From NCBI RefSeq assembly GCF_015277775.1, contig NZ_CP063849.1:2790001-2854000 (forward strand): a stretch of DNA of 64,000 nucleotides. Reading direction: 5' to 3'. The stretch comes from Paludibaculum fermentans. GTDB taxonomy: Bacteria > Acidobacteriota > Terriglobia > Bryobacterales > Bryobacteraceae. The position numbers were made by a program, and so were the translations under genes. Below the pieces are notes generated by a model, which was not told the DNA's origin, did no database searches, and was given only the letters and a program-made list of their open reading frames with translations. The first letter of the stretch is position 1; every line of letters begins with the position of its first letter. Positions 1-64,000 of the stretch are shown here, in pieces.

Positions 1-1
1 G

Positions 2-1528
2 CGCGGACCCGCGTACTTCATCCAGTTGTTCGCCATCGGGCTGGTTTTCGCGTTGCAGGGCCTGCTGTTGGGAATTGCGTATGGATCGGGCGAAGGCGAG
101 GTGCGGGAGTCGTGGCCGGGGAAGCTGACCTCCCTGGACACGCTGCTGTGCGGCAAGCTGTTCTCTGCCAACGTCGGAGCGTCGGTGCTGTCGGGTGCGA
201 TCGCGGCGGCATGGCTCTTCCTGATCCTGGAAACGGGTTATGCGCTGTTTGGGATGCGGGCGCCGCGCACCCCGTTTGGTCCGATCGCCTTCACCTTTGG
301 CCGGATGCCGCTGCTGATCCTGCTGGTGAATCTCCCGTTCGTGGCGCTGTTCAATTCCGTGGCCAACCTGCTGGTGCCGCTGACGTTCCTGCGGAGGCAC
401 GTGAAATCGCGGCGGTTGCAGTATGTCCTGCTGGGGGCAACCGCGCTGGCGCTGGGCAATCTCGGCGATTCGGTGGTGATGACTTCGCCGATCTATTGGT
501 TTGGCACGGCCGTGCTGGCGGTGGCGGTGCTGGTGCCGTTTTTCGCGATGGACTATCTGGCCTCAGTGGCTTCGCTGACGGCCTATATGTTCCTGATCTC
601 GATTGTGGAGCTGGCCCGGATCCTGCCTTACTGGCGGGGCGGCCTGCTGTTGACGGGCGCGGTGGCGGCGGGGACGCTGCTGCCGTTTGCGATCGCGGCG
701 TGGCGCGGGCGGCGGTATGAGGAAGAGGAAGTCCAGCCGAAGCATGCGCGCAACCTGGCGGAACGGCTCTCGTTGCGAGCGGAGTTGAATGCCGCCCGCG
801 AAGCTCAGTTGCGGCTGCTGCCGGAGCATCCTCCGCAGATCCCGGGCTTGACGATTGCGGCGTCGTGTACGCCAGCCCACGAGGTGGGCGGGGATTTCTA
901 CGACTTCTTCCCCATCTCCGGCGGGCGGCTGGGCGTGGTGGTGGCCGAAGGCGGAAATGACGGGCTGGCGTCGGCGCTGACGATTGCGCTGGCGAAGGGC
1001 TTTCTGATGTATGAGAGCTCGGCCGGCGCCACGGTGGAGGAGACCCTGGCTCGGCTGGAGCAGGCGTTGGGCAGTTACCTCGAGAGGCCTTCGGGCCGGA
1101 CCTGCCTGGCCCTGTTCATGCTGAATCCAGCGGACGGCACTGTCAAGATGGCTCGTGTGGGGCCGTATCCGCGCATGTTGATCCTGTCGCAGGACGGCGC
1201 GGTGGCGGAACTGGCGCCCAAGCCGCACCAGGCGGGGCAGGCGGTGGAGTCAGCGCATCTGGAAGTGATGCCGGGCGACGCGCTGTTCATCTACACGGAC
1301 GGGCTGTCGCGGCTGCTCGAGGCGCGGCACGCGGGCTCCCCGCAGGAGCTGCTGCGCAAGGCGGCGTCGTTCCGCCATATCGAGACGGCCGGGCAGTTGC
1401 ATGACGCCGTGCTGGAGGCGGTGATGCAGGGCAGCGAGCATCCCAGGGAAGAATTGACCGATGACCTCACGGCGGTGGTGCTGCGCTACGACTCCGTGGC
1501 CGAGGGCGAGATGGAGGAAGTGGCGTGA
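2..1528 (+). CDS. Membrane-anchored SpoIIE/RsbU-type PP2C phosphatase (5' end outside window)
   Basis: The frame is open back to the left edge, so the true start lies upstream and 508 residues are seen. Numbering from the TTG at 26, about 230 residues are mostly hydrophobic with several membrane segments, followed by a short charged linker and a cytoplasmic SpoIIE/PP2C domain (about 250-490). Metal-binding motifs visible are GGDFYD (288-293), YTDGL (423-427) and DD at 479-480. The usual ADxSGxG motif is replaced by VAEGGNDG (306-313), so one metal ligand is altered. The family dephosphorylates STAS anti-anti-sigma factors, and the genes downstream fit that role. The stop overlaps the next start by 4 nt (GTGA). 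Phosphatase fold is clear; activity is less certain. Confidence 0.85.
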   Translation, partial: RGPAYFIQLFAIGLVFALQGLLLGIAYGSGEGEVRESWPGKLTSLDTLLCGKLFSANVGASVLSGAIAAAWLFLILETGYALFGMRAPRTPFGPIAFTFGRMPLLILLVNLPFVALFNSVANLLVPLTFLRRHVKSRRLQYVLLGATALALGNLGDSVVMTSPIYWFGTAVLAVAVLVPFFAMDYLASVASLTAYMFLISIVELARILPYWRGGLLLTGAVAAGTLLPFAIAAWRGRRYEEEEVQPKHARNLAERLSLRAELNAAREAQLRLLPEHPPQIPGLTIAASCTPAHEVGGDFYDFFPISGGRLGVVVAEGGNDGLASALTIALAKGFLMYESSAGATVEETLARLEQALGSYLERPSGRTCLALFMLNPADGTVKMARVGPYPRMLILSQDGAVAELAPKPHQAGQAVESAHLEVMPGDALFIYTDGLSRLLEARHAGSPQELLRKAASFRHIETAGQLHDAVLEAVMQGSEHPREELTDDLTAVVLRYDSVAEGEMEEVA

Positions 1529-3933
1529 AGCCGGGTACGATTGCCATTCCGGTGCTGGGTGCGATGGGCATAGCCGTGCTGGCCGGCCTGTTTCCGGCTC
1601 ACGACAGCTCGACACGCAGGTGGCAGCCGAAGCTGACGCGCGCGCAGGCGATTAGCGCGGCGCAGAAACTGGCCCAGGAGTACGGCACTAACACTTCCGG
1701 CTGGTCGACCTATGTGTCGACGCGGATCGACCGGCAGAATGCGCAGGTGCGCGAGGCATTTGACGGGAAGGCGATCACAGAGGCGTTCAATCCGTTGCAG
1801 ATCCGGGTGCTGGCGACCTCGCCGAAGGACTCGGAAGCGGTGCTGGTGACCTTGGCTCCGGATGGGCGGCCGATGGGCTACCTGGACCGGCATCCTAAAG
1901 CGCAGACCGCGAAGCAGGATCACGTTCCCGGCCTGGCTGAGCGCGAGTTGCAGCGGTACGCGGGCGGCTTTGCCGGCCGGTTTGAACGGACCGCGAGCGG
2001 GGTGCGCAGCCAGGAGGGGTGGCGATCGGCATTCGAGTGGGCTGACGCGGATTCGGCGGGCATGGTGGCTCATATCGAGGTCGTGACAAGCGGTCCGCGG
2101 GTGGTGCGGGTGGATTACCGGCTGGATGTCTCAGCCCGGCTGCTGGCCCCGATCCGGGAGACCAATTCGCGGATGCAAGGCATCAAGGGCGGAGTGCGGA
2201 TCGTCCTGCTCTCGGCGCTGACGCTGCTGGCCACATATCTCGTGTTCGCACGTCTCACGAAGCGAAAGGACCACACCGCCTTCGGCTACCGCGCCATTGG
2301 GATTGCGGCCGTGCCGATTGTGCTGGCGGTGGTGGGCGGGGCCGCGAGCTCCGACGGCGCGTTCCGGTCGTTCGACAACGGCGGCCTGGGCGACGCGAGC
2401 GTCGTGTTGTCGCTGGCCATCAACGCGTTTCTGGCCTTGACGGTGTTTGTCCTGGTGGCCGCCGGGTATTCCATTCTGCCCGCGCGGGAGAGGCCGCAGT
2501 GGATCGGTCTGCGGCTGGTGACGCTGGGCCGATTGGGCGACCGGCAGTTTGGACGGGAAGTGGCGTTAGGGTTGTGGGCCGGCGCGGGCCTGGCTTGCCT
2601 GCCCTACCTGATCGCCGCGCTGCCTTTCTGGAGTAAAGCGGTGGTGGAGATCTTCGACCCGGGCTTTCTCTATTCGCCGGCCCCGGGGTTTGAGCCGTTC
2701 GAGGGCCTAATCCTGTCGTGGGAGACGTACGGTTTCTTTGTCCTCGCCCTGCCCTGGGCTATCTTCAAGATCCGCCGGCCGGGATTGCGGTGGGCCCTGA
2801 TGGGCACGGTGGGCGTGGTGTTTGTGGCTGTGTACCGGGATCCATTTCCAGCGCTGTTCTGGCCGAATGTCGTCTATGGCGCGGCGCTGCTGGGCGGGTT
2901 GGCGTTGCTGTACCGGGCGACGGGCATGCTGGCGGTGTGGGTGGCGCCCGTGGGGCTCTGGGGCGCGACCTTTGCGGCGACGTTCCTGGCGTTTGGGCAG
3001 GGGGCGGGTTGGCGCGTGGTTGCGGTGCAGGGCTTGGCTCTGGGGGCCGCGGTCTGCGTCTGGATCTTCGGCCGGGCGACGGACGAGGAAGCGGTGCAGA
3101 CGCTGATGGAGCCCGGTGAGTTGGGACTCTCGCGTTCAGACCGCGACCGGCTGCAAGCGGAGTTCAGCGTGGCGCGCCGTGCGCAGCAGGGCATGCTGCC
3201 GTCGAGCGCACCGGAGATCCCCGGATACAGCATTCAAGGCGTCTGCGAACCGGCGCGCGAAGTGGGCGGCGACCTGTTCGACTACCTGCCGTTCCCGAAC
3301 GGGCAATGGGGCTTCTGCGTGGCGGATGTGTCGGGCAAGGGCGTGCCGGCGGCGCTCTACATGACGTTGACGAAGGGCATGCTGGCCTCGGCCCAGACCC
3401 GGTTTCCGGATCTGCCGGTGATTGCGTCGCGGCTGAACCGCTTTGTGGTGGAGACGGGCAAGAAGAAGACGTTCATCACCATGTCGCTGGGCGTGCTGGA
3501 TGCGGAGCAGCGAGTGTTCCGGCATGTGCGGGCGGGCCACAATCCGCCGGTGCTGTACCGGTCGGCGACGAAGAGCTGTGAGTTCCTGCAGCCGAAGGGC
3601 GTGGGCCTGGGCATCACCGGGAGCCTGATCTTTGAGCGAAACCTGGAAGTGCAGGATGTGTCACTGGAGCCGGGCGATACGATTGTGCTGTATTCCGACG
3701 GACTGACGGAATGCATGAATTCGAAGCAGGAGCAGTTTGGCGAAGAGCGGCTGGTTGCCGTGGTGCAGCAGTCGGCGCATTTGAATGCGCTGGGGATTGA
3801 GGCGGCCATCATCGAGGCGGCGCGGGTGTTTCGCGGAGAGGCCGACCCGCACGACGATTTGACCGTTGTGGTGCTGCGCGCTGAAAATGGACCAGTTACC
3901 CGACGGAGCCAGACGCAGGATCCATTACGATAG
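1525..3933 (+). CDS. Membrane SpoIIE/RsbU-type serine phosphatase
   Basis: An 802-residue protein. One N-terminal hydrophobic segment is followed by an extracytoplasmic region of about 190 residues, then a multi-pass membrane region (about 215-520) and a complete C-terminal SpoIIE phosphatase domain. The catalytic motifs are intact: GGDLFDY near residue 580, VADVSGKG near 600, YSDGLTE near 724 and HDDLT near 776. The topology suggests a sensor that transmits an external or membrane signal to a cytoplasmic phosphatase acting on the RsbV-like protein encoded next. The GTG start overlaps the preceding stop (GTGA), indicating translational coupling. The signal sensed is not evident, as the extracytoplasmic part resembles no domain I recognise. 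Confidence 0.87.
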   Translation: MKPGTIAIPVLGAMGIAVLAGLFPAHDSSTRRWQPKLTRAQAISAAQKLAQEYGTNTSGWSTYVSTRIDRQNAQVREAFDGKAITEAFNPLQIRVLATSPKDSEAVLVTLAPDGRPMGYLDRHPKAQTAKQDHVPGLAERELQRYAGGFAGRFERTASGVRSQEGWRSAFEWADADSAGMVAHIEVVTSGPRVVRVDYRLDVSARLLAPIRETNSRMQGIKGGVRIVLLSALTLLATYLVFARLTKRKDHTAFGYRAIGIAAVPIVLAVVGGAASSDGAFRSFDNGGLGDASVVLSLAINAFLALTVFVLVAAGYSILPARERPQWIGLRLVTLGRLGDRQFGREVALGLWAGAGLACLPYLIAALPFWSKAVVEIFDPGFLYSPAPGFEPFEGLILSWETYGFFVLALPWAIFKIRRPGLRWALMGTVGVVFVAVYRDPFPALFWPNVVYGAALLGGLALLYRATGMLAVWVAPVGLWGATFAATFLAFGQGAGWRVVAVQGLALGAAVCVWIFGRATDEEAVQTLMEPGELGLSRSDRDRLQAEFSVARRAQQGMLPSSAPEIPGYSIQGVCEPAREVGGDLFDYLPFPNGQWGFCVADVSGKGVPAALYMTLTKGMLASAQTRFPDLPVIASRLNRFVVETGKKKTFITMSLGVLDAEQRVFRHVRAGHNPPVLYRSATKSCEFLQPKGVGLGITGSLIFERNLEVQDVSLEPGDTIVLYSDGLTECMNSKQEQFGEERLVAVVQQSAHLNALGIEAAIIEAARVFRGEADPHDDLTVVVLRAENGPVTRRSQTQDPLR

Positions 3934-3954
3934 GCGGAGGGAGATAAGGAATTC

Positions 3955-4323
3955 GTGGCCACCAACTTTCAGATTGAACGCGGCAACCAGGGCGCGGTGC
4001 GTGTGTTGGCGCTGGATGGGTACCTGGATGCGCATACGGCACCGCATTTCGAGAATGCAATTCAGGAAGAGATGCAGGGGGGCAACCTGAACATGGTTGC
4101 CGATTGCGGGCGCCTGACGTATATCTCCTCAGCGGGGCTGGGCGTCTTCATGAGTTTCATCGAGGAGATTCGAGACGCAGGCGGAGACATCAAGCTGGCC
4201 GCGATTTCGCCGAAGGTGTATCAGGTTTTCGAGGTGCTGGGGTTCCCTGCCCTGTTCGACATTCTGGATACCGTGGAGGCTGCCGCGGCAAAATTCGCCG
4301 AGGGTGGCCGGAAGGAGTTCTGA
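3955..4323 (+). CDS. STAS-domain anti-anti-sigma factor (RsbV/SpoIIAA-like)
   Basis: A 122-residue single STAS domain, the usual size for RsbV/SpoIIAA. The region around YISSAGLG (residues about 60-67) carries the conserved serine that is phosphorylated by the partner kinase and dephosphorylated by SpoIIE-type phosphatases. The GTG start is preceded by AAGGA four bases upstream and a GGAGG further up. It sits between two phosphatase genes and an RsbW-like kinase gene that starts 3 bp after its stop. In the family, the unphosphorylated form sequesters the anti-sigma kinase and frees the sigma factor or other target. The target here is unknown because no sigma gene is adjacent. Confidence 0.9.
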   Translation: MATNFQIERGNQGAVRVLALDGYLDAHTAPHFENAIQEEMQGGNLNMVADCGRLTYISSAGLGVFMSFIEEIRDAGGDIKLAAISPKVYQVFEVLGFPALFDILDTVEAAAAKFAEGGRKEF

Positions 4324-4326
4324 CCC

Positions 4327-4761
4327 ATGCCGTCGTTCGAAAAGACCTTCTCCCTGAAAGTGCCTTCGTCCACGGAAAACCTGGCGATGATCCGGGACTT
4401 CGTGTCCAATATCGGAGTGCAGGTGGGCTTTAACGAAGGGGAGGTGGCGCGTCTGGCGCTCGCCGTCGACGAGGCCTGCGCGAATGTCATTGAGCACGCT
4501 TACGGGCTGGAGGCGACGCACGACGTGACGATCCGCGCGGTGGTGGACGACGACACACTGCGATTCGAGATCATCGACACGGGTCGCGGGTTCGATCCCG
4601 GGCAGATGCAGCCGCAGGAGGTGGAGGAGCTGATCCGGCAGAGGAAGTCGGGCGGGCTCGGCCTGCGGCTGATTCGGACGATCATGGACGACGTGCAGTA
4701 CCGGATTGTGCCTGGGGAAAAGAACGAGCTGCGGATGGTGAAGAAGCTCAAGAAGCACTAA
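4327..4761 (+). CDS. RsbW-like anti-sigma serine kinase (HATPase_c_2)
   Basis: A 144-residue GHKL ATPase of the anti-sigma type. The N-box DEACANVIEHAY (about 48-59), the G1 box DTGRGFDP (about 88-95) and the G2 box GGLGLRLI (about 113-120) are all visible, so ATP binding and kinase activity are expected. It starts 3 bp after the STAS gene and completes a phosphatase-antagonist-kinase set. In such partner-switching systems the kinase phosphorylates the STAS protein and binds a sigma factor or another output protein. No sigma factor or response regulator is encoded nearby, so the output must be elsewhere or be non-transcriptional. Confidence 0.9.
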   Translation: MPSFEKTFSLKVPSSTENLAMIRDFVSNIGVQVGFNEGEVARLALAVDEACANVIEHAYGLEATHDVTIRAVVDDDTLRFEIIDTGRGFDPGQMQPQEVEELIRQRKSGGLGLRLIRTIMDDVQYRIVPGEKNELRMVKKLKKH

Positions 4762-5128
4762 GCGGGCAGCGCCTGAGGGTCTAGAATTGATTCGGGGCGG
4801 CCCGAAGGACCGCCCCCGACGCCTAGTAACTGCGGAGGAGAGTCAGACACCGGGCGCCAACTCGCAAGAAGCGATAGGTGGGATCCACGCGCGGACCTGT
4901 TGCGCGGAAGCTCCTCCTCCAGAGCTTGGGAAAATGCTACTCCAAAATCCGACGATTATCAAGGGTTTTGCGAAGTGTATTTCGAGCCGGGAGCAGCGGA
5001 TTGCCCGCGGTATTGGCGTAGACGAAGCAGGCAGGGCGATTCGCCCTCGAGCGTAACCGACTGTTCAGCAGAAAGATAGGGCGTGATGTCCTTCGGCCGG
5101 AGAGTTGGCCGAAGGACATACAAAAGAG
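4762..5128. other. Gene-free gap with three small inverted repeats
   Basis: No convincing gene lies in these 367 bp. Three hairpins are visible. At 4794-4816, seven G/C pairs after the RsbW-like stop, with no T run. At 5033-5047, AGGGCG/CGCCCT around a 3-nt loop. At 5086-5119, a perfect 13-bp stem listed separately. The short open frames here have no ribosome-binding site and low-complexity translations. Confidence 0.5.
5086..5119 (-). terminator. Perfect 13-bp stem-loop after DUF1080 gene
   Basis: Arms at 5086-5098 and 5107-5119 are exact reverse complements (ATGTCCTTCGGCC and its partner) around an 8-nt loop. The stem begins 10 bp beyond the stop of the minus-strand gene ending at 5129. 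The T run on the minus strand is poor (CTATCTTT several bases on), so it may act as a terminator or as a 3'-end stabiliser. Confidence 0.55.
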
Positions 5129-6442
5129 TCATTTTCCACTGAGCCGGGGCATGGGCGCGATACATAGGCTGCGGAAATCGAGATTTGTGGTGGGGTCGTG
5201 CGCCTGCAGGGAGATGCTGCCGCGCAGCAGGCGCGCCTGGCCCTCACGGACATTCAAGCCCTCGGGGCCGGGATCACGATAACTGGTGACCGGCATTCCG
5301 TCGATCCAGACAGAGAGGCGCCGGCCGGAGGCGCTGATGGTCATCGTGAACCACTGATTGTCCTTGGCAACGATGCGGCGCGCGGGCTGGCGGTGGTAGA
5401 GGCCGCCGGTGCCGAAGTCCACCGGTTTGGAAGGATCTCCGCCGGAGAACTCATTGCGGAGCTGGACCTCGTAGCCGGACCAGAAGATGTCGCGATCGCC
5501 GCGGAAAAAGATGCCGCTATTGGGGTGGCGGGCCGGGTCTGTGCTGTTGGCGCGGATGTCGGCCTGGAAGATGAAATCGTCGAAGGCGTACTGCGACTCG
5601 AGCTGGCCGGGTCCTTTTTCGACATGGATCATGCCATCGCGGACGCTCCATTCGGCGGGCTGCGGCGGGACCGGAGAGCGCTCGACGCGCCGCCAGCCAT
5701 CCAGGCTCTTGCCGTTGAACATACAGGCCATATCGAGCGGGCGGAGTTGGATGGCCCGGTATTCGATGGCGCCTCCGGAGAGGGCCAGGGCGCCGGCCAG
5801 GGGGCTGAAGCGGCGGGTGCGCAGCAATTGCCGGCCGTCGAGCAGGACTACGTATTCGCTGCCGCGGGCCAGGATGTCGTAGGCGTGCCACTCGCCGGGT
5901 TTCGCGTTGGACTTTGCCGGATCGACCAGGAAACCAGACTCGGTGGGATCGCCGTCGGGCTTCGCGCGTAGGGCCACGACAGCGGAAGCGGCGCCCGTGG
6001 TGCGGAACTGTAGCCGCAGGCGGAAATCGGTAAAAGGCTGGTGGGTCAATAGCCAACCGGAGGGCGCGGCGGCAATGGCGCCATCGCGGACGGTCCAGGC
6101 GGACCCAGGAGCGGAACTCCAACCGAAGAGGGACGTGCCATCGAAGAGGTTGATCCAACCGTCTGTGACCTGTTGGGGTGTCAGTTCGATGGCGGACAGG
6201 ACGAAGGGCTTCGCAGGAGCCGCTTTGGGCCCAGGCGGCTTGACGGCAGCGGATTTGGCGGCTGGTTTGGCTGCGGGTGCGCCGTTCGTGGCTGGCCCCT
6301 TGGCGGCGGCTTTGGCGGCTGGCTGGGCGGGTGTTTCCTTAGAGGGAGCCCCCACCTTTTTGGCGGGCGGCGGCACCTGGGGTGGTGAGCAACTGGCCGC
6401 AGCCAGGCAGGCGATGAGGAGGACAAGGCAAGTCTGGCGCAT
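5129..6442 (-). CDS. Lipoprotein with two DUF1080 (LamG-like) domains
   Basis: A 437-residue protein with a lipoprotein signal peptide: hydrophobic core then LAAASC, giving a lipidated cysteine near residue 18. A linker of about 60 residues rich in Ala, Pro and Lys follows, then two tandem DUF1080 / 3-keto-disaccharide hydrolase-type modules. Each opens with a G-W motif (WINLFDGTSLFGW near 95; CMFNGKSLDGW near 240). The second carries the typical NSGIFFRG stretch. DUF1080 folds are concanavalin-like and are often found in sugar metabolism of Acidobacteria, Planctomycetes and Bacteroidetes; a few members cleave 3-keto-glycosides. The first module is shorter and more divergent. Substrate unknown. 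Confidence 0.8.
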   Translation of the reverse strand: MRQTCLVLLIACLAAASCSPPQVPPPAKKVGAPSKETPAQPAAKAAAKGPATNGAPAAKPAAKSAAVKPPGPKAAPAKPFVLSAIELTPQQVTDGWINLFDGTSLFGWSSAPGSAWTVRDGAIAAAPSGWLLTHQPFTDFRLRLQFRTTGAASAVVALRAKPDGDPTESGFLVDPAKSNAKPGEWHAYDILARGSEYVVLLDGRQLLRTRRFSPLAGALALSGGAIEYRAIQLRPLDMACMFNGKSLDGWRRVERSPVPPQPAEWSVRDGMIHVEKGPGQLESQYAFDDFIFQADIRANSTDPARHPNSGIFFRGDRDIFWSGYEVQLRNEFSGGDPSKPVDFGTGGLYHRQPARRIVAKDNQWFTMTISASGRRLSVWIDGMPVTSYRDPGPEGLNVREGQARLLRGSISLQAHDPTTNLDFRSLCIAPMPRLSGK

Positions 6443-6471
6443 GGCTTAGCCGGGGCTCCGGCTTACCAAGT

Positions 6472-7752
6472 TTACAGCGGGAGAGCGGCACGGACGGCAG
6501 CCAAAAGGTCCTGGGGGTTCTGGTACGCGGCCTGGATGACGGTGCTGGGACCGGGGCTGTCCGGCCGCCAGCGGGCGAACATGCGTTCGCTGGCGTAGCC
6601 GGCAAAGACGGTGATGAGCGGGATGCCGAGGGCGGCGGCGACGTGCTGCCCGGCGGAGTCGTAACCGGCGTAGAGTTCACTGGCGGCGATCATGGCGGCG
6701 AAGGAGGCGAAGGAGCCTTCGTGCAGGCCGATGCGGTCGGCCGAGAGTCCGGTGCTCTCGATGGCGCGGCGGACGCGCTCCTCTTCTTCACTGCCGGGCG
6801 CTCCGGCGTCGACCATGACCAGGCCGGGCCGGGATGCCAGGAGCGTGAGGAGTTCCGACTCGAAGGGGTCCTCGACGCGCTTGGCCGGGTTCTCACCGAC
6901 CCCCAGGCTGACGGTGGTGACGGACTGGGCTCCGAAGTCGTACTGAAACTTGGGATGGAGCCAGGGTTGGGCGTCCTCCACCCCCAGTGTTTCGCGGACC
7001 CATTGACGGGTGAGCTGCGGAAGTGAGGCGAGGGAGTCGGCCCCGTAGGAGCGGCTTTCGAAGAGGTGGTGCCGTTCGGGCGGGCAGACCGGGAGCAGGC
7101 CGAGTTGAGTGAGACGGGAGTCGGGATCGAGGATCAGGCTGTTGGGCTGGTCGAGCGCCTTCCTGAGGTCGTGGAAGACGGCCAGGCGGTCGGACAGCAG
7201 GCCGCGGCGGCCGTAGGCGACGGGCAGGTGGTGGAGGTAAGGCGAACTCTCGAAGAGTTCCCACGCCTTTTTGGGTCCCGCGAACCAGATGCGGGCCTTG
7301 GGAAAGCGCTGGCGAGCGGCATCGAGCAGGATACTGGTGACGGCAATGTCGGCGCCCAGGGTGACACGGGAGAGGACGAAGACGTTCTCGGGGTCGAACG
7401 TCACGGGCCTGACGGTGCGGACCTGGCGGTAGCGGGCCTGGAGGCCGGAGGCGCGGAGCTCCGGCAGGGCGCGCTCGATCACGGTGGAGAAGAGAGCGGC
7501 GTAGACGTCGCAGAGGGCGGGCTCGAAGAGATCGGCCAGGCGTTCCACGAGGATCGAGAACAGGGCCCGCGTGGCCGGTGCGGCCAGGCGTTCGTCCTCG
7601 TCGAGCGCATCGTCTGTGAGCGCCTGCAGGACGTCCTGCGGCCACTGGGAGCCGCGCAGACAGTGGTTCAGGAGTTCAACGGCCAGTTCGGCAGGAGCAA
7701 TGCTTTCCAAATTCAGTCCACCGTCTTTGTAGCGCCGGACGCGTGCCGGCAA
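6472..7752 (-). CDS. Glycosyltransferase family 9-like protein (heptosyltransferase fold)
   Basis: A 426-residue protein whose C-terminal part resembles heptosyltransferases. Residues near SELYAGYDSAGQHVAAALG align with the family signature DSGPMHLAAALG, and VSLGVGENPAKR resembles the nucleotide-sugar region. About 110 N-terminal residues are unlike WaaC or WaaF and may form a separate helical domain. The start used is a TTG at 7752 with a short GGA just upstream; a later start is possible. The gene lies downstream of the MTA phosphorylase gene, beyond a strong hairpin, and 29 bp upstream of the DUF1080 gene. A sugar-transfer role is inferred from fold only. Confidence 0.65.
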   Translation of the reverse strand: MPARVRRYKDGGLNLESIAPAELAVELLNHCLRGSQWPQDVLQALTDDALDEDERLAAPATRALFSILVERLADLFEPALCDVYAALFSTVIERALPELRASGLQARYRQVRTVRPVTFDPENVFVLSRVTLGADIAVTSILLDAARQRFPKARIWFAGPKKAWELFESSPYLHHLPVAYGRRGLLSDRLAVFHDLRKALDQPNSLILDPDSRLTQLGLLPVCPPERHHLFESRSYGADSLASLPQLTRQWVRETLGVEDAQPWLHPKFQYDFGAQSVTTVSLGVGENPAKRVEDPFESELLTLLASRPGLVMVDAGAPGSEEEERVRRAIESTGLSADRIGLHEGSFASFAAMIAASELYAGYDSAGQHVAAALGIPLITVFAGYASERMFARWRPDSPGPSTVIQAAYQNPQDLLAAVRAALPL

Positions 7753-7775
7753 TCCATCGTGTACGAAGCAGCAGC

Positions 7776-7808
7776 GGCGGGGCGGGCCACACCGGATTCC
7801 GCCCCGCC
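7776..7808 (-). terminator. 10-bp GC stem-loop between mtnP and GT9-like gene
   Basis: GGCGGGGCGG (7776-7785) pairs perfectly with CCGCCCCGCC (7799-7808) around a 13-nt loop, 8 bp beyond the phosphorylase stop. There is no T run on the minus strand, so termination may be partial, or the hairpin may set differential mRNA stability. Confidence 0.5.
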
Positions 7809-7816
7809 AGAGGGCA

Positions 7817-8679
7817 TCAAGCCTGGAAGTACTTGCCGACGAGCAGCTCGAGCTTCTGGCAGGTCGCCGGCGGGACGGTCGATTTGTCGGTGAGGATGGC
7901 GTACTCCAGCGCGCGGCCGCAGCCGCAGATCCGCGGACCGCCGGAGAGAAGCCCGACGGCGGCCTTCACCACTTTGGCGGCGTTCTCCGCGTTGTGGGTG
8001 AGGTTGCGGATGATGTCGGCCACGGTGACGGCATCGTGATCGGGATGCCAGCAGTCGTAGTCGGTGACCATGGCGATGGTGGAGTAGCAGAGCTCGGCTT
8101 CACGGGCGAGCTTGGCTTCCTGGAGGTTCGTCATGCCGATGACGTCCATGCCCCAGCTGCGGTAGAGATTGGACTCAGCCTTGGTCGAGAACGCGGGTCC
8201 TTCCATGCAGATGTAGGTGCCGCCGAGCTTGGCCGCGACTCCGGCATGCTGGCAGGCCTGATTCAGCGTGGCTGCCAGATGGTGGCAGACGGGATCGGCG
8301 AAGCTGACGTGGGCGACCAGGCCTTCACCGAAGAAGGTGGAGATGCGGCCGCGGGTGCGATCGACGAACTGGTCGGGGATGACGAAGTCGAGCGGCTTGT
8401 GCTCTTCCTTCAGGCTGCCGACGGCGCTGAGCGAGATGATGGTCTCGATGCCCAGCTTCTTGAATCCGTAGATGTTGGCTCGGAAGTTCAGCTCGGACGG
8501 GCTGATGCGGTGGCCGCGGCCGTGGCGGGCCAGGAAGGCGACCGGTTTGCCTTCGAGCTCACCGACGACATAAGGGTCGGACGGGTCGCCAAACGGGGTA
8601 TCTACCTTCACCTCGCGCTGGTTGGTGAAGCCGGGCATGTGGTAGAGGCCGCTGCCTCCGATGATGCCGATCTTGGGAT

Positions 8680-8695
<16 letters not shown>
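7817..8695 (-). CDS. mtnP: S-methyl-5'-thioadenosine phosphorylase
   Basis: A 292-residue member of the PNP/MTAP phosphorylase family. It phosphorolyses 5'-methylthioadenosine to adenine and 5-methylthioribose-1-phosphate in methionine salvage. Visible signatures are IGGSGLY near residue 13, the phosphate-contact [10 protein letters not shown], and [20 protein letters not shown] with the downstream GMTN methionine typical of MTAP. The reading frame extends 80 codons further upstream, but that part is a shadow of meaB. The ATG at 8695 gives the family N-terminus and overlaps the meaB stop by 16 bp, consistent with coupling. A related purine specificity cannot be fully excluded. Confidence 0.93.
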
Positions 8696-9564
<869 letters not shown>

Positions 9565-9573
9565 CAGTCCAGT

Positions 9574-10719
9574 CTACTGGTTCTGGAGTAGCTGCCTGGC
9601 GATGACCAGACGCTGGATTTCGCTGGTGCCTTCACCGATGGTGCAGAGCTTCACGTCGCGATAGAACTTCTCGACGGGGTAGTCCTTGATGAAGCCGTAG
9701 CCGCCGTGGATCTGCACCGCTTCGTTGCAGGCTCGGACCGCCATTTCTGAAGCGAAGAGCTTGGCCATGGCGGATTCGCGTGTGACGCGGCGGCCCTGGT
9801 CCTTCAAAGCCGCGGCGCGCAGGGTGAGCAGGCGTGCGGCCTCGATCTCTGTGGCCATGTCCACCAGCTTGTACTGGATGGCCTGGAATTCACTGATGAA
9901 GCGGCCGAACTGTTTGCGCTGCTTGCTGTACTTGAGGGCGGCGTCATAGGCGCCCTGGGCGCAGCCGATGCTGAGGGCGGCGATGGAGATGCGGCCGCCG
10001 TCGAGGATGCGCAGGCTGTCGACGAAGCCCTCGCCGGGCTGGCCCAGCAGTTGCGACTCCGGCAGGCGGCAGTTGGAGAAGATCACCTCCCCCGTTTCGG
10101 ACGCGCGCATGCCGAGCTTATTTTCCTTCTTGCCCGTGCGGAAGCCGGGGGTGCCTTTCTCGACGATGAAGGCTGAGATGCCGTGGTGGGCGGCCAGCCT
10201 GTCGGTAACGGCCATGGCGACGCACACCTGGGCATGATGGGCGTTCGTGCAGAAGGTCTTGGAGCCTTCAACGATCCAGTCGTCGCCGCTGGGGATGGCA
10301 CGAGTGCGCGTACCGCCCGCGTCGGAGCCGGCCTCGGGTTCGGTGAGAGACCAGCAGCCCAACCACTCGCCGGAGGCGAGCCGAGGCAGGTAGCGCTGTT
10401 TCTGTTCCTCGCTGCCCGCCAGGTAGATGTGATTCGCGCAGAGCGAAGTGTGGGCTGCGACGATGAGGGCGACGGAGGGGTCGACGCGCGCCAGCTCTTC
10501 CACGATGATCGAGTAGTCGATGTAGGAGAGCCCGGCTCCGCCGTACTCCTCGGGAAAGATGGACCCCAGGCAACCCATCGCCCCCAGTTTGCTGACCACT
10601 TCAGCGGGAAAAGTCTGTGTTTCGTCCCACTCCAGGACGTGCGGAGCCATCTCGGCTTCCGCGAACGCACGAATGGTGCGGCGCAGGTGCAGTTGATCCG
10701 GCGTGAACTCGAAGTCCAA
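9574..10719 (-). CDS. Acyl-CoA dehydrogenase
   Basis: A 381-residue acyl-CoA dehydrogenase of normal length. The N-terminal helical domain, the middle beta domain with [15 protein letters not shown] (FAD and substrate contacts), and the C-terminal domain with [13 protein letters not shown]-like and [20 protein letters not shown] motifs are all present. The last two regions are family signatures 1 and 2. FAD-dependent alpha,beta-dehydrogenation of an acyl-CoA is expected, with electrons passed to ETF. The TTG start has AGGAGG six bases upstream. It is the first gene of a likely operon with meaB and mtnP. Short- or branched-chain specificity is suggested by that company only. Confidence 0.92.
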
Positions 10720-10819
10720 GCGGCGCCTCCTCGTACGAGTAGCGGCTGGCGATCCCAGTCTTACGCCATTGGATACGGTGAGGAGCTGAATGGTTGCAGA
10801 GGAAGGCGAGGCCCAGCGG

Positions 10820-12022
10820 CTAGACGATCTCTTCCCTGGCGGCGTCCCACTTCACCATGCGCTGCTGGCGGTAGCTTTCCACGGCCATGCGGCAGGCGAT
10901 GGAGGTGCGGAAACCGAGTTCAAAGGGGCAGTTCGGCTCGCCGCCGTTGCGGATGCAGTCGAAGAAGTTCTGCATGTGCGCCTGGGGCGCGGTGATGGTG
11001 CTGCCGATCTTCTCGGCCTTATCCTTCACGTTGACACGCTGGGGCGTGTAGCGGATCTGGTTGCCCTTCTGGATGGTGCCGTCGTCGCCCAGGACGTCCT
11101 CGGTCACGCCGAGCTTGTCGTTGCCGAAGCCGGAGTTCCAGGTGATGATCATTTCCTCAGGCTGCTCCATGGAGACGCACATGGAATCGGGCACTTCGCG
11201 GCCGTCCTTCCAGAGGTAGAGGCCGCCCGTCATGCTGACGGACTTGGGGATCTGGAGCTTCATGGCCTTGTACCAGAACGACACCTGGTGGCACATGTTC
11301 TCGTAGACGTTGCCGCCCGAGTAGTCCCAGAAGAAGCGCCAGTTGATGTAGCGGTTGGCATCGAAGGGGCGTTCCGGGTTGTCGCCCTGGAACTGCTTCC
11401 ACAGGATGTTCTCGCTGTTCATGTCCGGATACACGGGGCGCGACCATTGCGGCTTGCCGTGCGGCGTATTCCGGTACTGGCACATGTGGATGAAGGTGAT
11501 CTTGCCCATCGGCTCTTCGGCCAGCATGCGTACGGCGTCGGTGGCCTGGCCGGAGGAGCAGGACTGGTGGCCGATCTGGACGACGCGGCCCTTGGCGTTC
11601 CTGTAGGCCTCGCGCATCTTCTTGGCGTGGGCCACCGTGAACGCCATCGTCTTTTCCTGGTAGATGTGCTTGCCGGCGGCCAGCGCGGCTGTGAAGTGCT
11701 CGCAGTGCAGGTGCTGCGGCGTGGCGATGAGGACGGCGTCGATGGATTTGTCGTCGAGCAGGTAGCGGTGATCGAGATAGGTTTTGATGTTCGGGGCGAT
11801 CGCTTTGGCCTGTTCGAGGCGGCGGGTGTAGATGTCGGCGGCGGCAACGAAGTCGATGTTCGGGCAAGCGATGGCCCAGTGCATGATCTCCTGGCCGCGG
11901 GCTCCAGGACCGATGATGCCGACACGCAAACGGTCATTGGCGCCGAGTACGGTGCCCGGAGCGGCCAGCGTGGTGGCGAGTCCGGACGCGACTGTACTCA
12001 GAAAATTACGACGGGAGCCCAT
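10820..12022 (-). CDS. Tat-secreted Gfo/Idh/MocA-family oxidoreductase
   Basis: A 400-residue protein. The N-terminus has a twin-arginine signal (SRRNFLS near residues 3-9) followed by a hydrophobic stretch ending near residue 28. The NAD(P)-binding fold begins with [11 protein letters not shown] near 33-43, and the catalytic-lysine motif appears as QEKTMAF, an EKT form of the usual EKP. A Gfo/Idh C-terminal domain follows. Exported oxidoreductases of this type are common in Acidobacteria and Planctomycetes; the few characterised ones act on sugar or polyol derivatives, often with tightly bound cofactor. No clear ribosome-binding site precedes the ATG. It is divergent from glcE with only 43 bp between starts. 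Confidence 0.87.
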
Positions 12023-12044
12023 GCGCTGATGATACCGGATTTGT

Positions 12045-12057
12045 CAGAATGATTCTG
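12045..12057. promoter_or_regulatory. 13-bp perfect palindrome between divergent genes
   Basis: CAGAATGATTCTG is a perfect inverted repeat with a single central base. It sits in the 43-bp space between the oxidoreductase start at 12022 and the glcE start at 12066. Its symmetry and place suggest a regulator-binding site controlling one or both genes. Confidence 0.4.
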
Positions 12058-12065
12058 CGATCCCG

Positions 12066-13193
12066 ATGAGCGAACTATCTCCGACAACCGCCGCGGACCT
12101 TGCCGAAGCGCTGCGCGAGGCGGCCGGAAACGGCCAGAGAATCTCCCTGGGCGGCGCCGGAACCAAGCACCGCATGGCGGGGCCGGCGGGCGGCGCAGCC
12201 ACTCGGATCTCCACCACCCGGCTGAACCGGATCCTGCAATACGAACCCAAGGATTTGACCATCAGCGTCGAGGCGGGCTTGCCGTACGGAGAATTGACCC
12301 GGACGCTGGCCGCCAATCAACAGATGCTGCCGCTGGATCCGCCTTGCGCGGGGGGCGCCACGATCGGCGGCGTGATTGCCTGCGGATCGGGCGGAGCGCG
12401 GCGGCGGGTCTACGGCGCGGCGCGCGACATGGTCATTGGGCTGAGCTACGCCACGCTGGAGGGCCAGGTCGTCCAGTCCGGCGGCATGGTGGTGAAGAAT
12501 GTGGCGGGCCTGGATGTGCAGAAGACACTGATCGGGAGCTTTGGCACCCTCGCTGCGATTGTCAGCCTGAACTTCAAGCTGAGCCCGATTCCAGAGGGTA
12601 CGCGGACCTTCGCCTTGAGTTTCCCCACGGCGGCGCAGGCGGTGCAGGCGCGGGACAAGGTGCTGCACGGGGTGTTGCAGCCCACGTCCCTGGATGTGGT
12701 GAATCCGACGGCGGCGGAGAAAGTCTCGTTGAGTGGCCATTGCCTGCTGGTGCGGGCCGGGGGCAGTGAAAAACTGCTGGGCCGCTATGGGGAAGAATTG
12801 GCTGGGGCGGAGCAGATCTCGGGTGCCAGGGAAGACGCCCTGTGGGACGCGATCGCCGAATTCCAGGCTACGCCACGCTTCGTCGTCCGGGTTGGGCATC
12901 CGCTGATGGACCTGCAGGCTGTGCTGGAGAGCTCCGGCGGGCCTTGCCTGGCCCGCGCAGGCAACGGCGTGACCTACCTGGGCTTCGACGACGCGGACGC
13001 GGTGCGGCGCTGGATGGCCGCCCAGGAAGCGAAGGCCTGGTCGCGGATCGTGGAATGGGCTCCGGAAGAAGAGAAAGCGCAGATCGAGCAGTGGCCGGCA
13101 CCGGGTCCTGACCTGGCGCTGATGCAACGCATGAAGGCGCTGTTCGATCCGAATCAACTGCTGAATCGAGGGAGACTGTATGGCCGCCTCTGA
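12066..13193 (+). CDS. glcE: Glycolate oxidase FAD-binding subunit GlcE
   Basis: A 375-residue FAD-linked oxidase of the PCMH type. GGAGTKHRMAG near residue 30, PLDPPCAGGATIGGVIACGSGG near 95-115 and GGMVVKNVAGLDVQKTLIGSFG near 140-160 are the conserved flavin-binding segments. Length and order match GlcE, the second subunit of glycolate oxidase, which oxidises glycolate to glyoxylate at the membrane. Its stop overlaps the glcF start by 14 bp. The catalytic GlcD subunit, normally just upstream, is absent and replaced by a divergent oxidoreductase gene, so GlcD must be encoded elsewhere or the pair serves another 2-hydroxyacid. Confidence 0.9.
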   Translation: MSELSPTTAADLAEALREAAGNGQRISLGGAGTKHRMAGPAGGAATRISTTRLNRILQYEPKDLTISVEAGLPYGELTRTLAANQQMLPLDPPCAGGATIGGVIACGSGGARRRVYGAARDMVIGLSYATLEGQVVQSGGMVVKNVAGLDVQKTLIGSFGTLAAIVSLNFKLSPIPEGTRTFALSFPTAAQAVQARDKVLHGVLQPTSLDVVNPTAAEKVSLSGHCLLVRAGGSEKLLGRYGEELAGAEQISGAREDALWDAIAEFQATPRFVVRVGHPLMDLQAVLESSGGPCLARAGNGVTYLGFDDADAVRRWMAAQEAKAWSRIVEWAPEEEKAQIEQWPAPGPDLALMQRMKALFDPNQLLNRGRLYGRL

Positions 13194-14511
13194 GACGACG
13201 ACCTCGGCCTTTCCCCCGGTGCTGCCGAACCGGCATCCGGAAGCTCCGCGCGCGGCGGACCTGGACAAGTGCGTGCACTGCGGATTGTGCCTGAATGCAT
13301 GTCCTACTTATCGCGAGCTAGGGCTCGAAATGGACTCTCCGCGCGGCCGCATCTACCAAATGGTGCAGGTGGCGACCGGCCAAGCCGAGCCTGGTGCGTC
13401 GTATGAAGAGCATCTGGACCTGTGCCTGGCCTGCCGGGGCTGCGAAAGCGCCTGCCCGTCCGGAGTGCCGTACGGGCGCCTGATCGAGGCGGCGCGCACC
13501 GAGATCGAGGCGAAGAAGCAGAGGCCGTGGCATGAACGGGCGTTCCGCAGCTTCATTTTCGAACGCCTGCTGGTGACTCCCTGGATGATCAAGACCGCCG
13601 GGGCCTTCCTGTATCTGTATGAAGCCACGGGGCTGCGGGCCATCGTGCGGGGCAGCGGGCTGTTGAAGCTGATGGGCAAGATGGGCCGGATCGAACACCT
13701 CGCCCCGACCGCGGAGGTGCCTTTCTTCTTCGATAAAGTGGGCAAGACGTTTCCCGCCAAAGGCCAGCGGCGGTATCGGGTGGGCTTCCTGGCCGGGTGC
13801 CTGGCCAATGTTACGTCCGCAAGGCTCAATGAAGCGACAGTCCGCGTGCTGCAGGCCAACGGGTGCGATGTGGTGCTGCCAGCGGAGCAGACCTGCTGCG
13901 GAGCGCTGCACGTCCATTCCGGCCTGAAGGACCAGGCGCGGGCGTTGGCCCGCAAGAATATCGACGCGTTTCTGGCCGGCAATTTCGACGCTTTCATCAC
14001 GAATGCGGCAGGATGTGGTTCGACCCTGAAGGAATATCACGAACTGCTGGAGCACGATGAAGCCTATGCGGAAAAGGCGAAGCTCTTCGTGGCGAAGATG
14101 AAGGATGTCACGGAGTTTCTGGGTTCGATCGAGTTGAATCCGAAGATGGGGCCGCTGAGTGTCACGGCGACCTACCAGGACTCCTGCCACCTGGCGCACG
14201 GCCAGAAGGTGCGTTCGGCTCCGCGGCAGATCTTGAATGCAATTCCGGGCGTGAAGTTCAAGGAACTGCCGTTATCCGATCTGTGCTGCGGCAGCGCGGG
14301 CATCTACAACATCGTGCACGACGACATTGCGGATTCCCTGCTCCAGAAGAAGATGGTGATGGTGAATGGCACCGGGGCCGAGGTGGTGACCACCGCAAAC
14401 GTCGGCTGCGCCATCCAGTTGAAGGCGGGTGTGACGAAGTATGGCAAACGCCAGCGTGTCCTGCACGTGGTGGAACTGCTGGACGAAGCTTACCGCAAAG
14501 CGGGTTTATAG
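13180..14511 (+). CDS. glcF: Glycolate oxidase iron-sulfur subunit GlcF
   Basis: A 443-residue protein with two 4Fe-4S clusters near the N-terminus: CVHCGLCLNACP near residues 30-41 and CLACRGCESACPSG near 80-93. Two cysteine-rich CCG domains follow, with CCGALH near 243 and CCGSAG near 369. This is the GlcF/LutA-type arrangement passing electrons from the flavin subunits to the quinone pool. It overlaps glcE by 14 bp, and its stop overlaps the end of the convergent START-like gene by 6 bp. Family assignment is firm; the substrate depends on the missing partner. Confidence 0.92.
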   Translation: MAASETTTSAFPPVLPNRHPEAPRAADLDKCVHCGLCLNACPTYRELGLEMDSPRGRIYQMVQVATGQAEPGASYEEHLDLCLACRGCESACPSGVPYGRLIEAARTEIEAKKQRPWHERAFRSFIFERLLVTPWMIKTAGAFLYLYEATGLRAIVRGSGLLKLMGKMGRIEHLAPTAEVPFFFDKVGKTFPAKGQRRYRVGFLAGCLANVTSARLNEATVRVLQANGCDVVLPAEQTCCGALHVHSGLKDQARALARKNIDAFLAGNFDAFITNAAGCGSTLKEYHELLEHDEAYAEKAKLFVAKMKDVTEFLGSIELNPKMGPLSVTATYQDSCHLAHGQKVRSAPRQILNAIPGVKFKELPLSDLCCGSAGIYNIVHDDIADSLLQKKMVMVNGTGAEVVTTANVGCAIQLKAGVTKYGKRQRVLHVVELLDEAYRKAGL

Positions 14512-15273
14512 ATCTTTCTTGACGCGTGCTTCTACGGCGGCGCGCGTGCCTTCCAGCGTGACCAGCAGCGACTCGCGCGGCAGGCTGGTCACCATGGGCT
14601 TGACAGCCCACGCAACGCCCAACGGGATGTCGCGAGTGAGGGAAATAGCCCGGCATTCCATGTACACGCCGCCGTCGCGCTCTTCGATCAGCCAGTAGGA
14701 GTTCAGGCGCCAGAGGAAGCCGTAACCGGTATCCGGCGGCTTGCTGTGCTCCTGCTCGTGGCCTGCGTGTTCGACCTCAGCGATGCGGGTGCTGCGCGAC
14801 CAGACCTCGTAACGCCCGTTGCCCTTATTGCGATACTCCACGTCGTATTCCGTATCCAGGACGACGGTGATTACCTTCTTCTTCAGGACGCGCATGAAGG
14901 CGAAGATGTGGTCGCCATCGCGTTTGACGACCCTGGAGTCGATTACGTCCGGCGAGTAAATCTCCTTGTAGCGATTCACATCCTGCAGGACGGCGACGGC
15001 GTCGGCCGCCTTCGCATTGGGCACGAAAATCGCGCCAACCCAGTCGTGGACGAGCCCCGCAGTCAGGCCCCGGGGGCCCTTCGTGTCATACGGCATGATC
15101 TGGGGGCCCGAAGTGGCGGTGACGGGCAGGTGCGAGTTTTTAGTGTGGGGGCGATTCTGGACAGAACGGTCCGCCACTTCCATATATGCCCGGAACTCGG
15201 CCAGTGTCTTAGGTGACAGCTCCACCGCAAACATCGAGGCGGGCAGGAGGAGGAAAGCCAACAAGGATTTCAC
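14506..15273 (-). CDS. Exported START/polyketide-cyclase-like protein
   Basis: A 255-residue protein with a signal peptide of about 16 residues after a GTG start. The GTG at 15273 forms a GTGA overlap with the preceding gene, which fixes the start; the frame is open further up but reads as shadow. The central part (DWVGAIFVPNAKAADAVAVLQD near 90-111, then VVKRDGDHIFAFMR) looks like a START/Bet v1-type ligand-binding fold. It probably forms a two-gene unit with the beta-lactamase-fold hydrolase. No catalytic residues are evident and the ligand is unknown. Confidence 0.65.
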   Translation of the reverse strand: MKSLLAFLLLPASMFAVELSPKTLAEFRAYMEVADRSVQNRPHTKNSHLPVTATSGPQIMPYDTKGPRGLTAGLVHDWVGAIFVPNAKAADAVAVLQDVNRYKEIYSPDVIDSRVVKRDGDHIFAFMRVLKKKVITVVLDTEYDVEYRNKGNGRYEVWSRSTRIAEVEHAGHEQEHSKPPDTGYGFLWRLNSYWLIEERDGGVYMECRAISLTRDIPLGVAWAVKPMVTSLPRESLLVTLEGTRAAVEARVKKDL

Positions 15274-16367
15274 TTTGAGGATCCAACCATCTCGTCGAAC
15301 AGGTCCAGGGCGATGTCTCGGACAGGAGCGCTTTCCAGGTTCGCCAGGACTACAATCGAGATCTTCCTTTCGGGGCACAAAATAAGGAAAGTGCTCGTCC
15401 CCTGCTGGCCGCCGCTGTGCGTGGCCAGGCGTAGGCCTTGCCTGCGCTCATTGTTCCAACCGAGCCCATAACTATTGGACGAACCATCCTTCAGTTTATT
15501 AGAGCTCCACATCAGGTCCAGAGTTTCTGGCCTTAACAGTTTTTCATCCATCAGCGCCCTGGCGAACTGGGTAATATCCGTGGCTGTTGCCACCCATCCA
15601 CCGCCCGGCAGTTTATAGCTGGTATCGGCCAGACCGCAGTTTTGGATCTGCCCGTCGGGACGCAGGTAGTAGCCGCGCGCGCGGTTTGGAATGATATCGA
15701 ATACGCTGTCGGGGCGCATGGTGAGTGTCGCGGAAGGCTTTAAAACTTGCTGTTCGACGAACGTTGCGAACGGAACTCCGGCCACCGCCTGGACCACGGC
15801 GCCGGCCACATTGAATCCATACGTCGAGTAATGATATTTCGTGCCGGGTTCATAGAGCAGCGGGTCTTTGGCGAAGATCTCCAACCCCTCCATCAGGTCG
15901 CTGTAGTGTTTTGTGATATTGATCTCATCGCCTTCGTATGCGCGGATGCCGGACAGGTGGGAGAGCAACTGCCGGGTGGTGATGGGCCACTGCTTCCTGG
16001 GGAAGGACGGCAGATAGCGTTGAATCTCAGCGTCGAGATCCAGTTTGCCGGCTTCGACCAGTTTTAGGGCGGCAACGGCCGTGAATGGCTTGGAAAGCGA
16101 GGCCAGGCGGAAGACGGTTTTGGGCGTGGCGGGCACGAAGTTTTCCAGATCGCTGTAGCCCCAGGCGGCGGCATAATCCGGCGGGCCGCCCGACTGCACG
16201 GAGATGGAGAGCGCGGGGATGTGCGCCCGCTCCTTCCATGCGTCGGCAACTCGTTGCAGGCCAGGGGCTTTCGACGGTGGGACCTGTCCGCTCACGGCAG
16301 CTGCAACCAGGGCGAAGATAAAGCCAATCCGGAAGGCCATTCCTTCTGTGTACCACGATCCGCGCAT
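15270..16367 (-). CDS. Beta-lactamase-fold serine hydrolase (class C / esterase type)
   Basis: A 365-residue exported hydrolase. The SxxK motif is SLSK (in RLASLSKPFTA), the second motif is YSTYGFN (Y-x-N type), and the third is HSGGQQG in place of KTG, as in esterase-like and peptidase members. A signal peptide ends near SGQ. The start chosen is the ATG at 16367, which has GGAAGG five bases upstream; the alternative ATG at 16340 has its purine run touching the codon. Members act as penicillin-binding proteins, D-peptidases or esterases. Function beyond serine hydrolase is unassigned. Confidence 0.83.
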   Translation of the reverse strand: MRGSWYTEGMAFRIGFIFALVAAAVSGQVPPSKAPGLQRVADAWKERAHIPALSISVQSGGPPDYAAAWGYSDLENFVPATPKTVFRLASLSKPFTAVAALKLVEAGKLDLDAEIQRYLPSFPRKQWPITTRQLLSHLSGIRAYEGDEINITKHYSDLMEGLEIFAKDPLLYEPGTKYHYSTYGFNVAGAVVQAVAGVPFATFVEQQVLKPSATLTMRPDSVFDIIPNRARGYYLRPDGQIQNCGLADTSYKLPGGGWVATATDITQFARALMDEKLLRPETLDLMWSSNKLKDGSSNSYGLGWNNERRQGLRLATHSGGQQGTSTFLILCPERKISIVVLANLESAPVRDIALDLFDEMVGSSK

Positions 16368-16433
16368 TCTCCCCTTCCATTCCGTCCCATTTGGAGTTAG
16401 GGTAGGGCCGGATCCTCGAAGTAGGAGGTGGAT

Positions 16434-16637
16434 ATGGTGCAGTTGCAAGACAAGCCACCCGCCCTGACCTCTGACGACTGGGCGCTGATCTGCCAATTGC
16501 TGGAAGCCAAGCAACGCGAGTTGCTTTCAGAAATCCGGCATACCGACAAGAGAACCTTCCGGGAAGCCCTGCACGAGCGATTGCAGCAGGTGGACAGGCT
16601 GATTCAGCGAGTCTCCACCCCCGGCTCACCGGAGTAA
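16434..16637 (+). CDS. Small conserved-looking protein, function unknown
   Basis: A 67-residue ORF with a textbook ribosome-binding site: AGGAGGTG lies a few bases before the ATG at 16434. A GTG at 16428 in the same frame lies inside that site and is unlikely to be used. The product is mostly helical, charged and amphipathic (about residues 14-60, rich in Leu, Glu, Arg, Gln), with no membrane segment or cysteine motif. It is followed 29 bp later by another small ORF and then by the YbaK-type gene, suggesting a three-gene unit. I do not recognise the family. Confidence 0.6.
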   Translation: MVQLQDKPPALTSDDWALICQLLEAKQRELLSEIRHTDKRTFREALHERLQQVDRLIQRVSTPGSPE

Positions 16638-16666
16638 ACCCAGAGTTGATTCTCCCAGGAGGGACT

Positions 16667-16816
16667 ATGGATCGCCCTAGCCATCCGCACGTCGTTCGCA
16701 CGTGGGCCGTGGACCGTATTCGCGTCCAGGCCCCGGCACCAGCTCATGTCCGGCCCACGGCGGAGAAGAACAAAGCCCGCCGCCAGAACCCGGACCCCAC
16801 AAGGAAGAAGCCATGA
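16667..16816 (+). CDS. Tiny basic protein ORF translationally coupled to ybaK-like gene
   Basis: A 49-codon ORF starting with ATG at 16667, with AGGAGGGA two bases upstream. Its TGA (16814-16816) overlaps the ATG of the next gene (ATGA at 16813). The translation begins MDRPSHPHVV and ends RKKP; it is rich in Arg, Pro and Lys, has no hydrophobic segment, and has a calculated strong positive charge. The ribosome-binding site and the exact 4-nt overlap are the evidence for translation. It may be a coupling leader rather than a functional protein. Confidence 0.5.
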   Translation: MDRPSHPHVVRTWAVDRIRVQAPAPAHVRPTAEKNKARRQNPDPTRKKP

Positions 16817-17292
16817 AAACGCTCGATCGCCTGACAGCACTCCTAGAAATGCGTGAGATTTTCTATCGTCACGACCGTCATCCACTTACCTATACGGCTC
16901 GAGAAACGGCCCGCGCCGATCACCTGCCGCCGCGCACCTTCGCCAAGGTGGTTGTCGTCCACTCGGAGGACGGCTACGCCATGTCGGTGCTGCCGGCGGA
17001 CCGGGTGGTCGATCTGGAGGAGCTTCGCAACGCCTTCGGCAGCCAGCATCTGCGCCTGGCGACCGAAAAGGAACTGCAGGAGCTGTTCCATGATTGCGAA
17101 CTGGGCGCCATGCCGCCGTTCGGCAACGGAATCCTGTATGAGATGCCGGTCTGGGTGGATGGGCTGCTGATGTCTGAAGAGACCATCTGCTTCAATGCCG
17201 GAACGCACCGGGACGTGATTCAGATGAATACGGAGGACTGGGAGGATCTGGTCCGGCCATCGGTGCTGGCGTTTGCGCACGCTGCCGGTTAG
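16813..17292 (+). CDS. YbaK/EbsC-family aminoacyl-tRNA deacylase-like protein
   Basis: A 159-residue protein of the YbaK/ProXp domain. FAKVVVVH near residue 41 supplies the conserved lysine, and GAMPPFG near 98-104 is the family's glycine loop. Such domains hydrolyse mischarged tRNAs (for example Ala-tRNA-Pro or Cys-tRNA-Pro) or related substrates. The first 30 residues carry an added RHDRHPLTYTA segment also typical of the stand-alone form. ATG 16813 is chosen because of its ATGA overlap with the preceding small ORF; an in-frame GTG at 16702 would add a Pro-rich tail with no support. Confidence 0.82.
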   Translation: MKTLDRLTALLEMREIFYRHDRHPLTYTARETARADHLPPRTFAKVVVVHSEDGYAMSVLPADRVVDLEELRNAFGSQHLRLATEKELQELFHDCELGAMPPFGNGILYEMPVWVDGLLMSEETICFNAGTHRDVIQMNTEDWEDLVRPSVLAFAHAAG

Positions 17293-17326
17293 GCCGGACG
17301 CGCTCCGCGCTTGGCATACTATTGGG

Positions 17327-17863
17327 ATGAACGAGATCTGGACTATCAGGCCCGGGGCGGATGAGTATGCCCCGTACTTCGGCCGTTATATCGACCTGGT
17401 CCCGGATGGAGACCTTCTGCAGACGCTACGCGAGCAGTTTGTCCCCACCATTCAACTGCTCGCGCCGCTGCGCGAGGAACAAGCCAACTACCGCTACGCC
17501 GAGGGCAAGTGGAGCGTCAAGGAAGTTCTCGGCCACATGATCGACACGGAGAGGATCTTTGCCTACCGTGTGCTCCGCATCGCCCGCAATGACGCCACGC
17601 CCCTGCCCGGCTTTGAGCAGGACGACTATGTGAAGTACGGTCCGCACGCGCGGCAGCCGTGGTCCGATCTGATCGAAGAGTTGCAGGTGGTGCGCAGCGC
17701 GACATTGTGCCTGCTGCGCGGCCTGGATGGTGAGGCTCTGGCCCGGCGCGGGACGTCCAGCAACAGTCCGGCGAGCGCCCGGGCCCTCGCCTGGGTGATC
17801 GCGGGCCACGAGCGGGCGCACATGACTGTGTTCCATGAACGCTACTCGGCCGTTCTGAGTTAG
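17327..17863 (+). CDS. DinB-family (DinB_2) metal-binding protein
   Basis: A 178-residue four-helix DinB-superfamily protein. Metal-ligand histidines are in EVLGHMIDTERIF near residue 67 and in AGHERAHMTVFHERY near 160-175, the H...HxxxH pattern of the family. The WSVKEVLGH segment is the common DinB_2 opening. Members include bacillithiol and mycothiol transferases and many proteins of unknown role. It starts 34 bp after the YbaK-type gene and ends at a shared bidirectional terminator. Two other DinB-type proteins occur in this window. Confidence 0.82.
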   Translation: MNEIWTIRPGADEYAPYFGRYIDLVPDGDLLQTLREQFVPTIQLLAPLREEQANYRYAEGKWSVKEVLGHMIDTERIFAYRVLRIARNDATPLPGFEQDDYVKYGPHARQPWSDLIEELQVVRSATLCLLRGLDGEALARRGTSSNSPASARALAWVIAGHERAHMTVFHERYSAVLS

Positions 17864-17877
17864 CGGCAAACAGAACA

Positions 17878-17910
17878 GGAGCGCCGGCGGCCGAGCACCG
17901 CCGGCGTTCC
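17878..17910. terminator. Bidirectional hairpin between convergent genes
   Basis: CGCCGGCGG (17882-17890) pairs with CCGCCGGCG (17898-17906), extended by a GGA/TCC pair set around it, 15 bp after the DinB stop and 8 bp before the CocE-type stop. T-rich flanks are short (TTCCCATTT on the plus side). Confidence 0.65.
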
Positions 17911-17917
17911 CATTTGG

Positions 17918-19879
17918 TTAAGGGACCAGCGGGAGCCAGACCGCGCTCGAGGCTTCCGCAGAGCGGAAGATCGACTGTGTCGCCTTCACGTAGTCGGCGG
18001 GCTGAGCCATGAAGATATTCGACACATACGTCTGCGGATTCCTGTCGTAGAGAGGGAACCAGCTCGACTGGATCTGCACCATGACGCGGTGGCCCGGCAG
18101 GAAGACGTGGTTCGCTGTGGGCAGGACGAAGCGATAGCGCTGCGTCTTGCCGGCCGGAATGGGTGACGGCCTTTCGAAGCTATCGCGGTAGCGGCCGCGG
18201 AAGATGTCCATGGAAACGGCGAGTTGGTAGCCGCCCATCTCGGGGTAGCTGGGGACTTCGTCCGGATACACGTCGATCAGTTTCACCACCCAGTCGGCGT
18301 CGGTGCCGGTGGTTGCGGCGTAGAGGTCGGCGATGGGCGCGCCGCTGATGCGCATCGGGGCGGTGAGTTTCTCGGTTTCGTAGACCAACACGTCGGGGCG
18401 GTCAACGACGAAGCGCTGATCCCAGATGAGCCACTGGCGCCAGCGTTCCCCATCAGCGAATCGCACGGGGCGCGGCAGATACGGGATGGGCTTGGCCGGG
18501 TCAGAGACATACGAGTCGGACGCGGCTGCCTGGCTGGGTTTGTCGAATGCGAGTGCCGAGCCGGCCTGGAGATAGATCGGCTTCATGGGCGCCGCGCAGC
18601 CCGATTCGCAGGCCAGCGGCCAGTTCTTCAACCGGTCCCAATGGTTCTCGCCGGTGTTGTAGATGAAGATGGGCGGAGTGTCGGCCTGCGGGGCACCGGC
18701 CTTCAGGTACTGATTGAAGAACGGCAGCAGCACGTCCCGGCGGAACTCAGTGGCGGTGTCGCCCTGCCACTTCAGCGGACCCAAGTTGTAGGCATCGTAG
18801 TTGACCTGGCTGTGACGCCACGGTCCCATCACCAGGTAGTTATGACCGGCCTGGCCTTTCGCTTTCAGCGAGAGATAGCAATGAATGGCGCCCCACATGT
18901 CTTCCTGGTCCCAGAGGCCCTGGATCCACATGGTGGGTATGCTCGACGGCCGCTCGGCGACCAACTTGTCCAGCGCCTGCCCCTGCCAGAACTCGTCGTA
19001 GGCCGGATGCTCCGTCATCTTCTGGACCCACGGCAACTGGTCGAGGCCGTACTTGCGGGCGTAGGCGCCGGAGGAACCGGCACGGAGGAAGCTCTCGAAG
19101 TCGTCGTAGTAGCCGCGGTCGATCCCATCACCACCACCGCGACTCGAAGTCTGGCCGGCGGTGTAGTCGTAGTTGGTCTGGCGGAAGGCGCCGTAGTGGA
19201 ACCAGTCGTCGCCCATCCAGCCGTCGACCATCGGGCTCTCGGGTGCGGCCACCTTCAAAGCCGGGTGCGGTCCAAGAAGAGCCATCACCACGGTGAAGCC
19301 TTCGTAGGACGAGCCCAGCATGCCGACGCGGCCATTGGATTCGGGCACGTTCTTCACCAGCCAGTCGATGGTGTCGTAGGCGTCGGTGACATGATCCGTC
19401 GATGCCGGGTTGAGGGGGCCGCGTACCGGCCGGGTCATCACATAGTCGCCTTCGGACTTGTGTTTGCCACGCACGTCCTGGAAGACGCGGATATAGCCGG
19501 CCTGAACGAAGACCTCGTCACCCTGCGGCAGCGTGGAGAGCATGAGGGGGCTATGATTGCGGCGTGTGCGGCCAAAGGCGTTGTAGGGTGTACGCGTGAG
19601 CAGGATCGGAGCGTCGTGGGCTCCCTTGGGGATGACGATGGAGGTGAAAAGCTTGACTCCGTCGCGCATCGGAATCATGACTTCGCGGCGGATGTGATCG
19701 TAGCCGTCGGTGGGGACGTGGAATTCCTTTGGAACATCGTTTCCGCCCGGCGACGCTTGCTGCGCCGCGGCCGGGATCCAAGTAAAACACGCGCCCAGCA
19801 ACACAGCCGCGAGGAAGGGAGCGCGGCATCGGATGGCAAGACCTACTTTCAGACTGCCCTGACAGTGGAGAAAACCCAT
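17918..19879 (-). CDS. CocE/NonD-family acyl hydrolase (X-Pro dipeptidyl-peptidase S15 fold)
   Basis: A 653-residue exported hydrolase with a signal peptide ending near AAAQQ (residue 41). The alpha/beta-hydrolase domain starts near VMIPMRDGVKL. The nucleophile is the second serine of GSSYEG (189-194), and oxyanion-type motifs FQDVRGKHKSEG precede it. The C-terminal jelly-roll domain typical of CocE and glutaryl-7-ACA acylases (GHRVMVQIQSSWFPLYDRNPQT) is intact. Members hydrolyse esters, amides or X-Pro dipeptides; the substrate cannot be called here. It stands alone, flanked by the DinB terminator and the rpoC terminator. Confidence 0.9.
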   Translation of the reverse strand: MGFLHCQGSLKVGLAIRCRAPFLAAVLLGACFTWIPAAAQQASPGGNDVPKEFHVPTDGYDHIRREVMIPMRDGVKLFTSIVIPKGAHDAPILLTRTPYNAFGRTRRNHSPLMLSTLPQGDEVFVQAGYIRVFQDVRGKHKSEGDYVMTRPVRGPLNPASTDHVTDAYDTIDWLVKNVPESNGRVGMLGSSYEGFTVVMALLGPHPALKVAAPESPMVDGWMGDDWFHYGAFRQTNYDYTAGQTSSRGGGDGIDRGYYDDFESFLRAGSSGAYARKYGLDQLPWVQKMTEHPAYDEFWQGQALDKLVAERPSSIPTMWIQGLWDQEDMWGAIHCYLSLKAKGQAGHNYLVMGPWRHSQVNYDAYNLGPLKWQGDTATEFRRDVLLPFFNQYLKAGAPQADTPPIFIYNTGENHWDRLKNWPLACESGCAAPMKPIYLQAGSALAFDKPSQAAASDSYVSDPAKPIPYLPRPVRFADGERWRQWLIWDQRFVVDRPDVLVYETEKLTAPMRISGAPIADLYAATTGTDADWVVKLIDVYPDEVPSYPEMGGYQLAVSMDIFRGRYRDSFERPSPIPAGKTQRYRFVLPTANHVFLPGHRVMVQIQSSWFPLYDRNPQTYVSNIFMAQPADYVKATQSIFRSAEASSAVWLPLVP

Positions 19880-19940
19880 CTATAGAGTGTAGCCATGGCA
19901 CACCCGGGGGCGCAGGCCCGCCCCTCGTGATCCCGCCAAA

Positions 19941-19972
19941 AGATAACGGCCGGAGCGTGAGCCCCGGCCGTT
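19941..19972 (-). terminator. Intrinsic terminator of rpoC
   Basis: AACGGCCGG (19945-19953) pairs with CCGGCCGTT (19964-19972) around a 10-nt loop. Reading the minus strand the stem is followed by ATCTTTT. It lies 24 bp beyond the rpoC stop and should end the ribosomal-protein/polymerase transcript. Confidence 0.8.
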
Positions 19973-19996
19973 GATCGTTTCGGATTGAGCGGTTGC

Positions 19997-24229
<4,233 letters not shown>

Positions 24230-24253
24230 ATTTCGCCTCCTGTCCTACTCCGG

Positions 24254-28576
<4,323 letters not shown>

Positions 28577-29051
28577 TCTCCACTCCTTAAGGCGCCGATC
28601 TCATCCGGCGGCGGGGCCGCCAGGAAGAGTCTGGCATCCCTAACTACCCGAACATCGGGCGATAGGGGTGAATCTCGGGATCGTATGTCGGGAGATGCCC
28701 GGCGCAGGGATGTCTGTCACCAAGGGCAGGAAATTGGACCAGTTCAGACAGGACAAGCCGGGAAGAATTTGGGGTACACACCGGCTGCGCAGTAGGAACG
28801 AAGTGTTGAGGTCACCCGGACGCCGCCATGGTACGGAACCCGGGTCGAATATCTTTAGCACTGGCGCAGCGATTCCTGATCCGGCTGCAGAATCTGATGC
28901 CCCCAGTCTAACAGAATGAAAAACAAACCGTCAAACGGGTGTTACTTGGGCACGCAGAAGCGGCCGGTTACAGAGCATCCCATCCGGGAACCCCGCAACC
29001 CGCCGCATCTCTGTTTTGTCGATAGGATTGCGCCCACACAGGACGCATTCA
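28577..29051. other. 475-bp rplL-rpoB spacer
   Basis: No gene is supported here. The spacer contains a sigma70-like promoter reading toward rpoB (listed separately), which would leave a long untranslated leader of about 320 nt. Short frames on both strands lack ribosome-binding sites and look random. Confidence 0.5.
28905..28934 (-). promoter_or_regulatory. Putative sigma70 promoter for rpoBC
   Basis: On the minus strand TTGACG (28934-28929) is followed after 18 nt by TAGACT (28910-28905). The -35 matches consensus at five of six positions and the -10 at four of six. It lies about 120 bp after the rplL stop and would let rpoBC be transcribed separately from the L7/L12 operon. A weak CCGT/ACGG stem with a T-rich tail overlaps it, so the same site could also act as an attenuator. 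Confidence 0.45.
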
Positions 29052-29432
29052 CTACTTGATCTCGACGGTGGCGCCGGCGTCGACGAACTTCTTCTTGATC
29101 GTCTCGGCTTCGTCCTTGTTAACGCCTTCCTTGATCGCCTTCGGAGCCGCTTCCACGAGGTCCTTGGCTTCCTTCAGGCCGAGGCTGGTCACTTCACGCA
29201 CAACCTTGATCACGTTGATCTTGTTGGCGCCGGCAGCCGTCAGAATGACGTTGAACTCGGTCTTTTCTTCCACAACCGCTGCGGCAGCGCCGCCGGCCGC
29301 AGGAGCGGCAACGGCAACAGCGGCGGCGGCGGCGGAAACACCCAGCTTTTCCTCAAGCAGCTTCACCAGCTGGGAGGCTTCCAGAAGCGTCAGGCCCTGG
29401 ATATTTTCGGCAATCGCGTTGATGTCAGCCAT
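29052..29432 (-). CDS. rplL: 50S ribosomal protein L7/L12
   Basis: A 126-residue L7/L12. The N-terminal dimerisation helices ([19 protein letters not shown]) are followed by an Ala-rich hinge (about 33-52) and the C-terminal factor-binding domain with EKTEFNVIL and the helix [24 protein letters not shown]. It forms the flexible stalk that recruits translation GTPases. It follows rplJ by 96 bp, as is usual. Confidence 0.98.
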
Positions 29433-29528
29433 TTTAGTTTCGAAACTCCCTATCGTTATAAAATCGTTCCACTCAAGTCCTCACCCGCGCGATCCGCAAT
29501 CCGAACCCCGCCTGGAGGCCTGCCCTCA

Positions 29529-30056
29529 CTAGGAGGAAAACTTGTTTTCCTGGACGCCCTGATCGATGACCACGGCGAGATCGCGGCCCACGCCATTCAA
29601 GACAGTGACCAGTTGCTGTGCCGGAGCATTGATCACCCACAACAGCTTGGCGTAGATCACTTCCTTCGCCGGCATGCTGGACAGTTCCTGGATCGCACTC
29701 AGGTCGATCGCACGGCCTTCCACCAAGCCAGACTTGAAAGTAAATGTCGGATTTGCCTTCGCGTAAGCCGTCAGGGCCTTCGCCAGAGCTACCGGATCCC
29801 CAGTGGTGTAAGCCACCGCGGACACACCCTTCAGCCCTGCCAAAACCTGTGCGGATTCCAGTCCGGCGGACGCCTTCTCCGCGATCGTGTTCTTGATCAC
29901 GTGATACATCCCGCCAGCCCCGCGAACGGTCTTGCGCAATTCGAAATCCTGCGCCACGGTCAGCTTCGTGAAGCCCGTCACAAACACGTTCGGGGATTTC
30001 TGAAGCTCACCACGCAGTTTCTCGAGATCTGCTTGTTTCTTTTTTCTTTCCTTCAT
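29529..30056 (-). CDS. rplJ: 50S ribosomal protein L10
   Basis: A 175-residue L10 protein, the base of the L12 stalk. The N-terminal rRNA-binding part (VFVTGFTKLTVAQDFELRKTVRGAGGMYHVIKNT, residues about 24-57, given in parts) and the C-terminal helix that binds L12 dimers are recognisable. Gene order rplA-rplJ-rplL is canonical. The 30-bp space from rplA leaves no room for the long L10 autoregulatory leader found in some phyla. Confidence 0.97.
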   Translation of the reverse strand: MKERKKKQADLEKLRGELQKSPNVFVTGFTKLTVAQDFELRKTVRGAGGMYHVIKNTIAEKASAGLESAQVLAGLKGVSAVAYTTGDPVALAKALTAYAKANPTFTFKSGLVEGRAIDLSAIQELSSMPAKEVIYAKLLWVINAPAQQLVTVLNGVGRDLAVVIDQGVQENKFSS

Positions 30057-30086
30057 GACCGGGTCCTTTCGCGAGCGCGCTCGATG

Positions 30087-30794
30087 CTACAGTTGACGGA
30101 GGTTGTAGACAGTTACGTCCAGAGCGACGCCCGGCCCCATGGTGGAGCAGACCGTTGCACTCTTCACGTACTTGCCCTTGGCCACCGAAGGCTTCGCCTT
30201 AATGACGGCCTGAATCAGTGTGCTCGCGTTTTCCAGCAACTTGTCGGTCGCAAAACCAACCTTGCCCACCGGCGCGTGAATCACGCCAGTCTTGTCTACG
30301 CGGAACTCCACCTTGCCGGCCTTCACTTCGTTGACAGCCTTGGTGACGTCCGTCGTCACCGTTCCGGTTTTCGGGTTCGGCATCAGGCCACGAGGACCCA
30401 GTATCTTACCCAACCGCGCCATCGACCGCATCATGTCGGGGGTCGCAATGACAGCATCGAAGTCCATCCAGTTTTCTTTCTGGATCTTCTCCACCAACTC
30501 ATCGCCGCCGAAAAATTCGGCGCCCGCCGCTTCTGCCTCACGAATCTTGTCGCCAGAGGCGATCACCAGCACCCGCTTGCTCTTGCCGAGCCCGTTCGGC
30601 AGAACGACGGTGCCGCGAACCATCTGGTCCGCGTGCTTCGGATCGACTCCCAACCGCATGTGCACTTCGACCGTCTCGTCGAACTTCGAGAACTTGATCT
30701 TTTGTACCAGCGGGATGGCGTCTTCGAGCGTGTAGGGCCGCTTCTCGATTTGCCCCGCGGCCGCAGTATACTTTTTGCCTGGTTTTCTTGCCAT
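30087..30794 (-). CDS. rplA: 50S ribosomal protein L1
   Basis: A 235-residue L1. [21 protein letters not shown] and the signature near [17 protein letters not shown] are diagnostic. The frame stays open upstream, but the ATG at 30794 gives the standard N-terminus (MARKPGKKY). L1 binds 23S rRNA at the L1 stalk and often represses its own operon. The 181-bp gap before it, between rplK and rplA, is unusually long and contains an ACCGG-GTAA-CCGGT hairpin (30822-30835) 27 bp upstream of the start that could take part in such control. Confidence 0.97.
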
Positions 30795-30975
30795 AGTGTG
30801 ACTGGTCCAAACGGCCTTTCCACCGGTTACCCGGTCATAAGACCTCCCAATGTGGTCGGATTGCCCACCGTGCCCTGAATTGCGACCCGGTAAACGTTCC
30901 GTTAGATTGGAAAAGAACGAAACTACTACTTTAGCATGGGCGCGACTGGCGCGTCCACACCGGAACACGCTGAGA

Positions 30976-31407
30976 CTAGTTAATTACTTCCACGCCCATC
31001 GAAACGCACGCACCCTTTACCTGGGCAATCGCTGAATCGATATCAAACGAATTCAGGTCGGGCATCTTCAGCTTCGCGATTTCCTCAACCTGCTTCATCG
31101 TAATCTTGCCGACTTTGTTCTTATTCGGCTCCGCACTGCCCTTCGCCAGGTTGCAGGCACGCTTCACCAGAATCGCCACCGGCGGCGTCTTGGTGATGAA
31201 GGTGAACGAACGGTCCGAGTAGATCGTGATGACTACCGGGATGATCAGCCCTTCCTGGTCCTTGGCGGAGGTCTTGGCGTTGAACGCCTTGCAGAACTCC
31301 ATAATGTTGACGCCCTGCGGACCGAGCGCCGTGCCGACTGGAGGCGCCGGAGTCGCCTTCCCCGCCGGAATTTGCAGCTTCACTTGAGCCGTTACTTTCT
31401 TCGCCAT
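30976..31407 (-). CDS. rplK: 50S ribosomal protein L11
   Basis: A 143-residue L11, full length. The N-terminal [22 protein letters not shown] region is the thiostrepton/RelA-contact domain, and the C-terminal rRNA-binding domain contains [15 protein letters not shown]. It follows nusG by 77 bp in the usual nusG-rplK-rplA order. Confidence 0.98.
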
Positions 31408-31484
31408 TTCAAAACCCTTCTCAAACTCTTCTCAAGCGCACGCCCGGCACTTGCCTGCAGGCGCCAGCCTGGCCAAACAGCCTG

Positions 31485-32165
31485 CTAGCTGATCTTCTCC
31501 ACCTGGAGAAATTCGAGCTCCACCGGAGTCGCGCGGCCAAAAATCGTCACGAGCACGCGCAGCGTGTTCCGGTCCGAGTTCACCTCGTCCACCTTGCCTT
31601 GGAAGTTGGTGAACGGACCATCCACGATCCGTACGGTCTCGCTCTTCTCGAAACTCATCTTCGGACGCGGCCGCTCAGCAGCCGACGCCTGACGGTAAAG
31701 AATCGCGTTTACTTCGTCCGCCGTCAACGGCACCGGCGTGTTGCCGCCGCCCACGAACCCGGTTACCCGGGGCGTGTTCTTTACGTGATGCCAAAGCTCG
31801 TCGTCCATGGCCATCTGCACCATGACGTAGCCCGGATAAAGCAGACGCTTGCTGGTGACCTTCTTGCCATTCCTCAACTCAACCACTTCTTCAGTGGGAA
31901 TCAGGATCTGACCCAACCGGTCTGCAAACGCATACGCCGAGGCCCGGGCCCTCAGCGATTCCGCAACCTTGTTTTCGAATCCGGAGTAGGTGTGGATGAT
32001 GAACCAATCCATGCCAGGGAGAGCATTCGGATCGGCCGCCGCGGCAATCTCCTCCGCGGTTACCTCCTCGGGAGACTCCGACTGGGCACCGTTTACCGGC
32101 GCGTCTTCAGACGGATCGGGGATGCCGCCTGCCTCGTTATTTTGATCGAAGTCTTGCTCGGACAT
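31485..32165 (-). CDS. nusG: Transcription termination/antitermination factor NusG
   Basis: A 226-residue NusG. The NGN domain starts near [15 protein letters not shown] (about residue 50) and the KOW domain is near [15 protein letters not shown] (about 180). Ahead of the NGN domain lies an acidic low-complexity extension of about 45 residues, rich in Glu, Asp, Ala and Pro, that E. coli NusG lacks. NusG binds the polymerase clamp and couples transcription to Rho or the ribosome. It follows secE by 29 bp. Confidence 0.97.
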
Positions 32166-32194
32166 GGACTAAACCCTTGTCTAGCTTGCGCTTA

Positions 32195-32455
32195 CTACTT
32201 CCGTGCCAGCGTCTGGAAAATCTGATTGATCGCCCGGCCCAGCAGCATGTCAACCACCGCGAAGTAGGCCGCGAACAGAAATACTGCTGCGATCACAACC
32301 CCTGTTGTTGCTTGCACTTGTGCCTTGTTGGGCCAGCTCACCCGGCGCATCTCGGCTTTCAGATCCGAGACGTATTCCTTGACCTGTTCGATCCAGCCCG
32401 CGACGCCGGTCTGTGGCTGGTTGTCGCCGCTCGCTGCCGTAGTTACTGCCGCCAT
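32195..32455 (-). CDS. secE: Preprotein translocase subunit SecE
   Basis: An 86-residue SecE of the short, single-span type. The amphipathic helix and conserved segment EQVKEYVSDLKAEMRRVSWPNKAQV (about 22-46) precede one membrane helix (about 50-70). SecE clamps SecY in the translocon. A GTG nine bases upstream (32464) could also start it; the ATG at 32455 has AAAGG at a workable distance. Position between tRNA-Trp and nusG is canonical. Confidence 0.95.
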   Translation of the reverse strand: MAAVTTAASGDNQPQTGVAGWIEQVKEYVSDLKAEMRRVSWPNKAQVQATTGVVIAAVFLFAAYFAVVDMLLGRAINQIFQTLARK

Positions 32456-32579
32456 GGATGGCACCTTTTCCGAAGCCTTTCCGAGAGGCGTGCCTTAGGC
32501 ACACCCGCTACCGACGAACGCCCCTTACACAGGCGTCTTGATTGAAATCCACCCAGATCTGGTCCGGATGCCAGGAAGA

Positions 32580-32653
32580 TGGCAGGGGATGAGGGAATCG
32601 AACCCCCACATGCGGTTTTGGAGACCGCTGGTCTACCGTTAACCTAATCCCCT
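32580..32653 (-). tRNA. tRNA-Trp (CCA)
   Basis: Acceptor arms AGGGGAT/ATCCCCT pair fully. The anticodon stem GCGGT/ACCGC encloses loop CTCCAAA with anticodon CCA. The T arm has GGTTCGATTCC, and the 3' CCA is encoded. It lies between tuf and secE, its usual place. Confidence 0.97.
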
Positions 32654-32743
32654 TCCCGGTAAACACTCAGTATTATAGCTCAACTTCCGGACAGCCTCGG
32701 GAACCAGCCGCCCGTACTTTCCACCCAAACCCTTGCGAACAAA

Positions 32744-32772
32744 CGCGGCGGCCTTCTTTTAAAGCCGCCGCG
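32744..32772 (-). terminator. Terminator after tuf
   Basis: CGCGGCGGC and TT (32744-32755) pair with AA and GCCGCCGCG (32762-32772) 13 bp beyond the tuf stop. On the minus strand the stem is followed by TTTGTT. It separates tuf from the tRNA-Trp-secE-nusG unit. Confidence 0.7.
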
Positions 32773-32785
32773 CGTCCTTCAATCA

Positions 32786-33976
<1,191 letters not shown>

Positions 33977-34084
33977 GCGTGCGACTCCCTGCTGCCTCCC
34001 GCCTAATCCAGCTTTTTGTGGGGACCGGCCGCCCGCCTCGGGCTCACCGGAACCTGGAAGGGTCCAGCTCGTCTTGAAAAATTC

Positions 34085-34160
<76 letters not shown>

Positions 34161-34296
34161 CCTGCAACTTACTTTAGCGCAACCCTACCCGCCTATGGCA
34201 ACCCCGGCACACTGCTCTCCGCGATTTCCATCACAGACCCAGGTTGGATCGCTTTCGCCCGGTACTTCTCCCGGTTCGCTCTACCATACAAGTAGA

Positions 34297-34385
34297 TGGT
34301 GGACAGGGGAGGATTCGAACCTCCGTAACTCGCAAGGAGTGGCAGATTTACAGTCTGCTGCCATTAACCACTCGGCCACCTGTCC
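34297..34385 (-). tRNA. tRNA-Tyr (GTA)
   Basis: Class II tRNA with a long variable arm. Acceptor arms GGACAGG/CCTGTCC pair fully, the anticodon loop CTGTAAA gives anticodon GTA, the T arm has GGTTCGAATCC, and the 3' CCA is encoded. It is the first gene of the tRNA-Tyr/tRNA-Thr/tuf cluster; no tRNA-Gly lies between it and tRNA-Thr. Confidence 0.97.
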
Positions 34386-34421
34386 GTAACCGTGTTGTCG
34401 CTGCCGGACGGCAACCCTCCC

Positions 34422-34427
34422 AATATA
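34422..34427 (-). promoter_or_regulatory. Putative -10 box for the tRNA-Tyr/tRNA-Thr/tuf unit
   Basis: TATATT on the minus strand, 37 bp upstream of the tRNA-Tyr 5' end and followed by a G-rich discriminator. No good -35 is seen at 16-18 bp, so this rests on the -10 and its position. Confidence 0.35.
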
Positions 34428-34547
34428 ACGCATCAGCGGTCATTTTGCATCAAACAATCGTGCGTGAATTTGTTCTAATCCACCTCCTTGCGTCCCGCCG
34501 CGAAGGATGGTACCAACAGTAGTTCAGGACCCTGCCGCACACCACCC

Positions 34548-35006
34548 ATGCGCCGCCATAAGAGCCTCCACCCGCTGTCCCACCAGCACCACAACGGACT
34601 CGCCCTCTGTGTGCTCATTGAACGCGGTCTCGCCAGGGATTCTTCCGACGCCAACATCCAACGCCTCGCCGCCAAATGCGCCGACCGCTTCGATCTTGAA
34701 CTCGTGAACCACTTTGAACTCGAGGAACAGGACCTCTTCTCGGCCATCCTCTCCGAGCTCGGCCCCAACGCCCAGGTCGACGCGCTGGTCGCCGAACACC
34801 GCCGCATGGAGCAACAGATCGCCCAGCTCCGCGTCGAACCCACCATCGAGCGCCTCCAGGCCTTCGGTGCCCTTCTGCGGGCCCACATCCGGAGCGAGGA
34901 GAATGAACTCTTCGAGAGCGTCCAGGACCGCCTCAGTGACGCCACCATGCAGCGCCTCGGCGACACCTTCGAAGCCCGCGCCGTTCGCGTCTGCCTCGAG
35001 CCCTGA
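34548..35006 (+). CDS. Hemerythrin-like HHE-domain protein
   Basis: A 152-residue four-helix hemerythrin/HHE protein. Iron-ligand candidates are the histidines in LSHQHHNGL (residues about 9-16), HFELEEQDLF near 55, EHRRMEQQI near 79, and HIRSEENELFESV near 112; this H-HxxxE-H-HxxxE spacing is the family pattern. Such proteins bind a di-iron centre and act in oxygen, NO or iron handling. ATG 34548 is chosen because the frame upstream is low complexity. purC follows after 17 bp. Confidence 0.82.
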   Translation: MRRHKSLHPLSHQHHNGLALCVLIERGLARDSSDANIQRLAAKCADRFDLELVNHFELEEQDLFSAILSELGPNAQVDALVAEHRRMEQQIAQLRVEPTIERLQAFGALLRAHIRSEENELFESVQDRLSDATMQRLGDTFEARAVRVCLEP

Positions 35007-35023
35007 TTTCAATCAATATTCCG

Positions 35024-35911
35024 ATGAGCACCCTACTTCAAACCAACATCCCCAGCCTCCCGTTGATCGCCCGTGGCAAGGTCCGCGATGTCTATGCCGT
35101 CGGCGACGACAAACTGCTGATGATCGCCACCGATCGCATCTCCGCGTTCGATTGCGTCCTCGGCTCACCCATTCCAGACAAGGGCCGGGTTCTCACCCAG
35201 CTCTCTCTTTTCTGGTTCGATTTCCTGAAGGACGTCGTACCCAACCACCTGATCTCGGCCAACGTCAGCGACTACCCGGCCGACCTGCACCAGTACAGCG
35301 ACCAGCTCGAAAGCCGCTCCATGCTCGTTAAACGCGCAGAGATGGTGCAGATTGAATGCGTCGCCCGCGGCTACATCTCCGGCTCCGGCTGGAAGGAGTA
35401 CAAGGCGGATGGCACCGTCTGCGGAATCCAGCTCCCCTCCGGACTCAAGGAGAGCGACCGCCTGCCCGAGCCCATCTTCACGCCCGCTTTCAAGGCCCAG
35501 TCGGGCCACGACGAGAACATCAGCTTCGAGAAGGCCGCTCAAATCGCGGGCCAGGACGTTGTCACGCGCCTGCGCGACCTCACCTTGGGCATCTACTCCA
35601 AGGCCGCCGGCTACGCGCTCACCCGCGGCATCATCCTCGCCGATACCAAGTTCGAGTTCGGCTTCATCGGCGACACGCTCACCCTCGGCGACGAAGTCCT
35701 CACGCCCGACTCCTCGCGCTTCTGGCCGGCCGCCGATTACAAGTCCGGCGGCGCGCAGCCCTCTTTCGACAAGCAGTTCGTACGCGACTACCTCGAAACG
35801 CTCTCCTGGAACAAGCAGCCCCCCGCTCCATCGCTGCCGGCCGACGTAATCGAGAAAACGTCCGACAAGTACCGGGAGGCGTACGAAAAGATCACTGGTA
35901 GCAAACTGTGA
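35024..35911 (+). CDS. purC: Phosphoribosylaminoimidazole-succinocarboxamide synthase
   Basis: A 295-residue SAICAR synthetase, which joins aspartate to CAIR in purine synthesis using ATP. The opening ARGKVRDVY (residues about 17-25), the signature ATDRISAFD, the ECVARGYISGSGWKEY segment and DTKFEFG near 210 are conserved. Length matches the single-domain enzyme. A GTGA overlap couples it to the CvpA-type gene. Purine and CvpA functions are also linked in E. coli (cvpA-purF). Confidence 0.97.
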   Translation: MSTLLQTNIPSLPLIARGKVRDVYAVGDDKLLMIATDRISAFDCVLGSPIPDKGRVLTQLSLFWFDFLKDVVPNHLISANVSDYPADLHQYSDQLESRSMLVKRAEMVQIECVARGYISGSGWKEYKADGTVCGIQLPSGLKESDRLPEPIFTPAFKAQSGHDENISFEKAAQIAGQDVVTRLRDLTLGIYSKAAGYALTRGIILADTKFEFGFIGDTLTLGDEVLTPDSSRFWPAADYKSGGAQPSFDKQFVRDYLETLSWNKQPPAPSLPADVIEKTSDKYREAYEKITGSKL

Positions 35912-36477
35912 ACTGGCTCGACATCTTCTTCCTGGTTCTGCTCGGGATCTTCGTGACGCAAGGCATTCGCCGGGGCTTCACGCGGTTGGCAATCGGCCTG
36001 GCATCCACGATGCTGGGCCTTTTCCTCGCAACCTGGTTCTATGGCTCCGCCGGAGCCTACTTCCAGCCCTACCTGAGCTCCCGTGCGCTCTGCAACATCG
36101 TAGGCTTTATGCTCGTCTTTGTTGGCGTTCAGGCGGTGGGAGGCCTTTTGGGCTGGGGCCTCTCCCGCATCTTTAAGTGGACCGGCCTCAGTTGGCTCGA
36201 CCGCATGCTGGGCGCCCTCTTCGGCCTCATCAAGGCCACCCTGATCGGCGTGGTCTTCATCATGATGCTGCTGGCCTTCCCCATCAAGCCGGTGCCCGAC
36301 TCCGTGGCCGATTCCACCGTCGCCCCCTACCTCGTCGAAGCCTCACACGTCCTCGTCTACCTCGCCCCGCGAGATCTCAAGGACGGTTTCCTGGCGACCT
36401 ACGAGCGGGTGAAGAAGCTCTGGACCGGCGTCCGGCATGACGCCGAACACGAAACTCCACCCAAGGCGAGCAACTAG
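35908..36477 (+). CDS. CvpA-family membrane protein
   Basis: A 189-residue CvpA/colicin V production-type protein. Four hydrophobic segments occupy about residues 1-150, beginning LDIFFLVLLGIFVTQGIRRGFTR, which is the CvpA signature, with a glycine-rich third segment. A short charged cytoplasmic tail follows. The GTG start overlaps the purC stop (GTGA). Family members affect envelope stability and biofilm formation; the mechanism is not settled. Confidence 0.85.
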   Translation: MNWLDIFFLVLLGIFVTQGIRRGFTRLAIGLASTMLGLFLATWFYGSAGAYFQPYLSSRALCNIVGFMLVFVGVQAVGGLLGWGLSRIFKWTGLSWLDRMLGALFGLIKATLIGVVFIMMLLAFPIKPVPDSVADSTVAPYLVEASHVLVYLAPRDLKDGFLATYERVKKLWTGVRHDAEHETPPKASN

Positions 36478-36619
36478 CGCGCCGTGATGCCCACCAGGCA
36501 GACGCCGCCAGCCGCGCCGATTCGTCTTCGCCAAAGTCATAACTGCTTGAAACTAAAAGCGATCTGAGCCCCTCTTGCCTGCCCCTGCGCCAGCTGCCTA
36601 AAATCCTCCAAGAAAATAC

Positions 36620-36646
36620 TTGACGTGTCAACTAATGTCGTGTAAT
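36620..36646 (+). promoter_or_regulatory. Promoter with overlapping palindromic operator for marR-type gene
   Basis: TTGACG (36620-36625) and TGTAAT (36641-36646) are spaced by 15 bp. A perfect 12-bp palindrome, TTGACGTGTCAA (36620-36631), covers the -35 box, well placed for binding by the MarR product itself. The expected start of transcription falls within a few bases of the ATG at 36655, and no ribosome-binding site is present, so the mRNA is probably leaderless. Confidence 0.55.
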
Positions 36647-36654
36647 TTAAAGTC

Positions 36655-37134
36655 ATGGCACGCAAGACAAGCCGCCTCCAAGAGGAACTGAAGCAGACGA
36701 AACCCTTCAGCTCCATCTACCAGGAGGCGTCTCTGTCCATCCTGAAGACCGCGGACGTCTTCCGGCGTGACACAGCACGCTTCCTGGAACCACACGAGAT
36801 TACGCCGCAGCAGTACAACGTATTGCGCATCCTGCGCGGCGCAGGTGCCGAGGGCATTCCGACCTTGGCCATCGGCGAGCGTCTCCTCGAAGAGACGCCG
36901 GGCATGACCCGGTTGCTCGACCGAATGGAATTCAAAAGCCTCGTACGCCGGGTTCGCTGCGAAAAAGACCGCCGCCAGGTGCTCTGCTACCTCACCGAAG
37001 AAGGTGCGCGCCTGCTGGCCAGCCTCGACCCGTTGGTCGCGGAAATCGATCAGAAGATGGCCGCGGGGCTCACCCCCGATGAGGCCGAAACCCTGGTGGA
37101 ACTACTGGAAAAGATACGGGAGACAAGACAATGA
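36655..37134 (+). CDS. MarR-family transcriptional regulator
   Basis: A 159-residue winged-helix regulator. The recognition region runs TPQQYNVLRILRGAG (about 45-59) and ETPGMTRLLDRMEFKSLVRRVRCEKDRR (about 83-110, wing included). The long first helices form the dimer interface. MarR proteins repress by binding a palindrome and release on a ligand or oxidation; no cysteine pair of the OhrR type stands out. The palindrome over its own promoter suggests autoregulation. Its stop overlaps the next start (ATGA), and YceI follows, hinting at a stress or quinone-related regulon. Confidence 0.92.
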   Translation: MARKTSRLQEELKQTKPFSSIYQEASLSILKTADVFRRDTARFLEPHEITPQQYNVLRILRGAGAEGIPTLAIGERLLEETPGMTRLLDRMEFKSLVRRVRCEKDRRQVLCYLTEEGARLLASLDPLVAEIDQKMAAGLTPDEAETLVELLEKIRETRQ

Positions 37135-37481
37135 CTATCGCTGAACTCGACGCCAAACTGAACGACGCCATCCTCACCGGCAAGGCACTGGAAGCCTTCG
37201 AAGAACTCTACGACGAGAACGTCGTCATGCAGGAAAACTCGAACGAGCCGTTCGTCGGCAAGGCGGTCAACCGCCAGCGCGAAATCGACTTCTTCTCGAG
37301 CATCGAAGCCTTCCACGGCGCCTTCGTCCTCTCATCCGCTGTGAACGGCGACGTATCCCTCTCTGAGTGGCTTTACGACGTCACCTTCAAGGGTGGGGTT
37401 CGAATCCAACTCGCCCAGGTCGCGGTCCGCCGCTGGAAAGACGGCAAGATCGTCAACGAGCGCTTCTACTACTCCAAGTAA
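37131..37481 (+). CDS. NTF2-like / SnoaL-type small domain protein
   Basis: A 116-residue single-domain protein with the cone-shaped NTF2-like fold pattern: N-terminal helices (AFEELYDENVVMQENSNEPFVGK near 20-42) then beta strands ending RWKDGKIVNERFYYSK. These proteins are isomerases, ligand binders or scaffolds. ATGA overlap with the marR-type gene implies co-translation, so it may act on the inducer or on the product of a regulated pathway. No catalytic residues can be assigned. Confidence 0.75.
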   Translation: MTIAELDAKLNDAILTGKALEAFEELYDENVVMQENSNEPFVGKAVNRQREIDFFSSIEAFHGAFVLSSAVNGDVSLSEWLYDVTFKGGVRIQLAQVAVRRWKDGKIVNERFYYSK

Positions 37482-37538
37482 GCCGGCTCATCCCCAGCAA
37501 CAGAGACCAAGAACCAAATCCAAGAAGGAACAAGAATC

Positions 37539-38138
37539 ATGAACTGGAAATCCGTCCTCGCCCTGTCCCTGCTCACCGTGCCTGTTGTCCTGGCTGATGA
37601 GTACAAGATCGACACCTCACACTCCAAGGCCGCCTTCACCGTCAAGCACCTCATGGTCAGCAACGTTCGCGGCGAGTTCAGCAAGGTCACCGGCACCATC
37701 GTCTACGACGAAAAGAACCCCACCGCCATCCGCATCGACGCCACCATCGACGCCACTACGGTAAACACCAGCGAACCCAAGCGTGACGAGCACCTGCGCA
37801 GCGCCGACTTCTTCGACGTCGCGAAGTACCCGACCATGACCTTTAAGTCCAAGAGCGCCAAAAAGACCGCCAACGGCCTGGCCGTCACCGGCGACTTCAC
37901 CCTCCACGGCGTCACCCGGCAGATCGTCCTGAATGTCGATAACTCTGGTCCGGAAGTGAAGGATCCGTGGGGACTGCTGCGCCGCGGCGCTTCCGCCACC
38001 GTCACCATCAACCGCGCCGATTACGGCCTCACCTGGAACAAGGCCGTCGAAACAGGCGGAGTGGTCGTGAGCGACGAAGTGAAAATCACCATTGACGTGG
38101 AAGGCACCCGCACGGCCACCGCGCCCGCCACCAAGTAA
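37539..38138 (+). CDS. YceI-family periplasmic lipid-binding protein
   Basis: A 199-residue protein with a signal peptide ending near residue 19 (VLADE). The YceI lipocalin-like barrel begins YKIDTSHSKAAFTVKHLMV and ends NRADYGLTWNKA, both family signatures. YceI proteins bind polyisoprenoids in the periplasm and respond to acid, osmotic or solvent stress. It is 57 bp after the NTF2-like gene and is followed by a strong terminator, so the marR, NTF2-like and yceI genes look like one unit. Confidence 0.9.
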   Translation: MNWKSVLALSLLTVPVVLADEYKIDTSHSKAAFTVKHLMVSNVRGEFSKVTGTIVYDEKNPTAIRIDATIDATTVNTSEPKRDEHLRSADFFDVAKYPTMTFKSKSAKKTANGLAVTGDFTLHGVTRQIVLNVDNSGPEVKDPWGLLRRGASATVTINRADYGLTWNKAVETGGVVVSDEVKITIDVEGTRTATAPATK

Positions 38139-38184
38139 CCAGCGCCCACTCAAACTACAATCTTCGTTCAGAGCAGTCGCAACA

Positions 38185-38206
38185 GGGGCCCCCTAAAAAG
38201 GGCCCC
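38185..38206 (+). terminator. Terminator after yceI
   Basis: GGGGCCC (38185-38191) pairs with GGGCCCC (38200-38206) around CCTAAAAA. The tail CTCCTTCATTTC is moderately T-rich. It ends the marR-type operon. Confidence 0.65.
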
Positions 38207-38269
38207 CTCCTTCATTTCACCCTCCACGCTTTAGTACCCTGCAAAGTACGCCTGCAAGGTATTCCCACG

Positions 38270-39379
38270 ATGCTTCTCTCCCGACGTTCTCTCCTGGCCT
38301 CCTCCGCCGCCCTAGCCTCCGCCCAAGGCCAATCCTCCACCCCCGCCCTCTCGAACATCAGCCTCACGCCCGAGTACTACTGCGGCTGGCCGACTCTCGC
38401 CCGCCGCGCCAACGGAGAGTTGCTCGTCGCCTACTCCGGAGGCCGCGAAACCCACGTCTGCCCCTTCGGCCGCGTGGAACTCATGCGCTCCACCGACGAC
38501 GGCCAATCCTGGAGTTGGCCCGAAGTCCTGCTGGACACGGTCATCGACGATCGTGACGCCGGACTCTGCATCACGCCCACCGGAGCCATCCTTGTCACCA
38601 CATTCACGTCCCTGGCGTACGAAGCCACCCTGCAGCGCGCCAAGGACTGGCCAGACGACCGCATGGCCCGCTGGCAGGCCGTCCAGCGCCGCTCCACCCA
38701 GGCGCAACGCAACGCCCTTCTCGGCACCTGGATGCTGCGCTCCGCCGACGGTGGCATGACCTGGTCCGCGCCCTACCGCGTCCCCGTCAATTCTCCGCAC
38801 GGTCCGGTCGCCATCTCGGGCAACCGGCTCATCTATCCCGGCAAGGAACTGTGGGAGCCCGGGCAGAAGGCGCGCGTCGCCGAATCGACGGACGACGGCC
38901 AGACCTGGCGGATCCTCTCTGACATCCCCCTCCGCCCGGGCGACCGCTACGAGGACTATCACGAACTCCACGCGGTGGAAACGTCCGGCCACAACCTGAT
39001 CGTGCACATTCGCAATCACAGCAAGGTCAACGAAGGCGAAACGCTCCAGTCCGAATCCAAAGACGGCGGAAGAACCTGGTCCGGACCCCATGCGATTGGA
39101 GTCTGGGGTCTTCCCTCCCATCTTCTGCGCCTGCGCGACGGCCGCCTCCTGATGTCCTACGGCTACCGCCGCGCGCCCTTCGGCAACCAGGCCCGAGTCA
39201 GCGAGGATCAAGGCCGGACGTGGTCGCAGCCCATCCCGATTTCGTCAGACGGGGTAAGAGGCGACCTGGGCTACCCCTCCACAGTCGAGCTGGCCGGAGG
39301 AGCCTTGCTGACTGTCTGGTACGAGCAGCAGGTCGGCAACCCCAAAGCAGTCCTCCGCCAGGCCCACTGGCGCCTATAG
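38270..39379 (+). CDS. Exported sialidase/neuraminidase-fold protein (BNR repeats)
   Basis: A 369-residue protein with a twin-arginine-like signal (SRRSLL near residues 4-9, then Ala-rich). Five Asp-box motifs mark the six-bladed propeller: STDDGQSW near 74, SADGGMTW near 158, STDDGQTW near 205, SKDGGRTW near 263 and SEDQGRTW near 311. The fold is that of exo-alpha-sialidases, but the usual FRIP arginine motif is not seen, so it may bind or cleave another sugar. It stands alone between a terminator and the REP/RAYT locus. Confidence 0.8.
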   Translation: MLLSRRSLLASSAALASAQGQSSTPALSNISLTPEYYCGWPTLARRANGELLVAYSGGRETHVCPFGRVELMRSTDDGQSWSWPEVLLDTVIDDRDAGLCITPTGAILVTTFTSLAYEATLQRAKDWPDDRMARWQAVQRRSTQAQRNALLGTWMLRSADGGMTWSAPYRVPVNSPHGPVAISGNRLIYPGKELWEPGQKARVAESTDDGQTWRILSDIPLRPGDRYEDYHELHAVETSGHNLIVHIRNHSKVNEGETLQSESKDGGRTWSGPHAIGVWGLPSHLLRLRDGRLLMSYGYRRAPFGNQARVSEDQGRTWSQPIPISSDGVRGDLGYPSTVELAGGALLTVWYEQQVGNPKAVLRQAHWRL

Positions 39380-39391
39380 AGGAACCGGGAT

Positions 39392-39437
39392 TGGTGGGGC
39401 GAGCCACCAGGCTTGCGGGCCGGCTCTCGAGCCGGCC
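39392..39437. repeat. REP-like double hairpin beside RAYT gene
   Basis: Two adjacent inverted repeats: TGGTGG/CCACCA (39392-39397, 39404-39409) and GGCCGGCTC/GAGCCGGCC (39418-39426, 39429-39437) with a 2-nt tip. The element lies 11 bp from the RAYT stop, the usual association for REP sequences mobilised by such transposases. It could also serve as terminator for both convergent genes. Only one copy was seen in the window. Confidence 0.5.
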
Positions 39438-39448
39438 ATCTTCCGGCC

Positions 39449-40063
39449 TTACTCTCCTTCCGCTGGATACGCCGACGACCATCGGTACTCCTCAGGTCTG
39501 CGAGCCAACCCCGCCCGCACCGGATTCCGCTCCACATACCGCGCGATCCGCTGAAACTCCTCTTCGTTACGGACCCAATGATCGTACGATTCCCTCTCCC
39601 AGAATGGCTGGCCCGTCCGCCCGAGCATCAGATTCGCTTGACGTGCAGTGAATCCCTTGAGGGATTGCGCTAAACGGCGAAGCTCAATCATCGGGGTGAT
39701 CAGAAGATGCACGTGGTTCGGCATGACACTCCAGGCATGCAACCGATACTGTCTCAACTCGCGTTCACCCAACCGGATCGCCTCGGACACGAATTCGGCA
39801 ATGTCGTGGCGGCTCAGCCATAAGGGGCCGCACTCGGCCCGATCCAGATACCGGTCGATACAGGCAAAGGACTGACCGCTGGTCAGCCCTGCTGGATCAA
39901 CATAACGGTGAGGCGGCAAAGATCCAAAGTTCCTCCACGTGATAAACAGGGAAGCCCCTTCTGGATGCCAATGCGGAAGCCTGCGCCGGTAAAAGCTCAC
40001 AACAACTGAAGTGCCGGTGAAACCAGGATTCCTCTCAGCGCCGGCCTGGAAATCTGCCTGCAA
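39449..40063 (-). CDS. REP-associated tyrosine transposase (RAYT, Y1 HUH family)
   Basis: A 204-residue single-strand transposase of the Y1/IS200-like group. The HUH metal site is MPNHVHLLI (near 116-124), the catalytic-tyrosine region is FWERESYDHWVRNEEEF (near 152-168), and IARYVERNPVRAGL closes the domain, which is the RAYT signature. The family opening RRRLPHWHPEGASLFITWR is also present. The TTG start at 40063 is uncertain; a GTG at 40000 would remove 21 residues. RAYTs recognise and spread REP palindromes; one lies just downstream. The gene looks intact. Confidence 0.85.
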   Translation of the reverse strand: MQADFQAGAERNPGFTGTSVVVSFYRRRLPHWHPEGASLFITWRNFGSLPPHRYVDPAGLTSGQSFACIDRYLDRAECGPLWLSRHDIAEFVSEAIRLGERELRQYRLHAWSVMPNHVHLLITPMIELRRLAQSLKGFTARQANLMLGRTGQPFWERESYDHWVRNEEEFQRIARYVERNPVRAGLARRPEEYRWSSAYPAEGE

Positions 40064-40117
40064 AGTCCAACTCCAGACCTGCAGCCAAGCGCCCCATCCC
40101 TGGCCCAGATTCGATCC

Positions 40118-40651
40118 TCACTGCCCCAATCCAGCACAGCCTGCCGCCCGGTGCCCCTTCGGCCGGAAGCTCCGAGCCATGAATTCAATCGCCTGCCCAT
40201 CCTCTGGTCTCGCCGATTCCATATAGAAATTCGCGCACCCGGAGTCGGGGAAAGTCACCGCGAAGTTCGAAACCCGGCCAGCCGGCCCGCCGGACAGGTC
40301 CCGCCGGACCACCCAGACCCGTGCGCCGTCCACCACAGTCTCCCGGAAGGCGATCGCCTGCTGGTCCCGCCTCGCCCAAGTGTCGGCATGACGCCCGATA
40401 TCGTGCGAAATCACTACCTGCCCATCTCGCGATGTGAAGCGGCCCACAAAGGTGTCAGTACCCCAGTCCGGCAGGTAGCTGAAGCCGGGAGGCACCGCCA
40501 ACTCTCCCTCCGCCCAGGAGAACTTGCCCGACGCGGCGTCCCAACTCGCGTCCTTTGGCATCGGCGGACTGCTGGCACAGGAAGAGCACAGCATGGCACA
40601 CGCAGCCAACAGCGTAGTCAGTATCCAACTCGAAGTAATTCTGGTACCCAT
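40118..40651 (-). CDS. Putative lipoprotein, function unknown
   Basis: A 177-residue protein with a lipoprotein signal: a hydrophobic stretch from about 9 to 21 and then LCSSC with the acylated cysteine near residue 25. The mature part (FSWAEGELAVPPGFSYLP..., ending with RSFRPKG) is soluble and about 150 residues; one internal cysteine pair is possible. I do not recognise a named domain. It is downstream of, and on the same strand as, mfd but separated by 160 bp and a shadow region on the other strand; start ATG at 40651. Confidence 0.6.
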   Translation of the reverse strand: MGTRITSSWILTTLLAACAMLCSSCASSPPMPKDASWDAASGKFSWAEGELAVPPGFSYLPDWGTDTFVGRFTSRDGQVVISHDIGRHADTWARRDQQAIAFRETVVDGARVWVVRRDLSGGPAGRVSNFAVTFPDSGCANFYMESARPEDGQAIEFMARSFRPKGHRAAGCAGLGQ

Positions 40652-40809
40652 CGCAAACTGGAAAACGAGCCGGCTTCGTGAATCGGAGCCCACAACAAGG
40701 TGGACGCCACCAGAGGCGAAAAGTTCCACCAGGCCAGCCGCAAACGGAGCCGCGAACGTAAGTGCGCGGATAGCCGCCGAAAGGTTCCACTCAGCGCAGC
40801 ATCCGCCCC

Positions 40810-43800
40810 CTACCCCGCCAACCCCTCAATCTGCGCCCGCAACTGCACCAGCAGCACCCCCGGCGCCGCCGCGGGATCCAATGGCACTCGCAAAATCCCC
40901 GCCGGAGTAAACTGCGCCCCCGCCGTCTCACTCACCAGCCGCATCAGCGCATGCGGATCCACGGCCGATCCCGGATGGAACTTGATGTTCACGCCGCCGC
41001 CGCGCCGGTCGATCGCCTCGATCCCACACCGCGCCGCCATCGTCTTCAACTGAGAGAACTCCACCAGGTGCCGCACGCTCTCCGGCGCCGCGCCATACCG
41101 GTCTTCCAGCTCCTGCAGCAGCGCCACCGCCTTCGCCGGATCGCCCGCATCCGCAATCCGCTTGTACGCCTTCAACCGCTGCTGTTCATCGGCGATGTAA
41201 TCAGTTGGAATCCGGATATCCAAACCAAGATTCAACGACGAGTGCACCTCAGGAGCCACCGTTTCGCCCCTCAGCTCCCGCGCCGTTTCATCCAGCAGCT
41301 TCACGTACGTCTCATACCCGACCACCGCCAGATGCCCGTGCTGCTCACCGCCCAGCAGGTTCCCGGCCCCGCGCAGTTCCAGATCCAGAGCCGCAATCTT
41401 GAAACCGGCGCCCAGATCCGAGAACTCCTTCAGCGCCGCCAGGCGCTTCCGCGCCACCTCGGTCAAATCCACATCGGTCGGCACCATCAGGTACGCATAC
41501 GCCCGCCGGTTGCTGCGGCCCACACGCCCGCGCAACTGGTACAACTCCGACAACCCGTAGTTCTGCGCGTTCTCGATGATAATCGTGTTCGCCAGCGGAA
41601 TGTCCAGGCCGTTCTCCACAATCGTCGTACAGACAAAGACATCCGCCCCGCGATGCATGAAGCTCAGCAGGACCTTCTCGAGCTCGGTTTCGCCCATCTG
41701 CCCGTGACCCACCGTCACCCGCGCGCCCGGCACAAGCTCCTGAATCGTCGCCGCCCTCGTCCAGATCGAATCCACGCGATTGTGTACGAAATACACTTGG
41801 CCGCCGCGTTGCACTTCCTGCTCAATCGCGGTCTTGATCAGGTCCGGATTGTACTTCGCCACCACCGTCTGGACTGCCAGCCGGTCCTTGGGCGGAGTCT
41901 CGATCACACTCATGTCCCGCAGGCCCAACAGCGACATGTGCAACGTGCGAGGAATCGGCGTGGCCGACATTGTCAGCACATCCACACTCTTCTTCATCTG
42001 CTTCAGCCGCTCTTTGTGCGCGACGCCGAAGCGCTGCTCTTCGTCCACCACCAGCAGGCCCAGGTCCGGGAACTCCAGGTCCTTCGACAGGATCCGGTGC
42101 GTGCCCACCACCACGTCCACCTTGCCGGCTTTCAGATCCGCCAGCACCGCCTTCGTCTCTTTCGGCGACCGGAACCGGCTCAGCATCTCAATCCGCACCG
42201 GGAATGCCTGGAACCGCTTCTGGAAGGTCTCGAAATGCTGCAGCGCCAGCACCGTCGTCGGAGCCAGCACGGCCACCTGCTTGCCATCGCCCAGCGCCTT
42301 GAACGCCGCCCGCATCGCCACTTCGGTCTTGCCGAAACCCACATCGCCGCACAGCAGCCGGTCCATCGGATGCGGGCTCTCCATGTCCCGCTTGATCTCC
42401 GTCACCGCCTGCAACTGGTCGCGCGTGGCTGAGTACTCAAAGGCATCTTCAAACTCGCGCTGCCAATTTGAATCCGCCGAAAACGCGTACCCCTCGCTCA
42501 TCTTGCGCTCGGCGTAGAGCTTCAACAGCTCCTCCGCCATATCGCGCATCTTCGCCTTCACCCGCGACTTCGTCTTCGCCCAGGTGACGCCGCCCAGCTT
42601 GTCCAGCGACGGCTTGCCTTCGTTCGCGCCGCGGTACTTCTGGATCAGGTCCAGCCGCGTCAGCGGAACATACAGCTTCGATTCCGCCGCATACTCCACC
42701 ACCATGAAATCTTCCATGGTGTCGCCGCCCGAAATCTGCCGCAGCCCCGTAAACCGCCCAATGCCGTGCTGCGCGTGCACCACATAGTCGCCGATCTTCA
42801 GATCCAGCGATTCGGGTGTAAACAGCGCCACATGCGACCGCGCCCGGGCAGGCTGCGCCGCATAGTCCGACGCCTCGAACAGATCTTCACTGCCGATCAG
42901 CGCAAACTGCGCCTCCGGCAAGGTGACACCGCGCCGCACCTGCCCCTGGATCAGGTAGACGCTCGCCGTCTGCATCGCCATGTAGGCGCGATCGGCCAGG
43001 TACTGCGGCGTCGACCCGGTCAGTTCCATGCCCAATTGGAAGGGCAGCGAATACTCGCCCAGGATATCGGCCAGCCGCTCCACTTCGCCCTGCGCCGCCG
43101 CGAAGAACGCCACCCGGTAGCCCTTGTCCACGAGGGTGCGTGCTTCACTCACCGCCGCCGGCATGTTGTTCCGGAACGCCATGCCCGGCTGCGACCGGAT
43201 CTCCAGCGGAGCATCGCCCGCGTGCGTATCGCCTTCCAGCGACAGGTTCCGCAACTCAATCTCACGCCGGTCCGGATGCTGCGCCTGAAACTCACCCCAA
43301 TGCCGGAATACCTGGTCGGGCGGGCACGGCGACTGCTCAGCCAACCCTTCCAGCCGCTTCCACAACCGCTCCGCCGCCACCTTCAACGCCTCCGGCTCGT
43401 CCCAGACGAGAATCGGCTTCTCAATCAGGTTTTCGATGGAATCGTTGCGCGGCCGCAACAGCGGAGCCGCGAACTCCCACCCCGGAAACGTCTCCCCCGG
43501 CACCACATCGTCGGCCTGCATTAGTTCGGCCAGCCGCCGCAGGAAGTCGCGCGTCCGCGGAGTCTCCTCCATCGGCAGCAGCGTCACCTCTTCCACCTTC
43601 AGGACACTGCGCTGCGTCTCCGGATCGAACCGGCGCAGGCTCTCCACCGTGTCCCCAAAGAACTCAATGCGGATCGGCCGGTGCGCTTCCGCCGGAAAGA
43701 CATCGAAGATGCCGCCGCGGATGGAGTACTCACCCTCCATCTCCACCGGTTCCCGTTTCTCATAGCCGATGGAATCGAGATGCGACGCCAGGTCGTCCAT

Positions 43801-44286
43801 CGCGATCTCGTCTTCCTGGCGCAGCGCCAGGGCCAGTTGCCGGTAGGCCGCGGCCCCTTCGGTCCGCAGCAGCGCCGACGCGACGGGCGTGACGGCAATC
43901 GAGCACTTCCCCGACGCCAGACGGAACAAACCCACGGCGCGCTGAGCTTTGATCTCGGTGTGGGGAGACAGGCCCTGCCCCGGCAGCACATCCAACGCCG
44001 GGATGTGAACCGGCGGCCGAGCCCCTCGCCCGGCCAGCAGCAGCCCATGGAACGTTTCCAGCAGCTCGTGCAGAATCTCGGCAGTCCGGTTCGTGTCCGT
44101 CACCACCAGGATCGGCTGCTCCAGGTTTTCCCACAGCAGGGTCAGGTACAGGGCTTTGGCAGTGGGCGTAAGCCCGCCCAGCATCGAGCGCGTCGTCGGC
44201 TCGTGCGCCAGGCGCCGCACCAGCTCCTGGAAAGCCGGATGTCGCGTGAGGGCCTGGAACTGATCTCGAACCCCAGGGTTGATCAC
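40810..44286 (-). CDS. mfd: Transcription-repair coupling factor Mfd
   Basis: A 1158-residue Mfd of normal length. The UvrB-homology region is N-terminal. The CarD-like RNA-polymerase interaction domain has GDYVVHAQHGIGRF near residue 495. The translocase has Walker A GDVGFGKT near 645 and VDEEQRFG near 750, and the TRCF C-terminal domain follows. It removes stalled polymerase and recruits UvrA. The frame is open further upstream, but the GTG at 44286 makes a GTGA overlap with rfaE2 and gives the right length. Confidence 0.96.
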   Translation of the reverse strand: MINPGVRDQFQALTRHPAFQELVRRLAHEPTTRSMLGGLTPTAKALYLTLLWENLEQPILVVTDTNRTAEILHELLETFHGLLLAGRGARPPVHIPALDVLPGQGLSPHTEIKAQRAVGLFRLASGKCSIAVTPVASALLRTEGAAAYRQLALALRQEDEIAMDDLASHLDSIGYEKREPVEMEGEYSIRGGIFDVFPAEAHRPIRIEFFGDTVESLRRFDPETQRSVLKVEEVTLLPMEETPRTRDFLRRLAELMQADDVVPGETFPGWEFAAPLLRPRNDSIENLIEKPILVWDEPEALKVAAERLWKRLEGLAEQSPCPPDQVFRHWGEFQAQHPDRREIELRNLSLEGDTHAGDAPLEIRSQPGMAFRNNMPAAVSEARTLVDKGYRVAFFAAAQGEVERLADILGEYSLPFQLGMELTGSTPQYLADRAYMAMQTASVYLIQGQVRRGVTLPEAQFALIGSEDLFEASDYAAQPARARSHVALFTPESLDLKIGDYVVHAQHGIGRFTGLRQISGGDTMEDFMVVEYAAESKLYVPLTRLDLIQKYRGANEGKPSLDKLGGVTWAKTKSRVKAKMRDMAEELLKLYAERKMSEGYAFSADSNWQREFEDAFEYSATRDQLQAVTEIKRDMESPHPMDRLLCGDVGFGKTEVAMRAAFKALGDGKQVAVLAPTTVLALQHFETFQKRFQAFPVRIEMLSRFRSPKETKAVLADLKAGKVDVVVGTHRILSKDLEFPDLGLLVVDEEQRFGVAHKERLKQMKKSVDVLTMSATPIPRTLHMSLLGLRDMSVIETPPKDRLAVQTVVAKYNPDLIKTAIEQEVQRGGQVYFVHNRVDSIWTRAATIQELVPGARVTVGHGQMGETELEKVLLSFMHRGADVFVCTTIVENGLDIPLANTIIIENAQNYGLSELYQLRGRVGRSNRRAYAYLMVPTDVDLTEVARKRLAALKEFSDLGAGFKIAALDLELRGAGNLLGGEQHGHLAVVGYETYVKLLDETARELRGETVAPEVHSSLNLGLDIRIPTDYIADEQQRLKAYKRIADAGDPAKAVALLQELEDRYGAAPESVRHLVEFSQLKTMAARCGIEAIDRRGGGVNIKFHPGSAVDPHALMRLVSETAGAQFTPAGILRVPLDPAAAPGVLLVQLRAQIEGLAG

Positions 44287-44753
44287 TGCTGGCTCAGGAC
44301 CTCTTCGACCGTAGCGGTCGTGGAGTATCCGGGCTCCAGCGGCACCAGCACCACCCGGCCCCCGGCGGCTTCCACCTCTTCCCGGCCCGCCACGAAATGC
44401 GCCCAGTCGCTGCCCTTCACCAGGATGTCCGGCAGCAGCGCGGCAATCAGCTCCCGCGGAGTGTCTTCCTCGAACAGCGTCACCGCGTTCACGGCTTCCA
44501 GCGCCGCGGCCAGCGTGGCGCGCTCCTGCTCCGGCAGGATCGGCCGTGTCGGACCCTTCATGCGCGCCGTGCTCGCGTCCGAATTCAGCGCCAGCACCAG
44601 CACATCGCCCAGGTTCCGGCACGACTCCAGCGTCCGGATGTGACCCGGATGCAGGATGTCATAACAGCCGTTTGTGAATACCACGGTCAAACCGGCCTCG
44701 CGCCAGCGCGCGCGCTGCGCCACCAGGTCTGCCCGGTTGTAGATGATCGCCAT
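44283..44753 (-). CDS. rfaE2: D-glycero-beta-D-manno-heptose 1-phosphate adenylyltransferase
   Basis: A 156-residue stand-alone nucleotidyltransferase equal to the C-terminal half of HldE. TNGCYDILHPGH (about 27-38) holds the HxGH-type site, and YSTTATVEEV near 143 is the usual second motif. It makes ADP-heptose from heptose-1-phosphate for LPS core. It shares its operon with mfd by a GTGA overlap. The kinase half and the other heptose genes are not adjacent, but two heptosyltransferase genes lie 1-3 kb away. Confidence 0.93.
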   Translation of the reverse strand: MAIIYNRADLVAQRARWREAGLTVVFTNGCYDILHPGHIRTLESCRNLGDVLVLALNSDASTARMKGPTRPILPEQERATLAAALEAVNAVTLFEEDTPRELIAALLPDILVKGSDWAHFVAGREEVEAAGGRVVLVPLEPGYSTTATVEEVLSQQ

Positions 44754-44801
44754 CGAATACGACGCTCCAGGCTCTAGTGTAGCGGTGGTGCGGGATGGAG
44801 G

Positions 44802-45575
44802 CTATTTCAGGAAGCCGCTGCGTCCGCTACCCTCGGCGCACAGCTGATCGTTCAGCGCATCGTCCAACGCCAGCAGATACCGCGTCAGCGACGACAGCCG
44901 GGCCTGCGTCTCCGCGCTCAATAGCTTCTTCTGCCATTGCTGCTGTGGCTGGTCGCGCCGGACGTAAAACGCGTGCAGCGCCCGCCGGTGCCGCTCAGTC
45001 TGATTCGCCGTCCCGCCATGCCAGATATGGGCGTTGTAGATCGCAACCGACCCGGCCGGAGCCAGCACCAGAACCTCCTGCGGATGCGGAGCCTTTGGGT
45101 CCTTCAAAACATCCTGCGGCAGCCGCCCCCACAGATGCGATCCCGGAATCAGCCGCGTCGCGCCGTTGTCTTCCGTGAAGTCATCCAGCAGCCACACGGA
45201 ATTGAAAACACACGGTCCGATCTCGTCCGGCAGTAAACCCATATCGGCGTGCAATGGCTGCGCTTCCGGCGCGTAAGGATTGGTCGACCGCGCATTCAGG
45301 CTGCTCAACTTGAAACTACTGTTCAGTACATGATCGAGATAGACGAGAAGCCGCGCGTCCGAAACCACCTGTTCGAAAATCTCGCCTTTGTCGACAAGAT
45401 TGGCCAGCCGCCGCGCAAAGGGCTCCTGCCGGAACTCGTGTCCGGCGTTCTCGCCCTCTTCTTCAAACAGCTGCTCCACCCGCACGCGCAACTCATGCAG
45501 CAGGTACTCATCCATGAACCCGGGCAGGATGATGTAGCCTTGTTCATCCAGTTGCCGCTTCTCGGCTTCCGTCAT
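44802..45575 (-). CDS. Phytanoyl-CoA dioxygenase-family (PhyH) oxygenase
   Basis: A 257-residue Fe(II)/2-oxoglutarate oxygenase fold. The metal site is HADMG (H-x-D near residue 111) with the distal histidine in YNAHIWHGG near 186. The 2-oxoglutarate arginine is probably in NQTERHRRALH just after. PhyH proteins hydroxylate varied small molecules. The gene starts only 18 bp from the oppositely oriented waaF start, so both promoters must overlap coding sequence or the gap itself. Confidence 0.85.
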   Translation of the reverse strand: MTEAEKRQLDEQGYIILPGFMDEYLLHELRVRVEQLFEEEGENAGHEFRQEPFARRLANLVDKGEIFEQVVSDARLLVYLDHVLNSSFKLSSLNARSTNPYAPEAQPLHADMGLLPDEIGPCVFNSVWLLDDFTEDNGATRLIPGSHLWGRLPQDVLKDPKAPHPQEVLVLAPAGSVAIYNAHIWHGGTANQTERHRRALHAFYVRRDQPQQQWQKKLLSAETQARLSSLTRYLLALDDALNDQLCAEGSGRSGFLK

Positions 45576-45593
45576 GCGCCCTATTCTATAAGC

Positions 45594-46587
45594 TTGGAGA
45601 ACATTTTAGTAAGAGCGACAAACTGGGTTGGCGACGCGGTGATGAGTTTGCCGGCTTTGGCTGCGGTGCGCGCACGGTTTCCCGCGGCAAAAATTCACGG
45701 TGCTGGCCCGGCCGTGGGTCGCCGGCCTTTACCGCAAGGAACCCTTTGCCGACGAGATCCTGCCCTATCAGCCGGAATCTGTACTCGATCGTTGGAAAAC
45801 CGCGTCCGAGCTCCGCAAGCGCAAATTCGACTGCGCCCTGCTCCTCCAGAACGCCTTCGATGCCGCGCTCGTCACCTTTCTGGCCGGCATCCCGCGCCGC
45901 ATCGGCTACAACCGCGACGGCCGCGGCCTGCTGCTGACGGACGCCGTGCCGGTGCCCGCCAAGGGCTCCATCCCGCCGCACGAAAGCTTTTATTATCTGG
46001 AACTTCTGCGGCAAATCGGCTGGCTGGACAAGCTGCCTTCGGAGCCGCTGATCCGCCTCGCCGGCCAGCGCGGCAAAATGCGGCCCGTTATCGGAGTCAG
46101 CCCCGGAGCCGCCTATGGCACCGCGAAACAATGGATTCCCCAGCGCTTCGCCGCCGCCGCCTTGCAGATCGCCGGTCAGTTGAACGCCGAAATCGAACTT
46201 TTCGGCTCGAAAACCGAGCGTCCGCTCTGCGAAGAGGTCCGCTCAGAGATCCTGCGCCTGGGCGGTTCGGCGGCGAATCTCGCCGGCGATACAACGCTCG
46301 AACAGTTCATTGAGCGCGCCGGCACCTGCCGTGTATTCCTTACAAACGATTCGGGTTCCATGCACATCGCCTCGGCCCTGGGCATCCCCACGGTGGCCGT
46401 CTTTGGAGCCACCAACCACATCACCACCGGCCCCACCGGCCCGCTGGCCCAGGTGATCCGCCACGACGTCGAGTGTTCGCCCTGCCTTCTGCGCGAATGC
46501 CCCATCGACCACCGCTGCATGACCGGGGTCGAAGTCGATCGGGTGGTCCAGTCCGCTTTGGATCTGGTACAAATCTCAACCCTCTGA
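45594..46587 (+). pseudogene. waaF: ADP-heptose:LPS heptosyltransferase II (WaaF), single-base frameshift
   Basis: Two frames together make one GT9 heptosyltransferase. The first, from a TTG at 45594, reads ENILVRATNWVGDAVMSLPAL (given in part), which is the WaaF opening. It stays in frame to RFPAAK. The second frame continues FTVLARPWVAGLY and runs through the family motifs VSPGAAYGTAKQW and TNDSGSMHIASALG to the stop at 46587. The junction is a run of five As at 45689-45693; four As would restore a single frame. WaaF adds the second heptose to LPS core. It may be a sequence error, a real mutation, or slippage. Without repair, only a GTG at 45700 could start the C-terminal part. Confidence 0.75.
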
Positions 46588-46616
46588 GAGCGGCCACTCC
46601 TGCTACAACAGTATGA

Positions 46617-46946
46617 GTGGATTCGCGCTCGAAGATCGTTTTACCCGCGGAATTGCCGGCCGGAACGCGGCTGGCATCCGGATATTTTGATCCGTTATTG
46701 ACCGTCCATGCGGCCTGGCTGGCGGAAGCTCGCGGCGCGTCGGACAAACTGGCAGTCATTATCAAGGATCCACCGGTGCCCATCCTGTCCGCGCGGGCCC
46801 GTGCGGAACTCGTGGCGGCGCTCAAGGTAGTCGACTTCGTCGTTCTGGACCAGCCCTCCCTGCCCGCCGCCGATGTCCAATTGGAACAACGGGATGCAGC
46901 CGCCGCCGCGGCCTTTGTCGCGCACGTGCGCCAACGGCAGGGCTAA
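46617..46946 (+). CDS. Degenerate cytidylyltransferase-like protein
   Basis: A 109-residue product of a GTG start at 46617. SGYFDPLLTVHAAWLAEAR (residues about 21-39) lines up with the nucleotidyltransferase motif GxFDxxHxGHxxxL, but the HxGH residues are replaced by TVHA. LAVIIKDPPVPILSARARAELVAALKVVD (in parts) follows the rest of the Rossmann fold. It lies between waaF and waaC with stop/start overlap TAATG, so it is probably translated with waaC. Catalysis is doubtful; a binding or scaffold role in the heptose pathway is conceivable. Confidence 0.55.
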   Translation: MDSRSKIVLPAELPAGTRLASGYFDPLLTVHAAWLAEARGASDKLAVIIKDPPVPILSARARAELVAALKVVDFVVLDQPSLPAADVQLEQRDAAAAAAFVAHVRQRQG

Positions 46947-47899
46947 TGGCGGCTACGCTCATTTTGGTGGTCCGCCTGGGCGCGATGGGTGATATCCTAC
47001 ATGCCTTGCCCGCCGCCGCCGCCCTCAAACGCTCGTTTCCGGATTGCCGGCTGAGCTGGGCTGTCCATCCCAAATGGCGGGAGCTGTTGGAAACAGGCGG
47101 CTTAGCGGACGAATTGATCCTAATCGACAGACGTCGTTTATCTTCCCTGCGCTCCGCCGCGCGCGAACTCCGGAAGCAGGAATTCGACCTCACCGTGGAT
47201 TTCCAGGGCCTGATCCAGTCCGCCCTGGTGGCGCGCGTGGCCCGCTCCCGTCAAGTGTACGGCTTCGTCAAGGATCAAGTCCGCGAACGCCTCGCCGCAA
47301 GTCTATATACGACAACAGTTAGAGCTAAAACAACACATGTCGTCGAACGAAATCTGGACCTGGCGGAGGCAGCCGGAGCGCGCGACCGCACGGTAACTTT
47401 CCCGCTACCGCACGGTACACCGGATAGCACCCTGCCCGAAGGCAAGTTCATCCTGGCCGCCCCGTTCGCTGGCTGGGCCTCGAAGCAATGGCCGATGGAG
47501 CACTACGCTGTGCTGGCCCGGCGTTTGAGGTCGAATCTGGGTATCCCCTTGGTTTTGAACGGAGCCCCGTGGCAGGCCGAAGCCCTGCGCAGCGTCGAGG
47601 CCGCCGAGGTTCACATCTCGTCGATTTCCGGCCTGCTCGACGCCACGCGCCGCGCGACCGCGATCGTTGGCGTCGATAGCGGCCCCATGCACCTGGCGGC
47701 GGCGCTCGGCAAGCCGGGTGTCGCGCTGTTTGGCCCGACTGACCCGGCACGCAACGGCCCGTATGGTAAGTCCTTATCGGTGATCCGGATACCGGGCGCC
47801 GTCACCAGTTATGAGCGGAGGAAAGAGATAGACGCATCCATGCGGGCGATTCAACCGGAGGCCGTCTTGGATGCACTCGCTACAATGGTAGGGCTGTAA
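46946..47899 (+). CDS. waaC: LPS heptosyltransferase I (WaaC)
   Basis: A 317-residue GT9 protein. The opening LILVVRLGAMGDILHALPAAAALKR (in part) and the signature VGVDSGPMHLAAALGKPGVALFGPTDP near 248-273 (in part) identify an ADP-heptose:LPS heptosyltransferase. WaaC adds the first heptose to Kdo. Length is normal. Start overlaps the preceding stop (TAATG) and the stop overlaps the next start in the same way, showing a tightly packed operon. Confidence 0.9.
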   Translation: MAATLILVVRLGAMGDILHALPAAAALKRSFPDCRLSWAVHPKWRELLETGGLADELILIDRRRLSSLRSAARELRKQEFDLTVDFQGLIQSALVARVARSRQVYGFVKDQVRERLAASLYTTTVRAKTTHVVERNLDLAEAAGARDRTVTFPLPHGTPDSTLPEGKFILAAPFAGWASKQWPMEHYAVLARRLRSNLGIPLVLNGAPWQAEALRSVEAAEVHISSISGLLDATRRATAIVGVDSGPMHLAAALGKPGVALFGPTDPARNGPYGKSLSVIRIPGAVTSYERRKEIDASMRAIQPEAVLDALATMVGL

Positions 47900-48441
47900 T
47901 GTCGATCTTTCCGAAACCGTACGCAGACCTGGTCCAAAGGCTGCGAGTGCCTACGGGCCTACTGCTAGCCGCCGCCTTTGTCTGGCTGTCACAACCGGTG
48001 CTGCCCACGCTTCTGCTGGGCTGTCCCATCGCGCTGTTGGGGCTGGCGCTGCGCGCCTGGGCCGCCGGCCACCTGAGGAAGAACCAGCAGTTGACCGACT
48101 CCGGCCCCTACGCCTGGGTCCGCAACCCTTTGTATATAGGAACCTTATTCACCGCCCTGGGCTGCACCGTCGCCGCCGCCCGCCCCGGCCTGGCCACGAT
48201 CGTCGGCGTGGTGTTCATCTTTGTGTACCTGCCCGTCATGGAGCAGGAGGAGCAGCACCTGGCCAAGATCTTTCCGGAGTTCGAGGAGTACGCCAGGCGG
48301 GTGCCGCAACTGTTCCCCCGGCTGCCTAAGATCTACCCGCCGCAGCGCTTCTCCTTTGAGGTTTATTTGCGCAATCGCGAGTACAAAGCCCTGTACGGCT
48401 TCCTGCTCGTCTACGCCTTCCTTATCTTCAAGTCCCTCTAA
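47899..48441 (+). CDS. Isoprenylcysteine carboxyl methyltransferase-family membrane protein
   Basis: A 180-residue integral membrane protein of the ICMT/PEMT type with about four hydrophobic segments. The SAM-binding signature appears as SGPYAWVRNPLYIG (near 68-81) with EEQHLAKIFPEFEEYARRVP near 115-134. Bacterial members methylate small lipids or unknown substrates. TAATG coupling to waaC suggests an envelope role. Its end overlaps the convergent MFS gene by 4 bp. Confidence 0.85.
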   Translation: MSIFPKPYADLVQRLRVPTGLLLAAAFVWLSQPVLPTLLLGCPIALLGLALRAWAAGHLRKNQQLTDSGPYAWVRNPLYIGTLFTALGCTVAAARPGLATIVGVVFIFVYLPVMEQEEQHLAKIFPEFEEYARRVPQLFPRLPKIYPPQRFSFEVYLRNREYKALYGFLLVYAFLIFKSL

Positions 48442-49601
48442 GTGGAAGACTTAGGGGCGCTCGACAGGCGCGCTTCCAACAGGATCAGGATGATCAGGAA
48501 CACCACCATGATGGAGCCTGCCAGCGGCAGCCCCATCACGACGCCAACCCCATAGAAGTGAGCGAGATAGCCCAGGGACGCCGGCGCCAGCAGGCTGCCC
48601 GTGATGGCGATGGAGAAGATGCCGTTGAAGAAGCCGGGGTGGAAGTAGGGGAACCGGTCGCCGATCTTTTCCACCACCAGCGGCAGGATCACCGAGAATC
48701 CGCCCCCAGCCAGCAGTACGCCGACCGTGGCTCCGAACAGGTTGTTCGTGGAGAGCAGGACGAGGCAGGCGAACATCGGCGCCAGGGTAGCCCCGGCCAG
48801 CAGGCGGGCATGGCGGACGCGCGGCAAGAGCCACTGCGCTGCGACCCGTCCGATGAGCAAGGCAAACCAGTACAAAGCCAGCAGGAAGAGCGAGGTAGCG
48901 GGGCTCGCGCCCAGCCGTTGTGTCAGGAAGAGCGGCAGCCAACCCGCCAGCGCGCCTTCGTTGCCCGACTGGAAGAACAGCAACAGCGCAAACAGAATGG
49001 CAGCCGGGCTCTTGAAATCCTTCAGCGCCCGCTCCCAGGTGACTTCCTTGACGACAGGCTCGTCCGGCAGTTTGGCGCGGTAATAGATGATCGCGGCCAG
49101 GGCGGGCACGACGGCCAGAATCAGCAGGACGACGGCAACGGTGTAGGCAAAGAAGGTACCGGCGATGAAGAGCGCGCAGGTCATGCTGCCCAGGCCGTAG
49201 AGCGCGCCGGCCAGGCTCAGGGTCGCCGCCGGATTCAGGTTATAGACGGGCGTAATGGCGTGGAACACGCTGGTATTCAACAGGCCCGCGCTGAGCCCGA
49301 TGAGGAAGAGTCCACCCATCCGCCACGCGAAGGGCGAGGGCGGCGAGAATGCGGCCAGCAACACCATGGCGAGAAAGGCGACGGCACACGCGAACGCCAT
49401 CACAAACCGGATGCCTTTGCGCCTCAGCAGCGGAGCCGCCAGCAGGGGGGCGAGCAGCATGCCCAGGTTTTGCAGCAGGAAGTAGGTCCCAATCAGAAGG
49501 TAGTTGGGATCAATGTGGTAGCGCCAGGCGAGCAGGATGGAGCCTAGGAACGCCATCAGGATGCCGGAGAGAAACAGGCCGGAGATGCCGCGGCGGGCCA
49601 T
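48438..49601 (-). CDS. Major facilitator superfamily transporter
   Basis: A 387-residue protein from the ATG at 49601, with 11-12 hydrophobic segments. The loop LLRRKGIRFV after the second segment is the usual MFS arginine/lysine turn, and WLPLFLTQRLGASPATSLFLL begins the second half. GGGG near its ATG is a modest ribosome-binding site; a TTG at 49706 would add 35 hydrophilic residues. Substrate cannot be named. Sugar or peptidoglycan-fragment transport is possible but not shown. Confidence 0.8.
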   Translation of the reverse strand: MARRGISGLFLSGILMAFLGSILLAWRYHIDPNYLLIGTYFLLQNLGMLLAPLLAAPLLRRKGIRFVMAFACAVAFLAMVLLAAFSPPSPFAWRMGGLFLIGLSAGLLNTSVFHAITPVYNLNPAATLSLAGALYGLGSMTCALFIAGTFFAYTVAVVLLILAVVPALAAIIYYRAKLPDEPVVKEVTWERALKDFKSPAAILFALLLFFQSGNEGALAGWLPLFLTQRLGASPATSLFLLALYWFALLIGRVAAQWLLPRVRHARLLAGATLAPMFACLVLLSTNNLFGATVGVLLAGGGFSVILPLVVEKIGDRFPYFHPGFFNGIFSIAITGSLLAPASLGYLAHFYGVGVVMGLPLAGSIMVVFLIILILLEARLSSAPKSST

Positions 49602-49799
49602 CGACCCCTGCAGGGAGCCTTGCGTGGTCTCGAGCCCGGGTGGCGTTTGGGAGGCGGCCGGCACCAGCCTATTGTAGCTCCGAAAAGTGGTGAAGCGGAT
49701 ACGCAAGCTGCGCGGCTACCAAAGACCGGAGGAAAAAGACGCCGTTTCTCCCGTTTTTCATATTTCTCGGGGATGGGTTCGTGTAAATACAATGACTTA

Positions 49800-49923
49800 C
49801 GTTTGGCCGTCAAACTGCACTATAGACGGTGGGTCACGTTAGTTAGATGCTTTGTGGGTGGTTGCCTCTCTAACCATCCCGCCCCGGTGGTTCCCTCCGA
49901 TCCCCCGGGGCGTTTTCTTTTTA
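49800..49923 (+). ncRNA. Candidate small RNA A
   Basis: No gene fits this stretch, but it has RNA-gene features. Hairpin 1 is GTTTG/CAAAC (49801-49815). Hairpin 2 is GGGTGGTT/AACCATCC (49856-49863, 49872-49879) with a pyrimidine-rich loop GCCTCTCT. The 3' end is a strong intrinsic terminator. Two -10-like boxes precede it: TACAAT (49788-49793) and TATAGA (49821-49826); neither has a good -35, so the 5' end is either near 49800 or near 49833. The C/T-rich loop could pair with ribosome-binding sites of target mRNAs, but that is speculation. Confidence 0.5.
49880..49923 (+). terminator. Strong intrinsic terminator of small RNA A
   Basis: CGCCCCGG (49880-49887) pairs perfectly with CCGGGGCG (49905-49912), followed by TTTTCTTTTTAT. 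No protein gene on the plus strand lies upstream within 1.4 kb, which is why an RNA gene is proposed. Confidence 0.85.
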
Positions 49924-50080
49924 TCAAGCACTTACATTCTTCCTCCGGCGAGCAGCCGGCCCTCCGGCAAGAGCTCCAATGCCTTTGGTCTGCGCCTGCA
50001 AATTCCTGCATGCGGACTACCGTATAATCCAGCTTTTGGAATCGCACTACAAAATGTTGTGGTACCCATCTGATTTCCTC

Positions 50081-50109
50081 TTGACGGATTCGGGAAGGTC
50101 GCTTAGGAT
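50081..50109 (+). promoter_or_regulatory. Sigma70-type promoter of small transcript B
   Basis: TTGACG (50081-50086) and TAGGAT (50104-50109) with a 17-bp spacer: five of six and four of six consensus matches. Transcription would start near 50116. Confidence 0.6.
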
Positions 50110-50123
50110 AAGGCCATCACTGA

Positions 50124-50141
50124 AGAAAGGAGGTGATCCAG
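50124..50141 (+). promoter_or_regulatory. 18-nt extended Shine-Dalgarno / anti-16S sequence
   Basis: AGAAAGGAGGTGATCCAG is the exact reverse complement of the widely conserved 16S rRNA 3' terminus CTGGATCACCTCCTTTCT. Ordinary ribosome-binding sites in this window pair over 4-8 nt. An ATG lies 6 nt after the segment. The 16S sequence of this organism is not in the window; the inner 14 nt are near-universal. Confidence 0.7.
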
Positions 50142-50146
50142 AGAAC

Positions 50147-50191
50147 ATGAGTACTGGTAGTTGTCACACGCGTGAGGTGGTCGACTGCTGA
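50147..50191 (+). CDS. 14-residue leader-type ORF
   Basis: ATG at 50147 follows the extended ribosome-binding segment and reads MSTGSCHTREVVDC before TGA. Two cysteines and no hydrophobic stretch. Coding status rests only on the ribosome-binding site; no family is recognised. Confidence 0.3.
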   Translation: MSTGSCHTREVVDC

Positions 50192-50301
50192 AGCTCAAAA
50201 CTGGTCACGCCTTGGCCCGACCTTCAGTGCAGGGCTAAGATCGTGCGCACCGGCCACTGAGCGCGATTCTAAAGCCATAGGCTTCAGAATCCAGGCTACC
50301 G

Positions 50302-50344
50302 AAGAGCCCGCCGCCGGAGTCCGGCCGCGGGCTCTTTCTGTTTT
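50302..50344 (+). terminator. Intrinsic terminator of small transcript B
   Basis: AAGAGCCCGC (50302-50311) pairs with GCGGGCTCTT (50327-50336), with an inner CCGG/CCGG stem, followed by TCTGTTTT. Confidence 0.85.
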
Positions 50345-50354
50345 GCTGCATCTT

Positions 50355-50382
50355 TTGGCACAGGATGCTTGTCTGCTATACT
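50355..50382 (+). promoter_or_regulatory. Promoter of rpmE
   Basis: TTGGCA (50355-50360) and TATACT (50377-50382), 16-bp spacer, with a TG one base before the -10 (extended -10). Five of six matches in each box. The predicted start leaves a short leader carrying AAAGGA before the ATG. Confidence 0.7.
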
Positions 50383-50403
50383 GAGGAGGTTAAAGGATCA
50401 ACG

Positions 50404-50652
50404 ATGAAAGCTGGCATCCATCCCGCCTACAATGAACTGAACGTGATCTGCGCATGCGGTCACTCGTTCAAGACCCGCTCGACAAATAAAGGTGACATCC
50501 GAGTGGAAATCTGCTCCAGTTGCCATCCCTTCTTCACGGGCCGTCAGAAGCTGATCGACACCGAGGGGCGAGTGGATCGTTTCCAGAAGATGTTGGTTCG
50601 TTCGGCCAATCTGAAGGCCAAGCGGGCAGACACCAAGCAGCCGGTCGGTTAA
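50404..50652 (+). CDS. rpmE: 50S ribosomal protein L31
   Basis: An 82-residue L31 of the zinc-binding type. CACGHSF near residues 16-22 and [10 protein letters not shown] near 37-46 supply the cysteines. [11 protein letters not shown] opens the protein in the family manner. AAAGGA lies six bases before the ATG. It stands alone with its own promoter and terminator. L31 bridges the ribosomal subunits and, in cysteine-containing forms, can act as a zinc reserve. Confidence 0.97.
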
Positions 50653-50685
50653 CCGATCGCTGCCTACATCTTCCTTACAGGACTG

Positions 50686-50715
50686 AAAAAGCCCGGCTGC
50701 GAAGCCGGGCTTTTT
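50686..50715. terminator. Bidirectional terminator after rpmE
   Basis: AAAAAGCCCGGCT (50686-50698) pairs perfectly with AGCCGGGCTTTTT (50703-50715) around TGCGA. The A and T tails make it work from both sides, serving rpmE and the convergent CpxP-like gene. Confidence 0.9.
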
Positions 50716-50745
50716 CGCGTTTAGAATCAACTGGCTGGAAAGAGC

Positions 50746-51177
50746 CTACTTGCCGGACTTTTCCTTGTCCTTCTGCTCTTTCTCTTTCTGCTCCGCCTTG
50801 CGCTTGTCGTCCCGTTCCTTGCGGAACTTTTCATACTCCACCTGCTGGGCGGGATTGAGCATGGCGTTGATCTCGGCGGTCTGCGCGTCCTGGATCGCCT
50901 TCATCTCGGGCCGGCTGCGTTCGCGCAGCTCGCGGAACTTGACCCGGGTCTCATCGAGGATGGTTTCCAGCTTCTGAACCTGCTCTGTCTGGAGACTGAG
51001 CCGGTGTTGCATCTCACCGATGTACTCGCGGCGGTAGTCCTCGGGACTCTTGGGGGGCGGATTCTTGGCGCTCACCGTATTCAGGGAATACGAGCGATAG
51101 CCCAGGGCGCCAACCACCGTGCCGCTGGCAAAAACAAGGATGAGAGAAAGAGCGAGAGTAGAGTTCGACCGCATCAT
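50746..51177 (-). CDS. Exported CpxP/Spy-like helical protein
   Basis: A 143-residue protein with an N-terminal signal or anchor helix (about 7-26), then a helical segment with EYIGEMQHRLSLQTEQVQKLETILDETRVKFRELRER (about 52-88, in part) and LNPAQQVEYEKFRKERD, which resembles CpxP/Spy-type periplasmic chaperones and metal-sensor proteins. The C-terminal 25 residues are almost all Lys, Glu, Asp and Gln. ATGA overlap with the anti-sigma gene puts it in an ECF sigma operon, where it may sense envelope stress and control the anti-sigma factor. Confidence 0.7.
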   Translation of the reverse strand: MMRSNSTLALSLILVFASGTVVGALGYRSYSLNTVSAKNPPPKSPEDYRREYIGEMQHRLSLQTEQVQKLETILDETRVKFRELRERSRPEMKAIQDAQTAEINAMLNPAQQVEYEKFRKERDDKRKAEQKEKEQKDKEKSGK

Positions 51178-51539
51178 TTCACGGGAGGCTCCTGCGACCG
51201 CCCGGATTCCGTTCCGACCGGGACAACGGCCACACCGCTCAGCATTTGAGCGTTATCGTGAGCATCGGCCAGAGCTTCCAGGTAGGTAGCAGTGTAGACC
51301 ACCGCCGGACGCTTCGGCAACATTTGTAACATGACAAAAAACAGACTGGCGGCGGCGGCCGCGGCCACAAAGCCGTTGGACCATTTCCAGAGCTGTTTGG
51401 TCCAATGCTGGCCACTCTCGATGCGGTTCCAGAGCTTCGGCATAAAATCCGCGGAGACGTCCGGTTCCACGCAAGCGTCCCGGTAGGCCGCCAGCATCCG
51501 GTCGAAGTCCTGTTCCATCCGATTTTGCGATTCGCTCAT
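51174..51539 (-). CDS. Putative membrane anti-sigma factor
   Basis: A 121-residue protein: a cytoplasmic N-terminus of about 50 residues, one membrane helix (about 53-72) and an exported tail of about 50. It lies between an ECF sigma gene and a CpxP-like gene, the position of an anti-sigma factor. The HxxxCxxC zinc motif of ZAS anti-sigma factors is absent, and sequence similarity to known types is weak, so the assignment is from topology and context. Both neighbours overlap or lie within 90 bp. Confidence 0.6.
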   Translation of the reverse strand: MSESQNRMEQDFDRMLAAYRDACVEPDVSADFMPKLWNRIESGQHWTKQLWKWSNGFVAAAAAASLFFVMLQMLPKRPAVVYTATYLEALADAHDNAQMLSGVAVVPVGTESGRSQEPPVK

Positions 51540-51627
51540 GGCACCAGCATCCTTTCCAAATCCTTCGATTAATCAAACACGCTTGCCCGCGAGGTGCACT
51601 CGCCAGGGCCTTCCAACCTTACGGCCA

Positions 51628-52239
51628 TCAACTGCCTGAATCCGCGGATTTCTCTTTCCGCTCCATGCCTTTGGCGCCCCGCGAAGACTCATACGCTTTT
51701 AGGACGCGCTGACGCGCCCGAAAGAGTCGGACTTTCAGAGCGTTCTCGTTGACATGATAGACCTTTTCCAGATCTTTCAGCGACAGCCCTTCCACTTCCT
51801 TCAACGTCAGCAGGGCACGGTCTTCTTCCGATACTTCGCTGAGCAGCGAATCGACGAATTCCCGTACCTTGGCCCGATGCAGATCGTCGACCTGCACCTT
51901 GGTTCCGGCCGAGGCATCGGCCAGCATGACAGCCTGCTCGCTGAGGTCGGACACCCGTGATTCCAGACGGCGTTTCCGCCGCTTCCGCAAGTAGTCCAGC
52001 GCCGCGTTGACTGTCAGCCGGTAGAGCCAAGGCTCGAAAACCTCCGGGCTTCTCAACTGATCCAGCGAATAATACAAACGCAGGAACACTTCCTGCGCCA
52101 CATCCTCCACATCCTCGGGACGCCCGATCAGACGGGAGACGGTCCCAAAGATCCGGCGCCGGTACGCCGTGACGACCTCGTTGAACGCAGCGGGATCGCC
52201 CGCCCGCGCTCGTTCCACAACTTCGAAGTCGACCAGCAT
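51628..52239 (-). CDS. ECF-type RNA polymerase sigma factor
   Basis: A 203-residue sigma70 of the RpoE/SigW group. Region 2 has DVEDVAQEVFLRLY near residue 43-56 and PWLYRLTVNAALDYLRKRRKR near 69-89 (in part). Region 4 has the helix-turn-helix LKEVEGLSLKDLEKVYHVNENALKVRLFRARQRV (in part, about 145-178). The ATG at 52239 is used; a TTG three codons upstream is possible. It heads a three-gene unit with the anti-sigma and CpxP-like genes, pointing to envelope-stress control. It is divergent from pcrA. Confidence 0.92.
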   Translation of the reverse strand: MLVDFEVVERARAGDPAAFNEVVTAYRRRIFGTVSRLIGRPEDVEDVAQEVFLRLYYSLDQLRSPEVFEPWLYRLTVNAALDYLRKRRKRRLESRVSDLSEQAVMLADASAGTKVQVDDLHRAKVREFVDSLLSEVSEEDRALLTLKEVEGLSLKDLEKVYHVNENALKVRLFRARQRVLKAYESSRGAKGMERKEKSADSGS

Positions 52240-52379
52240 TGGAGGCAAGGGAGCTGGCGCGACTCCTTAAATTTTCTAACAATAAGGCGCGCCTAGCCTG
52301 CACTCAGGTTACAACAATTCCCTACAAGACCGTTCGTGCCGCTAGATGCATGTTAAAATTGGAACTTAGCCCTTCCCCC

Positions 52380-54774
52380 ATGGATTTTCTCTCCGGCCTG
52401 AACCCCCAGCAGCGCGAAGCCGTGGCCCATGTCCAGGGCCCTCTTTTGATCCTCGCCGGCGCGGGCAGCGGTAAGACGAGGGTCATCACCCATCGAATTG
52501 CCCACCTGATCGATAGGGAAGGAATTTACGGCCCGTCCATTCTAGCAGTCACCTTCACTAACAAGGCATCCGGAGAGATGCGGGAGCGAGTTCTGAAGCT
52601 GTTGAACCACCTGCCGGCCGAGGCCGGTCCGATGGTGGCCACCTTCCACTCGTTCTGCGTACGCCTGCTGCGGCGCGACGGCGCCACCCTGGCCGACCTG
52701 CGGCGCAACTTCACCACCGGTTTCCACATCTACGACGACGACGACCAGCTCGCCCTGCTGAAGCAGATTTACAAGAAGCTGGGCCTGGACGACAAGTTCA
52801 TGCAGCACCGCGCGGCCCTGTCGCGCATCAGCCACTCCAAAAACCAGAAGCAGGGCCCGGCAGACCTCTACAAGATGTCGGCCGACCCGAAAGCGGCCAA
52901 GCTGGCCGTGGTTTTCGAGCACTACCAGCAGGGCCTGGAAGCGGCTAACGCCCTGGATTTCGACGACTTACTGCTGGAAGCCGTGCGCCTGCTGCAGTAC
53001 GACACCGAGGTCCGCCAGTTGTGGAACCGCCGCTTGCAGTTCCTGATGATCGACGAGTACCAGGACACGAACCGCTCGCAGTACGAGTTGATGCGGCTGC
53101 TGTCGGAAGCTCATTCAAACGTCGCGGTGGTCGGCGACGAGGACCAGATCGATCTACGGTTGGCGCGGCGCGGACATCCGCAACATTCTTGACTTCGAAA
53201 AAGACTATCCCGGCGCCAAGGTGATCCGGCTGGAGCAGAACTACCGCTCCACCAAGGTCATCCTGGAAGCTGCGTCGCGCGTGGTGGAACGCAACAAAGC
53301 CCGCAAGGGCAAGACGTTGTGGACCGACGGCGCCGACGGCGACCCCATCTGCTACCTGGAAGCAGCCGACGGCGAGCAGGAGGCCCTGTTCATCGCCGAC
53401 ACCATCGAGAAGATCTTCCGCAAAGAGCGCGATACGCGGGTGGCCATCCTCTACCGCACGAACTCGCAGTCGCGGCAGATTGAAGAGGCGCTGCGGCGCT
53501 ACATGCGCAAGTACGTCGTGGTGGGCGGCTTCAGCTTCTACCAGCGGGCGGAAGTGAAGGACACGCTCTCCTACGTCAAGTTCCTGATGAATCCGCGCGA
53601 CAACGTCGCCATGTTGCGGATCCTGAACGTGCCGGCGCGCGGCATCGGCAAAACCACGTCGGAGCAACTGGAGAAGATCGCGGCCGAGCGCGGCGAGACG
53701 CTGTGGGAAGCCATCGACACCTCGGAAAAGGAACACCTGCTGGGCGGACGCGCCGAGGCGGCCCTGGCGGCATTCCACCGGCTGATCGAGGAACTGCGCG
53801 ACGCCATGACCAGGCAGGGTCCGGACGAGACGATCAAGCAGATCCTGGACCGCACCGGTTACCGCAAGATGCTGGAGACCGACTCGTCACCCGAATCCGA
53901 GTCGAAGCTGGGCAATCTGGACGAACTCGTATCGGCAGCAGCCGATGCGGCCGAACGGGGCGACACCCTGCAGGACTTCCTGGACTCCGCGGCCCTGGTG
54001 GCGGATTCCGACGATATCGAGGAAGAGGCCCAGGTCTCGCTGTTGACGATGCACAACGCCAAGGGGCTCGAGTTTCCCTATGTGTTCATCGCCGGCATGG
54101 AAGAGGGCCTGTTCCCGCATTCGCGATCACGCGAAAGCGACGAGCAACTCGAGGAAGAGCGCCGGCTGTGCTACGTCGGCATGACGCGCGCGATGAAGCG
54201 GCTGTACCTGACGAGCGCCAAAATGCGGCGTAAGTACGGCGGATCGCCGCCGGAGCCGTGCCAGCCGTCGAGGTTCCTGGAAGAGGTGCCCAGCTCACTG
54301 GTGGAAGACCTGAGCGTGCAGCGCCAGCCGGCCGGTTCCATCGACCTTTATGGCGAGCGGGCGTCGGTGCGCGAAGTGGCGCGCCGAAATACGTATACTG
54401 GAAAGACATATAATTCGCTCGATCACATCTCGCAGTTCTTCGCCGACCGGGGCGTGCGCCCGCCAGCAATGGTGCCGCCACCCACGGCTCCGAGACCTGC
54501 GGGCGCGCCGGATCAGCGGGCGGCAGTAACGCCGCAGCCGCAACCGGCACAGGGGCAAACCGCGATGCGGCCACCAACGGCCGCGCCGGCCAGGCCCGCT
54601 CTGAAAAAGGGCGGTCTGCGGGCCGGCATGACGATCGTGCACCCCAAGTATGGCCGTGGCACCGTGCTGCGCAAGGAAGGCGAGGGTGAGGATGCAAAAC
54701 TCACAGTCAGCTTCCCTGGGCACGGCTTGAAGAAATTGATCGCCAAGTTCGCCGGCCTGTCGGCCAGTGAATGA
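52380..54774 (+). pseudogene. pcrA: UvrD/PcrA-family DNA helicase, single-base frameshift
   Basis: Two frames form one helicase of about 797 residues. The first runs from ATG 52380 through LNPQQREAVAH, Walker A GAGSGKT (near 26), the DEYQDTN box and VVGDEDQ. It then reads IDLRLARRG before a stop at 53192. The second frame resumes at the expected SIYGWRGADIRNIL and continues through QNYRST and the remaining UvrD motifs to the PcrA-type C-terminal Tudor-like domain (HPKYGRGTVLRKEGEG). One extra base at about 53148 (an A after the CAG of DEDQ) accounts for the break. PcrA unwinds DNA in repair and replication. Because the gene is normally essential or nearly so, sequence error is likely. Confidence 0.85.
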
Positions 54775-54867
54775 GGCGGCATCCGGTGCGTCCCCGCGCA
54801 GGCGTGGGACGGTCCGTGGGATTTTAAAGTACAGACCGGTAAGCCGGCACGAAGGATTGAACCAAGC

Positions 54868-55035
54868 ATGAATACGAAGACCATTGCCGATAAGACAGAA
54901 CGCAAAGAAAAGAAGCGGCAGGCGCGCAAGGCAGCCGACGAGAAGAATCCGCTGCAGCCCCGTCCGGCCGGCGTGGACCGCGGCTCGCTGAAGCGCAAAG
55001 TGAAGGTCATCGCGCGCGGCCAGCGGAAGCGCTAG
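54868..55035 (+). CDS. Small highly basic protein, function unknown
   Basis: A 55-residue ORF (ATG 54868) reading MNTKTIADKTERKEKKRQ at the start and ARGQRKR at the end; more than a third of residues are Lys or Arg. A GAAGG lies upstream at a slightly long distance. Such proteins may bind RNA or DNA. It follows pcrA by 93 bp on the same strand. Not a family I recognise; coding status rests on composition and intact frame. Confidence 0.45.
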   Translation: MNTKTIADKTERKEKKRQARKAADEKNPLQPRPAGVDRGSLKRKVKVIARGQRKR

Positions 55036-55225
55036 CCCAGAGCTGCCAGCGATCAGCTTTCGACTCCCCCAGGCGTCCGGCACGTCCCTCGGTTGCCGCT
55101 GCCGGACAGCCACCCCTTGGCCGCTCATAGCCAACGGTGGTATGCTTTCAAATCTTCATTGGCACTCCTGCCGCTCCTGCGTGGTAGTAGCCCGAGGTCC
55201 AATCACTGATAGGGGAAAGCTGACA

Positions 55226-55253
55226 GCTGATCGCTGATCGCTGATCGCTGATC
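55226..55253. repeat. Tandem heptamer repeat (GCTGATC)4
   Basis: Four perfect copies of GCTGATC run without interruption in the 254-bp gap before the permease gene. Nearby sequence AGCTGACAGCTGATC looks like a decayed extension. The remainder of 55036-55289 shows no gene. Confidence 0.8.
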
Positions 55254-55289
55254 ACGATAAACACCCCGGCTGCGAGGAGGCACCCGCCG

Positions 55290-56786
55290 ATGAAACAACT
55301 CTTCCGCACCAAGAGCATCGAGGCTCTGGTGGCCGCCTCCAACGTGGAAGGCAAACGGCTGGACAGGACCCTGGGCGCCTGGAGCCTGATGGCCCTGGGC
55401 ATCGGCGCTGTCATCGGCAGCGGCATCTTCATCCTCACCGGCACGGCGGCGGCCGGCGAAGTGCGCAGTTTCCATTCGATCCTGCACGTCCCCATCCTCG
55501 ACCTCATCATGAACGGGGCCAATTCCTCGTTCACCATCGGGCGTCCGGGAGCCGGTCCCGGCGTCGCACTCTCCTTCCTGCTGACGGCCATCGCCTGCGG
55601 CTTCGCGGCGCTGTGCTATGCGGAGATGGCGTGCTGCATCCCTGTGGCGGGTTCGGCTTACACCTACGCCTACGCCACCATGGGCGAATTCATCGCCTGG
55701 CTGATCGGCTGGAATCTGATCCTGGAGTACGCCGTCTCAAACATGGCGGTGGCGGTAGGGTTCTCCGCCTATTTCAACGACATCCTGGAGTCGATATTCG
55801 GGTGGCACCTACCCAAACAACTCTCGGAACCGATGATTGTCGGCGGGCAGTTCACAGGCAGTTGGTTCAACCTGCCGGCGTTCCTCATCCTCATGCTGCT
55901 GACGTGGGTGCTCACCTACGGCATCAAGGAGAGCGCGCGCACGAACAACATCATGGTGCTGGTGAAACTCGGCGCGATTGCGATCTTCGTCATCGGCGCC
56001 GGCCGCGCGGTGAGTACGCACCACTGGCATCCGTTCCTGCCGAACGGCATGTCTGGCGTGCTGACCGGGGCCGCCATTGTCTTCTTCACCTACATCGGGT
56101 TCGATTCTGTCTCAACAGCGGCCGAGGAGTGTAAGAACCCGCAGCGCGACCTGCCCATCGGGATCATCGGTACACTGCTGGTCTGCTCCACGCTCTATAT
56201 CGCCGTGGCCCTGGTGCTGACAGGCATCGCACCGTGGCAGAGCCTGAACAGCGCGGCGCCTGTCGCTGAAGCCTTGAAGAATTTGAATATGAACACCATC
56301 CGCGAGTGGGTGGGCGTCGGCGCGATTGTCGGCATGCTCTCCTCGCTGCTGGTGTTCCAGTACGGCCAGGCGCGCGTCTGGTTCGCCATGTCGCGCGACG
56401 GCCTGCTGCCGCGCTTCTTCTCCAGGATCCATCCCAAACATCACACGCCGCATGTCTCCACCTGGATCGCGGGCTTTGCCGTGGGCATCCCCTCCGGAGT
56501 CTGGGACATCGGCACCTTCGCCGATCTCTCGAATATCGGCACGCTGTTCGCATTCACCGTTGTTTCCGCGGGCGTGCTGGTGTTGCGCAGGACGCAACCG
56601 GACCGGCCGCGGAGCTTCCGTGTGCCCTTCGGTCCGCTGTTTCCCTTGCTCTCCATCGCCAGTTGCCTGATCCTCATGATGGCGCTGCCGCTGGAGACCT
56701 GGGTGCGCTTCTTTTTCTGGTCGGCCATCGGCATCGCGATATACTTCGCGTTTGGAAAGAAGAACAGCACCCTTGCCAACTCGTAG
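55290..56786 (+). CDS. APC-superfamily amino acid permease (CAT type)
   Basis: A 498-residue transporter with about 12 membrane helices. The first helix carries GIGAVIGSGIFILTGT (about 37-52), the ligand-binding signature of amino acid/cation transporters, and GFDSVSTAAEECKNPQRDLPIGI near 272-294 (in part) is the conserved helix 8 region. The form with a long first loop is typical of cationic amino acid permeases, but substrate is inferred. GGAGG lies ten bases before the ATG. Its end overlaps the next start by a few codons. Confidence 0.9.
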   Translation: MKQLFRTKSIEALVAASNVEGKRLDRTLGAWSLMALGIGAVIGSGIFILTGTAAAGEVRSFHSILHVPILDLIMNGANSSFTIGRPGAGPGVALSFLLTAIACGFAALCYAEMACCIPVAGSAYTYAYATMGEFIAWLIGWNLILEYAVSNMAVAVGFSAYFNDILESIFGWHLPKQLSEPMIVGGQFTGSWFNLPAFLILMLLTWVLTYGIKESARTNNIMVLVKLGAIAIFVIGAGRAVSTHHWHPFLPNGMSGVLTGAAIVFFTYIGFDSVSTAAEECKNPQRDLPIGIIGTLLVCSTLYIAVALVLTGIAPWQSLNSAAPVAEALKNLNMNTIREWVGVGAIVGMLSSLLVFQYGQARVWFAMSRDGLLPRFFSRIHPKHHTPHVSTWIAGFAVGIPSGVWDIGTFADLSNIGTLFAFTVVSAGVLVLRRTQPDRPRSFRVPFGPLFPLLSIASCLILMMALPLETWVRFFFWSAIGIAIYFAFGKKNSTLANS

Positions 56787-57420
56787 TTCCTCCATCCTCC
56801 GGTTGGCCGCGGCGGTTTCCTTGCTGCCGGCGGCCGGTTTGCACGCACAGGTCCAGCACCAGCATCATCCTCCGCAGAGCAGTGGAGAGTACGCCAAAGT
56901 TCTGGAAGATCCCTCCCGTGACGCCTGGCAGAAGCCGCATGAGGTTGTCATGGCGTTGGAGTTGAAAGCGACGGAGACAGTAGCCGACATCGGCGCGGGC
57001 TCCGGCTACTTCTCGCGGCGCTTCGCCAACCACGCAGGCAAAGTCTATGCGGTGGATATCGACAAGGACCTGCTGGCGCTGGCAGGGAAGAACGCTCCGG
57101 CGAACCTGTCGACGATCCTGGCGGAACCGGACGACCCGAAACTGCCCGCGGGCGGAATCGACACGGTGTTTATTTGCGACGTACTCCATCACATCAGCGA
57201 CCGGGCAGCGTATTATGGAAAGCTTCGAAGCGCGCTGAAGCCCGGAGGCCGCATTGTGATTGTCGACTTCTTCAAGAAAGAACTGCCGGTGGGACCGCCT
57301 CCCGCGATGAAGCTCTCCGACGACGAGGTGAAAAAGGAGTTCGCCGCGGCTGGGTTCCGTCTGGTCAGGAGCCTCGACATCCTGCCTCATCAGTATTTCC
57401 TGGTCTTCCAGGCACGCTGA
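56773..57420 (+). CDS. Exported class I SAM-dependent methyltransferase-like protein
   Basis: A 215-residue product from the TTG at 56773 (or 222 from a TTG at 56752). An N-terminal signal peptide (RSSSILRLAAAVSLLPAAGLHAQ, in part) precedes a Rossmann methyltransferase: motif I is VADIGAGSGYFSRRFA near residue 74, motif II VDIDKD, motif IV DVLHHISD. The C-terminal part is complete. SAM is a cytoplasmic cofactor, so export is odd; the signal could be an anchor facing the cytoplasm, or the protein may bind another ligand. It overlaps the permease gene by 14 bp. Confidence 0.8.
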   Translation: MPTRSSSILRLAAAVSLLPAAGLHAQVQHQHHPPQSSGEYAKVLEDPSRDAWQKPHEVVMALELKATETVADIGAGSGYFSRRFANHAGKVYAVDIDKDLLALAGKNAPANLSTILAEPDDPKLPAGGIDTVFICDVLHHISDRAAYYGKLRSALKPGGRIVIVDFFKKELPVGPPPAMKLSDDEVKKEFAAAGFRLVRSLDILPHQYFLVFQAR

Positions 57421-57427
57421 AACCGTC

Positions 57428-59059
57428 ATGAATGCAGGACTCGACTTTCTCCAGCGCCTGGCGCTGCTCGTCTGGCTCGCGGTCCTCCTCCTGTTTCTGT
57501 CCTCGCTGACTGCCTTCTTCTTTGCCTCGCGCCGGGTGCGGCTGGACATCACGGTGAGCTGGTTCCGGCACCGGCCGCTGGGCCGGACTACGCTGCGGCC
57601 TCTGTTGCTCACGGTTGCGGTGGCGATTGTCTGCGCCCTGCTGGTCCAGATCAGCCCGCTGGAAACGCCGACCATGCGCATCGCGCTCGTCCTGGTGGGC
57701 GCGGGCGTGACCTGGGTCTCCTTTGACTGGACGTGGAAGCAGATCACGGCCTGGGTGAACCATCAGGCCGAAGAGAACCTGGCCTGGCGGGAACGCACAC
57801 AGGCGGCGGTGGAAGAACTGCGCCGGCAATTCGACGCCGAGGCCAGCCGCCAAACGGCCTGCCGGCTGTTGCAGGACGTCCTGGCCGCCAGCCACGTCTA
57901 CTTTTACGCGCGCTCAGCGGATTCCTTCAGCCTGACCGCCGCGGCGCCGTCGCCGCCGGAAAGCGACGTTTCGTTTTCCCGCGCCTCCCTGCTGCGTCAG
58001 GAACTGACGAATGGCCACACTTACCGCTGCCTGAGGGTGATGGAGCCCAACGGGCGCAGCCGGCGCATGTGGTCGAAGGGTATGCCGGCCCGGCTGGAGG
58101 CGGAGCAATCGCTGCTGGCCTCGGTGGATGCTCACGTGGTGGTGCCGATGCAGGATGGCGCCGGACTGCCGGGGCTGTTCGTCCTGGGTCCCAGGCGCGG
58201 CGGGGAGGGCTACTCCTGCGAACACCTGCGATTCGCCGAAGCCATCGCGCGTCAACTGGTGAGTTCGCTGGCCGTGGCCGAACTAACCCAAGCGGCCACC
58301 GCGTCAGCCAGCGAGTCGGCCGTCGAGCAGGCCGCGCGGCGGGCGGCCAAGGCCACACGCACCCATCTGACACCGCCCGACCGTTTTGAACTGCCCGACC
58401 TCGACTTCGCGGCCGAATACTGGATGGGCGACATTCCGGGCGGCGCGTTCTATGACATCGTCTCGGTGCCGAACCGCGCGGCTGCCTTCTTCCTGGCCGA
58501 AGTACCGGGTCCGGACGAGGAAGCCGCGGTCCGCCTGGTGCAGTTGCAGGCCCTGCTGCGGACCCGTGCCCGGGCTTACACCGAGGACTTGGCGGAGTTG
58601 CTGGAATCCACGCAGCGCGCCCTGGGCCCGAACGCCGTGGGCCGCCCGCCGGTGGGGTTGTTCTGCGCCCGCTACGTCGCCGGATCGGGCAAACTGCAGT
58701 ACCTCAACGCGGGGGTGTATCCGCCGTTGCTCATCCGGCGAACCAGCGAGGGCGCGGAGATCATGCGGCTGTCGTGCGGCGGTCCCCCCATCGGCATCGG
58801 GCCGGAGGGACCGAGGCAGGTAGGCGAGGTGGAGATCCACAGTGGAGACCTGGTCGCGATCGGCTCCGCAGGCCTGGCGCAGGCGCCGGGTCCGGAGTGC
58901 GAGGTCTGGGGCGAGCCCCGCTATATCGACACCGTGCAGAGCTGGGAGTCACAGCGGGCCCGCGACATCGCGCACCTGACGTTGCACTCGGTCTACGAGT
59001 TCACCGGGAAGAACATGCAGGCTCCGCCGCGGATGCTGATTATCCTGCGGCCCTGCTGA
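57428..59059 (+). CDS. Membrane protein with GAF-like and SpoIIE-fold domains lacking metal ligands
   Basis: A 543-residue protein. Two N-terminal membrane segments (about 8-33 and 60-78) with a third near 85-103 lead to a coiled-coil-like stretch (about 110-145), a GAF-like region (about 145-285) and a C-terminal SpoIIE-type fold (about 325-540). The metal-binding aspartates of the fold are missing: GGAFYD replaces GGDFYD (near 337), AEVPG replaces ADVSG, SAGL replaces SDGL (near 480) and PPRMLII replaces DDxTLVV. It is therefore probably a pseudophosphatase that binds but does not dephosphorylate. It starts 8 bp after the methyltransferase gene. Confidence 0.75.
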   Translation: MNAGLDFLQRLALLVWLAVLLLFLSSLTAFFFASRRVRLDITVSWFRHRPLGRTTLRPLLLTVAVAIVCALLVQISPLETPTMRIALVLVGAGVTWVSFDWTWKQITAWVNHQAEENLAWRERTQAAVEELRRQFDAEASRQTACRLLQDVLAASHVYFYARSADSFSLTAAAPSPPESDVSFSRASLLRQELTNGHTYRCLRVMEPNGRSRRMWSKGMPARLEAEQSLLASVDAHVVVPMQDGAGLPGLFVLGPRRGGEGYSCEHLRFAEAIARQLVSSLAVAELTQAATASASESAVEQAARRAAKATRTHLTPPDRFELPDLDFAAEYWMGDIPGGAFYDIVSVPNRAAAFFLAEVPGPDEEAAVRLVQLQALLRTRARAYTEDLAELLESTQRALGPNAVGRPPVGLFCARYVAGSGKLQYLNAGVYPPLLIRRTSEGAEIMRLSCGGPPIGIGPEGPRQVGEVEIHSGDLVAIGSAGLAQAPGPECEVWGEPRYIDTVQSWESQRARDIAHLTLHSVYEFTGKNMQAPPRMLIILRPC

Positions 59060-59305
59060 TTGGCGTGAGGCGAAATAGTGCCGTACGGTCTAGTACTCAA
59101 ACCCGCGTGCCTGATCGCTGGCAAAGAAGATGTCAATTTCTTCATGAATCCGCTGGGACCCCAGCGCATCTTGCAGAAACCGGTCAATCTGCATGAAGTT
59201 GTAGTAAACATGTTTTCCTTTCCATGTAGCGGGGCGTGTGGTAACCTGCCGAAGTCCGGCGGCGACTTTGCCCGCCTAATGAAAACGGGGTATCAGGAGT
59301 CTTCC

Positions 59306-59824
59306 ATGAACCGCATCGCTCTCGCTGTGTCCGCCCTGCTCTTGGGCGTCTCCACATTACCGGCGCAGACAACCAATCCGCTCAGCACGGAAATGAAGCA
59401 GATGTACACGGGCGTCAAGACCAACCTAACCCGCATGGCGGAGAAGATGCCGGCGGATGCCTACGATTTCAAGGCCTCTCCGGACATCCGTTCGTTCGGG
59501 CAACTCATCGCGCACATCGCCGATTCGCAGGCCCGCACGTGCTCCACGCTGGCTGGGGAAGCCAAGCAGTTGGGTGCAGCCTCGAAAACCTCGAAGGCGG
59601 ATCTGGTGGCGGCACTGCAGGAATCCTTCACCATGTGCGATGCCGTGGTGGACGCGATGACGGACGCCAAGGCGGCTGAGATGGTGAAGCTCGGGCGAGG
59701 GGAACGGTCGAGGCTGGGCGCGCTGGCCGGGCTGGTCTCGCACTCAAATGAAGAGTACGGATACTTGAGCGTCTATATGCGATTGAAGGGGATAGTGCCG
59801 CCTTCCAGTGAGCCGCGGAAGTAA
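59306..59824 (+). CDS. Exported DinB-family protein
   Basis: A 172-residue protein with a cleavable signal peptide ending near AQTT (residue 21). The DinB fold has FGQLIAHIADSQARTCSTL (near 61-79) and ends LVSHSNEEYGYLSVYMRLKG, the second with one clear histidine. Only two of the three usual ligand histidines are obvious. AGGAG lies seven bases before the ATG. The upstream frame is open but reads as noise. Predicted periplasmic, unlike the other DinB proteins here. Function unknown. Confidence 0.78.
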   Translation: MNRIALAVSALLLGVSTLPAQTTNPLSTEMKQMYTGVKTNLTRMAEKMPADAYDFKASPDIRSFGQLIAHIADSQARTCSTLAGEAKQLGAASKTSKADLVAALQESFTMCDAVVDAMTDAKAAEMVKLGRGERSRLGALAGLVSHSNEEYGYLSVYMRLKGIVPPSSEPRK

Positions 59825-59885
59825 ACAGTATTGTGAATTCACCGTGTCAGGAGCGCCACACATTTGGTCTTGTGAACGCTGCTGA

Positions 59886-59891
59886 TACAAT
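59886..59891 (+). promoter_or_regulatory. Extended -10 promoter for the glycan gene pair
   Basis: TACAAT with TG one base upstream, 36 bp before the TTG start at 59927. A -35-like TTGGTC lies 16 bp upstream but matches poorly. Confidence 0.45.
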
Positions 59892-59926
59892 GTATTCTGG
59901 CGTAGGGTTTTGGGGGAGTTTTCGTC

Positions 59927-61036
59927 TTGAGCTTGTCTACTCCGGTCACCGTTCGTTCTTTGCCAACCTTCCTTTCCCGAGCCGGTCAATGGCACCTGCT
60001 ATCAGGGATCCAGGAACCGGAAGGGGGCGTGGCACGCTATCACTTCATCGCCGAGAATCGCAATGCGCGAGTCTCCACTGAGATCACCGGCTATACGGTT
60101 TCGGCGCTCCTGGAACTCTTCGACCGCTCGTGCGACGAGTCCTACCTCGAGGCCGCGGTGCGCGGCGGCGACCTGCTGGTCAACGCCTGGGACAGCCGCT
60201 GCTCGGCGATGCCCTTCGAGTGGTCGGCCAACGGCGAACTGCCGGAGCATCACAGCTACTTCTTCGATAACGGCATCATCGCGCGTGCACTGTTGCGCCT
60301 GTGGCGGACCACCGGCCTGCAGCAGTATCTCGACATGGCGGTATGCTGCGGCGAATCGATGAGCCGCGACTTCGTGAACCGCCGGGACATCCACCCGATT
60401 CTCACCCTGCCGGGCAAAACGCCGGTGGCGCGGGATGCGCGCTGGTCCCGGTCGTCGGATTGCTACCAGTTGAAGTCCGCCCTGGCCTGGCTCGATCTGT
60501 ACGAAGTGACAGGCAACGAGTCGTTCCGGTCGGAATTTGAGTGGACGCTGGAGCGCTCGCTGCAGACGCATGCCGAGTTCTTCCGCCACGAGCCGCAGAA
60601 GCAGCGGATCATGGACCGCCTGCATTCCTACGGCTACTTCCTGGAAGCGATTCTCGCTGTGTCGGAACGGCCGGAAGTCCGGCAGGCGCTGGAAGAAGGC
60701 ATCGAGCGGGAAGCCGGCTACCTGCGGGCCGTGCGGCACGAATTCGAACGCTCGGACGCGAACGCGCAACTGTTGCGGGTCCGCCTGTGGGCGGATGCGC
60801 AGGGCGCCGTTCCGCTAAACGAAGACGCGGCCGCCCAGGAAGCACGCTGGGCCGCGGCCTACCAGATGGAGAGTGACGATCCGCGACTGGATGGCGGGTT
60901 CAACTTCGGATGCCGCGAAGGAGTACTCTCAAATTATTCGAATCCAGTATCGACGGCATTCTGTTTACAGGCTCTGGCACTTTGGCACGACTACAAACAA
61001 GGGTTACCGCTGGCAGACCGCCGCAGTCTGATCTAG
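59927..61036 (+). CDS. Alpha/alpha-toroid sugar-enzyme-like protein
   Basis: A 369-residue cytoplasmic-looking protein with repeating helical pairs, such as ITGYTVSALLELFDRSCDESYLEAAVRGGDLLVNAW (in part, near 53-88) and YFFDNGIIARALLRLWRTTGLQQYLDMA. This resembles six-hairpin glycosidases and N-acylglucosamine 2-epimerase-like folds. SNYSNPVSTAFCLQAL near the end is another toroid turn. The TTG start has GGGGGAG eight bases upstream. It lies 19 bp before the GT2-GT4 gene, suggesting a shared polysaccharide role. Catalytic residues could not be assigned. Confidence 0.6.
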   Translation: MSLSTPVTVRSLPTFLSRAGQWHLLSGIQEPEGGVARYHFIAENRNARVSTEITGYTVSALLELFDRSCDESYLEAAVRGGDLLVNAWDSRCSAMPFEWSANGELPEHHSYFFDNGIIARALLRLWRTTGLQQYLDMAVCCGESMSRDFVNRRDIHPILTLPGKTPVARDARWSRSSDCYQLKSALAWLDLYEVTGNESFRSEFEWTLERSLQTHAEFFRHEPQKQRIMDRLHSYGYFLEAILAVSERPEVRQALEEGIEREAGYLRAVRHEFERSDANAQLLRVRLWADAQGAVPLNEDAAAQEARWAAAYQMESDDPRLDGGFNFGCREGVLSNYSNPVSTAFCLQALALWHDYKQGLPLADRRSLI

Positions 61037-61055
61037 TCAACGAAGTGCGCGTGTT

Positions 61056-63761
61056 GTGACTCAGCCGGAACGCATCCTCGTGGCATTCGCGTCCGGATCG
61101 GAAGACCTGATCCCGACCCTGATCGATCAGTTTGAATGCGTGGCGCCGGGGCTCCCCATCTATGTCGTGGCGGAGTTCCCGCCGCCGCGCGGCAAATGGA
61201 TTCCCTGGTTCATCGGCCGCACCTTTCAACAGAACCTGGCCCGTGTGCGGGACGCGGTGCGGGGCAAGCAGATCGCCTACACGGCCATGATCCTGCAGCC
61301 GCGCATGCCCTACTGGCCCATGCGCTTGGCGGCTACCCTGCTGACCCCCACGCGTCTGCTCTGCTTCAACGAAAACCTCGACCACTTCGCGGTCCACCCC
61401 CGCGCCGCCCTGGCGATTCTGCGGCATATGGTCTGGCGCACCAGAAACTACGTCCGCTGGGAGTCGCGCCCCGGCGGCTGGGTCTATACACAGGTCTGGC
61501 GTCTCTTTCATCCCTGGGCCTACAAACGGCAGATCCTGTGCAAACTGGCCATGGCGGCCGGAGCACGTGCCACCTGGAAGAAGACGGCGCTGGCGCCAAG
61601 ACCAGACCCACCGCCGGGTCCCGCCAAACCGCGGGGCATCACGGTCGTGGTGCCGTCCCGCAGCGGGCGCGAACTGCTGCAGCGGCTGCTGCCGGGCCTG
61701 CTGCACGAATTGCAGGGCTTCGACCACGAAGTCATCGTTTCGGACAACGGCAGCGACGACGGCACGGCCGCCTGGCTGGCCGCTGAATACCCATTTGTCG
61801 CCGTCGAAATAAACGCACAGCCGCTGAGCTTCGCCGAAGCCGTGAACCGCGGCATCCGCCGCGCCCGGTTCTCGCACACCTGCCTGCTCAACAACGACAT
61901 GGTGCTGGAGCCCGGTTTCTTCGCGCCGCTGCGCGAAGCTTTCGACAAGGTGCCGGATCTGTTCTGCGCCACCGCCCAGATCTTCTTCCCTGAAGGGGTG
62001 CGCCGCGAAGAGACAGGCAAAGCGCTGCTCTGGAATCGCGGCGACGCGGTGGATTTCCCCATCTGGTGCGACGTGCCGCTGCCCGGCGAGGACCTGAGCT
62101 ATGTGCTCTACGGCAGCGGCGGCTGCTCGCTCTACGACACCGCCAAACTGCTGCAGGCCGGGTGTGTGGGCGAGGTGTTCAAGCCCGCCTACGTCGAGGA
62201 TCTCGATCTTGGCTACCGCGGCTGGGTGCGCGGCTGGCCCACCGTCTTCGTGGCCGCCGCGAAACTGGTGCATCACCACCGCAGTACAACGAAGCGCTAT
62301 TTTACGGAAGCGCAGATCCAGGCCGTCGTGGAGGTGAACTACCTACGCTTCCTGGCGCGCAGCGTGGCCAACCCGGAGGTCTTCCGCGTCATGTGGCGGC
62401 GGGCGATCGATCGCCTGAACCTCTACGCCGCGCAGGAGCCGGCGCAACCCTGGGTCTTCCCTACCCTGCACGCCGCGCGATCCGTCACCGACTGGGTGGA
62501 GCCCGGTCCGCCGCAACCGGCCGACGAGTGGCTGGCGCAGGCATTGGGTACGGGCGATGCCGTGAGCTTTCCCGGCAGGGCTCGCGATCCGGGCAAGCCC
62601 CTGGTGATCGTGGCCAGTTCCTACATCCCCTTTCCGCTGTCCCATGGCGGCGCGGTGCGGATCTTCAACCTCATGAAGGGCGCTGCCGCGGAATTCGACC
62701 AGGTGCTGATCGCGTTCTGTGACAAGCACGAGGCGCCGGCGCCTGAGATTCTTGCCTTGTGCCATGAAGTGATCCTGGTCCGCCGAGAAGGCTCGCACCT
62801 GAAGCCGATGACGGAACGGCCCGACGTGGTGGAAGAACACGACACACCCGCGTTCCGGGCTGCCTTGCGGGAGATGATCCGCAAGCACCAGCCGGCGATC
62901 GTACAACTGGAGTTCACCCAGATGGCGTTGTATGCCCCCGACTGCGGCTCCGTCCCCAGCATCCTGGTGGAGCACGACGTCACCGTGGATCTCTACATGC
63001 AACTGCTGCGCGAACACGCCGATTGGGAGATGGCCCAGCAACTGGAGCGCTGGCAGCGCTTCGAGCGCCAGGCATGGCGTGATGTCACGTGCGTCGTGAC
63101 GATGTCGGAGAAAGACCGCAGCGTGGTGGAAGGCGCGCGCCGCGTGCAGGTGCTGCCGAACGGCGTCGACCTCCAGAGGTTCCAGCCGTCCGCGCAGGAG
63201 CCCGAACCGGGCCGCATCCTCTTCATCGGTTCGTTCGCCCACCTGCCCAACCTGATGGCGCTCGACTTCTTTCTGAGAGAGTCGTGGCCCGCCCTGGAGG
63301 CCGCCGGCGCAACGCTCCACGTCATCAGCGGAGCCCGGGCGGAGCATTACCAGGAACTGCACCAGGACCGCGTCAAACTCGATCTGAACCGGCCGGGCAT
63401 CGAGGTGGAAGGCTTCGTCAGCGACGTCCGCCAGGCGTACAATCGAGCCTCCGTCGTAATCGCCCCACTGCTGGCCAGCGCCGGCACCAACATCAAGATC
63501 ATGGAGGCCATGGCGATGGCGAAGGCGGTCGTGTCGACGCCGGCCGGCATCAATGGCCTCGATCTCAATCCGGGCCAGGATGTACTGGTGGTTCAAAGTG
63601 GAGCGGAAATGGCTGAGGCCGTCAAAACCCTGCTGCTTGATCCTGAACAGCGCCGCCGGATCGAGGGCGCCGCCCGCCGCACCGTGGAGGCCCACTACAG
63701 TTGGGACGCCGTGGCCGCGGCGCAAGCCGACCTCTACCGCTCCCTGATGCGGCGGCACTAG
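61056..63761 (+). CDS. GT2-GT4 fused glycosyltransferase
   Basis: A 901-residue protein. Residues 1-190 have no recognised domain but include several hydrophobic patches. A GT2 domain follows, with VVVPSRSG near 195, VSDNGSDDGTA near 228 and the DxD-like LNNDMVLEPG near 279. The C-terminal half is a GT4 domain starting LVIVASSYIPFPLSHGG near 515, with FIGSFAHLPN near 723 and AGTNIKIMEAMAMAKAVV near 809. Two transfer activities in one chain suggest synthesis of a repeating or capped glycan, perhaps exopolysaccharide. GTG start; weak ribosome-binding site. Its stop overlaps the convergent DinB gene by 4 bp. Confidence 0.85.
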   Translation: MTQPERILVAFASGSEDLIPTLIDQFECVAPGLPIYVVAEFPPPRGKWIPWFIGRTFQQNLARVRDAVRGKQIAYTAMILQPRMPYWPMRLAATLLTPTRLLCFNENLDHFAVHPRAALAILRHMVWRTRNYVRWESRPGGWVYTQVWRLFHPWAYKRQILCKLAMAAGARATWKKTALAPRPDPPPGPAKPRGITVVVPSRSGRELLQRLLPGLLHELQGFDHEVIVSDNGSDDGTAAWLAAEYPFVAVEINAQPLSFAEAVNRGIRRARFSHTCLLNNDMVLEPGFFAPLREAFDKVPDLFCATAQIFFPEGVRREETGKALLWNRGDAVDFPIWCDVPLPGEDLSYVLYGSGGCSLYDTAKLLQAGCVGEVFKPAYVEDLDLGYRGWVRGWPTVFVAAAKLVHHHRSTTKRYFTEAQIQAVVEVNYLRFLARSVANPEVFRVMWRRAIDRLNLYAAQEPAQPWVFPTLHAARSVTDWVEPGPPQPADEWLAQALGTGDAVSFPGRARDPGKPLVIVASSYIPFPLSHGGAVRIFNLMKGAAAEFDQVLIAFCDKHEAPAPEILALCHEVILVRREGSHLKPMTERPDVVEEHDTPAFRAALREMIRKHQPAIVQLEFTQMALYAPDCGSVPSILVEHDVTVDLYMQLLREHADWEMAQQLERWQRFERQAWRDVTCVVTMSEKDRSVVEGARRVQVLPNGVDLQRFQPSAQEPEPGRILFIGSFAHLPNLMALDFFLRESWPALEAAGATLHVISGARAEHYQELHQDRVKLDLNRPGIEVEGFVSDVRQAYNRASVVIAPLLASAGTNIKIMEAMAMAKAVVSTPAGINGLDLNPGQDVLVVQSGAEMAEAVKTLLLDPEQRRRIEGAARRTVEAHYSWDAVAAAQADLYRSLMRRH

Positions 63762-64000
63762 CGCGGATAGCCCGCGCTGGCCTTGATCTCCTGGATCTGC
63801 AGAATGTGCCGCTGCGAGTGAACCGAGATCATCAGGAACCACTGGTACAGATCGGTTCCGCTCTTCTGGATCTCCCGCCCGCGCAGATCCTCCTGCGTGG
63901 ACTTGGCCGTCGACAGCATCTCCGCGCGCAGCTTGAGGAACTGGTCCAGGCCCTTCTTCCCATCCTTCAACTCGCCCTTGGACTCGCGCGCCGCCGCGGT
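63758..64000 (-). CDS. DinB-family protein (C-terminal part; continues beyond window)
   Basis: The frame is open to the right edge, so only the last 80 residues or so are seen. DLYQWFLMISVHSQRHILQIQEIK (in part) is the typical last helix of DinB proteins, with the H-x3-H ligand pattern. It converges on and overlaps the glycosyltransferase stop by 4 bp. Confidence 0.65.
   Translation of the reverse strand, partial: TAAARESKGELKDGKKGLDQFLKLRAEMLSTAKSTQEDLRGREIQKSGTDLYQWFLMISVHSQRHILQIQEIKASAGYPR

Follow-up and report, generated by a model that had tools for sequence, protein, structure and literature searches.

A short reading frame between two Shine-Dalgarno-like sites in a putative small RNA gene of Paludibaculum fermentans and its counterparts in other bacteria

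The closest relative of the element analysed here is Ms_IGR-5 (Rfam RF02471), an actinobacterial small RNA (sRNA) to which no function has been assigned. In the accessible portions of the sources, homologs of Ms_IGR-5 are reported to be transcribed in Streptomyces lividans (PMC8079986), S. avermitilis (PMC8780764) and M. smegmatis (PMC10454040). Ribosome footprints on Ms_IGR-5 homologs were likewise described, in the part of that study available, for M. abscessus and M. smegmatis, and its authors cautioned that non-coding RNAs or RNPs can give footprints too (PMC4974804). The portion of the Rfam entry consulted labels the family an actinobacterial sRNA and mentions no ORF, and the accessible parts of the open-access literature on Ms_IGR-5 report transcription and footprints and yielded no description of an ORF or a mechanism. 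The Rfam consensus nonetheless runs from AAGGAGGUGGUCC through UUG.. to GUGAGGUGGCUGCCCGCUAG, which can be read as a first Shine-Dalgarno (SD) site, a mini-ORF, a second SD site and a stop codon. We refer to the two sites as SD1 and SD2.

Parts of the element

The order SD1, mini-ORF, GAGGUGG, stop codon is common to the Ms_IGR-5 consensus and to an element in the window, that is, in the whole 64,000-nt stretch of Paludibaculum fermentans DNA that was analysed. Searching the whole window against Rfam at the gathering score returned three tRNAs and nothing else. An earlier note on this DNA had described an 18-nt complement of the 16S rRNA 3' end that leads into a tiny ORF and a structured 3' region. 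All three parts are present, and the complement, the ATG at 50147 and the 14-codon ORF lie at exactly the positions that had been reported; SD2, a long-range helix and the wide conservation described below were absent from that account. The parts, in window coordinates, are these:

50081..50109, + strand: sigma-70-type promoter-like site, TTGACG-17-TAGGAT (consensus scan)
50116..50344, + strand: predicted structured RNA, length about 225 nt (fold z-score, DNA homologs)
50117..50125, + strand: 5' tail, UCACUGAAG, complement of the hairpin-loop segment 50222-50229, pseudoknot-like (permutation test)
50124-50141, + strand: SD1, AGAAAGGAGGTGATCCAG, 18-nt complement of the 16S 3' end
50147..50191, + strand: mini-ORF, MSTGSCHTREVVDC, with ATG at 50147-50149, 14 codons and TGA at 50189-50191
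50169..50183, + strand: 5' arm of helix P2, overlapping the ORF end and SD2 (outer-arm covariation)
50174-50179, + strand: SD2, GAGGUG, an anti-SD complement located 15 nt ahead of the stop codon
50201..50213, + strand: CUGGUCACGCCUU, a 16S-tail look-alike seen in the window's genus, partner of SD1 in the predicted minimum-energy fold
50215..50235, + strand: hairpin GCCC..GGGC, its loop containing CUUCAGUG (sequence, alignment)
50251..50265, + strand: 3' arm of helix P2, CGGCCACU..GCGCG (covariation, P2-forced fold)
50304..50344, + strand: terminator-like hairpin with T-run, stem 50316-50335 (scan, fold)

The ends of the RNA are placed from the -10 site and from the terminator-like site. The predicted fold of the element has a z-score of -3.5, with 0/200 shuffles as stable, in agreement with the structured 3' region of the earlier account; near the element, two terminator-like sites were found against a mean of 1.2 in shuffles of the same region. 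Elsewhere in the window, two consecutive ORFs on the + strand (52239-53192 and 53221-54774) look like the frameshift-split halves of one helicase, which we take, from sequence alone, to be of the UvrD/PcrA type.

The earlier description of SD1 as exceptional among ribosome-binding sites is borne out by its pairing energy. The duplex between SD1 and the 16S tail comprises 18 bp at -34.2 kcal/mol, the strongest among the stretches tested in a scan of both strands of the window (31-nt stretches, every 3 nt). For the 42 long ORFs, with every start within the first third of the ORF considered for an upstream duplex, the best duplex reached -20.3 kcal/mol and the median was -13.5 kcal/mol. SD2 pairs with the 16S tail more weakly than SD1 does (mean -13.1 vs. 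-31.1 kcal/mol). The window contains a single copy of the 16-mer AGAAAGGAGGTGATCC, at 0 mismatches; sites with up to three mismatches numbered 0.47 on average in shuffles, and 40/100 shuffles contained at least one. By eye, four loci from a Krumholzibacteriia bin and from Planctomycetota (L072, L202-L204) carry a downstream GGATCACC that looks like the true 16S tail and might hide SD1 within the RNA.

The organism's own 16S gene was not found, a search of its genome with RF00177 giving 0 matches, and the sole copy of GGATCACCTCCTTTCT in that genome, allowing up to one mismatch, is the antisense of the element. The objection that the 16S 3' end might differ in this lineage finds no support among relatives, whose tail is standard: TGCGGCTGGATCACCTCCTTTCT is present exactly in 3/21 searched genomes, one of the same family (G009) and two of the same order (G040 and G041), and the 16S tail was read in place in G009. 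An origin of SD1 as a remnant or antisense of a 16S gene was rejected, since the identity does not extend beyond 18 nt and the flanking sequence is not rRNA.

Relatives and the shared layout

With a 301-nt query, DNA homologs of the element were found in 30/61 genomes, a count that includes the organism's own genome and takes in the whole genus (nine genomes). Across the alignment of these 30 genomes the -35 and -10 hexamers look alike (by eye); the promoter-like site is conserved, and the element may be transcribed in P. fermentans. Both the long SD and the short ORF are kept in 30/30 homologs, own included. The distance from GAGGUG to the stop codon is 15 nt in 29/30; in the remaining homolog, L015, it is 14 nt and the site is read in another frame. 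At E <= 0.01, a covariance-model search of Acidobacteriota gave matches in 53/396 genomes, of which one or more are a 16S antisense, and the best 30 places of these matches were examined. Among 28 further acidobacterial loci chosen by the model, and not by the GAGGTG motif, 26 have GAGGUG at 15 nt; L054, which has no element, and L059, an antisense of a 16S end, are not members. GAGGTG is invariant, wobble positions included, in 56 acidobacterial elements, which were retrieved either through similarity to the entire element or with the model; both query and model contain GAGGTG. In five acidobacterial loci (L036-L039 and L046), an extra GAGGTG lies in the ORF 36 nt before the stop codon, besides the one at 15 nt.

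A scan across bacterial groups used the pattern AAGGAGGTGRTCC-N15-45-GAGGTGGC, which leaves start, frame and stop unspecified. Given that loci in other phyla were picked via SD1 and GAGGTGG, the presence of these motifs is no evidence, and only frame, start and stop were free to vary. At least 120 stretches of the genome_contigs collection matched, and among the matches listed the stop codon lies exactly 15 nt after GAG in 114/120. The matches listed come from Actinomycetota, Acidobacteriota, Planctomycetota, Krumholzibacteriia, Sumerlaeota, Nitrospinae, Nitrospirae, Zixibacteria, Spirochaetia and Deltaproteobacteria, names that were taken from sequence titles, which can be wrong for metagenome bins. 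A single Verrucomicrobiia match looks like chance, as does L076, a coding match, and carriage by viruses was rejected, since 4/4 viral pattern matches resemble ordinary coding sequence. The exact pattern is present in 21/119 actinomycetotal genomes, which is a lower bound. In Planctomycetota, 24/392 genomes match, and the elements of 23, all but L193, were parsed. In these 23 elements the stop codon follows GAG by 13-17 nt, and GAGGTGG is read in frame 0 in two, frame 1 in six and frame 2 in 15, seven of the last being near identical.

Loci from the 120 in genome_contigs and from the 23 parsed planctomycetotal places were pooled into 138 rows, which exclude L076, the duplicate L194 and elements too close to a contig end (L069 included). 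L174 and L200 denote one place but were retained as two rows, giving 137 distinct places, and L209-L215 are near identical. The common layout is SD1, an ORF of 10-19 codons, SD2 and a stop codon 13-18 nt after GAG. This last distance holds in 138/138 rows, 137 of them at 13-17 nt, compared with 1.7% of shuffles having a stop at 13-17 nt. In the elements analysed, the ORF starts 6-16 nt after GGAGG. For the 138 rows, all of which have the start 6-13 nt after GGAGG, the start was defined as the first ATG, GTG or TTG at a distance of 12-21 nt from the first A of AAGGAGG, or else CTG or ATC. That start window was narrowed post hoc, after L144 and L179 had been inspected; when it is widened by 2 nt, 136/138 rows fit. 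The start codons (n = 138) are TTG in 58, ATG in 40, GTG in 28, CTG in 10 and ATC in two. The 12 CTG and ATC starts (L063, L073, L088, L106, L111, L121, L136, L144, L154, L163, L176 and L179) each lie in frame, at a distance of 8 nt from GGAGG. By eye, more actinobacterial matches carry ATA or ATC at the start position. TAnnnT is found just upstream of SD1 in 100/138 elements vs. 1/138 at a control place, and terminator-like sites were detected by a simple scan in only 47/138. A model built from Bryobacterales alone, applied to 79 of 80 listed pattern-chosen loci, matched 76/79 at E <= 0.1, the exceptions being L067, L102 and L110; these matches support kinship across the groups, though they are helped by the choice of loci by pattern.

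Since SD2 is read in three frames, it is the distance from SD2 to the stop codon that is conserved, and not the peptide. As far as the aligned sequences tell, the constraint is on the end position of the ribosome relative to SD2, and translation of the mini-ORF is strongly implied. Very high peptide synthesis, which the earlier note had offered as one purpose, is unlikely: the frame and sequence of the peptide vary and the SD2-stop spacing stays, and the start codons are often weak (UUG, CUG, AUC).

Helix P2 and candidate roles

Helix P2 joins the last part of the ORF to a segment some 75 nt further downstream, and a hairpin loop inside P2 is a potential pairing partner of the 5' tail. The outer arm of P2 pairs more stably with its own partner than with the partners of relatives (-7.31 vs. 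-5.48 kcal/mol). Within the Bryobacterales, to which the covariation analysis was confined, and with incomplete correction for relatedness, outer-arm covariation was matched in 0/20000 permutations, both with 29 sequences and with one sequence per genus (n = 20). For the 5'-tail pairing, the corresponding values were 0/20000 and a weaker 85/20000. This fixed-register test of P2 skipped L015, and the 3' arm was probably misassigned in L030 and L023. An earlier test with free partner position was weak (425/10000, and 57/10000 on a subset of 22 sequences in which two genera still had two sequences each). Column-wise covariation on a MAFFT alignment was uninformative because the arms of P2 shift register. 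Taken together, covariation supports helix P2. The predicted minimum-energy fold of the window sequence instead pairs SD1 with the look-alike at 50201-50213. Forcing P2 gives -94.5 kcal/mol vs. -95.8 kcal/mol unconstrained, a cost of only 1.3 kcal/mol, and two states are therefore plausible. Judged by eye, the A/G variant of SD1 was not consistently coupled to a pairing GGA[CU] within the ORF.

We somewhat favor the view that the locus is a stand-alone small RNA gene, belonging to a widespread and fragmented family, that serves as a translation-dependent ribosome anchor. The layout is kept despite complete change of the peptide, suggesting that the RNA exists to capture and retain a ribosome. 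The 18-nt SD1 by the 5' end would capture a 30S subunit, with initiation on the mini-ORF. When the stop codon enters the A site, the last sense codon occupies the P site and GAGG ends 6-11 nt before it, mostly 8 nt (arithmetic on the 138 rows). The ordinary distance of a Shine-Dalgarno sequence falls in the same range. SD2 thus lies at a normal SD distance from the P site, and the 16S tail should therefore re-pair with it. Such re-pairing might cause a long pause, holding a terminating or recycling ribosome, or the 30S subunit left after recycling. Without a ribosome, SD2, or SD1 in the near-equal fold, would be paired within the RNA; a ribosome at the stop codon would cover the 5' arm of P2 at the ORF end, open the helix and free the 3' arm. 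Ribosome occupancy may in this way switch the structure, stability or trans activity of the RNA. The footprints reported on Ms_IGR-5 homologs agree with this picture; the weaker pairing of SD2, the detection of terminator-like sites in only 47/138 elements and the position of rpmE downstream of 19/30 homologs count against it. The earlier note had suggested that the site holds a ribosome for attenuation, and holding is the part that fits best, the ORF starting after GGAGG and stopping after a second GAGGUG.

Attenuation is far less probable. The element would then act in cis on rpmE (ribosomal protein L31), as its attenuator or leader. In the window rpmE starts about 60 nt past the terminator-like site; in 19/30 homologs an L31-like gene on the same strand follows within 1300 nt. 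However, rpmE is absent from 10/30 homologs with 1180 nt of downstream sequence (in one other the contig is too short), and in the window a promoter-like site of its own precedes it at 50355-50382, making a cis leader unlikely. Clustering of neighboring proteins at 80 pattern loci of other groups likewise revealed no downstream gene common to them; the largest cluster on that side has 10 members, all on the opposite strand. Of the readings considered, this is the one we find hardest to credit. A functional micropeptide, with the RNA acting as mRNA for a conserved peptide ending in approximately (R/S/C)-E-V-A, is improbable as well. EVA-like ends do recur in Acidobacteriota and Actinomycetota, where the frame is kept across varying ORF lengths, but the invariance of GAGGTG in the acidobacterial elements extends to wobble positions, and Planctomycetota and L015 use other frames that lead to RRW, RGG or other ends. 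Amino acids are not kept in preference to nucleotides, as they would be in a conserved small protein.

Two further readings are unlikely to a similar degree, and less so than the micropeptide. In one, the RNA is a sponge that titrates 30S subunits via SD1, and via SD2 as well, with translation of the ORF being incidental or renewing the binding. Two anti-SD sites, one of them the strongest 16S-tail match in the window, are consistent with this, and the frequent weak starts (TTG, CTG and ATC) would favor binding over synthesis. Pure binding has no need, however, for the observed constraint on the ORF end and on the SD2-stop distance, and a single gene (one exact pattern match per genome in 17/17 genomes of various groups) would face very many ribosomes. 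In the other, the RNA is an sRNA that acts in trans by base pairing once translation has exposed its 3' half, and the ribosome serves as a gate only. P2 sets an anti-SD-like 3' arm opposite SD2, and the stand-alone layout, with other groups sharing no downstream gene, points the same way; against this, the 3' regions differ strongly between groups.

The ribosome-anchor reading can be extended to a pan-bacterial RNA class of about ten named groups, in which two anti-SD sites flank a frame, the distance between the second site and the stop codon is fixed, and the peptide is irrelevant. Such an RNA could be a genetically encoded parking place for ribosomes, through which the pool of ribosomes in initiation or termination is sensed or controlled. 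We put this forward tentatively, as a serious possibility that falls just short of being probable. If it is true, pairing between mRNA and rRNA would be used at termination and not at initiation alone, a supposedly non-coding sRNA would be translated into a product without importance, and deliberate holding of ribosomes at a stop codon would become directly testable in bacteria.

Relation to described RNAs

Several described RNAs share parts of this design. The Caulobacter sRNA CC2171 (RF01867) has the same SD1 (GAAAGGAGGUGAUCCAG), with GUG directly after it. Matches to CC2171 are weak, at 20.7 bits for the window element, which does not reach the cut-off of 75, and 28.5 bits for L072. Four CC2171-like loci on Methylobacterium and Azospirillum megaplasmids (L217-L220) have GTG starts and ORFs of 24-26 codons that begin with SHC; GAGGTG follows SD1 in 0/4 of these alphaproteobacterial loci, which therefore lack the SD2-stop layout. 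The STAB-SD of Bacillus thuringiensis cry mRNAs, reportedly described by Agaisse and Lereclus in 1996, is said to be a 5' Shine-Dalgarno sequence that stabilizes RNA; to our knowledge, STAB-SD elements have neither a mini-ORF nor a second SD before a stop codon. Extended SD sites of Staphylococcus aureus are similar in their extended pairing close to the start and in their non-canonical start codons, but in the accessible part of the report they are the starts of mRNAs or small ORFs, with no stand-alone RNA that has SD2 at a stop codon (PMC13009471).

Ms_IGR-5 remains the closest of these RNAs. The window element scores 15.0 bits against the Ms_IGR-5 model, below the gathering cut-off of 45, and among 20 loci searched at E <= 1, only L018 (23.6 bits) and L022 (25.0 bits), both from Bryobacterales, match. 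Of ten loci from other groups, five match at the element at E <= 0.3, and a single one passes the cut-off. This is L099 from Zixibacteria, outside Actinobacteria, which scores 55.9 bits, and the label "Actinobacteria" of Ms_IGR-5 therefore looks too narrow. The 3' structure of Ms_IGR-5 differs from that of the window element. If the ribosome-anchor reading is right, Ms_IGR-5 and this unannotated acidobacterial locus would be one ancient RNA design.
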